Shown here in pieces: positions 1-42,165 of a stretch of DNA of 42,165 bases (positions are counted from its first letter, which is position 1; every line of letters begins with the position of its first letter). The stretch comes from a virus: positions 1 to 42,165 of the IMG/VR virus record IMGVR_UViG_3300023174_000307, one strand, 5' to 3'. The notes below the pieces were generated by a model that was not told the origin of the DNA, did no database searches, and saw only the letters and a list, made by a program, of their open reading frames with translations. A program made the position numbers and the translations under genes.

Positions 1-54
1 CGAGGTGACGCTCGCGAATTCCTTCGGCGAGCTGGTCTAGAGTAAACTTTGACA
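1..54 (-). CDS. 5' end of probable major capsid protein gene (gp23-like), cut by window edge
   Basis: Only the first 18 codons are present, starting at ATG 54 and beginning MSKFTLDQLAEGIRERHL. The start is preceded by a strong ribosome site, AAGGAG, seven bases before ATG. In T4-like phages the gene directly downstream of the scaffold gene 22 is the major capsid gene 23, and this reading frame lies 47 bases downstream of the gp22-like gene, so the identity rests on position and not on sequence similarity. Residues 9 to 11 (LAE) would fit the (L/I)xE consensus for gp21-family cleavage, although T4 gp23 is cut much further in, near residue 65. The gap before it holds a candidate promoter motif. 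Confidence 0.55.
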
Positions 55-81
55 TTTTCTATCTCCTTGTATGGTTAATTG

Positions 82-89
82 AATAAATC
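82..89 (-). promoter_or_regulatory. Candidate late-promoter element before the capsid gene
   Basis: On the coding strand the gap reads GATTTATTC, ending 27 bases before the capsid start codon. It resembles the better matches at 1744, 18725 and 38963, all in intergenic gaps just before a start. The plus strand reads AATAAATC, close to the T4 late core TATAAATA but pointing away from the gene. This is the weakest of the four matches and there is no experimental support. Confidence 0.25.
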
Positions 90-101
90 TAATCTGACAA
101 A

Positions 102-1067
102 TCACTCAGCAATGCCAGCAAGCACTGCCCAGCGGTTGACCTCACCAGCCGATTCATCGAGCCTCTGGCTCGTGCGGACTGGTCTTGAAGAACCACCTGC
201 ACTGCGTGCACCCTCTGCAAGCCTTCCGCCGGTGGTGACCAGCGATTCCGAGAGGCTTGTATAGAGGAGCTTTGCTTCCCTTATGGTCTTGGCCGAGTCG
301 ATTGCCTCGACGACTGACTTGAGCTGCTTCTCCGAGAGAGAGCGGTTGTTCAAAAGCTTATTGACATAGAGAAGCTTTGCGTTGAACAACTTCTGCTCGT
401 CGAGCTGGCGGCGAAGGGTCTCTGCCACCTGCACTGCCTCATTGAGGCGTGCATCTGAGGCACGATTATAGCGGGCCTCCTTCATATGTGCAGCCTCAAC
501 CTCGGACATGCCCTTAACGGCAGCCCCTGGCTTGACTGTCTTCTTCTTTCCTGCCTTGTCCTTCTCGGAGAGGGCATTGAGCTTCACGTCCTTAGCCTTG
601 GAGCCTCCGCCGAAGTGATGAGCCATATCAGACTCTGCATTCAGCTTCTTAGTTGCGCCGCGGCGCTTGCGGGCTTCCATTAGAGCGCGTGCGATGGTGG
701 ACTCGTCGATCTCGTATACGGTCTCATTTTCCTCGAGGTCTTCACCTTCGTATTCCATCTCGCCGTGCATCTCGCCCTCTTCCTGGGCTTCCTCTTCCTC
801 AGCTGGCTCTTCCTCTTCAGAGCCCTCGGCGCCCATCTCATCAGAAAGGGCCTGGAGCTGTGCTATGATATCAGAGAGCTGTGCAGCTGGATCCTCAGTA
901 GGAGCCTCTTCTTCGGCGGGCATCTCTTCGGCGGCTGGGGCCTCTTCTTCGGCCTCGTACATTTCGTCCATTTCCATTTCCATTTCCTCTTGCTCTTCAT
1001 CGGCCTCATAGAGGTTGAAATCAGAGGACTCTCTCAGGAGATTCCTGAGAAGTGTTCTTGTAGACAT
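102..1067 (-). CDS. Possible short scaffold form from an internal in-frame start
   Basis: ATG at 1067 is in the same frame as the long scaffold (its codon 221) and would give a 321-residue protein beginning MSTRTLLRNLLRESSDF. It is preceded by AAGGAG at 1082 to 1077, nine bases upstream. The site AAGGAGATAGAA is identical to the one before the capsid gene at 54. The predicted short product contains the whole Glu-rich region and the gp22-like C-terminus, and its length is close to that of T4 gp22. Both the long and the short form begin MSTR. Nested scaffold genes are known in other phages (lambda C and Nu3). That both forms are made here is inference from the ribosome site alone. Confidence 0.45.
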   Translation of the reverse strand: MSTRTLLRNLLRESSDFNLYEADEEQEEMEMEMDEMYEAEEEAPAAEEMPAEEEAPTEDPAAQLSDIIAQLQALSDEMGAEGSEEEEPAEEEEAQEEGEMHGEMEYEGEDLEENETVYEIDESTIARALMEARKRRGATKKLNAESDMAHHFGGGSKAKDVKLNALSEKDKAGKKKTVKPGAAVKGMSEVEAAHMKEARYNRASDARLNEAVQVAETLRRQLDEQKLFNAKLLYVNKLLNNRSLSEKQLKSVVEAIDSAKTIREAKLLYTSLSESLVTTGGRLAEGARSAGGSSRPVRTSQRLDESAGEVNRWAVLAGIAE

Positions 1068-1727
1068 ATGTTCTATCTCCTTTAGTAGATTGGAAAACTC
1101 AATTCTTGCGTTCTCTGAGAGATCGCTGTTCGACTCTTGCAGCTCCTGCTTGAGTCCAATGGACTTCCTCAGGATGGCGTTAAACTCCTCAACGATTTGG
1201 ATTGCAGCCCCTTTTGAGGCACTGCTCTCATTGAGGGCGTTGAGGGCCCTCCCAAGCATCTTGAGCTCCAGCCTGAGGGCTTTAGAACGGTCTAGGACAG
1301 TTGGACTGCCATCGACTATCCTGAGGAGCGTCTCCAGAGACTCACTAGTCAAATCAATTGCGCTCTCTTCTTTTAGATTGAGAGTGACGGACTTGACGCC
1401 AGCTGGAACATGGAGGTCAACGCCTGCAGTCTGCTGTGCAGGGAAACTTTGACCCACTGAGGGCGGCATAAGCATTGGAGGAACAGCAGGCGCCTCAGCA
1501 TGCTCATCATGCTCATCATGCTCTTCCTCATCTTCCATAGACAACAAAAGGTCGTCGATATCATCACCGCCAGAATTTTCTTCTGCCGATTCAAACAGCG
1601 ACTTTTCAACCATTGCTCTTATTCTAGGAGCAAATGCTTCTACGAGCTTCTTCTTAGCATTCTCCTCAGCCATGCGGATGAGGTCGTTTGCTTCATCAAT
1701 TGCTTCTTTATAGATCCTAGTTGACAT
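102..1727 (-). CDS. gp22: Prohead core scaffold protein (gp22-like), long form
   Basis: This 541-residue protein is highly charged and largely helical. The N-terminal 50 residues form an amphipathic helix (MSTRIYKEAIDEANDLI...). Residues 68 to 77 hold a short DEH repeat, residues about 239 to 322 are an extreme Glu-rich stretch, and residues about 440 to 510 match the C-terminal part of gp22 scaffolds (LLYVNKLLNN, then SEKQLKSVVEAID). The role known for the family is to form the internal core on which the prohead shell assembles and then be degraded by the gp21 protease. Its place between protease and capsid genes agrees. T4 gp22 is only about 270 residues, so this version is nearly twice as long. 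A second, strongly primed start lies at codon 221. The gene is visibly richer in G and C than the tail genes. Confidence 0.85.
   Translation of the reverse strand: MSTRIYKEAIDEANDLIRMAEENAKKKLVEAFAPRIRAMVEKSLFESAEENSGGDDIDDLLLSMEDEEEHDEHDEHAEAPAVPPMLMPPSVGQSFPAQQTAGVDLHVPAGVKSVTLNLKEESAIDLTSESLETLLRIVDGSPTVLDRSKALRLELKMLGRALNALNESSASKGAAIQIVEEFNAILRKSIGLKQELQESNSDLSENARIEFSNLLKEIEHMSTRTLLRNLLRESSDFNLYEADEEQEEMEMEMDEMYEAEEEAPAAEEMPAEEEAPTEDPAAQLSDIIAQLQALSDEMGAEGSEEEEPAEEEEAQEEGEMHGEMEYEGEDLEENETVYEIDESTIARALMEARKRRGATKKLNAESDMAHHFGGGSKAKDVKLNALSEKDKAGKKKTVKPGAAVKGMSEVEAAHMKEARYNRASDARLNEAVQVAETLRRQLDEQKLFNAKLLYVNKLLNNRSLSEKQLKSVVEAIDSAKTIREAKLLYTSLSESLVTTGGRLAEGARSAGGSSRPVRTSQRLDESAGEVNRWAVLAGIAE
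1498..1522. repeat. Nine-base tandem repeat in the scaffold gene
   Basis: The unit atgctcatc is repeated almost three times. On the coding strand it encodes the tripeptide Asp-Glu-His three times in a row near residues 68 to 77 of the scaffold, just before a Pro-rich segment. It is probably a replication-slippage product in a disordered linker. The cluster of His beside acidic residues is unusual but no function is implied. Confidence 0.7.
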
Positions 1728-1743
1728 CTCGAGACTCTCAGAT

Positions 1744-1753
1744 GATAAATATT
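1744..1753 (-). promoter_or_regulatory. Candidate late-promoter element before the scaffold gene
   Basis: The coding strand reads AATATTTATC, ending 16 bases before the scaffold ATG at 1727, in a 42-base gap. Nearly the same ten bases occur before the genes starting at 18708 and 38948. The plus strand contains GATAAATA, a T4-like late core in reverse orientation. Recurrence in intergenic gaps supports a regulatory role, but the orientation leaves doubt. Confidence 0.35.
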
Positions 1754-1769
1754 AGCTAAAATTGCTTCG

Positions 1770-2372
1770 TTACTTGTAGAGATTGCTAGTTTGATAAAAT
1801 CTCACTAGCTCTTTTATTTTTTCTACAACTTCGTTGTCATCTTCAGGATTTTCTGGCTCTACTGGATCGATTTCTTTTGGTGCTGTGCTCCAGCCTTTCT
1901 TTGAACCAAAGCCGTGTATGATGACTTGAAATGGCCTGATGGATCCGCCGACATAACCATCGCCAGATACAGCTTCTTTATTCTTGTAGAGACCTACTAT
2001 TGGTGAGATTGATCCTTTAGTCCTGTTCTTTCCAACAGCCTCACCGAACATTCCTGTAGGGGTTGCTGATCCATAATAGTAGTATGGATCTGTCTTTCTA
2101 GTGGAATACGGATCTCTATAAGGAGTCACACCTATCTTGTTGTGAAATTGCCTATTAGCAACTTCGACCTCAGGATCCCAGATGAGTTCCTCATCGTCTT
2201 CCTCATCTCCTTCTACTTCTTCCTCAGCAGGATCAGAGTCCCTATATGGAAAAGAAGATTGGTATGATCTCTGAGCATGAAAACCGGTCTTGGCACTATA
2301 TCCAAGACCGGTCCTCGCGTCATAGTTTGGAAAATTTGCAGGGGAGGAGATAGCCTCCCACAGCTTAGACAT
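1770..2372 (-). CDS. Unknown head-locus protein, Tyr/Pro rich, acidic
   Basis: I do not recognise this 200-residue protein. It begins MSKLWEAISSP, has an acidic stretch near residues 48 to 66, and a Tyr/Arg/Pro-rich middle (PYRDPYSTRKTDPYYYYG) that looks extended and not globular. Residues 140 to 160 (SIRPFQVIIHGFGSKK) are the most strand-like segment. No signal peptide or membrane segment is visible. Its ATG overlaps the stop of the gene upstream as TGATG, so translation is likely coupled. It sits between the protease and scaffold genes, so a prohead or capsid-associated role is inferred from place only. LWE at residues 4 to 6 would fit the gp21 cleavage consensus. Confidence 0.75.
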   Translation of the reverse strand: MSKLWEAISSPANFPNYDARTGLGYSAKTGFHAQRSYQSSFPYRDSDPAEEEVEGDEEDDEELIWDPEVEVANRQFHNKIGVTPYRDPYSTRKTDPYYYYGSATPTGMFGEAVGKNRTKGSISPIVGLYKNKEAVSGDGYVGGSIRPFQVIIHGFGSKKGWSTAPKEIDPVEPENPEDDNEVVEKIKELVRFYQTSNLYK

Positions 2373-2911
2373 CAGGAATTGGCCGTAGCTGTAGACTTAC
2401 CTGGGAGGTAGTCGTTAGTTGGCTCTCCAAGTGACATTCTATCAGATGAAATCTTTGGATCTCTTCCAGGCTGCGTTGCATCTGTAGAGGAGCCAAGGTT
2501 TGCTAGAGAGTTGGTTGGAGTTGATCCGTAACCCGATGGAGCAGCTACCTGATCTGCTGGATCTGCAGAGCCAGGTCCTGGAGAGATTGGGTTTGGTACC
2601 CAGGCAGATGCAGGTAGACCGCCGCCGCCTGTTGGAACTGCTCCATAAGTTGGTGGCTGCCTAGCAGAGTCAGAAGCATTGAGGCCAAAGTCTCTATCGA
2701 CAGCACCAGTCTGGAGGTTATCAACTATCTCCCCAGTGAGCAAAATATCCTGAGCTATTTTCTTATAGTCTGCCGCGCCGACCGTTCCTGGATAGTCAAC
2801 TGCACCTGGCGCGCCTGGGAAGAGCTGTAGAAGCGTGGCTGTATCGCTGCTTCCGAGACCCTTTGTCGTCGGCGTGACTATGTTTATTGTAGGATGTATA
2901 TAGGTTGGCAT
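2372..2911 (-). CDS. Unknown head-locus protein, low-complexity Pro/Gly/Ser/Ala rich
   Basis: This 179-residue protein has no family I recognise. After about 70 residues of mixed composition (containing LQLFPGAPGAVDYPG), the rest is dominated by Pro, Gly, Ser, Ala and Thr with few hydrophobics and looks disordered. There are no cysteines, no membrane segment and no enzyme motif. The start ATG at 2911 follows AAGGA nine bases upstream. The gene is coupled to the next one through TGATG. Its place among protease, scaffold and capsid genes suggests a structural or core protein, but this is inference from context. Confidence 0.7.
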   Translation of the reverse strand: MPTYIHPTINIVTPTTKGLGSSDTATLLQLFPGAPGAVDYPGTVGAADYKKIAQDILLTGEIVDNLQTGAVDRDFGLNASDSARQPPTYGAVPTGGGGLPASAWVPNPISPGPGSADPADQVAAPSGYGSTPTNSLANLGSSTDATQPGRDPKISSDRMSLGEPTNDYLPGKSTATANS

Positions 2912-2942
2912 GGCAGTTATTCCTTATAAGAAAATTTCAAGA

Positions 2943-3167
2943 TCAGCTTCTGGCCTTCTTGATCTTGGCATCAATTACGCGGCCAAGATGTGCATGAGCT
3001 TCCTTGAGCTTAAGCAATTTAGCAAAATTGACTGACTTCTCTAGAGTGTCAGCAAGCTCATCAGCCTCGACCTCTTCAGCGTCGCCAACAAGCTCCTCGC
3101 TCTCTTGGAGCTTTGCCATCTCTTCCATAACAATACGACGAAGCAGCTCTGGTGTAAGATTCTTCAT
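2943..3167 (-). CDS. Small acidic helical protein, possible prohead core component
   Basis: The 74-residue product is almost entirely helical and charged. It opens with an amphipathic helix, MKNLTPELLRRIVMEEMAKL, ending in LQE at residues 20 to 22. It continues through an acidic centre and closes with a basic tail (DAKIKKARS). The gene follows a 40-base gap and has AGAGGAAAAGAAA before ATG. The opening helix is similar in style to that of the 147-residue neighbour (LKSIVKECLVEIL). In T4 the corresponding region encodes small core proteins gp67 and gp68, so a core role is plausible, but I cannot show homology. The (L/I)xE end of the helix fits a gp21-family cut site. Confidence 0.7.
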   Translation of the reverse strand: MKNLTPELLRRIVMEEMAKLQESEELVGDAEEVEADELADTLEKSVNFAKLLKLKEAHAHLGRVIDAKIKKARS

Positions 3168-3207
3168 TTTCTTTTCCTCTAAAGCGTTTTACGCCTGACT
3201 CTACTTA

Positions 3208-3651
3208 TCAATCACTTGAACTTTCTTTCCCTGAAAAAGCTAGAAATTCCCAGTTCCTTGAAGAGCTGAACATTTCCATTGGATCTACGCCAGTGTCAAC
3301 CACAGGATTTCCTGGCCTCGAAGACTCATTCATTCCCTGCTGGGGGAGAGTATTCCTAGCAGTGTCTGCAAATATGGATGCCATAACATCATTGCCACCA
3401 GCTAATTCCTTGGCAACTGAGGCTAGAGGGTCTCTTGGCTGCGCCGACTGAGGGCGAGCTGGTGTTCCATGATGAATAAAGTCTAGACCTGGCCTATTCC
3501 TGCTGAGCTTTGACCTCTCATCCTGCTTTGGAGCAGCCCTAACAGAATTTTCGTTTACTTTAGCCTTTGGAGCGGTCTTTGTACCCACTCCTTCCATTAG
3601 GATCTCTACTAGGCATTCCTTGACAATGCTCTTTAGCTCTGACCTATTCAC
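3208..3651 (-). CDS. Head-locus protein with possible capsid-targeting N-terminus
   Basis: This 147-residue protein starts at GTG 3651, which overlaps the stop of the protease gene as GTGA. The ribosome site GGAGG lies seven bases upstream, which decides the start. The first 20 residues (MNRSELKSIVKECLVEILME) form an amphipathic helix ending in LME, followed by a Gly and a long polar, probably disordered segment rich in Pro, Arg, Asn and Ser. T4 internal head proteins carry a short N-terminal targeting helix that the prohead protease cuts after (L/I)xE, and this protein has the same plan. I do not recognise a family. A role as an encapsidated internal protein is inference. Confidence 0.75.
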   Translation of the reverse strand: MNRSELKSIVKECLVEILMEGVGTKTAPKAKVNENSVRAAPKQDERSKLSRNRPGLDFIHHGTPARPQSAQPRDPLASVAKELAGGNDVMASIFADTARNTLPQQGMNESSRPGNPVVDTGVDPMEMFSSSRNWEFLAFSGKESSSD

Positions 3652-4265
3652 TTTTTATCCTCCCAACCGATAATTTCATTCATAATTCTATCGATCCTGT
3701 CGGACTTTGTGAACGTGTTTTCCAGGTCTTTTGATGAAACTTTCTTGCCTTCAGCCATCATAAAAGCGCCTGGCGTGGATGGCTCCGCAACGAAGTCCCA
3801 GCAGATGAGCTGAAAATCGTCTTGGACGACCTGCCTGTCTCCATCCTTCTTGGTAGAGCCGACGCCGCGGCTTGATATTCCAAGAGTAACTCCGCTCTCC
3901 ACTAGGCTCTGCAGTATCTTTCCGCAGGGAGTGTCGAGGAGCTCAACTCTTCCGTATACTACATCTCCATCCATCCAGGCTTCTCTAATGATGTGAGAGA
4001 CCTTCTTGAGCTCTACAACAGACTCGTTAGGATGGTCGCATTCGCCGAGGGCCCTGTTTTCCTTAATAAACTTCTGATAGTTCCTAAGCTCTCTCTCGAG
4101 TATTGGCTTTGGATAGACGCGTCCATTCTGATTCAGGGTGTTAGCCTTCTGCAAAATGCCTTTCATCACTATCTTTCCGCCGTTCTTCTCCTTTTCGATC
4201 TTTATTGTATCAGAATCGTAAGAAAAAGGAGTCCACTCGGTAAGGAGCTGCTTTGAATCACTCAT
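3648..4265 (-). CDS. gp21: Prohead maturation protease (gp21-like)
   Basis: This is a serine protease of the T4 gp21 family, which degrades the scaffold and trims capsid proteins inside the prohead. The 205-residue length matches T4 gp21 (212). The family signature NTLNQNGRVYP lies at residues 42 to 52, the probable catalytic His at 78 within ECDHP, and the catalytic Ser in the GISSRG segment at 129 to 134, followed by DFVAEPSTPGA. The start ATG at 4265 overlaps the end of the upstream gene by eight bases and follows AGGAGAAGG. Residues 7 to 10 (LLTE) fit the enzyme's own cleavage consensus, consistent with the self-processing known for gp21. Confidence 0.93.
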   Translation of the reverse strand: MSDSKQLLTEWTPFSYDSDTIKIEKEKNGGKIVMKGILQKANTLNQNGRVYPKPILERELRNYQKFIKENRALGECDHPNESVVELKKVSHIIREAWMDGDVVYGRVELLDTPCGKILQSLVESGVTLGISSRGVGSTKKDGDRQVVQDDFQLICWDFVAEPSTPGAFMMAEGKKVSSKDLENTFTKSDRIDRIMNEIIGWEDKK

Positions 4266-5085
4266 TGCCTTCTCCTGAAATCTCTTCGCAGAGCTTTCCT
4301 AAAACAAGAAACTTAGACACATTCTCGCTGGAGGTGTCGCCTGGGTCGAGGCTGCGGACAGCCTCAGATACAACACCAATCTTGGATAGCACTATCTCAG
4401 AAGACTCAACGCTCTTAAGGTCATCCATTCTCTTTAGCGTGCCTTCCTTTATCTTGCCGAGGATTGGCTTGAGCTGCTCTTCATTGCCTTTAGCAGCCAT
4501 AGAGATGAGGGTAATCTGCTCAGGCGTGAATGACTCGCTAGTGCTCTGGATGAACTTCTGCTTTGCAAGCTTGAGAGAGAGAGGATTGACCCCCTCAGAG
4601 ACTACAACAGCTGGCGTAGACTTTGGCTTCTTCAGGATCTCAACAACCTTTTCTTCAAGCTGAACAACCTCAGATGGAGAGGACTTGCCTGGGCTTCTCC
4701 AGGCATTGAGAAGTATCTGGATAGTTGCTAGATCTCTATATTCTGGAATCCTCATGTCATAGAGAGAGCTCTCATTGAGTTCTCTATTTATTGCTGATAT
4801 GAGATGACCCTTCTCATTCTCAAGCCTAGCTGGATCGTGATTTTCGGCTGCTCTTCTAGCCTCAGCAACTATCTTTCTAGCCACAAATTCATCAACATGA
4901 GTCCTCATAAAGGAGTTGAATAGCCTAAACTCCCTATAAAGCTCAGATCCCTTTGAATAGTGTTCAGAGAGAACCCTCTTAGCTTGCGAAGCTTTTTCAT
5001 ACCTTCCCTCGATGATAGATCTCGAGATATAGCGTATGAGCTGCTCATATATCAGCGCAGCATTTCTCTTCTTATTGTGCTTCAT
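4258..5085 (-). CDS. Conserved-looking helical protein between portal and protease, function unknown
   Basis: The 275-residue product is mostly helical with many charged residues and a basic opening (MKHNKKRNAALIYEQLIRYI). The central segment MRIPEYRDLATIQILLNAWR has the look of a conserved core. There are no cysteine clusters, membrane spans or enzyme motifs that I can name. It starts one base after the portal stop and overlaps the protease start, so the three genes are surely co-translated. In T4 this slot holds the small core genes 67 and 68, which this does not resemble. A head-assembly role, perhaps in core or neck, is inferred from position only. Confidence 0.8.
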   Translation of the reverse strand: MKHNKKRNAALIYEQLIRYISRSIIEGRYEKASQAKRVLSEHYSKGSELYREFRLFNSFMRTHVDEFVARKIVAEARRAAENHDPARLENEKGHLISAINRELNESSLYDMRIPEYRDLATIQILLNAWRSPGKSSPSEVVQLEEKVVEILKKPKSTPAVVVSEGVNPLSLKLAKQKFIQSTSESFTPEQITLISMAAKGNEEQLKPILGKIKEGTLKRMDDLKSVESSEIVLSKIGVVSEAVRSLDPGDTSSENVSKFLVLGKLCEEISGEGNE

Positions 5086-5086
5086 C

Positions 5087-7036
5087 CTAGGATTCCCCTT
5101 CGCTCTCTTCGTCTAACAGACGCTCTTCACTGAGAAGCGTACTCATGGAATTAGATCTATTTATTTTGCTCCCGAGCTTCTTTAGGTTGGAAGCAAAATC
5201 TGTTGTAATTCTTGGCTCAGAAGTTACGGTTTTGATCCCAAAAATTTCTTCAACTAGAGAAACATTTGGATCAATCTCTGAGTCTGACTCGATTCTCATA
5301 GTCTGCTTGAAGTCGTATGGATCATTAGAGGTATCCTGGCTCCTCTTGCCTATGGTCATAGAGAGGTCATCTTGAATGCCAGCTTTAGAGTTTGAGAATC
5401 TTCCTCTATTCCTAGCTGACTTTCTCCTTCCACCGAAGACATTCTGGGCTTCGCTCGATATCCTAACAGGAAGGTCAAAGTCTATCTCTCCGATTATATC
5501 TCCTTCGCTTGAAGAGTCAGATTCAGGAGCAGCGGGAGCTTCAGCAGGGGCTTCAGGAGCAGCAGGAGTTTCGGCTGGCATCTCAGGAGCAGCAGGAGTC
5601 TCTGTAGCGCCACCTTCAGCAGGTGCAGCAGCCTCAGCTGCTGCAGCCTCAACTTCTCCGTCTTCAATCTTGTCCTTCTTCCTTCCTTCCTTGACGCGTT
5701 CTATCTCCTCATTCGTGAGACCAAGAATATTCTTCCTGATCCAGGATCGATCGACAGCGCCTTCTGGAGCAGCTCCAGCAATTTCAAACTTCGTCTTTAT
5801 GAGCTCGAGCTTTTGAAGCTGCGCAACAGAGCTTGGATTGTTGAGGCTGAGACGAAAGTTCATAATCTCATCATCAGAGACTCCGTGGCTGTAGAGGTGA
5901 ATCATAGCCAGCTTGTTGAGCTCTGAGAGGACAACCTTCTGAATTCTAGTTATTGTCCTCGAGAATCTCACGTCTTCCTGAGAAAGAGTAGCTTTGGATC
6001 CAATTGCTTCGTCGTATCCCAGGTAGGCTTTTGGTATCTTGAGAGCAGCAAATAGCTTCTTTTGGATATACGTTACGTCCTCTACGGCAGCAGTGTTCTG
6101 ACCGCCTGCGAGAGTGTCAATCTTTGTTCCAGACTCACTTCCACGAACAGGAATATAGTAGTCATCATCAACAGAAAGTGGATTATATCGAAGATCTGTC
6201 TTTCCTGTTACGCGCTCACTTACTCTATTTCTCTTCAGGCTTGTCTGGGCCTGCTGCATATAGTTTTCAATATCTTCTGGGGGGATATTTCCAACGTCTA
6301 TGTAGAAAATGCGCCTCTCTGGGGCTCTCACTATTCTATAGACCAGCATTGCATCCTCGATGAGGATCAGCTGCCTCCAAATTCTTCTCGCAGATTCTAT
6401 GACAGAGGCACCGTATGGCAAGAAAGCATCATTTCCAAGAAGTCTGAAGTGGGTGACCTGCCAATTTTCAAGCGTCTTATTACCCTTGGTGATCCACCTG
6501 AATCTCACTGCCATTGGATCATCTGGATCGAATCCCTCTTCGCGCTCCATTTCAGCTATTGGTATTGGAAGGACATTGACAATTCCATACTTTGGAGAGA
6601 TGTCGTTGAATGTGAAAAAATCTCCGTACTTGCAGAGATTTCTGATCCACATAGGAAGGTTGAAATCAACATTTATAACATCATAGAAGAGATTATCTAG
6701 GAGCTCCTTTATTACCCTATTCTCAGAGTAGATGTGGAGAACACGGCCAGATTCGTCCTGAGAAGCAGTCTCTTCTGCATAGATATCAAGAGCTGATGCA
6801 ATCTCTGGAGTCGCCTCCATCTCAGAGAAGTCGCTGTACCTCGACATGCGATCAAACTGTCCGTATGCAGAGACTGTGCTTGAATAGACGTCAGATACGT
6901 TCCTACGGAACAGAGAGTATGCTGAAGAGGCTGTAGGACCAGGATCAGGACCCTTTACCTTCCTGCGGATTACAGGGCCGCTTCGAAAGAGCCGAGTCAA
7001 GCGGCTAAATAGATTTTCTTCTTTCTTTGGTGGCAT
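5087..7036 (-). CDS. gp20: Portal vertex protein (gp20-like) with Ala/Pro-rich linker
   Basis: The portal forms the dodecameric ring through which DNA enters the head. The first 450 residues read as a typical T4-type portal: YSLFRRNVSDVYSS near residue 40, an early segment ATPEIASALDIYAEE, then WRQLILIEDAMLVYRIVRAP, a strongly conserved helix of the family, and IGSKATLSQEDVRFSRTI in the crown region. Residues about 459 to 507 are a low-complexity Ala/Pro/Glu stretch, followed by about 140 polar residues. T4 gp20 is 524 residues, so this tail is an extension. The start follows terminase by 16 bases. The end (LLSEERLLDEES) holds possible protease sites. Confidence 0.93.
   Translation of the reverse strand: MPPKKEENLFSRLTRLFRSGPVIRRKVKGPDPGPTASSAYSLFRRNVSDVYSSTVSAYGQFDRMSRYSDFSEMEATPEIASALDIYAEETASQDESGRVLHIYSENRVIKELLDNLFYDVINVDFNLPMWIRNLCKYGDFFTFNDISPKYGIVNVLPIPIAEMEREEGFDPDDPMAVRFRWITKGNKTLENWQVTHFRLLGNDAFLPYGASVIESARRIWRQLILIEDAMLVYRIVRAPERRIFYIDVGNIPPEDIENYMQQAQTSLKRNRVSERVTGKTDLRYNPLSVDDDYYIPVRGSESGTKIDTLAGGQNTAAVEDVTYIQKKLFAALKIPKAYLGYDEAIGSKATLSQEDVRFSRTITRIQKVVLSELNKLAMIHLYSHGVSDDEIMNFRLSLNNPSSVAQLQKLELIKTKFEIAGAAPEGAVDRSWIRKNILGLTNEEIERVKEGRKKDKIEDGEVEAAAAEAAAPAEGGATETPAAPEMPAETPAAPEAPAEAPAAPESDSSSEGDIIGEIDFDLPVRISSEAQNVFGGRRKSARNRGRFSNSKAGIQDDLSMTIGKRSQDTSNDPYDFKQTMRIESDSEIDPNVSLVEEIFGIKTVTSEPRITTDFASNLKKLGSKINRSNSMSTLLSEERLLDEESEGES
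5515..5660. repeat. Imperfect GCAGGAG-type repeats encoding the portal Ala/Pro linker
   Basis: The plus strand contains repeated blocks such as tcaggagcagcaggag, seen at least three times between 5520 and 5600 with small changes, followed by a run of gcagc units. They encode APAAPE-like and PAETPAAPE peptides in the portal. The pattern suggests expansion by slippage or recombination. It should be read as a disordered linker and not as a domain. Confidence 0.7.
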
Positions 7037-7052
7037 ATTCTAAAACTCCGCT

Positions 7053-8621
7053 CTATTTGAAGAGCCAGGAAAATTCTGGAGGGAGATTTCCAGCATACTT
7101 TGGCTGAGAAACAAATCTTTTATCTGATGAGCCATTTGAGAATGGATTTAGTGTAGGAGGAGGTACCGTCTGCTTTGAGTTAACTACCATAGCCTTAATC
7201 ATAGCAGCGTGGACATTGACGGACCTTCCAGCAACAGATAGATTAGGCTCAAATAGAGTGCAAGATATTGCAAGAGCCATAATCAAGTCATCATTGTAAC
7301 CTTTCTGAGACCTTGCTGTGTCTCCAAACCACATAAAAGTTCTGAATTCATCGCAAAGCCTCGATGAATAAATCTTAATCTTTGCAGTGCGAAGGTATTC
7401 CTCAAGCTTTGTCAGAGCTTGAATTTTTGTATTTTGATTTGTTGTGAAGCCTATCTTTGAAGCAGGGACATCCATTGCATATGAGAATCTCTTATCAGAA
7501 ACATAAAGAGATGGATATCCCATATCCTTAAGCTTTGTTATTGTAGCATATCCATAAGAGTTGCTTTCAGGACACACAAGGGCTTTATTATATTTTATTC
7601 CTATCTCATAGATAAGGATGCCAAACTGATCTGGCGGTATTTTTCCCTTGAATTCTAGAACCTGCTCTGATTCATCAGTATCTATGACCTGGACTGTAGA
7701 GAAGTCTGCGGCATCTCCTCTTGAAACGTCAGCTGTGAGGACATACTTGTGACCTTCGATTGGATACTTCCAGACCCAGACACCTTTATCAGGCCCCCAA
7801 GACTCTATAGGCATCCTAGATTGAACCCTTATCTTGTCCATCTCCTCAATGTTGAGGAACGTGTCACCAGAAGAAGCAAAGTCGCAGAGAAGCTCTTGGG
7901 CTATCTGCTTCTTTGTCATATTCCTACATTCGCTCTCAAACCATTTTTCGTCCCTCTCTGGATGTACGTCCCAGGGGAGCTTAATGGCGTTGAAGCTAGA
8001 AGATCCGTTCTCGGCATCAACCCAAAGCTTGTGATACTGATTTCCCACGCCGTTAGGAGTGGAAAGTATGATTGCAGAACCACCAGTTGCAAGAGTGGGA
8101 TAAAGTCCTTTCCAGAGCTCTCCAAAATTTCTAATGAAAGCCGCCTCGTCCACGATCAAAAGCGATAGAGCCTCAGAACGACCAGCGTCTTCTGAGGTAC
8201 CGATAGCTTTTATGGTTGAGCCGTTCGAGAAGGCAACCATAGTCTTAGATTGATTTATGATAGTCGGAATGACAAGCCAAGGTGGAAGAGACTTTAGCAT
8301 AGTCTTCACTTTGGAAACGAAGTTCTGAGCAACTAGCATCTTTGTTGCTATTACAAGAACATTCTTCTCTCTCTGGAATATTGCCATCCAGAGAGCATAA
8401 GAGGCTGTAATAGTAGAGAGACCAAGCTGGCGACTTTTCAAGACTATGTTGAAGCGATTCTTTTTGAATTGCCACATACAGTCATCTTGAAATGGATAGG
8501 TCGCAAATGGTATTAGGCCCTTGCTAGGATGAGCAATCTTGCAATAGCGATTAGTGAAGTAGACAGGATCTTTCCCGCACTTCAAAATTTCATCTAGCTG
8601 AGTAGGCTTTGTAGCTGGCAT
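7053..8621 (-). CDS. gp17: Terminase large subunit (gp17-like): packaging ATPase and nuclease
   Basis: This 522-residue protein has both halves of a packaging motor. The ATPase shows a Walker A variant SRQLGLST at residues 63 to 70, Walker B LLIVDEAAF near 155, and the coupling motif ILSTPNG. The RNase H-like nuclease shows its three acidic clusters in order: TADVSRGD near 297, VCPESNSYG, and YNDDLIMALA. T4 gp17 is 610 residues, so this is a compact version. The ATG at 8621 shares bases with the stop of the preceding gene (TGATG). The portal gene follows after 16 bases, without the sheath and tube genes found between them in T4. Confidence 0.96.
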   Translation of the reverse strand: MPATKPTQLDEILKCGKDPVYFTNRYCKIAHPSKGLIPFATYPFQDDCMWQFKKNRFNIVLKSRQLGLSTITASYALWMAIFQREKNVLVIATKMLVAQNFVSKVKTMLKSLPPWLVIPTIINQSKTMVAFSNGSTIKAIGTSEDAGRSEALSLLIVDEAAFIRNFGELWKGLYPTLATGGSAIILSTPNGVGNQYHKLWVDAENGSSSFNAIKLPWDVHPERDEKWFESECRNMTKKQIAQELLCDFASSGDTFLNIEEMDKIRVQSRMPIESWGPDKGVWVWKYPIEGHKYVLTADVSRGDAADFSTVQVIDTDESEQVLEFKGKIPPDQFGILIYEIGIKYNKALVCPESNSYGYATITKLKDMGYPSLYVSDKRFSYAMDVPASKIGFTTNQNTKIQALTKLEEYLRTAKIKIYSSRLCDEFRTFMWFGDTARSQKGYNDDLIMALAISCTLFEPNLSVAGRSVNVHAAMIKAMVVNSKQTVPPPTLNPFSNGSSDKRFVSQPKYAGNLPPEFSWLFK

Positions 8622-8980
8622 CAGGAGTGCGAGAATCTCACTTGCCTTCTATAATAAGCTATCTTACGAGGCGAGTGGGCAGTTGCTGAAATAATCTCGA
8701 CGTTATCATTGGTCCCCTCTTCTACGAGCTTTAGGGACTTGTTACTGATCTTTGAATAGTTTTCCTTGACTACCTTCATAGCACTGTTGATAACCTGTGT
8801 CGAGCGATCTATCTCTCTATTTACCTGAAGACGCATTGAGTGCTCTTCAGAGAAATGGACTACACTTGTGTAAGTCACTTCAAGAATGTTTCCATAGAAC
8901 CTATGTGTGATAGAGCTCGCTCCATCTTTAGAGCCTTCTACCTTTTGAAGAGAATTTGCTAGAATTGACAGATGGTCCAT
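8621..8980 (-). CDS. Unknown 119-aa protein directly upstream of terminase
   Basis: The protein has a beta-rich first half (HRFYGNILEVTYTSVVHF), a helical middle (NREIDRSTQVINSAMKVVKE) and a basic end (SPRKIAYYRRQVRF). It is soluble, with no cysteines. It starts with a GGAGG site ten bases before ATG and is coupled to the terminase gene by TGATG. T4 has the small terminase gene 16 in this slot, so a packaging role is possible by position. The fold suggested here, strands followed by helix, differs from the coiled coil of gp16, so I do not call it small terminase. Function unknown. Confidence 0.8.
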   Translation of the reverse strand: MDHLSILANSLQKVEGSKDGASSITHRFYGNILEVTYTSVVHFSEEHSMRLQVNREIDRSTQVINSAMKVVKENYSKISNKSLKLVEEGTNDNVEIISATAHSPRKIAYYRRQVRFSHS

Positions 8981-8986
8981 AGGACA

Positions 8987-9271
8987 CTAACCTCCATTTT
9001 CTAAATATCTTTCTTGTAAGCGCTGAGACCTTTCATTTCTCACTGATTGAATATCATCATCGTTTGGCCTCCATCCATCCTTCCACTTTAGCATATTCCT
9101 CTCTACTATCTCATCCTCACAAAGCCTGCAAGTACCAACTCTATCATGAGACTCTACATCTAGCGAGCTTGCCATAGCTTCACTACAGATAGGGCACCAG
9201 AGTGGAGCTCGAGGCTTTTCTGCATCCACTATGACGCTAATCTTTGTCCTTCGATTAAATGTGCTTGACAT
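8987..9271 (-). CDS. Small zinc-ribbon protein, function unknown
   Basis: This 94-residue protein holds two CxxC pairs, Cys26/Cys29 (WCPIC) and Cys48/Cys51 (CRLC), spaced as in a zinc ribbon, with a helical, charged C-terminal third. The spacing suggests one bound zinc. The ATG at 9271 lies inside the end of the Mre11-Rad50 gene (17-base overlap), with AAGGA five bases upstream supporting it. It sits between recombination genes and terminase, so it could bind nucleic acid or a partner in DNA metabolism or packaging, but the sequence gives no proof. I do not recognise a named family. Confidence 0.8.
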   Translation of the reverse strand: MSSTFNRRTKISVIVDAEKPRAPLWCPICSEAMASSLDVESHDRVGTCRLCEDEIVERNMLKWKDGWRPNDDDIQSVRNERSQRLQERYLENGG

Positions 9272-12200
9272 AAGAATCCTTGCTTACTTGATTGATTTCA
9301 ATCATTTCGTCAACAGCTTCCTTCACAGCATCAACATGAGATATCACTAGGATAGACTTGAAATACTTCTTCAAAGACGCTAGCATCTTATTGCAGCTTT
9401 CGATTCCTGCATCATCAAGAGCGCCAAAGCCCTCATCAATGATTAGGACGTCTGTCTTTGGAAGGGAAGACATGTTTGTTAGAGCCACCCGGATAGCAAG
9501 AGAAGAGATCATCTTTTCCATTCCGCTACCGAGCTCAATTGGACGATAAGAGTCACCATAGTCGAGAAAGATTTCAAGATCATTTGACCCCTCTGGAGAA
9601 GAGAGGATGATGTCAAAATTCACAATTCCCTGCAGGATGCTATGAATCTCTTGGTTAATTCTTGGAAGCTCTTTGGTGAGGATGTTGAATGGAATTCCAT
9701 TCTTGGAATATGCATTGATTAGCTTGTCAAAAACCTTCCAGCGCTTCTTGGCGCTCTCATATTTCTCCTTATCAGAAATTAACCTCTCAATCTTCTCCTT
9801 TAGGCGTCCCAGCTGGAGATCGATGTTTGTCATCTGAGTCTCCTTCTGGCGGATGCTGGATTGGGTTTCAGAAATCTCCGTCTTCAGTTTCTCAAGCTCT
9901 TCAGTGGATTCATCAGAAACCACCTTCAAACGCATAGAAGCCAGGTTAGACTCAAGAGAAGATATGGTAGAGCTGTCCGAGCTTATTCCATCATTAAGAA
10001 ACTTCACTTTGTCGTTCAATAGCTTGATCTTTTGAATATTGTTATTGTATTCTGTGACAAAGCTCTCGTATTTCTTGATTTTAGACTCGATATCCTTTTC
10101 CTTCAGAGACTTCAGCTGCTCACTGGCCTCTGTGATAGAAGATTCAAGCCTATCAATTGTGGCCTGCTGCTCTGCAATCAGCTGCTTATCACGATGAGAG
10201 TCCTTAATGAACATACAGGTCGGATAAGAATCGCCGCAAGGGACAGTCTCAAGCTTCTTTACAGACTTTGTCTGATTGTTGAGGACCATAATCTCCTTGT
10301 CGAGCTTTGCCGAGAGAGTGGAATACTTTCCAGCAAGCTCTTGGATCTCCATAAGTCCATCACGATACTCTTGAATTGGAAAAATCTTCTGAAGATTCTC
10401 GATCTTTCTCTGCCTCTCTTCAAATTGCAAGATTTCTTCATTGATTGTATCGATCTCGTCCAGCTTTCTCTTATAAGAATCCTTAGCCTTCTGGAGCTTA
10501 TCTTCGACAGACGTGACGTCCGACTTTGTTACCTTGTCTCCATTCTTGTGAGTTGCGAGGACAACATTCAAGGAGGTAATCTTCTCTCGGAGCAGACCAA
10601 GATCGCTCTCAAGCCTCAACCTATTCTTTGTGTTATCTTGCTGTTCCTCGCGTGCTGTCTTTAGAGAGTCATCATAATTGACAGCAGAGTCCTTCACCTT
10701 CGACTTGAATACGATGGACTCCTCTTTCAGCCACCGATGAATCTCAGAGAAGATTCCAATGTCAAGGAATGAGTTGAGATAGTTCTTACGGTTGGTTGCT
10801 CCCTGCTTGATGAACTGATTCATCTCTCCCTGAGAGGCAAAAGTGGTAAGCAGGAACTCCTCAGAGCGTCCGATGATGCTTCGAAGAATCTTCTCTGACT
10901 CATTCCTCTGCTCACCGCTCAGGTCGGCGCAGACATTTCCATTCTCATCAAGCTCAAAGAGACTTAGGGTTGTTGGAGCAGAAATCTGGCCCTTCTTGTT
11001 GGAGTTCTTTACAGTTGCCCTCTCTGCACGGTACTTCTTGGATCCAACTGTGAAATCTACCTTCGCAGTGCAGTAGTCCTTTGCAGTGTTGATTACATTC
11101 AAGTTGGAGATGGAGCCGCGGTCGGTATCGTTGAAGAGGGCATACATCAAAGTGCCGACAATCGAAGACTTTCCAATTCGATTGGGTCCAAAGATTCCGA
11201 CGATGCCAGAAACAGTGTGGAAGTTGATTTCATTTCCACTTCCATAAGAGAAGGTATTGTCCCACGACATCCTGTCGAGGGTCCATTTTGTATTCCTTGG
11301 ATGCTCCTGGTCAGTGATAGAGGATAGAGCACTCTTCACGAGGTTCTCAGCAAGGACCCAGTCCTCTTGAGTCATGTCCTTATCATCAAGATAGAACTGC
11401 TTCAAGAGATCAAGCTGGGTAGAAATCTCTCGGAAGTTCTCACGCTGGAGCAGGGCAGTCACCTGCGCAGCTTGCTGAGCTTGAGGGTCATCAATAAGCT
11501 TCCAGATTACCTCAGAAGACTTCATCCGCTCTTGCAGAAGTGCAGAGAGCTGCTTGAACTCCTCCTGGAAGACCTGCTTCTTTGATACAATTCTGAAGCG
11601 GCTGCCCTTCTTGTGCTTCCTGCAGGCCTCAAAAGTAGACAAGACTGTTCCCATCCAATCGATGGTGACATAGGGGAATGGAGAGTCGATGATCTCTCGA
11701 CGAACCTTCCACTTGTCCTTGCTAGAGATCTCCCATACGAGATATCCCTTATCTACAGACTCACCGTAGTTCTGCTGGATGGTTGAGCCTGGGTAGGCAA
11801 ACTTCTGCTTCAAGTCAAGGAATTGAAACTTGTGGATGTCTCCAAACATTCCATAGTCGAACTGAGAGAAGTCCTTGATAGTCAGGCCAGACTCATGGTT
11901 GATCTCCCAGTCTGAATCTGCCAGAGCTCCACGGACTGCCCCATGGTAGATGCTCACGTTGACTAGGTCTTCAGTTGGCTCAATGTTCTTCCAAGAGTCC
12001 TCATCGAAACAAGAAAAATTGCACCATGCAATCCCAGCTTGTTCGTCTCGATAGACGCAGCTGTCCTTCAAGAAGATGATATTCTTGTTATTGATAGCTT
12101 CAATCACTGGAGTGATAGCGTCGAGGCGCGAGCGATTCAGAATGAGGCCATCGTGATTCCCGAGTACAACAATGGTAGGACAAATCCTCCCAAGTCCTTC

Positions 12201-12410
12201 GAACCACCAAACAAGGTTTCTGATCAACTCTGGGGTTATTCCCTGAAGCTTAGAATGGACAATGTCGCCTGCAATCAGGATACGGTCTGGTTTTTCCTCT
12301 TGCATTCTTTGAAAGAATTCTTCAAAGACGGAACGGTACTCATCATGGCGCTTCAGAGACCGCCAGTGAATGTCAGCAAGATGAACTACCTTTACACTCT
12401 TCTTCATCAT
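9255..12410 (-). CDS. Single-chain Mre11-Rad50 (gp47-gp46 fusion) recombination nuclease/ATPase
   Basis: One uninterrupted frame of 1051 codons joins two proteins that are separate in T4. Residues 1 to about 370 are a calcineurin-like Mre11/gp47 nuclease: DIH at 13 to 15, GDIVH at 48 to 52, GNHD at 84 to 87, H156, and GDIH at 190 to 193. From about 375 a Rad50/gp46 ATPase begins: Walker A GPNRIGKS at 408 to 415, two long coiled-coil arms, a Cys-x6-Cys apex near 723 to 731 in place of the usual CxxC zinc hook, the signature LGSGMEKM near 962, and Walker B VLIIDEGFGALDD near 990. The complex resects DNA ends for recombination-dependent replication. The primase gene ends eight bases upstream. 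Confidence 0.95.
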   Translation of the reverse strand: MMKKSVKVVHLADIHWRSLKRHDEYRSVFEEFFQRMQEEKPDRILIAGDIVHSKLQGITPELIRNLVWWFEGLGRICPTIVVLGNHDGLILNRSRLDAITPVIEAINNKNIIFLKDSCVYRDEQAGIAWCNFSCFDEDSWKNIEPTEDLVNVSIYHGAVRGALADSDWEINHESGLTIKDFSQFDYGMFGDIHKFQFLDLKQKFAYPGSTIQQNYGESVDKGYLVWEISSKDKWKVRREIIDSPFPYVTIDWMGTVLSTFEACRKHKKGSRFRIVSKKQVFQEEFKQLSALLQERMKSSEVIWKLIDDPQAQQAAQVTALLQRENFREISTQLDLLKQFYLDDKDMTQEDWVLAENLVKSALSSITDQEHPRNTKWTLDRMSWDNTFSYGSGNEINFHTVSGIVGIFGPNRIGKSSIVGTLMYALFNDTDRGSISNLNVINTAKDYCTAKVDFTVGSKKYRAERATVKNSNKKGQISAPTTLSLFELDENGNVCADLSGEQRNESEKILRSIIGRSEEFLLTTFASQGEMNQFIKQGATNRKNYLNSFLDIGIFSEIHRWLKEESIVFKSKVKDSAVNYDDSLKTAREEQQDNTKNRLRLESDLGLLREKITSLNVVLATHKNGDKVTKSDVTSVEDKLQKAKDSYKRKLDEIDTINEEILQFEERQRKIENLQKIFPIQEYRDGLMEIQELAGKYSTLSAKLDKEIMVLNNQTKSVKKLETVPCGDSYPTCMFIKDSHRDKQLIAEQQATIDRLESSITEASEQLKSLKEKDIESKIKKYESFVTEYNNNIQKIKLLNDKVKFLNDGISSDSSTISSLESNLASMRLKVVSDESTEELEKLKTEISETQSSIRQKETQMTNIDLQLGRLKEKIERLISDKEKYESAKKRWKVFDKLINAYSKNGIPFNILTKELPRINQEIHSILQGIVNFDIILSSPEGSNDLEIFLDYGDSYRPIELGSGMEKMISSLAIRVALTNMSSLPKTDVLIIDEGFGALDDAGIESCNKMLASLKKYFKSILVISHVDAVKEAVDEMIEINQVSKDSYVKHI

Positions 12411-12418
12411 GATCCTCT

Positions 12419-13372
12419 TTAGACCAAAGAACCGCTATAGATTCTTGAGATTATATGGTTTAGCCTGCTTTCTGGATACCAATGCCTTGCAGTTTTAGAA
12501 AGTTCCTTGAATGCTTCATACCCTATTTCATCGATATCCTTTGCACCGTTCAAGTCCAGCATTCTAACTTCTATGCCAAGCCCATACAGGGTTTTTGCAG
12601 CTGCATGTGACTTTGTGATTGCATCAGAGTCAAGAGCTAGAAGGACTGGCGTTTTATTTTCACAAATTCTTTTCAAGAGGAGACAGTCTCTAGGAATAGT
12701 CGAACCCAAGAGAGGAATGCAGTTTTCGCCTGCTGAAAGTAGATCAAATGGCCCCTCAACTAAAGTTATCTCTTTAGACCAATCTATATCAATTTCATTG
12801 AAAACAATACTCTTTCTGTCTACAGGGGGATTGAGATATCTCATAGAGCTCTTGTCTATGGACCTACCAGTCCAGTAATTCAAGCACCCATCTGAGTCAT
12901 ATGATGGAAATATAACCCTGCGGCGAGCTTTCCCAGCTAATCCTCCCAATAGACGATATCTGATAGCCTTTTTGATGCTCACATTCCGGCCCTGGAGGTA
13001 TTCCAGGATCGCTATCGCATCTGGGTCCTTGGAAGTAGCAAGATCCTCAATTGGAACGCAAGGAGGAAGCTCTACGATCTCCTCTTTTGGAGTATCATCC
13101 TCAAACTTGGTCCTTCCTTTGTCTGAAAACCGCCTGCTCCACTCTTGTGCTGCAGGATGAGAGACTTTCTTAAGCAGAGAAAAGACTGACCGACCCTTGA
13201 CATCACAGGACCAGCAGTGCCACAGCTCAGTCTCAAGCTTTAGAACAAGCTTTTTCTTATCTGGGCCTGATCCGCAGTTGAAGCACTTGAAATATACGTT
13301 TCCGTCCTTAGAAGACTGGTAGTCTCCTAGGCTTCTACGAATGAAGACAAGTCTATCTGAGTAGTCTAGCAA
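12419..13372 (-). CDS. DNA primase (DnaG/gp61 type)
   Basis: This 317-residue primase would make RNA primers for lagging-strand synthesis. It has a zinc-binding site of four cysteines at 30, 33, 53 and 56 (CFNC and CWSC) and a Toprim core with LVEGPFDLL near residue 207 and LLALDSDA near 249. The segment KARRRVIFPSYDSDG resembles the basic, substrate-binding part of DnaG cores. The start is TTG at 13372, seven bases after GGAG. No ATG gives the zinc domain intact. T4 gp61 is 342 residues. There is no helicase domain; a separate replicative helicase is presumably encoded elsewhere. Confidence 0.88.
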   Translation of the reverse strand: MLDYSDRLVFIRRSLGDYQSSKDGNVYFKCFNCGSGPDKKKLVLKLETELWHCWSCDVKGRSVFSLLKKVSHPAAQEWSRRFSDKGRTKFEDDTPKEEIVELPPCVPIEDLATSKDPDAIAILEYLQGRNVSIKKAIRYRLLGGLAGKARRRVIFPSYDSDGCLNYWTGRSIDKSSMRYLNPPVDRKSIVFNEIDIDWSKEITLVEGPFDLLSAGENCIPLLGSTIPRDCLLLKRICENKTPVLLALDSDAITKSHAAAKTLYGLGIEVRMLDLNGAKDIDEIGYEAFKELSKTARHWYPESRLNHIISRIYSGSLV

Positions 13373-13410
13373 CTATTTTCTCCGACTAGATTTACTCTAA
13401 GGAAGAAGAG

Positions 13411-13959
13411 CTATATTTTCATTGCCTCGGCTGCTCTAGCCATAACATAAGCATCTGAGGCATCCTCAACCCCTTTTTCGTATACTATCTGTCCCTTGTT
13501 CTTGCCAGACTTGACTTCTCTGGTCGGCCAGTGGTAGTCTGGCTCTTGAGAGGTCGCCCAGGCTATTACGATTGGCTTTATGGGCTGTCCCTTGATAGAT
13601 TTTATTCCGACAGACTTCCTGGCTGCTGCAGAGGATATTGCAATTGGCTCTATTCCAAATATTTCGCCTGCAATATATGAAACAACTCCATTAAACCTTG
13701 CGAGGGCAACTATCGTGTTAGAAGAAGACATTCCTGGCCTAAATCCAAGGACATGCTGCTCAACTGTAACGCTCTTTAGGCTTCTGTCTCCTAAAATGCT
13801 CTTTATCTCAAGAAGCTCGCCTCTTACAGCGTTGGCTTTTGTCAACAGGGTTTCATAATCGCTCAGATAGACATAAGAAGCCTTCAAGAGTCGACCATTT
13901 TCTATTAAGCTGATCCCAGTACAACTAGTCGAGATGTCTAGACCAAGTCTTAGAGTCAT
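13411..13959 (-). CDS. RuvC-like Holliday-junction resolvase
   Basis: The 182-residue protein has an RNase H fold like bacterial RuvC, with acidic residues in the expected places: D8 in LGLDISTSCTG, E67 in TVEQHV, and D166 and D169 in VEDASDAYVMA. It would cut branched DNA before packaging, the task done in T4 by the unrelated endonuclease VII (gp49). I chose ATG 13959 because it overlaps the gp4 stop as ATGA and puts the first strand right at the N-terminus. A longer frame to 14031 only adds 24 atypical residues inside gp4. The substrate is inferred from the family. Confidence 0.85.
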   Translation of the reverse strand: MTLRLGLDISTSCTGISLIENGRLLKASYVYLSDYETLLTKANAVRGELLEIKSILGDRSLKSVTVEQHVLGFRPGMSSSNTIVALARFNGVVSYIAGEIFGIEPIAISSAAARKSVGIKSIKGQPIKPIVIAWATSQEPDYHWPTREVKSGKNKGQIVYEKGVEDASDAYVMARAAEAMKI

Positions 13960-14348
13960 TTTATGAGCCCAAGCGCCTTCAGACCATCTTCTGTGAGGAT
14001 ACGCCAAGACATTCCATTTACAGCACACCACATTTCGCCTGCTGTGACCTTCTTTTTCACAATTGCGCCTTCAAGCTTCCTCTTTGGCTTTATCTCTACT
14101 ACCTCTGTGAGGCCATCATCCCACTTGATTAGAAAATCAGGCAAGTAATTTCTGGTCTTTCCAGTCTTTTTGTTGCTCACGTATGGTATTTTAATTGCTT
14201 CATACTGATAGGATACAACTTTTTCATTTCCGTCCAGGTAGAGCATATACTGGAGCTCCCAGTTAGAACGATATTTCATAACTCCACCTTTCGGAGAAGT
14301 GTGCTGGCCTGAATGATACCTCTTGCCCCTTCTTCGTCTTCGCGGCAA
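13956..14348 (-). CDS. gp4: Head-completion nuclease (gp4-like, TnsA-type fold)
   Basis: This 130-residue protein matches T4 gp4, which finishes filled heads before tail joining. The family features are YRSNWELQYMLYLD at 26 to 39, PDFLIKW from 70, the ExK of EIKPK at 85 to 89, and the ending RILTEDGLKALG, which is nearly the same as in T4. Likely catalytic residues of the TnsA/restriction-endonuclease fold are E31, D71, E85 and K87. It starts at TTG 14348 directly after the previous stop, with AAGGA upstream. The 25 residues before YRSNWE agree with the T4 protein's length there. The basic opening (PRRRRRGKR) suggests DNA binding. Confidence 0.92.
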   Translation of the reverse strand: MPRRRRRGKRYHSGQHTSPKGGVMKYRSNWELQYMLYLDGNEKVVSYQYEAIKIPYVSNKKTGKTRNYLPDFLIKWDDGLTEVVEIKPKRKLEGAIVKKKVTAGEMWCAVNGMSWRILTEDGLKALGLIK

Positions 14349-16628
14349 TTAGAAGTCCTTCTTCAGTCTGAACATAATCCTGTCGCTGTCCCTCTTTACG
14401 ATTGGCTGAGAGAAAGATGCCCTGCCAATTACGTTCAAATTCTCGTCATGGAGGTTCAGAGTGGTGATATACACAAATCCGTCCTGGTCGTTTGCATAGT
14501 CTGACGATGTAAGGGCCATATACTGAGGATTTGAGCTTGAATTTATAGACCAAGATGGAACTACAGCCTGTATTTCCTTTACATGTATTGGAAGCTCTCC
14601 CTTGAAAGATATGTCTACTCTATTTTTACCAAAAACCTCACCCAAATATGGAGAAGTGATGATAGCTATGCCTTCTTTATAGAGAACATATCCGACAGAA
14701 GACCAGGGAGCATAAGAGCCTGTTGAATCTGCTCTATAGAGAGATCCGCGGCCATTATCTCTAAGAGTAATTCCAAGAGTTCCATTTGAACCCTCAAATA
14801 GAGGATCAGAAATCTTTAGAGATCCTGGGTGTATCTGGCTTCCATAGTAATTGTTAGAAACATCAAATATTGTGACTAGATTTGAACTTCCATCTTCGCT
14901 TGTGAATGCAATAATGTTGTCAAATTTTGTGAAAGAGCTCTGAAGATCGCTTAAATTCACATAACTAGAGAACTCTGTTCCAAAATCTGTTTGAAACATT
15001 GAACTAGAGGGCAAAAGATTATAATTTGGCTTGAAATTAGACAGATCGCTAGGAAGAATTGAGAGATTTCTTCTGACTGTAGCTGGATCAGAATAGAGAA
15101 GGTCATTAGCAAAATATGAAACACCTGAAAAAGTGCTTGGAGATACAAGGTTCAGAAGCCTAGGCTGTGCTTTTTTGACCATCTCTATGACGTGTGTTTC
15201 AACATTGATGTCCTGTCCGCCTATATCAAAGCTTAGATCAGTGTTGAATGGATGAAAATTTGTCTTGCTGAACTTCATGTTCTTTTCAAAAGTTTCTGCA
15301 AGGACAAACTCTCTATTAGAGGAGCTTGGATAATACAGCGGAGGAACATAGAAGAGTAGATCTGATTCAAGGCTGACGCCAGTTTTTGATCCCGTCTTTA
15401 TCAGTTCAATATTTCTGTATGAATTCCATATTCTAACTTCTTGTAGCTCTCCCTTGAAAGGATTTGTTATTGTATACCCAGTAGGCTCACTATAAGCGCC
15501 TGAAAAACCATCATAGACTCCCTCATCTTCAACAGCCGTAGTGTTGAAAAATCCACCTGGTCTATTGGTGATAGTTCTAGTGCCATTAAATTTTGATCCA
15601 AGGAAGACTGCGTCTGGATTGGATGAAGGTCTTGTGACCGATGAAGATGGAATTTCAAAAATTCCAGCCTGATTCCCATCTATAAGGATGGATCCTGTGC
15701 CATAATTGACTTCCGGAGACCATCTTATTGCAACGTGATGCCACGTATTAGTCCTTATAAGACTATCATCAGATAAGAATGCAAGGTCATCTGGAAAAAC
15801 TCTTGAATTGTTGGCTACTGGAAGACTCAAAAGAGACGGATTTTGATCAGCGCTGTGAGAAAGCTGAAGCAAAACTCTAAAAGAATCTGGTCTTCCTAAG
15901 CTATCCTTAAGACTTCCTGTAACTATAGAAACGCAGAATGAAGAAGAAGCGTGCATAACAGTTCCAGCTGTGTATTCGCTTCCACTTGCAGCGGTATACT
16001 TTGGATTGACAAAGAACTCAAAGGTAAAAGAGCTTTCTGGGATATATTCGTTATTTGCTGCTGGATAAACAAAAGAAGACGAAGATGGACCTATGTCATC
16101 TGGAAAATGAAGAGAAAGATAGTTCGTATATCCCCAATTTAGATTTTGAGTCTCAACTCTGTAGAATGGAAAAAGAGCTTTTCTCATAACGCTCTTTTTG
16201 TTATAGTTGTCTCCCAATATACTTTTTGCTCCTCCTTGAAACAAGTAAGAGAATACTGAATATTCGTAACTTATTGGATCAACTGGGTTGAACCTTTTTA
16301 TTTCAGTTTTCTTGTTAGAAGATGGAGATTCAGAAAGTTTATCAAGAGTATCTAGATATTTTTCCATCTGGTTTTCAACATCTATTGAATTACCAGATCT
16401 ATCTGCTGTAATCACAGCCTTAGAAATTTTTCCTAAGTACAAATCTAGCTTTGTCTCATCGTAAGTACCATTGAGACTAGTCTCCCTAGATTTCAAAATA
16501 GGAGTGTGCCTTGGATAGACGTATAAGCTTCCAGTAATTCCCGAGCTTCCTGAAGAGTATTCTCTCTCGGGCCGAGCAATTACTGTGTATAAGTCGAAAG
16601 CATCAGTTGGAAGCTTTACAAAGGACAT
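14349..16628 (-). CDS. Large virion protein with LamG-like domain and shared C-terminal domain
   Basis: This 759-residue protein has a concanavalin/LamG-like region at about residues 190 to 410. Cues are SFTFEFFVNPKY, then WHHVAIRWSPE with GSILIDGNQAG, and the closing strand GELQEVRIWNS. Such domains often bind sugars or form fibre knobs. Its last 42 residues align without gaps to those of the 424-residue neighbour (17 identities: TT..L.D.N.N, A.FS.PI.K.D, final DF). The ribosome site GAGGAG precedes ATG. Expected to be a baseplate-peripheral or fibre protein. The exact T4 equivalent, if any, is not recognisable. Confidence 0.85.
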   Translation of the reverse strand: MSFVKLPTDAFDLYTVIARPEREYSSGSSGITGSLYVYPRHTPILKSRETSLNGTYDETKLDLYLGKISKAVITADRSGNSIDVENQMEKYLDTLDKLSESPSSNKKTEIKRFNPVDPISYEYSVFSYLFQGGAKSILGDNYNKKSVMRKALFPFYRVETQNLNWGYTNYLSLHFPDDIGPSSSSFVYPAANNEYIPESSFTFEFFVNPKYTAASGSEYTAGTVMHASSSFCVSIVTGSLKDSLGRPDSFRVLLQLSHSADQNPSLLSLPVANNSRVFPDDLAFLSDDSLIRTNTWHHVAIRWSPEVNYGTGSILIDGNQAGIFEIPSSSVTRPSSNPDAVFLGSKFNGTRTITNRPGGFFNTTAVEDEGVYDGFSGAYSEPTGYTITNPFKGELQEVRIWNSYRNIELIKTGSKTGVSLESDLLFYVPPLYYPSSSNREFVLAETFEKNMKFSKTNFHPFNTDLSFDIGGQDINVETHVIEMVKKAQPRLLNLVSPSTFSGVSYFANDLLYSDPATVRRNLSILPSDLSNFKPNYNLLPSSSMFQTDFGTEFSSYVNLSDLQSSFTKFDNIIAFTSEDGSSNLVTIFDVSNNYYGSQIHPGSLKISDPLFEGSNGTLGITLRDNGRGSLYRADSTGSYAPWSSVGYVLYKEGIAIITSPYLGEVFGKNRVDISFKGELPIHVKEIQAVVPSWSINSSSNPQYMALTSSDYANDQDGFVYITTLNLHDENLNVIGRASFSQPIVKRDSDRIMFRLKKDF

Positions 16629-16656
16629 AGTTTTCCAAACTCCTCATCTGCTTATC

Positions 16657-16669
16657 GACTGCTCCAGTC
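16657..16669 (-). other. Short perfect hairpin in the leader of the LamG-like virion gene
   Basis: The 97-base gap between 16628 and 16726 is the longest in the window. It contains GACTG-GAG-CAGTC on the coding strand, a five-pair stem with a three-base loop, 29 bases before the start codon. No T-run follows, so it is not a typical terminator. It may affect the leader RNA or be chance. No candidate promoter motif is visible in this gap. Confidence 0.3.
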
Positions 16670-16725
16670 CTAATTTTCAACTGAGGATCTTTGCAAATCT
16701 TGCGGCTTCCCCTGTTGATTAGATT

Positions 16726-18000
16726 TTAGAAATCCAACCGTACTCGAACTGTCAAGTCCTTCTCATCATTCTTTTCGATAGGCCTAGAGAATTTTGCAAC
16801 AGCTAGAAGGTTGTTATTTGCGTCGTAGAGTCCTATCGTAGTTGGGAACGTGAAAGACTTTTGACTGCCCTCCTCTCCTTCTTCTATGACCACTATCCTA
16901 TCATCAGTGTCTCTAAATGTAGGATTAGATGAATAGTTGAACTCATCAGCAGTGGCTCGACAGAAGAAAATAGTAGAATTTATTTCAGTCTGATTCTGGA
17001 ATGTCATAGCTGAGAAAGAGCCGCTCCCAAATCTGGCAGAAGCTATATGATCAGTTATATCATCTATTGAAGCGGATACAAAAAAGTCTGGAATAAACTT
17101 TGCAGATGGATTAGATCCTGCAAAAGAGCTACTTCCAATTATGGTAGCATTTGTAAGGCTTGGTGAAGATGAACCAGTTACTGCAGAAACAGTTCCAGAA
17201 ACATGCTGGTCTCCCCAAATAACTTTAGAGGCATCAAGAACAACTATTCCTGCATCGTAGAATATAAGACCTACCTTGCTAGAAGAGTTTGAAGAGTCGA
17301 CTATAGTTCCAATCTCACCACCAAACTTTGCTCTACGATATGCAGAAGATCCAATGTCAGTAAATATTGTAGAGCCGCTTGGAGAAAGTCTATCAATATT
17401 AGAACCAGTAAATCCATTAGTTATAGCAATTTCTTCAGAAGTAGCATCTGAAGAACCATCTAGGACTCCAGTGGTGTAGAATCTCATTGCAAAAGTTTCT
17501 CTCTTGATCTTGTCTCTTGCAAAGAGTCTCTTGAAATTAATGAATATCGCCTCATCAATTCTATCTGAAGAGTTATCAGAATCTACTGGAGCGAAGAAAG
17601 GAAGGCTATTATCTCCAAGAAGTTTTCCAGCGTGAAGCTTGTAGACGTCTATCTTCTCTCTCATCATCATAGATGAAGAAGGGAATAGCATCTTTCCACT
17701 AGAGTCTGTGCCAAGAGTCGAGCTTACTACAGTAGTTCCTGAGTAGTAGAGCCCCACAGTCAAATCAAATATCGCATTAGATACTTGAAGTGTGTAGTCT
17801 TGATCATAGACTGTCTGAAAAATGGAAGATGTGACAGAGTAGGTATCTCCAATCTGGTCTGTCGAAGAAGTGACAAACATCTGATATGTCTTTCTAGTAG
17901 AAGATCCTGATATATCAGATTGAATTACGTCTACAAGCTGCCCTAGCGCAGTCCTCGTAGTCTGTATGTCTGCAGCAGATAGTTCTTTATAGGTAGCCAA
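16726..18000 (-). CDS. Virion structural protein, probable baseplate or fibre component
   Basis: The 424-residue protein starts at TTG 18000 after AGGAAGGAAAC. It is rich in Ser, Asp and Thr, with a beta-strand pattern and no membrane segment. The N-terminus (MATYKELSAADIQTTRTALG) is helical and could be an attachment peptide. The C-terminal domain contains GLIFYDAGIVVLD, FNYSSNPTF and a final segment TTIGLYDANNNLLAVAKFSR, and is shared with the 759-residue neighbour. This end type recurs, from memory, in structural proteins of other distant T4 relatives. The exact role is unknown. Confidence 0.82.
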   Translation of the reverse strand: MATYKELSAADIQTTRTALGQLVDVIQSDISGSSTRKTYQMFVTSSTDQIGDTYSVTSSIFQTVYDQDYTLQVSNAIFDLTVGLYYSGTTVVSSTLGTDSSGKMLFPSSSMMMREKIDVYKLHAGKLLGDNSLPFFAPVDSDNSSDRIDEAIFINFKRLFARDKIKRETFAMRFYTTGVLDGSSDATSEEIAITNGFTGSNIDRLSPSGSTIFTDIGSSAYRRAKFGGEIGTIVDSSNSSSKVGLIFYDAGIVVLDASKVIWGDQHVSGTVSAVTGSSSPSLTNATIIGSSSFAGSNPSAKFIPDFFVSASIDDITDHIASARFGSGSFSAMTFQNQTEINSTIFFCRATADEFNYSSNPTFRDTDDRIVVIEEGEEGSQKSFTFPTTIGLYDANNNLLAVAKFSRPIEKNDEKDLTVRVRLDF

Positions 18001-18009
18001 GTTTCCTTC

Positions 18010-18708
18010 CTAGATTGACGCTTTTTGAAGTTTAACAGGAACTGTAACAGTTGTGCCCGTGGTGACGCCAGTGACCAAGATTTCAGTATCTATAGTAGAA
18101 CCGTCGCCGTATTTATCGTAATCAGAGTCTAATATCGGGCCAGTGCCCAAAGTCAAATTCAATCCACTGCCTCCAAGAGCTGTATTAGTTGATTTAGTCT
18201 TAGTATAAGATGCGGTTCCAGCTGGAGAGACATAATCAGGCGTTGAGCCTGGGATTGCTACAAACTTAGATGGAACATCAATTCTAAATACGCTCTCAAC
18301 CTGCTCAGGATTTCCAAATGCGCTGTCTACAAAATCTTGAGTTATTGACAAATTAACTCTTGGAGTCTTTGATGAGAGAGAAGCATAAGTCGAAGAATCT
18401 CCAGAATTGCTAGTCCATTTGAGCTTTGGATACCTGGAAACATTTGGATTAGATAGAGAAACAAGCCTGTATTTTAAAGCAACTCCAGAATTTGTCTGAG
18501 CCTCAAAAACAGGAGTATTCTTCTCAATCTTTTCCTTTCCAATAGTTCTGCCGTACTTCTCTATGAGAGTGTAGTCGACTTCATCGTCAGCCATAGCAAA
18601 CTTTACGATAGAGAATGAACCGTCATTCCTAGCTAGAAGCTGTCTTCCAGTATCGGTAAGAACTGCGTCAATCACAATGTTATTCAGAGAACTGTCTAGC
18701 CAACCCAT
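18010..18708 (-). CDS. Virion protein with 'ILDAVLT-GR' N-terminal module
   Basis: The 232-residue protein begins with a distinctive module, NIVIDAVLTDTGRQLLARND, followed by IVKFAMADDEVDY. A related module opens the 289-residue protein at 27826 (RILDVIFTPDGRRQ, then YASFSD). The remainder is Ser/Thr/Gly-rich and beta-like, with a sequence ending in VTTGTTVTVPVKLQKA. I associate this module with structural proteins of marine T4-like phages but know no defined function. It starts a likely transcription unit, since its 69-base gap holds a candidate promoter motif and a T-rich stretch. Confidence 0.82.
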   Translation of the reverse strand: MGWLDSSLNNIVIDAVLTDTGRQLLARNDGSFSIVKFAMADDEVDYTLIEKYGRTIGKEKIEKNTPVFEAQTNSGVALKYRLVSLSNPNVSRYPKLKWTSNSGDSSTYASLSSKTPRVNLSITQDFVDSAFGNPEQVESVFRIDVPSKFVAIPGSTPDYVSPAGTASYTKTKSTNTALGGSGLNLTLGTGPILDSDYDKYGDGSTIDTEILVTGVTTGTTVTVPVKLQKASI

Positions 18709-18724
18709 AAGATGATCCTCGAGT

Positions 18725-18734
18725 AATAAATATA
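18725..18734 (-). promoter_or_regulatory. Candidate late-promoter element before the 232-aa virion gene
   Basis: The coding strand reads TATATTTATT, ending 16 bases before ATG 18708. The same TATTTAT core occurs before the scaffold and gp25 genes. On the plus strand it contains AATAAATA. Upstream of it the gap is very T-rich on the coding strand (TTTTTCATTTTTTTC), which may help opening or termination. Support is recurrence and position only. Confidence 0.35.
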
Positions 18735-18777
18735 AATCACAGAAAAAAATGAAAAATCTAAAGTGGTAAATAATTGA

Positions 18778-20778
18778 CTAAGGAGTCCCAGACCCAGGAA
18801 TTCCTGGGATTCCCGGCAAGAATTCTTTTGGATTGCTCACTGATTCTAGGATATCGTTTCCAGAAAGATTGAGCCCCTGAGACGCAGGCGTAGAGAGCGA
18901 GCTCTGTATTGGTGGATTACTCATTATCGTTGCAGAGGATGCAATTGTTGCAGCCGCGGCTGCTTGCGACTGAGGAGAAACAGTCGGAGTGGACTGATAA
19001 GAAGATTGATTCTTTTGAGTTATCCCAAGAGTTATGACTGAATTCTGAGATCTTTGAATGTCTATTACGGACATCTTGTATTTTCCTGGATTCTCTTTTG
19101 GAGTGCAGAGAAAATTTATGTCTTTTCCTCTAGAGTTGTAAATTGTTAGATAGTCAGGATCAAATCCAACAGCTATTTTCTTAACGCCGGTTCTCAATAC
19201 AGAATCTAAGAAGAAATCTCCTTTCAAGTACATGTTTGGATACTGTCTTGGAGCATTTCCTGGAGAGATTCTTTCGACTATCAACTTATTTTTGAATCTG
19301 TCAAATCTGCACTTCAACTGTGGAGAGTAATTTGAAACTAGACCGTGAGCATCTACACAGCATACTGAGTATATCTGCTCTTCTCCATCAACTGAAAAAG
19401 AAGAATCAACGTATGTAGTTGATGGAGTATTCATTTTTATGACATTTCTATCTAGAATGTTCTCATATCTAACTGGGTTGACCACAGCAGTGTTGAAATC
19501 ATACTCTATCACTAAATTGAAAGCCTCTTCTATGCTTGCTCTTTTGAAAATTTGAAAGTACTTTATATCCTGCTGTGGATTCACAGGAAAATTCCAACTT
19601 AAATTAAGCTTAGAATTCTCGTAATCCCAGAAGAGATAAAAATCTGCTGGGGGAGGCGGAGGCGTCCTGTCTATAGTGGTAACGTAGGATGAGTTGCTAG
19701 GCTGAGACTGGAAGAGGACGCTTGATATCGTGTCAGAAAGCAAAATATCAAACACGCTCTGAGTAAGCTTATAGACTGTGTGCATCCAATAGTAGTAAGA
19801 TGTTCCGTACTTGATCTCGTAGTCTATGTATGACTTAGCATCTACTTCTAGAATGTCTAATAGCCTTATATCTTCAGATCCATCTTGAAGTATCTCTTTC
19901 CTGTACAGGAGGTGACCAATCGCCTGTATTGTTTTAGTTATGACGCCAGTCTGATTTGGAAAGGTCTCTACTGAATTCAAGACAGAAATATAGTCATTTG
20001 AGCTCCAATATTGCTCTAGCGCCCTCTCGTTAGATTGAATTGTGTCTGTTTTTTCAGAATTCAAAGACAGAGAAGAGACTGGCCCTATAAGAGCTGCTCT
20101 TTCGCCAGATGATGCAACATCTCCAACGAATTTATCAGAGACAGTCATTGACAAAGGAACTGAATTAGTCTGAATGTATCTATTTTGAATCGTATTATTT
20201 TCTTCTGAGATGTAGACGTTTTCCCCATAAAAAGAGTTAGCTGAAAAAGTCTGGAGCATCAAAGTGTCTATAGAAGCCGCTAAAGACATTGAAAGAGCTA
20301 GTTCCATAGCAATGTCTGTTGAATTTCCATCTATCTTTCTGATTCTAGCAGATCTCTGTATCGTATCAAAGCATCTTCCAATAGAAGCATTATCTTGCAC
20401 TGCTATTGTAGTAGAGGCTGTGTTTGAGACGTCTTCTGCTGAATAGAGAGAATTTATGTTGTTTTTGATGAGCTCTACGTCAGATAATCCTTTGTAGGGA
20501 TAAGAAAAATTCAGCTCATTATATCTCGGAGGAAGAACTCCTCTATTAGAAAAAGAGTTCGGTGACTTCCCTTCTTTAGAGTATTCATCATTTAAGAAGT
20601 AGTTGTAGACAAATCTTGAATCTACTATCTGAATGCAATCTAATCTAGTAGTTCCTATGACTGAAGATTCATAAGTCTTTGAGATACCTGGGACATATGA
20701 AATTTGAAGCTCTTCAGGAGGGATTGTAGAGCCCTCTACTGAAGTAACTTCACTTGGATCTGGCGGTAGAGCGGGCAT
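18778..20778 (-). CDS. Large virion protein with fibronectin-III-like domain
   Basis: This 666-residue protein has a clear fibronectin type III-like region at about residues 370 to 500. It starts after a PPPPP hinge: ADFYLFWDYENSKLNLSWNF, then KYFQIFKRAS, ending IYSVCCVDAHGLVSNYS. Upstream residues contain a helical part near 150 (AMELALSMSLAASIDTLMLQ) that may be buried in an assembly interface and not a membrane span. The C-terminus is low-complexity and ends with a Pro-Gly-Ile repeat. It lies four bases after the 1196-residue gene. A role in baseplate or fibre structure is inferred from context. Confidence 0.83.
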   Translation of the reverse strand: MPALPPDPSEVTSVEGSTIPPEELQISYVPGISKTYESSVIGTTRLDCIQIVDSRFVYNYFLNDEYSKEGKSPNSFSNRGVLPPRYNELNFSYPYKGLSDVELIKNNINSLYSAEDVSNTASTTIAVQDNASIGRCFDTIQRSARIRKIDGNSTDIAMELALSMSLAASIDTLMLQTFSANSFYGENVYISEENNTIQNRYIQTNSVPLSMTVSDKFVGDVASSGERAALIGPVSSLSLNSEKTDTIQSNERALEQYWSSNDYISVLNSVETFPNQTGVITKTIQAIGHLLYRKEILQDGSEDIRLLDILEVDAKSYIDYEIKYGTSYYYWMHTVYKLTQSVFDILLSDTISSVLFQSQPSNSSYVTTIDRTPPPPPADFYLFWDYENSKLNLSWNFPVNPQQDIKYFQIFKRASIEEAFNLVIEYDFNTAVVNPVRYENILDRNVIKMNTPSTTYVDSSFSVDGEEQIYSVCCVDAHGLVSNYSPQLKCRFDRFKNKLIVERISPGNAPRQYPNMYLKGDFFLDSVLRTGVKKIAVGFDPDYLTIYNSRGKDINFLCTPKENPGKYKMSVIDIQRSQNSVITLGITQKNQSSYQSTPTVSPQSQAAAAATIASSATIMSNPPIQSSLSTPASQGLNLSGNDILESVSNPKEFLPGIPGIPGSGTP
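18793..18808 (-). repeat. Perfect 16-base palindrome at the end of the 666-aa gene
   Basis: CCCAGGAATTCCTGGG reads the same on both strands and could fold as a six-pair GC-rich stem with an AATT loop. It lies within the last codons (Pro-Gly-Ile-Pro-Gly) of the gene ending at 18778, just before a gap holding a T-rich stretch and a candidate promoter. It might slow or end transcription, but the T-run starts about 50 bases further on, so it is not a standard terminator. It may simply reflect the Pro-Gly coding repeat. Confidence 0.4.
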
Positions 20779-20781
20779 TCT

Positions 20782-23700
20782 CTATTCCTCTATGAACTTT
20801 GTGTTCTTCAAATACACGGTTGCTGAATACTCGCTTATATCTAGTTTTGTTCCAGTGCTGCCTGGTCCAAGATCTGTAAGTATAAGTCTTTCGACAACAT
20901 TGAATATTGGCGTCCCCGTGACAGGATCATAACCAGAGCTAGTTTGTACTGTTACTTCAGAAAGTATTCCGTCTAGTTTTAGAAGGCTCAAGACGTCTCC
21001 CTGAAGTCCAGATCCTTCTTCGATATAAAATTCTTCTGGATCGAACAGGACGAAGTATACTCTTTCGAAGCTTGGAATGCTTTCAAAACTAGGATAGTAG
21101 CTCTCGTAGTTGAAGATAGGATCAGTTATCAAAATTTGAAGTAGTCGATGAGTAGGCTCGTCTGTCCTAGCAACTATTCTTGGATCAAGCTCAGAGAAAG
21201 GAATAAACTCATACTCTCCGTCTACTTGCCTCAAGAAATCTCCAAGCTGCAATCCTCTAGGGGAGATATATTTTGAAGCATCTGGAAGGGTAAGAATCTT
21301 GACGAATAGATCATATCCAGCTTGCGTCATTTTTGGAATGCTGTACTTAGGTAGCATTTCATCTATTGAGACGCCGCCTAGCACTCTCATAGCAGACTTG
21401 CATATGGCATCGACCATATGATTTTTGATAACCTTCTCAGAGTCTGAGCTTACTAGTCCAGTCCTAGTAGAGATAAATTCAGTTGCATCAGATTTGCTGC
21501 AGCATATCCAAGATTGTTCTTCGTACTTGAAGAACAAGAGAGAGTCAAGAGTGCTCTCTAGGTTATCATAGTCTTCCTGAGGAAGAGCAATACAGTGAAC
21601 ATATGGATAGAAACTGAATGACATCCTGCTGAATTCTAGCTCTGAGAACTGTGTGTCCTTCTTAGAGAGAGTTATATCAACAAAGCTAGATTCATCGACG
21701 CTTGTTATAGAATAACCTGTGCTAGATGCAGATTTTGTAACTAGATTGTACTTTGTCATTGCTGGGAGTCCAATCGCTGCAATGACATAATTTTCAGTTA
21801 CAACTGCTGTATTCTCTTGAGCTTTTTCAGGTGCCGGCATGCTTACTGGTGAACCTGAAGATGTAGAAGAGGCTGACATTGAAGCGCCAGAAGAAGTCAA
21901 ACTCCCTGCTGTAGTAAGTGTAGGAGAAGCAGCGGAATTCAAAAAGTTAGAAAAAAGCTGTAGAAGATTTGCAGTATATCTCGGCTCAGCATTTCTAAAT
22001 CCAAGCTTCATTGGATATCTAGAGAGCTCAATTGAAAGCTGAGTTGCTGAAATTGTGTCGCTAGAGAGAGAGTTTAACTTTTCCAAATATGTTTGAAAAA
22101 CATTAGATATTTCTAAATCTGCCACAAATCCATCATAAAGAGCAGAAGCTAGCTCAACATAGTTGTCTAGATAATATCTAGCAAGAGAATATCTCTCTCT
22201 AATGTACTCCTCTCTTTCTGTAAGCCAAAGAAGAGCAGACTTTATTGAATTAGTTTCATATGAAATATCATTATTTACTAAAGTGATACCTTGTGAAGCA
22301 AGAATATCTATAATTTCTTGATCTAGAACGTTGTTTGGATCTGAAGAATCATAATCTTGCAGAGTATTCACAATATTATTTCTATCTAGAGATCCAAAAT
22401 TTCCAATTGCCCTAAATGCATCTAATTGATTCTGGTTTGGACCAATGTGCGAAATATAATACTTTTCAGGCTTCTTAGGGGATACAATTACCCCAGAATC
22501 ATCAATTTCTAAAATTCCTTCCTGAAATCCAATACCTAGAGGACCGACGACTATTTGCACTGAGTTAAAGAGAGCGCAAACTGTCATAGCTAGCTCAAAA
22601 CATAGAAACCTAACAGCTGGCTCTGAAAGACCGCTTGCTTTTGTTCTGCCTAAAGAATCGTATATTGACAAATTTGTAACAATGTTCTGATAAAATTCTT
22701 CTATCTGAGAATACAAGACAGAATTCTGTATTTTATTGTCAAAATATTTTTGAGTTATAACTTCTGGGCTCGTATATGATTCAACACTATCTGATGGTGG
22801 AAAAGAATTCCATATGTAACCAAGGATAAAATTTCCAACTTTGATATCAACTAGTCCATTCAAATTATTGAAGTATTGTCCTTCAATCTCTGAAAGCTCT
22901 CCAGAATACTCTCTAAACAAGAAACTTCTTATCGTTGAAGAAGAGCAAGAAATAAGATCTTCATCGACTTTAGAGTTGCTATTGAAATATGGATGTGCGC
23001 TCTCTTCGACATTTTTGAGTGCAGAACCTAAAATTCCTATATTTTTGTAGTCTGGATTGTTTGGACAAAAAATTTTCTTGATAATGTCTATTACAATCCC
23101 AGTAGAAGAGAATGAGTCGTAATTAGACGGAAATCTCATCTCTTTTATTGAGTCAAGATACTCTCCCCAGCTATCAGAGAGTCCATCTGTAAATCTCTGA
23201 AGATTCTGAAAATCAACATCTCCTGCCTTTAGAGCGTCATCAACTAAAGAATTGGCTCCTGAAGTTTCATGAGGCTGGTATCCTTCTATAGATTTGAAAT
23301 AAGAACCTGGATCTCCATTCTCGGGGATAATAGAGCTCAACAAGTTGAAAGGAAAGTTTCTTGATTTGAAATTCTCAATGCTCTCTTCAGTAAGACCATT
23401 TGATACTAAAATTTCATAAGATAGCATCTCAGCAATAGTCTTTAATCTATTCTCTAAATTTCCGTTAGAGTCATTGATCAAAGTCTCTGCATCAACAAAG
23501 TTCGGTGGAAATGATGTACCAGAAAAAGTTTTGAAATCTGTCAATTTTTCATTGAAAGACTCATAAGAGCTCAACTCTTTCAGAAGAGTTGATACGTCTG
23601 TAAAACCAACTGCTGTTGGAACATTTTCTTTAGTAAGATTAGTTGTTGCATATTCTGTACTAGCAGGATCTGCTAGCTTTCTAAGGAGAACTTGAAGAGA

Positions 23701-24372
23701 GTTAAAGTTAGAAATATTTGGCGTAAGAAGGTTGGCAGATATTTCTGGCAATGTCCTTGAGATATCTAGAGTCCTAGTTCCGCTATATGCAACATATTTT
23801 GAAGGAAGATCATTCAGAATAGCCCTGCTTGATTCATGAAAGCTCTCTTGGTTTATAAGAAAGTTTGTTCCATCTATAAAATCATTTTTGTAATCGTAGA
23901 TCTTTTGCAGAGTCTTTATATTGTTCAAAGAGACGCTCTTCTGAGAGAGAGCTGCATTTTCTCTGCTAGAGATGTCAGAAGATAAAGTTGAATTAGACTT
24001 CAAGTCATTTACTATTTTAGTGTAGTCCTCTATATCAAGAGTGGCCTCAAACTTCTTTATAGATAGAGAACCACTCACATCACTAGTAAATAGTCTAGAG
24101 AGCATAATCATCTCTGCTCTATTTGGATCGCAGGAAGCCTCGTCTGCTGAAGAGGAATTACCGCCAAAGAGAATCTTGTCGTCACTGTCTTGATTTATTC
24201 CAACTTGCCTCTCTATCAGAGTCGAGAATCCAAGTGAAATATCGTCAAAACCGCTTCCATTGACTGGCTTTGACTTCAAATTTATGTCAGCCGTTATAGG
24301 ATTAGGAGTAAACTTTTCAGGAATAGGCTGAGAGTTTAGAATATTACCTTTTAGAGCAATCTTTATGGTCAT
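20782..24372 (-). CDS. Giant virion structural protein (1196 aa), no recognised family
   Basis: The protein is acidic and rich in Ser, Asn, Leu and Asp, with long helical stretches (residues 100 to 780) and a more strand-like end. A Ser/Ala/Gly/Thr low-complexity linker lies near residues 820 to 850 and probably separates two parts. There is no signal peptide or convincing membrane span. Size and position in the tail cassette suggest a baseplate or tail-fibre scaffold protein. I find no motif tying it to T4 gp7, gp10 or gp12. The ATG directly follows the stop of the 87-residue gene. G and C content is visibly low here. Confidence 0.82.
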   Translation of the reverse strand: MTIKIALKGNILNSQPIPEKFTPNPITADINLKSKPVNGSGFDDISLGFSTLIERQVGINQDSDDKILFGGNSSSADEASCDPNRAEMIMLSRLFTSDVSGSLSIKKFEATLDIEDYTKIVNDLKSNSTLSSDISSRENAALSQKSVSLNNIKTLQKIYDYKNDFIDGTNFLINQESFHESSRAILNDLPSKYVAYSGTRTLDISRTLPEISANLLTPNISNFNSLQVLLRKLADPASTEYATTNLTKENVPTAVGFTDVSTLLKELSSYESFNEKLTDFKTFSGTSFPPNFVDAETLINDSNGNLENRLKTIAEMLSYEILVSNGLTEESIENFKSRNFPFNLLSSIIPENGDPGSYFKSIEGYQPHETSGANSLVDDALKAGDVDFQNLQRFTDGLSDSWGEYLDSIKEMRFPSNYDSFSSTGIVIDIIKKIFCPNNPDYKNIGILGSALKNVEESAHPYFNSNSKVDEDLISCSSSTIRSFLFREYSGELSEIEGQYFNNLNGLVDIKVGNFILGYIWNSFPPSDSVESYTSPEVITQKYFDNKIQNSVLYSQIEEFYQNIVTNLSIYDSLGRTKASGLSEPAVRFLCFELAMTVCALFNSVQIVVGPLGIGFQEGILEIDDSGVIVSPKKPEKYYISHIGPNQNQLDAFRAIGNFGSLDRNNIVNTLQDYDSSDPNNVLDQEIIDILASQGITLVNNDISYETNSIKSALLWLTEREEYIRERYSLARYYLDNYVELASALYDGFVADLEISNVFQTYLEKLNSLSSDTISATQLSIELSRYPMKLGFRNAEPRYTANLLQLFSNFLNSAASPTLTTAGSLTSSGASMSASSTSSGSPVSMPAPEKAQENTAVVTENYVIAAIGLPAMTKYNLVTKSASSTGYSITSVDESSFVDITLSKKDTQFSELEFSRMSFSFYPYVHCIALPQEDYDNLESTLDSLLFFKYEEQSWICCSKSDATEFISTRTGLVSSDSEKVIKNHMVDAICKSAMRVLGGVSIDEMLPKYSIPKMTQAGYDLFVKILTLPDASKYISPRGLQLGDFLRQVDGEYEFIPFSELDPRIVARTDEPTHRLLQILITDPIFNYESYYPSFESIPSFERVYFVLFDPEEFYIEEGSGLQGDVLSLLKLDGILSEVTVQTSSGYDPVTGTPIFNVVERLILTDLGPGSTGTKLDISEYSATVYLKNTKFIEE

Positions 24373-24636
24373 TTATGAACGCCCCAGTACGCTTGATAGA
24401 TTGCTAGTAATTACAGTAGCGGTGTCTGAAATACTTCCATTCTGAAGAGTTGGAGAATTTCCAGCAATAATTTCAGATACAGATATAGTCTTCTGTCCGC
24501 TAATAACGCTATAAAAGCCGCCAAGTACTTGAGGATACACTAGCTTATTAGATTCTATGAGATTTCCGTATGGAACTTCTTCAGAAGAATCATTTCCTAT
24601 CTGTTCTACAGTGAAACTTGTTGATGGAGAAGACAA
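24373..24636 (-). CDS. Small virion-cassette protein, function unknown
   Basis: This 87-residue protein starts at TTG 24636, with GAGG five bases upstream. It ends directly before the ATG of the giant downstream gene, so the two are likely translated together. It is Ser/Thr-rich and strand-like (VYPQVLGGFYSVISGQKTIS) with no cysteine or membrane segment. No family is recognised. It may be an adaptor or chaperone for a neighbour, judged only from size and position. Confidence 0.7.
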   Translation of the reverse strand: MSSPSTSFTVEQIGNDSSEEVPYGNLIESNKLVYPQVLGGFYSVISGQKTISVSEIIAGNSPTLQNGSISDTATVITSNLSSVLGRS

Positions 24637-24638
24637 AA

Positions 24639-26957
24639 TTACCTCATAAATGCTGGCAGATTTGAGTTCACTACTATAGAAGTAGAAGACTCGGCTGCAG
24701 CATTTTCAAAATCAGTGTCTATAGCAGCTATAGAATAAGTAACTTCTCCGACGCGGTCATAAAGTTGTTCGTCTAAATACGTGTATCCAGTTCCTGCAGA
24801 TGGAGCTGAAGCATCCACAGCACCAAGAAGAGATTTTGTTCCATCTACAGTGGCCCAAACTTCAAAGTGATCAAGCGTCTTTTCGCCTTCATAGCTCCAA
24901 GAAATAGCATTCTTCTTAAGAAGAGTCCTCTCGGACTTGAGGTTCTTTATTGTTCCTGTCTTCTTCGTAGTTTCTTGCTTATATACGACCTGCTCTATTC
25001 CAATGCTATACTGGTTTATGTCAAAGTCTCTAATGTCGTCGCTCTTTCCAAGCATTTCTGCCTGAGATGGAATGTTGGCAAAATCTACCCTAGAGAAGAA
25101 CTTGTATGGATTATAGCTGTATTGAGTGGAGTTATTTCCCTGGGAAGTAGCTATGTCTGTCTTAGAGAATGACTCAGGAGGCCTTATGCCAAATGATACA
25201 ACATAAGCATATGATTTATCTGAGACAAGTGGAGCCTTAGAAGTTGATTGTCTATCTGCAGGAGTCATAATTTCGTCAGAAGATGCTGCAACTCTAGGGG
25301 CGCTGCTCTCTACAGCAGTAGTTGAACCTCTTCCATCAAAGATTACCTCATCTGAATAGTAGTTTCCTATGAATTCAGAGTCTCCAGTCGTGAGATCATG
25401 CCTTGTAACGTTGAAAACTGGTATTCCATTGTAGTTTCTAACATCGAGGTTTGAACTAGACAAGAAGTCTGTCTTTATCCCTCTAGACTCTAGAATCTTG
25501 TTGTATTTTTCTGAAGAAGAATCTATGAAGAGACTTGGCTTTAGAGAGATTGAACTTTTGTCCTGAGAGACTATTTCAATTTTTGCTAGAGACGGCATAT
25601 CTGTTGTTCTAGACTTGAATTTCTTGGTCAAAATGTTGCTGGAGTATCTAGGGGTCCCTTTCGTATCTACAAACTTGACTCTATACTCATAGGTCTCTCC
25701 ATTAGAGAGATCTGTGTCATTGACTGTGTTTTTGGCTCCTTTTTTGAGAGTAGTATCTGATTTAGAGATATCGTAGAACTTCTCTCCTCTAAGAGGTCTC
25801 CTCTTTTGAAGATAATAAAATCCATCTTTGATAGAGCAAAAAGTTACATCATAAGAATTCTCAGATCTAGTTGCAAAAATTGGAACCTGATATGAAGTCA
25901 AGTTGAGCTGCGCATTTTCTAGCGGCTTTCTGTGTATCACCTTACTTTCATTTTTGCTTCTGACGATAATTGGATTTCCTGGGGCTCTAGCAAGAGACTT
26001 GAAGTCTTCCGATTCTAGGCTTTTTATATTCGTCCACGGGCTAGGAACACCATTGGGCTGATAGATTCTGTACCTGTAGCCTTGATCCTGAACGGCAGCT
26101 TGATTTTCTATCTTCAGAGCATTCTTGACATTTTCTAGCTTTAAGCTGAAGCTAGCATAGTCGATAAATCTTCTATTCTGATCCATCAGAGTGACTACAA
26201 AGTAGACTGATGGAAGACGACTTATGACACTAGTGCTTAAACGCATATCGTGGTACAATGGATAGAAAGAGGACTCTAATTTTCCTATCTTATAGTTCTG
26301 CTTTTTTCCCTGTCCAGTGACGGAATACTCAGAGTATGGAAGCTTGTCCTTCTTGGGTTGCCTATAAGAATCTGGAAGCTCTCTATCAGAAGAGAGCGCA
26401 ACATCACTACGAACCGTAATGAGATCCCGAGCCGGATGGTCATACCTAAAGCTCACTGGGTCCCGACCATTCAGAATCATTTTTCTGCGGTCCTGCTCTG
26501 TTGGCAATCTCTCATCAGCTGTCTTTTGTTTTGGGTCAAAATTTTGAATTTCTTTGTTTGCAACTCTTGAATTTGAAACTTCAACAACGTCGTATTTTTT
26601 CTTCTCAATTCTTTTGGCGTCCGTATTAGAAATTAGAGAAGTTATGTCTATGCTGAAAACATGGAGAGGATTTTCTCTAATCTTTGCAGATTCTTCTCTG
26701 AGAGTCTGTTCCTCTAATCCTGAATTAGTAAGGTCTGCCTTTCCAGCTGTTCTAACTGGGAGTTTTGCAGAAAAATCATAAGACTTCTCATAGACTTGGA
26801 TTCCTACTGACACAGCGCCTAAGGATATAGCAGTCTTCAAGTCTATTCCAAAAAGAAGTCTTATAGTTGAGAATTCTCTGCCTATCTTTACAGAATCAAC
26901 TATCCCCTGTCTTCCAAACTTGAATACATTCTTTATGACATTAGTGCGAGTTCTCAT
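24639..26957 (-). CDS. Large virion protein with two fibronectin-III-like regions
   Basis: The 772-residue protein has a basic N-terminus (MRTRTNVIKNVFKFGRQ) and two fibronectin-like segments. The first, about residues 365 to 460, contains YYLQKRRPLRG and NGETYEYRVKFVDTKG. The second, about 665 to 765, contains AISWSYEGEKTLDHFEVWAT and VTYSIAAIDTD. The middle is polar and rich in Lys, Arg and Ser. Such domains commonly decorate tail proteins. The ATG overlaps the stop of the 289-residue gene as TGATG. Its domain style is close to that of the 666-residue protein, so the two may be functional partners. Confidence 0.83.
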   Translation of the reverse strand: MRTRTNVIKNVFKFGRQGIVDSVKIGREFSTIRLLFGIDLKTAISLGAVSVGIQVYEKSYDFSAKLPVRTAGKADLTNSGLEEQTLREESAKIRENPLHVFSIDITSLISNTDAKRIEKKKYDVVEVSNSRVANKEIQNFDPKQKTADERLPTEQDRRKMILNGRDPVSFRYDHPARDLITVRSDVALSSDRELPDSYRQPKKDKLPYSEYSVTGQGKKQNYKIGKLESSFYPLYHDMRLSTSVISRLPSVYFVVTLMDQNRRFIDYASFSLKLENVKNALKIENQAAVQDQGYRYRIYQPNGVPSPWTNIKSLESEDFKSLARAPGNPIIVRSKNESKVIHRKPLENAQLNLTSYQVPIFATRSENSYDVTFCSIKDGFYYLQKRRPLRGEKFYDISKSDTTLKKGAKNTVNDTDLSNGETYEYRVKFVDTKGTPRYSSNILTKKFKSRTTDMPSLAKIEIVSQDKSSISLKPSLFIDSSSEKYNKILESRGIKTDFLSSSNLDVRNYNGIPVFNVTRHDLTTGDSEFIGNYYSDEVIFDGRGSTTAVESSAPRVAASSDEIMTPADRQSTSKAPLVSDKSYAYVVSFGIRPPESFSKTDIATSQGNNSTQYSYNPYKFFSRVDFANIPSQAEMLGKSDDIRDFDINQYSIGIEQVVYKQETTKKTGTIKNLKSERTLLKKNAISWSYEGEKTLDHFEVWATVDGTKSLLGAVDASAPSAGTGYTYLDEQLYDRVGEVTYSIAAIDTDFENAAAESSTSIVVNSNLPAFMR

Positions 26958-27826
26958 CAGATCACCACAGTAAAGATATTAACAAACTTTGGAATTCCAT
27001 CTTTGTCATTGAGAACTTTTCCAACAAAGTATAGGGTATTCTTCTTGTTCTTTAGCTTATACGGAACAACATCAAGTTTAGTTAGGTTTCCCTCTTTTTC
27101 TTCAAAAAATTGTATTATGAGCTCGCTCTCTTCAGTGTATTTTGATGTAGAGAATTTTGAGAATTCTATTCCTTTCAAAGAATTTAGAATATCATTCTGA
27201 CCACCCCTCTCGTTTGCTCTATAGTAGTTTCCAAGAGGAACTTTTCCACCATTGACTCCTGTTTGCGTCGGAGGAAGATAAGAAAAATTTGGATTGTTAG
27301 AAAACCTTCTATTAGAAAATATTGGATCTATGTCTTCCAAAAAAGTAGTGCTTGGCTCTCCATTGAATGGATTGTAGTAGTCAAACTGATGAGATGTTGA
27401 TGAAAATTTTAGTCCTCTATCATTAGTTCTAAGCTTTTTGTTTTTTATGAGCTGCAGATTATTGATGGCATCAAGAGAGCTTTTTGATATTACTTCAGCG
27501 CCATTTGTAATTCCACTCTGAATTGATCCACTGAGAATTATCTTCTGATCAGGAGTTAGAGTTACCTCATTACCGATAAAAGAGAAAAGCTTTCCATTGT
27601 CATCGGTTTCTACTACTATCTGGTCCCATTGAGTTGAAAATGCTTCTAATCCTATGTTTGCGCTGGATTGATCAAGAATTTTCTCATAATTTCCCTCATA
27701 TACAGCACCGGCATCACTGAATGAAGCGTATTTTATTCTTGCCTCCCCAGTTAAAATCTGCCTTCTCCCATCTGGAGTAAAGATCACGTCCAGTATTCTT
27801 GATTTTTGCTCCAGAATTCCTGCCAT
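26957..27826 (-). CDS. Virion protein with 'ILDVIFT-GR' N-terminal module
   Basis: This 289-residue protein opens with RILDVIFTPDGRRQILTGEA, then IKYASFSDAGAVYEG. It appears to be a divergent copy of the module at the start of the 232-residue protein at 18708. The rest is polar, with FDYYNPFNGEPSTTF in the centre and a strand-rich end (NTLYFVGKVL, PKFVNIFTVVI). No enzyme motif is visible. A structural role next to the 772- and 1302-residue proteins is inferred. The ATG lies 14 bases after the upstream stop. Confidence 0.82.
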   Translation of the reverse strand: MAGILEQKSRILDVIFTPDGRRQILTGEARIKYASFSDAGAVYEGNYEKILDQSSANIGLEAFSTQWDQIVVETDDNGKLFSFIGNEVTLTPDQKIILSGSIQSGITNGAEVISKSSLDAINNLQLIKNKKLRTNDRGLKFSSTSHQFDYYNPFNGEPSTTFLEDIDPIFSNRRFSNNPNFSYLPPTQTGVNGGKVPLGNYYRANERGGQNDILNSLKGIEFSKFSTSKYTEESELIIQFFEEKEGNLTKLDVVPYKLKNKKNTLYFVGKVLNDKDGIPKFVNIFTVVI

Positions 27827-27840
27827 ATCAATCCTCTCTA

Positions 27841-30800
27841 TTAATCTTCATCGAAAAATGGTGTATCAACTCTAGAATAAGGAGACAAATTCCCGCTTAC
27901 TGGAGTGCCAATGAAGGAGTTTTCCACCACTGGCTTTGGCTGTCCTTTCACGCTACCAAGGTTCAAATCATAGAATTGCGTATACGGAATTCCTTCAAAT
28001 AGATCTCTAAATTGTCCATAAGAATTTGGGTTGTAATTCGCAGATATGAAAATAGTTGGCTTTGCTTTGGTAGCAGATTGCCCTCTAAAATTATACTTTG
28101 CAGGCTCTGATTCGCCGCCTATTTTATCTCTGCTTGGAATTGGAATTCCATTATCTGGTCGATTTCTAAAAGCAGAATTAGGAGATTCATTCATACCATT
28201 GAAGTAAAAATCGTAATTTATGAAAGAATCGCTAAATACCGTGTAGAACCTCTTGATGTTTGCGCCACTAGAATTATTTCTTCTTGATCCATCATCAGCT
28301 ACATACCTATTTGGAAATTTTCCATTCATAATATTAGATCTATATGTTCCAAGCATATAATCTGACTCAATAATATCAAAAGTGTCAAGCTTCTTTTGAT
28401 CTCCTATATGAGTCACTCCTGGAACAAAAGTAGTCCTGGAAATGCCAGATGGCTTAGAATCCTGGAGATAGTCTCCTATCAGAATCAGTTCAGCCTCTCC
28501 TCCCAGGATCCTCAAATATGAAGCTCCTGCATGATGCCAAATTTCTTCTTTTAGAATTGGCTGCGCAGCGGGCACTGATGCAGAAATACCATCTGGTGAT
28601 CCATCAGTTATGAGAATATCAGGATCCCAGCTATTTCCATAAGCAGGCGCCACATCAGGAGGTGGAGTAACCCCAGCATCCAGGCCAAGAACTAGCTCGT
28701 CTTCGGGGAATAGAATATACTCTGACTGAACTTGGATCTCAGCTGGGGTTGGGACAACATAACCAAGAGTTAAAGCTGCAATAGTTTGATCAAAGCTAGA
28801 ACTAAAAGCTAAAAGAGAAGGACAAGGATCGATAGATGATGCTTCTCCAAAATTTATTAGATCTGTTCTCTGAAGAACACCCTTGGAACCATCTTTGCTT
28901 GAAGCAACAATGTTGAAGAAACCTCTACCATCTACCATTAGCGGTATATCCGCATCTAGCGGTTTTTCTTTTCTATTATAGAAGGAGAATCCTGTCCTTC
29001 CAACCTCTATATCAAAATTTGGCGAATCGAAAGATTCTAAGAAGTCAGCATCTGAAGGAACAGTATCTGAGTCCATGCTGTACTGAGGCTTATTGACAGC
29101 TTTTCTGAAGAATGACTTAGCATATAAATCCTCTCCAGAGTTTGTTATGGAAAATGGCGGAGTTACTGTTCCGCCAAACCAATACTCTCCAAAAAGCGTT
29201 GTAACAGGTGGAACTACAGTAGTTTCATTATTCCCAGTCCAAGTTCTTCCTGGATTTGAATTTCTATAAGATCCAGTGTACGGGTATCTATTATAGATTC
29301 CTATCCTTTCTGTATCTCCGGGAATCTGCGCTATGCTAGAAGAGTAATTTCCTGTGCTGGTCGTGAGATACATAAGAGTAGGATTCACAAATCCGCCCTT
29401 ACAATACCCACAATTTAGCTCAACTTCTAGCATCATTTCTCTACTATAGATAGATGATGCTGTAAGATCAGTTAGATTAGCGTTGATAGAGACTGAAGGG
29501 GTATGCAGAGGTGAAGAAACTCTTGTAAGCTTTTTTCTTGTGAAGGGGTCAGTTCCACTTACAAATGAGAGAGAATATCCTTTAAGATCTGCCTGTGCAG
29601 GAGAACCAGAAATTGGCTTTCTCTCAAGCGCTATAGTGGAGCCAGATCCAAAAATATCATAGAAACCGCTGTTAAAAGAACCTCCAAATGATGCAGAGTT
29701 ATAGAGACAAACTGATCCGCTGGCTATGAGAAATCTCATAGAGCTGTCTATGTCAGTCTGTGAATCTTTCTCAACAGTGCTATTCTTCTTCCTAATCTGG
29801 CGATACAGAAAGAAGACATAGTTGTCCATATCCTTTCTGCCTACTACATCCTTTACCCAATTTGGCTGAGTTCCTGCAGAATATCCGTGAGTGCCGCCTG
29901 GATCAATATGCCGCCTATAGAGGCTTGCAGGGACTTTCAGTATCGCTTTTTTGAGAAGGAAAGGTCCATTCAAAATGGAACTTAGTTTTATTGTCTCTTC
30001 ATCAAAAGCATGGTACTTTGAATCAAATGGAGCGCCAAAGGCAGATGTTGGAGTTCCTATTCTGTCATATCCAAAATTCAGCAAAGACTCTTTGTATGGT
30101 GCAAAATATCCAAGCTGTGGACTTGCGGTGAACTGCTTCAGGATTCCTACAGTTCCTGTAACAGTCTGCTTAGAGACATACTTGTCATATACTAAAGAAT
30201 TCTTATTGACTGGTCCTAAGAAGCTATTGTCTAGAGCAAGATCTCCAGAACCTGTAAAAAAGTTGACTTCTAAACCATTTTTAGCGCTGGAGTAGTCTAG
30301 CTGTTTTGTGTTGACACCTTTAGACACAGAGTGATTTTTTCTTTTTTCTATCCAGGCTTTTCTAGATGGAGAATAGTACAGAAAACCTGTTCCAGAAATG
30401 CCAGTTGCAGGAGCGGGTGCCACGGTTGAAGCTCCAAGAGCGGAGCTCAAAAAGAGAGAACCATTAGCTGCAGAAAAATTAGAGACTCTGGATGCAAATT
30501 CAGAATCGGTTCTTCCCGCATATTGCCTATTGCTAGCGTTATTTTCTGAGCTGATGTTTATTTTTACGATGCAGCTTCCAGTTCCGCTAGGAGTGGAAAA
30601 AAAGCTCTTGTCAAATTCATCGTTGAATGGCACTACCGGAAATGAGTCAGATATTTCTTGGACACCAGCGGCAATAAGCTGAGGGTCACCTAGAACAGAT
30701 ATGTCTTGAACTTTCCCATCTGGGCCTTGGTTAGTAGTAAGCCTTATGCTAGGATAGAAATACTGGCTTCCTTCAATAACTCTATTAGCATTGAAAGGAG

Positions 30801-31749
30801 CTACTTTAGATCCCACTGAAGAATCTTGAAAACCAACATTTGTATTACTGGTTACTTTCAGAGGTTCAGAGATATACCTTCTTGGACTCAGAGACTGAGA
30901 AAGTGAAAGCCTATCTCCAAATGCTATAGAGTCAGTTCCATTTTCTTCATCGTTGAAGACATAGCCTGCTGTTGCAGACTTAAATGAAACACCATAGCCA
31001 GTCCAGGAATTTGTAGTGCTCTCTATAACTGCTGCAAGCTCTGGGTCGCTTATTTTCTCAGCCGCTATGGTGGAGTCAGTTCTATCAATAAATGCTGCGT
31101 TAGTTTCTTCTTGATCTTTTACATAAAGAGTTCTTTCAAGAGTGATCTGATTATCAGAAATATCACCCCACTCTAGATAAGGAGTAATATTTCTCATATT
31201 CCCATAAAAATATGACTTTTGTTCAATAGCAAAATTTCCTTCAAAATTCTTGTAATTGAAGTTAGCTAATTCTGCTTTTATTCCTTTTGCCTTTTGCTTT
31301 CCTTCAGTTTTTAGAATTGGAGAATCAATTCTTATAGGAATTGGCTCTATAATTCCATTCATGTCGCCTGGATCAAGGAAGTTTTCTATATTGAGAACAA
31401 CTGGATATTGAGCCTGGATATCCAGGATGGAGACAAAGTTGATAGGATCTAGATTGTCTATTTCTTCAAATGGAGCCCCATCTTTAAAAAGTTTTGGATA
31501 TCCTAGATCTCGTTGCTCGGCTTGATGATTAGGAGCAACTGTAAATTTGTTCTTTAAGTCCAATCCTTTGACGTCAATTTCAGTCCAATAGGCATTTGCA
31601 GATATATTTCTGCCGTCTAGAACTTTAATTGGAGTAGAGTTTGAAAGGATTCTAGGAAGTGCTGATTCAAAAGTGTCTCCAAATGAGACAATTTCTACAC
31701 CTTGCTTTGCAGCTGCTGCTTCTTTGGATCCAGATATTATACTTGCCAA
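27841..31749 (-). CDS. Giant virion structural protein (about 1302 aa), no recognised family
   Basis: This is the largest gene here. The frame is open from 31785, but I prefer TTG 31749: it lies eight bases after GGAG (31761 to 31758) and two bases after the upstream stop, whereas TTG 31785 has no good site and would overlap by 34 bases. The protein is Ser/Gly/Asn/Asp-rich and beta-like, with many aromatic-Pro-Gly turns typical of fibre or baseplate shells and no coiled coil. Two cysteines occur in ELNCGYCKGGF. I recognise no domain. It follows the LamG-bearing protein and probably interacts with it. Confidence 0.82.
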   Translation of the reverse strand: MASIISGSKEAAAAKQGVEIVSFGDTFESALPRILSNSTPIKVLDGRNISANAYWTEIDVKGLDLKNKFTVAPNHQAEQRDLGYPKLFKDGAPFEEIDNLDPINFVSILDIQAQYPVVLNIENFLDPGDMNGIIEPIPIRIDSPILKTEGKQKAKGIKAELANFNYKNFEGNFAIEQKSYFYGNMRNITPYLEWGDISDNQITLERTLYVKDQEETNAAFIDRTDSTIAAEKISDPELAAVIESTTNSWTGYGVSFKSATAGYVFNDEENGTDSIAFGDRLSLSQSLSPRRYISEPLKVTSNTNVGFQDSSVGSKVAPFNANRVIEGSQYFYPSIRLTTNQGPDGKVQDISVLGDPQLIAAGVQEISDSFPVVPFNDEFDKSFFSTPSGTGSCIVKINISSENNASNRQYAGRTDSEFASRVSNFSAANGSLFLSSALGASTVAPAPATGISGTGFLYYSPSRKAWIEKRKNHSVSKGVNTKQLDYSSAKNGLEVNFFTGSGDLALDNSFLGPVNKNSLVYDKYVSKQTVTGTVGILKQFTASPQLGYFAPYKESLLNFGYDRIGTPTSAFGAPFDSKYHAFDEETIKLSSILNGPFLLKKAILKVPASLYRRHIDPGGTHGYSAGTQPNWVKDVVGRKDMDNYVFFLYRQIRKKNSTVEKDSQTDIDSSMRFLIASGSVCLYNSASFGGSFNSGFYDIFGSGSTIALERKPISGSPAQADLKGYSLSFVSGTDPFTRKKLTRVSSPLHTPSVSINANLTDLTASSIYSREMMLEVELNCGYCKGGFVNPTLMYLTTSTGNYSSSIAQIPGDTERIGIYNRYPYTGSYRNSNPGRTWTGNNETTVVPPVTTLFGEYWFGGTVTPPFSITNSGEDLYAKSFFRKAVNKPQYSMDSDTVPSDADFLESFDSPNFDIEVGRTGFSFYNRKEKPLDADIPLMVDGRGFFNIVASSKDGSKGVLQRTDLINFGEASSIDPCPSLLAFSSSFDQTIAALTLGYVVPTPAEIQVQSEYILFPEDELVLGLDAGVTPPPDVAPAYGNSWDPDILITDGSPDGISASVPAAQPILKEEIWHHAGASYLRILGGEAELILIGDYLQDSKPSGISRTTFVPGVTHIGDQKKLDTFDIIESDYMLGTYRSNIMNGKFPNRYVADDGSRRNNSSGANIKRFYTVFSDSFINYDFYFNGMNESPNSAFRNRPDNGIPIPSRDKIGGESEPAKYNFRGQSATKAKPTIFISANYNPNSYGQFRDLFEGIPYTQFYDLNLGSVKGQPKPVVENSFIGTPVSGNLSPYSRVDTPFFDED

Positions 31750-31751
31750 GG

Positions 31752-34700
31752 CTATTTCTCCAGAGAAGCTTGGTAATTCTGCCAATCACTCTTGGTCCAG
31801 TCATTATTTTCAGGAACTTCTGAATTCCATTCAGAGTCTGTTCTTTCTTTGGGCGTGAGATTGCTAGTAGCCCAATAATACCTTACTCTGCTTCTTTCTA
31901 GCATGTGACTCTCTATCACGAAATTAGTTCCTAAAAATTTAGTATTTGCTGGCAGCAGCTGTTCTACGAGAATAGAGATATTCTCTTCAAACCATCTACT
32001 AAATAGAAAGATGTTCCTAAAATCTATTTTCGTGTTGAGTCTATTATAATAGATGTCCATCAGGGTTTCTAAATCTTCATAAGTCTCATCATAAAAGTTA
32101 GAAACAGAACCTATTGAATTGTCTATGGACTGATAGTCAGAGAACATGCTAATGATGTCCTCATTTAGTCCTTTCACAGCACTAATTTCTATTCCAAATC
32201 TTAGGTCGTCTACTGGTTCCTCAGACTTCAAGACTTCATAGACAGGTCCAACTTGACCTCCCCAATTTTCTACACTTTCTTCAGAGCTCCAAGACCTTAT
32301 TCTAACTTTATTGTCAGAAGATCTTTCGTCAAACTTTGGATTTAAGCTAGAGAAAAAAGTGTCATCTCCATAAATTACAGTCTGCAAAGGAGAAAATCCG
32401 CTTCCTGAGAGGTGTAGAAGATTTTTTGAAAAATCAAATATTTCAATATCTCCAATTGAGTCAGAATTTTTATTGATCTGCTCCATTGAAGCATCTATTC
32501 TTAGTCTCTCAAAAGAACCAGACTCTGTAGTTACAAAGTTGTAATTTATAGATGGGTCTCTTACGCCAACTGATTCAATGTTTCTAACTCTTTCAAGGAA
32601 TTCTATTTTTTCAGTTCCTTTTGAGAAGAATCTAATATTAGAAATTTCTCCGGAAAAATTCCCTTCTGAAGATTCTGGAAATGCTCCGCTAGTGAATTGA
32701 GACGAAGGAACTACTGTTTCAGTTCCAATCGTGAAAAATGAACCAGAAGAATTGTATGCAGATGAAATAGTAGAAAATACATCGCTTGATTGGCTACAAG
32801 TAACACTTGAGCTTACCTCGAATACCGAGTTAATCTCTCCGTTACTAGAGTTTGCTGCTCTCAGAACCCAAGTAGATCTATCTGAAGTTTTTTCTATCCT
32901 TCCAAATGAAATGTACCAATCTTTTCCATCATAGAGAGGCACTCCATTTATCCTCATAGAGAATGGATTCGAATTTGAAGTTGAGTTTGCACCATAGAGA
33001 GTGATATTAGACATCACGGGATCAGAAGAGCTAGATATTTCTGAAACAATATTGAACAACAAACTCTTGCCAGAAGATCCAGTGGTGTAGAATCTAACAA
33101 GTGATTCAGGGTTATTTTTATTTCTAGCTACTGGATATCGATATAGAGATTCCCAAGTCCAAGACCCGCTGGTAAAGAGTCCATCAGATTCTTGGCTAGA
33201 TCCGTATAAACCAATTGTGCCGACTGGGAGCGGGATGCCTGGCTCTATTCTAGATCCCGACAGATATGGAGACTCTATTTTCCAAGATCCGGTTACAGAC
33301 AGTCTACTCTTTTCAAGTCTCCTGTTGATTCTTCCTTCTATAAAACCAGAGTAAGCTCCACCATACTCTCTAAGCCTAAGAGAAGTATCAGGATTTATAC
33401 CATATGCTCTTATTAGGCTCTTGACGGCATAAGATGTTCCTTTGCTTCTTATGATATCAGGGAATGAAGCTACAATCCTTCTCCAGACTGAGGACTGTAT
33501 CCTTGTGAGGCTTTCAGTTCCAAAACCTGGGTCTGCTCCTATGTTGTCTCCATATGAAAGAGTATCAACATTTGTTGTCGTAAATAGCTTTGGAAGCTCA
33601 AATCCTAGGTTTCTAGCCTGATATTGAAGAAAATTGTCTGCAACAGATCCCTGCTTAACATAATCATAAGATTCGAATTTGCTGAAATGGTCAACAAATA
33701 TTTTCATCTCATCAAATTGCTTTGCCCATATGTAGAGGAGGCTAGAAAGGATCTGAGCAGCACCTAGCTTTGAACCTCTTGGTGTATCTCCTGACTGAGG
33801 ATATGGATTCTTTATGTTTCCATCTACTGATTCAAATCCTGAATCAATTTGCCCTTCATCGAAATATTGTCTTGGAACAAGCTTTGTTATAAGGTTTGGA
33901 TTTTTCTCATCGTACAAAGACCCGCTAGATAGAATATCCTGGTTAAAAGAAACTAGATCAGAGAAGTCTGGAAATAGAACTGGATTATACTCTTCTCTTT
34001 CAAAAGTTGGAGGAGATCCATCTATTTTTAGACGATTGCTTTGTGAAAAACCTGTCACGGAACTATGAAGACCGTTTCCGCTAGAGTCTAGGATAAAACT
34101 GTTTTGCGAATAGCTTCCTGTTGGTTCGTTGAACTTATAAAAGAGCTTCAATTCAGAAGCTGGATATTCTGATGAAGAAACCTTTAGCTTTATTTCGGAC
34201 TCTGTTCTAGCTTTGTGATAGACTTTGAAATCATCCATAGCGCCTGTAAGTTGCTGTTCAGGCATAAAAACGAATCCAGTGCCTGAATGAGAAGATCCAC
34301 TTCCTAATAAGAGTTGGCTTCCTCTAGTGTCAAAGCTTGAAAATTCATATACCCTTGAAGAAGAAGCTATCAGATTCCCATCATTATACAGAAATAGTTT
34401 GTTTACGCCAGGCTTTCTATTAAATTGAGCGCAGAGATCTAACCAAGATCCTTTTTGAATACTTCCTGAAGTGTAGATAGAAGCGCTTCCTGAAGAAACA
34501 TAAAAATGAAGATCTGCTTGGCTTGTAGAGGCTGAGCTAGAAACGAACAAAGTATATCCATCAGATCCTGAAAGTCTCTGAAAGATAGCCATATTCTGAT
34601 TTGTGATAGTTGGAATAAAAATTTTGAACTGAAAAGAAAGAGAGCCAGCACCTGGATCTAGAGCAGGAGATCCGTCCTTGACTCTAGATAGATCGACATT

Positions 34701-35129
34701 TTCTCCGCCTCTTATATCATTTATCGAAATCTTATTGTTTCCTTGAAACCTGAGATATCCAACATTCTTAGGAAACCTATCATAGATGTGTTTTTCAAAT
34801 CCTGTAAGAGAATCTTGAAAATCTTTTATCTCACTCTCGGTTCCATCAAATGGAAAGCTGTTTATGATTGTGTCAAAAGCAACATTAATATTGACTTCAG
34901 CAGAATTAAAGAAGGTATGATTCTCAAACTTTGACCAGTCAAGAGGGATCTGCTGAGTTGATACTAAACCCTCCCCAGGAGTTGAATCAACTGATCCAGA
35001 AAACTTAAATTTCTCTGGAAGATCAGAAGACTTAATCCTCAAATTTCTAGCAGAAATTTTTTGATACGGAGAAGTCAGAGGGCTGCTGAAGACTACCGAA
35101 TTAGGCGTCTTGAATATTGGCTTCAGCAT
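31752..35129 (-). CDS. Large baseplate/tail protein with LamG-like insert (possible gp7 analogue)
   Basis: The 1125-residue protein has a LamG/concanavalin-like region at about 155 to 310 (AGSLSFQFKIFIP, DLHFYVSSGSASIYTSG, KGSWLDLCAQFNR, GAMDDFKVYHKARTESEI). Around residues 480 to 590 is a stretch of conserved appearance, YDYVKQGSVADNFLQYQARN, then WRRIVASFPDIIRSKGTSYA and LIRAYGINPD...LREYGG, which I have seen as a signature of large structural proteins in many phages. Size and place after gp6 recall T4 gp7 (1032 residues), the outer wedge protein, but homology is not shown. The ATG overlaps the upstream stop as TAATG. Confidence 0.85.
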   Translation of the reverse strand: MLKPIFKTPNSVVFSSPLTSPYQKISARNLRIKSSDLPEKFKFSGSVDSTPGEGLVSTQQIPLDWSKFENHTFFNSAEVNINVAFDTIINSFPFDGTESEIKDFQDSLTGFEKHIYDRFPKNVGYLRFQGNNKISINDIRGGENVDLSRVKDGSPALDPGAGSLSFQFKIFIPTITNQNMAIFQRLSGSDGYTLFVSSSASTSQADLHFYVSSGSASIYTSGSIQKGSWLDLCAQFNRKPGVNKLFLYNDGNLIASSSRVYEFSSFDTRGSQLLLGSGSSHSGTGFVFMPEQQLTGAMDDFKVYHKARTESEIKLKVSSSEYPASELKLFYKFNEPTGSYSQNSFILDSSGNGLHSSVTGFSQSNRLKIDGSPPTFEREEYNPVLFPDFSDLVSFNQDILSSGSLYDEKNPNLITKLVPRQYFDEGQIDSGFESVDGNIKNPYPQSGDTPRGSKLGAAQILSSLLYIWAKQFDEMKIFVDHFSKFESYDYVKQGSVADNFLQYQARNLGFELPKLFTTTNVDTLSYGDNIGADPGFGTESLTRIQSSVWRRIVASFPDIIRSKGTSYAVKSLIRAYGINPDTSLRLREYGGAYSGFIEGRINRRLEKSRLSVTGSWKIESPYLSGSRIEPGIPLPVGTIGLYGSSQESDGLFTSGSWTWESLYRYPVARNKNNPESLVRFYTTGSSGKSLLFNIVSEISSSSDPVMSNITLYGANSTSNSNPFSMRINGVPLYDGKDWYISFGRIEKTSDRSTWVLRAANSSNGEINSVFEVSSSVTCSQSSDVFSTISSAYNSSGSFFTIGTETVVPSSQFTSGAFPESSEGNFSGEISNIRFFSKGTEKIEFLERVRNIESVGVRDPSINYNFVTTESGSFERLRIDASMEQINKNSDSIGDIEIFDFSKNLLHLSGSGFSPLQTVIYGDDTFFSSLNPKFDERSSDNKVRIRSWSSEESVENWGGQVGPVYEVLKSEEPVDDLRFGIEISAVKGLNEDIISMFSDYQSIDNSIGSVSNFYDETYEDLETLMDIYYNRLNTKIDFRNIFLFSRWFEENISILVEQLLPANTKFLGTNFVIESHMLERSRVRYYWATSNLTPKERTDSEWNSEVPENNDWTKSDWQNYQASLEK

Positions 35130-36622
35130 TAAGACCTCAGTGAGAAGGTGAACCCTTCATCAGAAATGACTCTATTTTCTCCATTGTAATCTATCTTGAA
35201 TTCAAAGTAGACTTGTCTTCCATACGGAATTGAATCGCTATAGAACTGTAAAAAGTTTCCATTTTGATCTAGAGAAAGTTTTGTCCCCATCGAGTTGTAA
35301 TCAATATAGACTTGCTTGGTTTGAAGATCAATTACTCTATAGAGTCCGCTTACTGGGACTGGTTTTCTCTCTATCGAAAACTTAGATGACCTGTCTTCTA
35401 GAGAAAGATCAAAGAATTTGCATCTTATCAGAACTAATCCTGGAGGAGCTGAAGAGGGGCCAAAGCAATTTACTTTGAGCTTATCATTAGAGAAAACATA
35501 AGAATCAGGAGTGTTGTAATTTACTGTTAAGCTTCCACTCTTGAAAACTGTTGTCTCATCTAAAGAAGTCCATATCTCTTCAAAAGTTATTGAACCAGAA
35601 GCTCTTACTGCATCTGATAGAGTAACAGATCCTGTAATTGTTGTAGTATCAGATGAAGCAAATATGAATGGCGCCTTATAGACCCCATCAATAAAACCAG
35701 ATTGCTGATCTTGACTTCCAGTGAAATATCTCGTATAAGATCCAGTAGTAAATCTAACAAGAATGCAACTATCTCCAGCTATAGAAGTTAGAGAGCTTCC
35801 AGAAACTAGATTAGTTTTGATTCCACGAACTGTGTTTGTAAGATAAAGATTGCCAGATACATCAAAAACGGCTTGCTCTCTGTCGTCTACTCTAGAATCA
35901 TCCCAAAAGATTTCTACTCTTGGTCTGAGAATTGGGTTCTTTGCATTTCTAGAGCCAAACCTCTTAACAAAATAAGTTGTATTGTCTGCCTCTTGACTTC
36001 CTGAAAAAGAAAGTCTAAAAGAAGGCTGTGGAAGAAGTCCCACTATTGAAGAAGATACAAAATCAGTGATGTCTATATAGAGATCTTCATTGCCATTTAT
36101 GAATCTCTGGCTTGCTTCGAAGCTTCTTACTCCTAATCCATCATTAAGATTGCCTGATGTGATGTAATCAATATTGCTTGATCCTAGTAAACCTCCCGAG
36201 TTTGCTCCTTCCATATTCCAAAGAACGCCAGATGATCTAGATAGAAAATTAGATGCATCTATATGGCTATAGCTTGATACATCTCTTCCAATACCTTCAG
36301 AAAAACTTGAACTCAGAGGAAACAAACTTAAAGTAAAATCAGTAGGAGCTGGCTGTCCTCCTATAACTGAAATCATCTTCAAATATGCTTTAAAGTTATT
36401 CAAATTCAGTGATGAAGCAGTCAATGCCTGAATTTGCCCCCAATCAAAAGAAATGAGAGCTCTAGAGATTTCAACAGAGCCAGTAATGGCATCAGACTCA
36501 TCCCATAGCTTGAACAAGTCTATTGTTCCAGCCTGACCGACGTTTCCGGAAACTGCTCTTTTTGTAGAAACAATCTTGTCAGTAATATAAGTGTCAGAAG
36601 AAGCTGTAACTACTAAGAACAT
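35129..36622 (-). CDS. Virion protein with DNRLRE-like beta domain, after gp6
   Basis: The 497-residue protein opens VVTASSDTYITDKIVS, followed by IDLFKLWDESD and SRALISFDWGQI, the pattern of a DNRLRE-type beta sandwich (a D-x-Y opening strand and R-x-L-I-x-F-D). The domain seems to run to about residue 235. The second half is also strand-rich (GLYRVIDLQTKQVYIDYNSM). It lies directly downstream of the gp6 gene, eleven bases after its stop, and just upstream of the LamG-bearing protein. It is likely a baseplate or short-fibre component. The family of the second half is not recognised. Confidence 0.83.
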   Translation of the reverse strand: MFLVVTASSDTYITDKIVSTKRAVSGNVGQAGTIDLFKLWDESDAITGSVEISRALISFDWGQIQALTASSLNLNNFKAYLKMISVIGGQPAPTDFTLSLFPLSSSFSEGIGRDVSSYSHIDASNFLSRSSGVLWNMEGANSGGLLGSSNIDYITSGNLNDGLGVRSFEASQRFINGNEDLYIDITDFVSSSIVGLLPQPSFRLSFSGSQEADNTTYFVKRFGSRNAKNPILRPRVEIFWDDSRVDDREQAVFDVSGNLYLTNTVRGIKTNLVSGSSLTSIAGDSCILVRFTTGSYTRYFTGSQDQQSGFIDGVYKAPFIFASSDTTTITGSVTLSDAVRASGSITFEEIWTSLDETTVFKSGSLTVNYNTPDSYVFSNDKLKVNCFGPSSAPPGLVLIRCKFFDLSLEDRSSKFSIERKPVPVSGLYRVIDLQTKQVYIDYNSMGTKLSLDQNGNFLQFYSDSIPYGRQVYFEFKIDYNGENRVISDEGFTFSLRS

Positions 36623-36633
36623 TTATGAATCCA

Positions 36634-38463
36634 TCACTCAGTGACTACAATTATATCATATTCAGGATATCTGAGTTCAAATATTGATCCAGGCATTGGA
36701 ACTATCATTCCCTTCTGATTATTCTCTTGAAAATCAAAATAGACGTTAGAGTAATCTCTATCTTCTATAGGGGTGTTTATATTTTGAAATTCTAGCCTTG
36801 TGAACGACATAACTCCTGGAGTAGTTATGACTGCATTAATGATGTCAGATGTTTGAATAACTTGATCTATCTGAAAGTTTTTTATATCTAGAAGACTTCT
36901 AATTTTTTGTATGACTGTCTTAACTACTTCTAGAGAGTTCGTATCTGGCGCAGGAACAAAACCAACTGTTATTCCGTAGTTGATGATTCTTGCATCTATT
37001 ACATCTATTGCATCAGATATCAATCGATACTCATTTATGTATTTCTTGATATTTCTTTTTAGAGAATCTGGTGCTGGAGTTAATAGGTTTTCAGAATTTC
37101 TACAAAGAACTACTAACTGAGTAGCTAAAGGATTATTTGGGTTTGGTCTAGCTGTTGCTCTAAAAACTCTTCCAAACTTGCTTGGAATAGAGTATATCCT
37201 AGCAACTAGATCTGATTTAGTCACTATTCTATTTTGAGCATTTCTAGCAGCTGGAACTACTGCTCTCAGCTCGTCTATAGTTGGCGCTCTGGCTCCACCA
37301 GAAGCCTCTGCAGCGTTTCTGACATCTATTGATGCCCTGACGCTGACAGCAAGCGGCTGTGTTGGGCCGCCCTTGAATTCAACTAAGAGTTCTCTTATAG
37401 TCTTTATTGAGCCTGCACCAACATTGTGGTCTATTCCGCCCCCAGCACGGTAAGTTACTGTGAGAGTAGTATTGCTAGGAGTAATTCCAAGAGTGTTAGA
37501 TCTCAATAGCGAGTTGGGATCAAGAGTGAATCTAGGGACTGTTGGCCTTCCATACAGCGGAAGTGAGAGTTTAGATGGGTCTGGAAATATATCTTCGTCG
37601 GTTGTTCCTAGATCTCCGCCGCCAAATTGAAGGGTACTGCTTCTAGACTGGAGGTTGACATTCTGAACAAATCTTCTTGGAGCTGGGACTAATTCCAAAA
37701 TCTGCTCTACGAGGCCTGCATCAGAAGAGTAGTTCTTTGCCCCTATAAAGACAGTGTCCTGTGTGAGAGACTCTACTTCATAATATTGATTTTGATCTGA
37801 ATCTACTACCGACAGTATCTCACTCACATTTGGATTTGAGAGAGATATGGTTCTAAAAGGAACATAGCTTGAATCTAGAACAAAATTTTCCGTATAAAGC
37901 CTTCCAGAAACAGATCTAGTATCTTTCTTTACGATGAATGTAAGTGGTGTGCCAGAATCATCAACCTCTGAGACAACGACTGTTGCAGTCAGATTTCCAA
38001 ATTGATCTGTCTCAGAAAAATCTAGGTCATCTATTGTGGTGAACGGAATTCCGTTAGATGATTCTACAAGAGATCCCGCCTTTATTACAGGAAGAACATT
38101 CTTGTCTGGGACCATTACTCCTCTGTCATTTACAGATGGGACCTCAACATAGAAAGTAAGAGTCGCTGATGATGGAGTTGCTCCTATTATCTTGACTCCA
38201 GCATTTCTTATGAGCCTCTCTATATTTTCAACCTCTATTGCCTCGCTCCAGCTCAATTCTTTGAACTGGTGGTCCAAATAATAGGTCATAGTGTCGCCGA
38301 CTGATGCTGCCATATCAAGCATCAGTCCGCCTACAGAAGCTTCTGAAAAATCCTGTATCTTGTCAGCAAAGAAAGTCCTAGAGTATCTCAGAAGGTCTGC
38401 TCTGAGCTCGTTGTATTCCTTTGCTACATAACTTCTTATTGGCTTTTCTCTGCTAGATGCCAT
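36634..38463 (-). CDS. gp6: Baseplate wedge protein gp6 (baseplate J-like)
   Basis: This 609-residue protein matches the gp6/J family that forms the ring holding the baseplate wedges together (T4 gp6 has 660 residues). The opening MASSREKPIRSYVAKEYNEL with DFSEASVGGLMLDMAASVGD and MTYYLDHQFKEL is characteristic. The conserved core later includes PTIDELRAVVPAARNAQNRI followed by VTKSDLVARIYSIPSKFG, the J-like signature region. Start ATG 38463 overlaps the gp25 stop as TAATG. The gp25 to gp6 pairing is typical of contractile tails. Confidence 0.94.
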   Translation of the reverse strand: MASSREKPIRSYVAKEYNELRADLLRYSRTFFADKIQDFSEASVGGLMLDMAASVGDTMTYYLDHQFKELSWSEAIEVENIERLIRNAGVKIIGATPSSATLTFYVEVPSVNDRGVMVPDKNVLPVIKAGSLVESSNGIPFTTIDDLDFSETDQFGNLTATVVVSEVDDSGTPLTFIVKKDTRSVSGRLYTENFVLDSSYVPFRTISLSNPNVSEILSVVDSDQNQYYEVESLTQDTVFIGAKNYSSDAGLVEQILELVPAPRRFVQNVNLQSRSSTLQFGGGDLGTTDEDIFPDPSKLSLPLYGRPTVPRFTLDPNSLLRSNTLGITPSNTTLTVTYRAGGGIDHNVGAGSIKTIRELLVEFKGGPTQPLAVSVRASIDVRNAAEASGGARAPTIDELRAVVPAARNAQNRIVTKSDLVARIYSIPSKFGRVFRATARPNPNNPLATQLVVLCRNSENLLTPAPDSLKRNIKKYINEYRLISDAIDVIDARIINYGITVGFVPAPDTNSLEVVKTVIQKIRSLLDIKNFQIDQVIQTSDIINAVITTPGVMSFTRLEFQNINTPIEDRDYSNVYFDFQENNQKGMIVPMPGSIFELRYPEYDIIVVTE

Positions 38464-38948
38464 TATCCCACCGTGTAGAGAATGACCTCTACTCTTCTTG
38501 CGTCTTGGCTCACGACTGGTATTTTATAGGTTATGTTTATTCCAACCTTTGCCAGCTCTCCATTGATGTCAGTTTCATTGATAGGCTCAAAAGTCTCCAG
38601 GCTAACAAACGGAAGATACCTCCCGACTGCTGTTCTAATTCTATTTATTGCCTCAGCGTCAGCTTCCTCTGTTCCAAGTTCAAAACAGAGCTCCTTGAGA
38701 TTTGCTCCAAAGTTATAGTCCATAAGCCTCTCACCTTTATTAGTGAGAAGTAGATTTTTGAGATTATCTCCTATTGTTGCTGGGAGGTCTCTATGCATTT
38801 TCAAGAGTCCATCAGAGCCATCTCCAAGCTGAAGAGGGGTTCTTATCCCAATTGGTGGATCAAGACGAACCTGTTGAGATGTCCTCTCATTTACATTCGA
38901 AGGAAACTCACCTGATGACTTGAAGCTGTAAACTCTTGGTTGAGCCAA
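38463..38948 (-). CDS. gp25: Baseplate wedge protein gp25
   Basis: The 161-residue protein belongs to the gp25/GPW family that nucleates the sheath at the baseplate. The core LLLTNKGERLMDYNFGANLK followed by CFELG and IRTAVGRYLPFVSLETFE is typical. T4 gp25 has 132 residues, and the extra length is a polar N-terminus. The start is TTG 38948, since the only nearby ATG is in another frame and the first internal Met comes 49 residues later. GAGAG lies seven bases before. The 50-base gap upstream holds a candidate promoter element. Confidence 0.93.
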   Translation of the reverse strand: MAQPRVYSFKSSGEFPSNVNERTSQQVRLDPPIGIRTPLQLGDGSDGLLKMHRDLPATIGDNLKNLLLTNKGERLMDYNFGANLKELCFELGTEEADAEAINRIRTAVGRYLPFVSLETFEPINETDINGELAKVGINITYKIPVVSQDARRVEVILYTVG

Positions 38949-38962
38949 AATATTCTCTCATC

Positions 38963-38972
38963 AATAAATATT
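38963..38972 (-). promoter_or_regulatory. Candidate late-promoter element before gp25
   Basis: The coding strand reads AATATTTATT, ending 14 bases before the TTG start of gp25. It differs by one base from the element before the scaffold gene. The plus strand contains AATAAATA, the T4-like late core reversed. The short distance to the start would leave a leader of only a few bases, which is a point against it being the minus-10 element. Confidence 0.33.
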
Positions 38973-38998
38973 TGGACGAGACAAATTCAAGTTCAATT

Positions 38999-39220
38999 TT
39001 AAGAGCTAAAAGTATTAGAAACAGGATCAATACTCCCAGTAACAGTTATCGACTTCACAAATTTATCTATAGCCACAGAAAGATCCTCAGATAAGTTAGA
39101 AATGATCTTATCAGAGCTAGGAGGATTGTTAGAAGTTGAATCGTCCCTTGATCTCTTGAAAGCACTCTCTATTTCTGACTTGAGCTCATCAACTTTTTCT
39201 TTAGTAGTTATTACAGCCAT
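38999..39220 (-). CDS. Small protein between gp5 and gp25, function unknown
   Basis: The 73-residue product is helical and polar (KEKVDELKSEIESAFKR, a Ser/Asn/Pro hinge, then LSEDLSVAIDKFVKSITVTG) and ends in a Ser/Thr tail. No membrane span, cysteine or motif is seen. The ATG shares bases with the gp5 stop as TAATG, so its production is tied to that of the hub. It may be a baseplate chaperone or minor hub protein. That is inference from place. Confidence 0.72.
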   Translation of the reverse strand: MAVITTKEKVDELKSEIESAFKRSRDDSTSNNPPSSDKIISNLSEDLSVAIDKFVKSITVTGSIDPVSNTFSS

Positions 39221-40758
39221 TATTCACCAAATATTCTTGAGGACTTCAAGCTAGCTATCTCTGTCTTTCTAGTTTTCATATTCTGTATGAGAGTAGTGGC
39301 TGCTGTATTGATCTGCGGAGAAGCTTGTCCATATCCAGGCGTGATATGCGTGAGAAGAGTATCGCAGAAACTTGTCACGTCATCCATAACCTTATTGAGC
39401 AAATCCTCAAGCTGCTTATACTTCACATACGGCTGAGAGGATCCTGGAGCATCTGAAGGACCATCGGCAGCTCCTCCATCAGAATCAGACCTTCCTATGT
39501 AGATTTTATTTCCAGATATGCATATGCTTCCATCGTCAAGAATAGAAATGCAAGCGTGATCTCCAGAGGCAGTCTTGTCTCCTTCTTTTAGGATGTAGAT
39601 GCTTCCATTTATTCCGTTGTCTGCATCCTTTCTAGAGACTATTCTTATCTGGTCTGACTTCAGAGCTATCGATGCTGCTGAGACTACTTCAGCTCTAGTG
39701 GATGACTCGCCTGGAACTATTGGCTTTTGCTCCTGAATTCCAAGCTTGGTGTCAATCGACGACCCCATAGAGACGTAGATTCTTGAAGCGTCATCCCTAA
39801 AGTCAGGATCTCCTTCAGACTTTTTCAGAGCTTGACCATTCTGATTCAGTATTCTCTTGTCTTTGGTGACCTCTGAGAATCTTCTGTTCTTTCTAGTGTT
39901 TGGTATAGTTCTGCTTGTTAGAGACTTTGAAATCCAGCGTGCTCTTCCAGCAACGATGTCTATTGTTCCACTTGACTGCAGCGGGCTGCTATAGGCATTA
40001 CTCTTTGTAGCAATGCTTGGATCATCGCTAGGAGTCCAGGCCCTATCTGTAGTCAGAGATATTAGAGAGTTATTAGAGCCCTGAAGCGTGAGATCGCCTG
40101 GTCTCTTGGTATATCTCGGAACGGGCTCGTAGGCGTGTGGGTGCAAGTTTGTCGACTGAACTATAGAGTCGTACTCATTTGGATAGAGCGGATTCTGCTT
40201 GAGAGAGATATTTGGAAAATCTTCTGTCGGAGGAAGCTGAGATGGATTTACTATTCCCTCTGCAGAATTTGCTGTACCTGGGGATTGATCCTCTGTTGGC
40301 GTTGGCTCGTATATCCTGTCATAATGAGAATAGTTGACATCCTCGTTATAGTCGTCTCCGTGAACCCTTGAAAGCCAGTATCCTATATTTGAAATGCCTT
40401 TTGCTCCTCTGTCAAAAAGAATCCAGACCATCTCTCCTACCTTTATTGGCATAGAGAGATGAGATGAAAAAAGAGGGTATGCTAGGCAATAGGAATCGCC
40501 AACTTGATCAGCACCTCCTGAAATTCTCCTAACAAGAAGGCAGTTCCTAGGAAGCTTTTCAATAGAGAGGCTGTTTGAAATTTTCTTGAGTCTCTTTGCT
40601 GAGATTGAACTAGCTGAATATGAGTCGCAAATAATATTTGTAACTACAGCCTTTTCAAATATGGCTGCAGAAGATGCAGAGATATTTCCATCAACTGCGT
40701 CTCTTCTTGCGGCACCGCTGAATCCAACATTATTGATGTTGGAGCTTTTATTAGTCAA
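39220..40758 (-). CDS. gp5: Baseplate hub/spike protein (gp5-like OB fold, no lysozyme domain)
   Basis: The 512-residue protein has a gp5-type OB-fold region at about residues 60 to 140, with PIKVGEMVWILFDRG followed by GYWLSRVHG. A middle segment has RPGDLTLQGSNNSLISL, seen in hub proteins that carry a beta spike. A strand pair ACISILDDGSICISGNKIYIG near 410 is followed by a helical end. The T4 gp5 lysozyme domain and the long beta-helix octapeptide repeats are not visible. The start is TTG 40758, six bases after GGAG. It lies upstream of gp25 and gp6 as expected for a baseplate operon. Confidence 0.85.
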   Translation of the reverse strand: MTNKSSNINNVGFSGAARRDAVDGNISASSAAIFEKAVVTNIICDSYSASSISAKRLKKISNSLSIEKLPRNCLLVRRISGGADQVGDSYCLAYPLFSSHLSMPIKVGEMVWILFDRGAKGISNIGYWLSRVHGDDYNEDVNYSHYDRIYEPTPTEDQSPGTANSAEGIVNPSQLPPTEDFPNISLKQNPLYPNEYDSIVQSTNLHPHAYEPVPRYTKRPGDLTLQGSNNSLISLTTDRAWTPSDDPSIATKSNAYSSPLQSSGTIDIVAGRARWISKSLTSRTIPNTRKNRRFSEVTKDKRILNQNGQALKKSEGDPDFRDDASRIYVSMGSSIDTKLGIQEQKPIVPGESSTRAEVVSAASIALKSDQIRIVSRKDADNGINGSIYILKEGDKTASGDHACISILDDGSICISGNKIYIGRSDSDGGAADGPSDAPGSSQPYVKYKQLEDLLNKVMDDVTSFCDTLLTHITPGYGQASPQINTAATTLIQNMKTRKTEIASLKSSRIFGE

Positions 40759-40759
40759 T

Positions 40760-41134
40760 TTAGTCTCCGTTAGAAATCTTATCGAAGATTTCGTCTGGGG
40801 TCAGCTTAGCCTCTTCGGATGAGGACCTTATGATGTCAGCTAATTTTAGGAGCTGCTCATTTGCCTTGCTCATCCTCTCGAGATACTTCACAAGCACGGC
40901 TCCTGATGTATTGTGCTCAATTGCCGTAGAGCCCCATGACTTATAGAGATCAAAGAAAAGCATATATGCATGCTGTCTATCATTCATTGCATTCTGAAAA
41001 ATTTCCTTCCAGAGAAACTTTCTCTTATCATCAATGCTCTCAATAGAGTCAATAAGATCAGAGAAGTCGTCTATCTTCTTCTTGTCATCAAGAGCTTTAT
41101 CAAGAGCTTTTTCAATATTTGATTTAGATGCCAT
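40760..41134 (-). CDS. Candidate small terminase subunit (gp16-like) or other helical late protein
   Basis: The 124-residue protein is all helical. Two long helices (about residues 35 to 65 and 78 to 103) flank a hinge with GSTAIEHNTSG, and the second helix reads LVKYLERMSKANEQLLKLAD. This recalls the central antiparallel coiled coil of T4-type small terminases, where the second helix contains a similar M-x-x-x-N-x-x-I/L-L-K-L pattern. It is far from the large terminase, and I rest the call on pattern likeness only. Alternatives are a gp33-like late coactivator, since it follows the sigma gene through TAATG, or a baseplate chaperone. Confidence 0.7.
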   Translation of the reverse strand: MASKSNIEKALDKALDDKKKIDDFSDLIDSIESIDDKRKFLWKEIFQNAMNDRQHAYMLFFDLYKSWGSTAIEHNTSGAVLVKYLERMSKANEQLLKLADIIRSSSEEAKLTPDEIFDKISNGD

Positions 41135-41856
41135 TACTTTCTATGCTCCCTTGCAACTTCTCTATAATGACGCCTAATATTAGAAAGAGAAGAAGATACT
41201 TCTTTAGAGTTCAGTCCGCTGATGTCTCTTATGTAGAAAAATACTGCTCTCTTGTGGAGGATGTCTATTTCATCAACCGAATCATAAATTGTGATGATTG
41301 CCTGCATGCAGCAGACCTCTTTTGGGTCTGTGAGTCGCTTCTTAACATCGCAGAGAACTTCTCTAATTTCTGCTCGAAGTTGAACACTAGACATTGCTTC
41401 ATCTGGTGATTCTACAACAGAGTGATAGACTATTGCAGACCTGTCTCTTTTAGAGAGATTCTGAAATTGATCAAGCGATACAAGAGAAGTCTTGTTCTTC
41501 TTTTCTTTCTTTGAGTGGACTATCAGCCAGTTCCTTGCAACAACATTGAAATAAGAAAAAGCTTTAGTACCGCGTGAAGGATCAAATTTTCTCAAGCTTT
41601 CATAGAGATAGCTTACACACTCAGTCTTTACGTCTTCGACGCACTCATTTGCCTGAATGAATTTATAGACATATATTAAGCTCTCAACAAGCTTGTGAAA
41701 TGCTGGAGAAACTCTTTCGTCAAATATTTCATTTCTCCTATCTTCTCTTGACTCATCCAGAAATTCTTGAATAGCACTTTGAACATCTGGGCCGAAATAT
41801 GGGTCTTTCTTTGTCTTAGACTTCGAAATCTTCTTTCTACCTTCAATATATGACAT
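41134..41856 (-). CDS. gp55: Late-transcription sigma factor (gp55-like)
   Basis: This 240-residue protein resembles T4 gp55, the small sigma that directs host RNA polymerase to late promoters. The region-2-like core is LRKFDPSRGTKAFSYFNVVA followed by RNWLI and a basic stretch. Earlier residues 45 to 90 hold the helices expected before it. Unlike T4 gp55 (185 residues), it has about 55 further residues ending in IRDISGLNSKEVSSSLSNI and RRHYREV, which look like a helix-turn-helix. The ATG follows AAGGAA. It would control the late genes in this window. Confidence 0.88.
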   Translation of the reverse strand: MSYIEGRKKISKSKTKKDPYFGPDVQSAIQEFLDESREDRRNEIFDERVSPAFHKLVESLIYVYKFIQANECVEDVKTECVSYLYESLRKFDPSRGTKAFSYFNVVARNWLIVHSKKEKKNKTSLVSLDQFQNLSKRDRSAIVYHSVVESPDEAMSSVQLRAEIREVLCDVKKRLTDPKEVCCMQAIITIYDSVDEIDILHKRAVFFYIRDISGLNSKEVSSSLSNIRRHYREVAREHRK

Positions 41857-41862
41857 GAGTCG

Positions 41863-42165
41863 CTATTCCTTTTTGTCAGATTGAGCTTCTTCAATTTCTT
41901 CAACCCGACTAACTATGTAGGCGACTTTAAGTATTGCATCTCTAGAAGCTTTAATATCTTCTTGAACCTTTCTAATTTCTGGGGAGTCGTAAAAAAGAGG
42001 TATCTTCAAGACCTTATCGATAGAATCTTGCCTCTCATCGAGTGCTTCAATACAGTCTTCAATCGAATCTTCTAAGTTGATGAGAATCTTTCCCCACTTG
42101 TAGAGATAGTAAGAGCCTGCAAATAGAAAAAATGTCTCAAAGAAAATTACTGAAGAGAGGAATAA
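41863..42165 (-). CDS. C-terminal part of a small membrane protein, cut by window edge
   Basis: One hundred codons are open to the window edge and end at TAG 41865. The visible part begins with a hydrophobic segment, LFLSSVIFFETFFLFAGSYY, which should span the membrane. It is followed by a basic stretch (LYKWGK) and about 75 residues of charged helix ending EEIEEAQSDKKE. By the positive-inside rule the helical tail would be cytoplasmic. The true start is beyond the window. It ends six bases before the sigma gene. I recognise no family and infer no function. Confidence 0.75.
   Translation of the reverse strand, partial: LFLSSVIFFETFFLFAGSYYLYKWGKILINLEDSIEDCIEALDERQDSIDKVLKIPLFYDSPEIRKVQEDIKASRDAILKVAYIVSRVEEIEEAQSDKKE

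What the first reader, a model, noticed from the sequence alone, without database searches (positions are those of the whole stretch)
102..1727. Strong internal start suggests a nested scaffold gene
ATG 1067 is in frame at codon 221 of the long scaffold and is preceded by AAGGAGATAGAA, identical to the ribosome site of the capsid gene at 54. The product would begin MSTR, as does the long form, and would have about the length of T4 gp22. This resembles the nested lambda C/Nu3 design and might set the ratio of a long N-terminal-domain form to a plain scaffold form.
Basis: partly seen in the sequence, partly recalled or inferred. Interest (0 to 1): 0.6.

Follow-up and report, generated by a model that had tools for sequence, protein, structure and literature searches.

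The report
Nested scaffold gene in uncultured phages
In a large group of uncultured T4-like phages, the gene for the presumed head scaffold carries a second, stronger start signal in its middle that evolution has kept letter for letter, so one gene very probably makes both a long and a short scaffold protein.

Summary
On the minus strand, ATG 1067-1065 is codon 221 of the 541-codon ORF 102-1727, preceded by AAGGAGATAGAA, the same 12-mer as before the capsid gene. In this window alone it could be chance: AAGGAG-N9-ATG is expected 0.65 times.

Relatives settle it. In 97 distinct scaffold proteins, alignment alone puts Met at this column in 77 of 94 ingroup members. All 77 have a strong Shine-Dalgarno there, against 84 of 1138 other in-frame ATGs. 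The Glu codon is GAG in 77/77 (about 50% expected), and identical K/E/Q codons show 0 of 275 synonymous differences (28% elsewhere). The 17 others have such a pair nearby, several in another reading phase. The internal signal beats the long form's own in 77/77.

Controls are negative: other head genes, T4 and cyanophage gp22, and a sister clade of 73 scaffolds with one short product. The trait splits the tree once (support 100/99).

Best reading: one ORF makes an abundant short scaffold and a scarcer long form with an N-terminal helix and helical bundle. It works like lambda C/Nu3 but is not a member, since the protease is a separate gene. Expression is undemonstrated; the long form's role is inferred.

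The parts
102..1727 (-). Long form: presumed prohead core/scaffold protein, 541 aa
   Evidence: Open frame; lies between a gp21-like protease (PHROG 207, 1e-52) and the capsid gene; acidic and helical; 72% identical in L002. No Pfam or PHROG family names it, so 'scaffold' rests on synteny, composition and conserved L-x-E sites.
102..1067 (-). Short nested form, 321 aa (MSTRTLLRNLL...), same frame and same stop
   Evidence: Conserved internal start; short-form length in relatives 260-429 aa, median 338, like the single scaffold of the sister clade (mostly 291-429 aa).
1065..1067 (-). Internal start codon ATG (codon 221)
   Evidence: Met at this aligned column in 77 of 94 ingroup proteins; 38/38 of the 60%-identity lineages with the aligned Met.
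1071..1082 (-). Internal Shine-Dalgarno AAGGAGATAGAA (AAGGAG at 1077-1082)
   Evidence: Same 12-mer as at 57-68; dG -8.7 against -2.7 for the long form's own start and -8.5 for the capsid gene; GGAG in all lineages, 0/275 synonymous changes.
1068..1727 (-). Long-form-only region, 220 aa
   Evidence: Predicted helix 2-50, disordered acidic linker, helical bundle 128-219; length 136-263 aa in relatives.
1578..1727 (-). N-terminal helix, residues 1-50 (IYKEAIDEANDLIRMAEENAKKKLVEAF...)
   Evidence: 51% mean identity between lineages, as high as the C domain; kept in the sister clade and in the Mel-JY01 and immuto phages.
1071..1346 (-). Helical bundle, residues 128-219, next to the internal start
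   Evidence: AlphaFold block pLDDT 71-95; 18% identity between lineages for residues 101-215; no counterpart in the aligned Mel-JY01 and immuto proteins, whose clade has mostly 291-429 aa scaffolds.
105..467 (-). Conserved C-terminal domain and tail, residues 421-541 (...LFNAKLLYVNKL...RWAVLAGIAE)
   Evidence: 54% and 46% identity between lineages; long helix 180-240 of the short form; present in both forms.
213..221 (-). L-A-E (503-505), candidate cleavage site of the T4-type protease
   Evidence: L/I-x-E at this column in 85% of lineages; T4 gp21 cuts after L/I-x-E (PMC9026906). Cleavage here is inferred.
1..55 (-). Start of the gp23-like major capsid gene (runs off the window)
   Evidence: The L002 homologue downstream of its scaffold matches PHROG 138 major head protein, 4e-33; SD at 57-68.
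3648..4265 (-). Separate gp21-like prohead protease
   Evidence: PHROG 207 head maturation protease, E 1e-52.
5087..7036 (-). Portal protein (gp20-like)
   Evidence: PHROG 213, E 7e-71.

Best explanation
ORF 102-1727 encodes the main prohead core (scaffold) protein of an uncultured T4-like phage and is read from two in-frame starts. Ribosomes starting at 1727, behind a weak Shine-Dalgarno, make a 541-aa long form with an extra N-terminal helix and a helical bundle. Ribosomes binding the strong internal AAGGAG and starting at ATG 1067 make a 321-aa short form with only the acidic segment and the C-terminal domain. The two share their C-terminal domain and would co-assemble, and the two initiation signals fix a ratio in which the short form should dominate. 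Shown by sequence: the site, its selection at the RNA level, its restriction to one clade, and its superior strength. Inferred: that both proteins are made. More speculative: that the scarce long form acts as an initiator or anchor of the core (for example by docking on the portal or recruiting the protease) while the short form is bulk filler.
For: Conservation: Met at the aligned column in 77/94 ingroup proteins; SD dG <= -6.3 in 77/77 against 84/1138 other in-frame ATGs (Fisher 8e-77); GGAG invariant at -12 to -10 and G at -13 in 37 of 38 lineages at 60% identity. Codon level: Glu -4 is GAG in 77/77 with about 50% expected (product over 38 lineages 1e-13); Lys -5 is AAG in 58/58 with 70% expected; 0/275 synonymous differences at identical K/E/Q codons of the site against 28% elsewhere. 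Reading-phase shifts: several of the other 17 ingroup members carry the SD in another codon phase, e.g. TCA GGA GAC AAC ATG (L084), CAT GGA GAT AAG AAA ATG (L114), AAT GGA GCT AAA ATG (L118). Initiation context: local folding -4.5 against -9.4 kcal/mol for the ORF, AT 0.63 against 0.52, both Wilcoxon statistic 0 over 38 lineages; Ser second residue in 27/38, as in the long form and capsid starts. Strength: internal SD stronger than own start in 77/77, -8.55 against -4.61. Specificity: none in capsid (103), protease (39), core275 (29), T4-type gp22 (6) or cyanophage gp22 (4), nor in 73 sister-clade scaffolds; one change on the tree, 100/99.
Against: No protein or ribosome data; the phage and nearly all close relatives are uncultured. 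'Scaffold' rests on gene position and composition, since no Pfam or PHROG family matches and hhalign finds no relation to T4 gp22. In 17 of 94 ingroup members the site was not placed by the alignment and was assigned by hand; a few of these are weak (L045, L055, L111, L118). SD energies assume a standard anti-SD because the host is unknown. Related sequences are not independent, so P values are only indicative. Nothing tests the long form's role.
Confidence: 0.88

Rival explanations
1. The internal AAGGAG is an SD-like ribosome pause site that slows elongation after the N-terminal bundle so that it can fold; no second protein is made.
For: It lies directly at the end of the predicted bundle (residues 128-219).
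Against: A pause needs no ATG at a fixed distance, yet Met is kept 5-9 nt behind GGAG across lineages, with low local structure and a start-like second residue. The same clade's capsid, protease and core275 genes show no comparable conserved site.
Confidence: 0.05
2. The KExxxMS stretch is conserved as protein (a helix cap, cleavage or binding motif) and the ribosome-site look is a by-product.
For: K216, E217 and M221 are the conserved residues there in the closer relatives.
Against: Codon choice is fixed (GAG 77/77, AAG 58/58; 0/275 synonymous changes), and in several relatives GGAG is carried by Gly-Asp, Gly-Ala or Gly-Val codons in another phase.
Confidence: 0.02
3. The short form is essentially the only scaffold; the weak upstream start yields little protein and the N-terminal region is a vestigial leader or regulatory element.
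For: Long-form SD is weak here (-2.7) and weaker than the internal one in 77/77 relatives; the bundle region is poorly conserved (18%).
Against: The N-terminal helix is one of the most conserved parts of the protein (51%) and is kept in the sister clade and in isolates, so the long form is under protein-level selection.
Confidence: 0.05
4. Chance: a strong SD-ATG arising in a Glu- and Lys-rich coding sequence.
For: In the window alone AAGGAG-N9-ATG is expected 0.65 times; acidic sister-clade scaffolds do show scattered SD-ATG pairs.
Against: Those scattered pairs are not conserved in position; this one is, in 38 lineages.
Confidence: 0.005

Closest known systems
Phage lambda C/Nu3 (long protease-scaffold gpC and nested scaffold gpNu3)
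   Same: Two proteins from one frame with a common stop; the short, nested product is the scaffold and the long one carries an extra N-terminal domain (overlap of C and Nu3: Shaw and Murialdo 1980, cited in PMC8508860; C, Nu3 and the portal form an initiator, PMC3224144).
   Different: Here the N-terminal part is a helix plus helical bundle without protease similarity; the protease is its own gene. No sequence relation was tested or found.
T4 gp22 prohead core scaffold
   Same: Gene position between gp21-like protease and gp23-like capsid gene; acidic, helical; conserved L/I-x-E sites fitting a gp21-type protease.
   Different: No detectable sequence similarity (hhalign E 0.3); T4-type and cyanophage gp22 have no internal SD-ATG.
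Mel-JY01 / immuto / uncultured sister-clade scaffold
   Same: Homologous N-terminal helix and C-terminal domain.
   Different: Single product of mostly 291-429 aa, without the extra bundle and without a conserved internal start.
Two-polypeptide phage endolysins encoded in single genes (PMC9430671)
   Same: In-frame internal start with its own RBS gives a full-length and an N-truncated product.
   Different: A different protein class; the functional logic there is enzyme multimerisation.
Herpesvirus UL26/UL26.5 protease-scaffold (from memory)
   Same: In-frame nested scaffold sharing the C-terminus with a longer protein.
   Different: Nested transcripts rather than an internal bacterial RBS, and the long form holds the protease.

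Membership tests
Lambda C/Nu3-type nested protease-scaffold | Short scaffold encoded in frame inside a longer gene with its own start signal | tested here: met
   (at sequence level).
Lambda C/Nu3-type nested protease-scaffold | Long form carries the head protease domain at its N-terminus | tested here: not met
   No protease match in 1-220; the protease is a separate gene at 3648-4265.
Lambda C/Nu3-type nested protease-scaffold | Both proteins demonstrated | not testable with these tools
   No expression data for an uncultured phage.
T4 gp22 family | Sequence similarity to gp22 | tested here: not met
   hhalign probability 0.2%, E about 0.3; tblastn of T4 gp22 found 1988 phage records; Mel-JY01 and immuto, which carry this scaffold, were not among the 40 rows listed.
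T4 gp22 family | Position between gp21-type protease and gp23-type capsid gene | tested here: met
   with four small genes between protease and scaffold.
T4 gp22 family | Substrate of an L/I-x-E protease | tested here: inconclusive
   L/I-x-E conserved at residue 505 in 85% of lineages; other conserved L-x-E columns lie in helices; cleavage itself untested.
Scaffold family of this window and the Mel-JY01 clade | N-terminal LxEAIAxA helix and C-terminal LFNAKLLY...LAG domain | tested here: met
Scaffold family, nested subclade | Conserved internal SD-ATG after an added bundle | tested here: met

The most novel reading that the evidence does not exclude
A whole clade of uncultured T4-like phages evolved a two-tier scaffold. 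A new helical domain was inserted between the ancestral N-terminal helix and the rest of the scaffold, together with a new ribosome site right behind it, so most scaffold copies lack the ancestral helix. The scarce long copies then act as a built-in, stoichiometrically limited initiator or portal anchor (or length gauge), separating 'start the head' from 'fill the head' within one gene.
Probability: 0.35. Interest if true: 0.75.

Novelty: new variant of a known kind. Interest (0 to 1): 0.6.

Why it matters
How T4-like phages limit the number of assembly starts and set head size is an old question. A built-in pair of long and short scaffolds, whose ratio is written in two ribosome sites, would make it directly testable by tuning one site. 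The feature spans dozens of lineages of uncultured phages, yet standard annotation would report one protein, and no Pfam or PHROG family covers it. The one-step difference from a sister clade with a single scaffold gives a natural experiment on how nested genes arise.

Tried and rejected
Separate genes in place of the nested form: none among 97 full-length ORFs.

T4 gp22 homology: none by hhalign.

Fold search in the viral structure library: one low-TM match for the short form (A0A6J5MH79, an uncharacterised protein of an uncultured phage, E 6e-5, TM 0.25) and nothing significant for the long-form region; both models are largely low confidence, so not informative.

N-terminal L-x-E as a propeptide site: not above baseline (47 of 97, about 48%, against 42%), dropped.

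A T4-like late promoter (TATAAATA) in front of the internal start: near-matches occur at chance level (46 against 44 expected) and none lies just upstream of 1067.

Host assignment: the genome scan gave one weak relative in a Methylococcaceae MAG; not enough.

Per-site synonymous recoding test in single genomes: weak individually (most p 0.1-0.4) because K-E already favours an SD; only the pooled and paired tests are strong.

Full report
CHECK. All features are on the minus strand. ORF 102-1727 encodes 541 aa. ATG 1067-1065 is codon 221, in frame, and is preceded by AAGGAGATAGAA at 1071-1082. The same 12-mer stands at 57-68 before the capsid gene, whose ATG is 55-53. The SD-to-anti-SD energy is -8.7 kcal/mol at the internal site, -2.7 at the long form's own start and -8.5 at the capsid start. 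In the window alone this is suggestive only: AAGGAG-N9-ATG is expected 0.65 times by chance.

SETTING. Upstream of the ORF lie a portal gene (5087-7036), a 275-aa gene, a gp21-type protease (3648-4265, PHROG 207) and four small genes. Downstream is a gp23-type capsid gene; its homologue in L002 matches PHROG 138. The ORF itself matches no Pfam or PHROG family. 'Scaffold' therefore rests on position, acidity, predicted helices and a conserved L/I-x-E site near the C-terminus (85% of lineages), the cleavage motif of T4 gp21 (PMC9026906).

RELATIVES. One close relative (L002, 72% identical) keeps AAGGAGATAAGTGAAATG at the same place. A capsid-based scan and a scaffold-profile scan of IMG/VR gave 160 rows. 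After removing truncated and duplicate ORFs, 97 distinct full-length scaffolds remained, including three outgroups.

CONSERVATION OF THE SITE. Aligned as proteins, without looking at the DNA, 77 of the 94 ingroup members have Met in the column of M221. All 77 have SD energy at or below -6.3, against 84 of 1138 other in-frame ATGs in the same ORFs. These 77 fall into 38 lineages at 60% identity. In those lineages GAG at -12 to -10 is invariant and -13 is G in 37/38, whereas residues -3 to -1 and +2 to +6 vary widely.

SELECTION ON RNA, NOT PROTEIN. The Glu at -4 is GAG in 77/77 (ORF average 50%) and the Lys at -5 is AAG in 58/58 (70%). Among 142 pairs of related ORFs, identical K/E/Q residues at the site show 0 synonymous differences in 275 comparisons, against 28% elsewhere. 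Among the 17 ingroup members where the alignment did not place a Met in the column, each has a GGAG/GAGG (or AGGA)-ATG pair in the same region, several in another codon phase: TCA GGA GAC AAC ATG (L084), CAT GGA GAT AAG AAA ATG (L114), AAT GGA GCT AAA ATG (L118). Those 17 were assigned by hand and a few are weak. Around the site the RNA is little structured (-4.5 against -9.4 kcal/mol) and AT-rich (0.63 against 0.52), with a Wilcoxon statistic of 0 over 38 lineages for both. These are the marks of an initiation region.

CONTROLS. The same search for conserved Met columns with an SD found none in capsid (103), protease (39) or core275 (29) families of the same loci, nor in T4-type (6) or cyanophage (4) gp22. 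The portal set had only 3 members and is uninformative. In the sister clade (Microcystis phage Mel-JY01, Flavobacterium phages 'immuto' and their IMG/VR kin; 73 distinct scaffolds, mostly 291-429 aa) the N-terminal helix is kept and no conserved internal SD-ATG exists. In the aligned Mel-JY01 and immuto proteins, which also keep the C-terminal domain, the extra bundle region has no counterpart. A tree of the C domain splits nested and single scaffolds by one branch (100/99), one change of state. The direction (gain of bundle plus start, or loss) is not proven, because the root is not known.

MECHANISM. Shown: the second start is under strong RNA-level selection and is the stronger signal in 77/77 relatives (-8.55 against -4.61). 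Inferred: both a long and a short form are made, short in excess. The long-only region is a helix (2-50), an acidic linker and a bundle (128-219) ending at the internal site. The helix is as conserved as the C domain (51% against 54%), the bundle region is not (18%), so the helix has a partner that constrains it while the bundle may be a spacer or clade-specific part. The most economical role is that of a limited anchor or initiator on portal or protease, with the short form as bulk core. In lambda the portal, C and Nu3 form an initiator complex (PMC3224144). This role is speculation (about 0.35-0.45).

PLACE AMONG KNOWN THINGS. It works like lambda C/Nu3 and like in-frame two-product endolysin genes (PMC9430671), but is not a C/Nu3 member: the N-terminal part is no protease. 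It is not a gp22 member by sequence. Full-text searches found no report of a nested scaffold in T4-like phages. The library lacks many subscription papers, so this is weak evidence of absence. The clade may correspond to or overlap the uncultivated Far-T4 phages (PMC4360716); this was not tested.

Noticed in passing
L004:7083-8324 (Flavobacterium phage immuto): The scaffold homologue is annotated 'DNA polymerase phi-like protein' and contains a long internal duplication (two near-identical GFEQWLDSVSAQMDKF... units).
   Followed up: no
L086:5515-6087 (T4 gene 21): In T4 an internal translation start is annotated in the protease gene 21, the neighbour of gp22; whether the protease of this clade has one was only checked by a conserved-Met scan (none found).
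   Followed up: partly
L253 (NHDW01000006.1, MAG Methylococcaceae TMED69): The only relative of the scaffold C domain found among bacterial genome contigs; may be a phage contig binned with its host.
   Followed up: no
L003:5585-5812: Microcystis phage Mel-JY01 has a gene annotated as ribosomal protein S21 (RpsU) between its protease and scaffold genes; the window has an unrelated-looking 74-aa ORF (2943-3167) in a similar place.
   Followed up: no
window 9255-12410: A 1051-aa ORF on the minus strand matches SbcC-like recombination subunit (PHROG 77, 3e-52), close to the head gene cluster.
   Followed up: no
window 9833: Another internal ATG with a strong SD (-8.8), within the SbcC-like ORF, but in strongly folded RNA (-16.8); probably chance.
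   Followed up: partly
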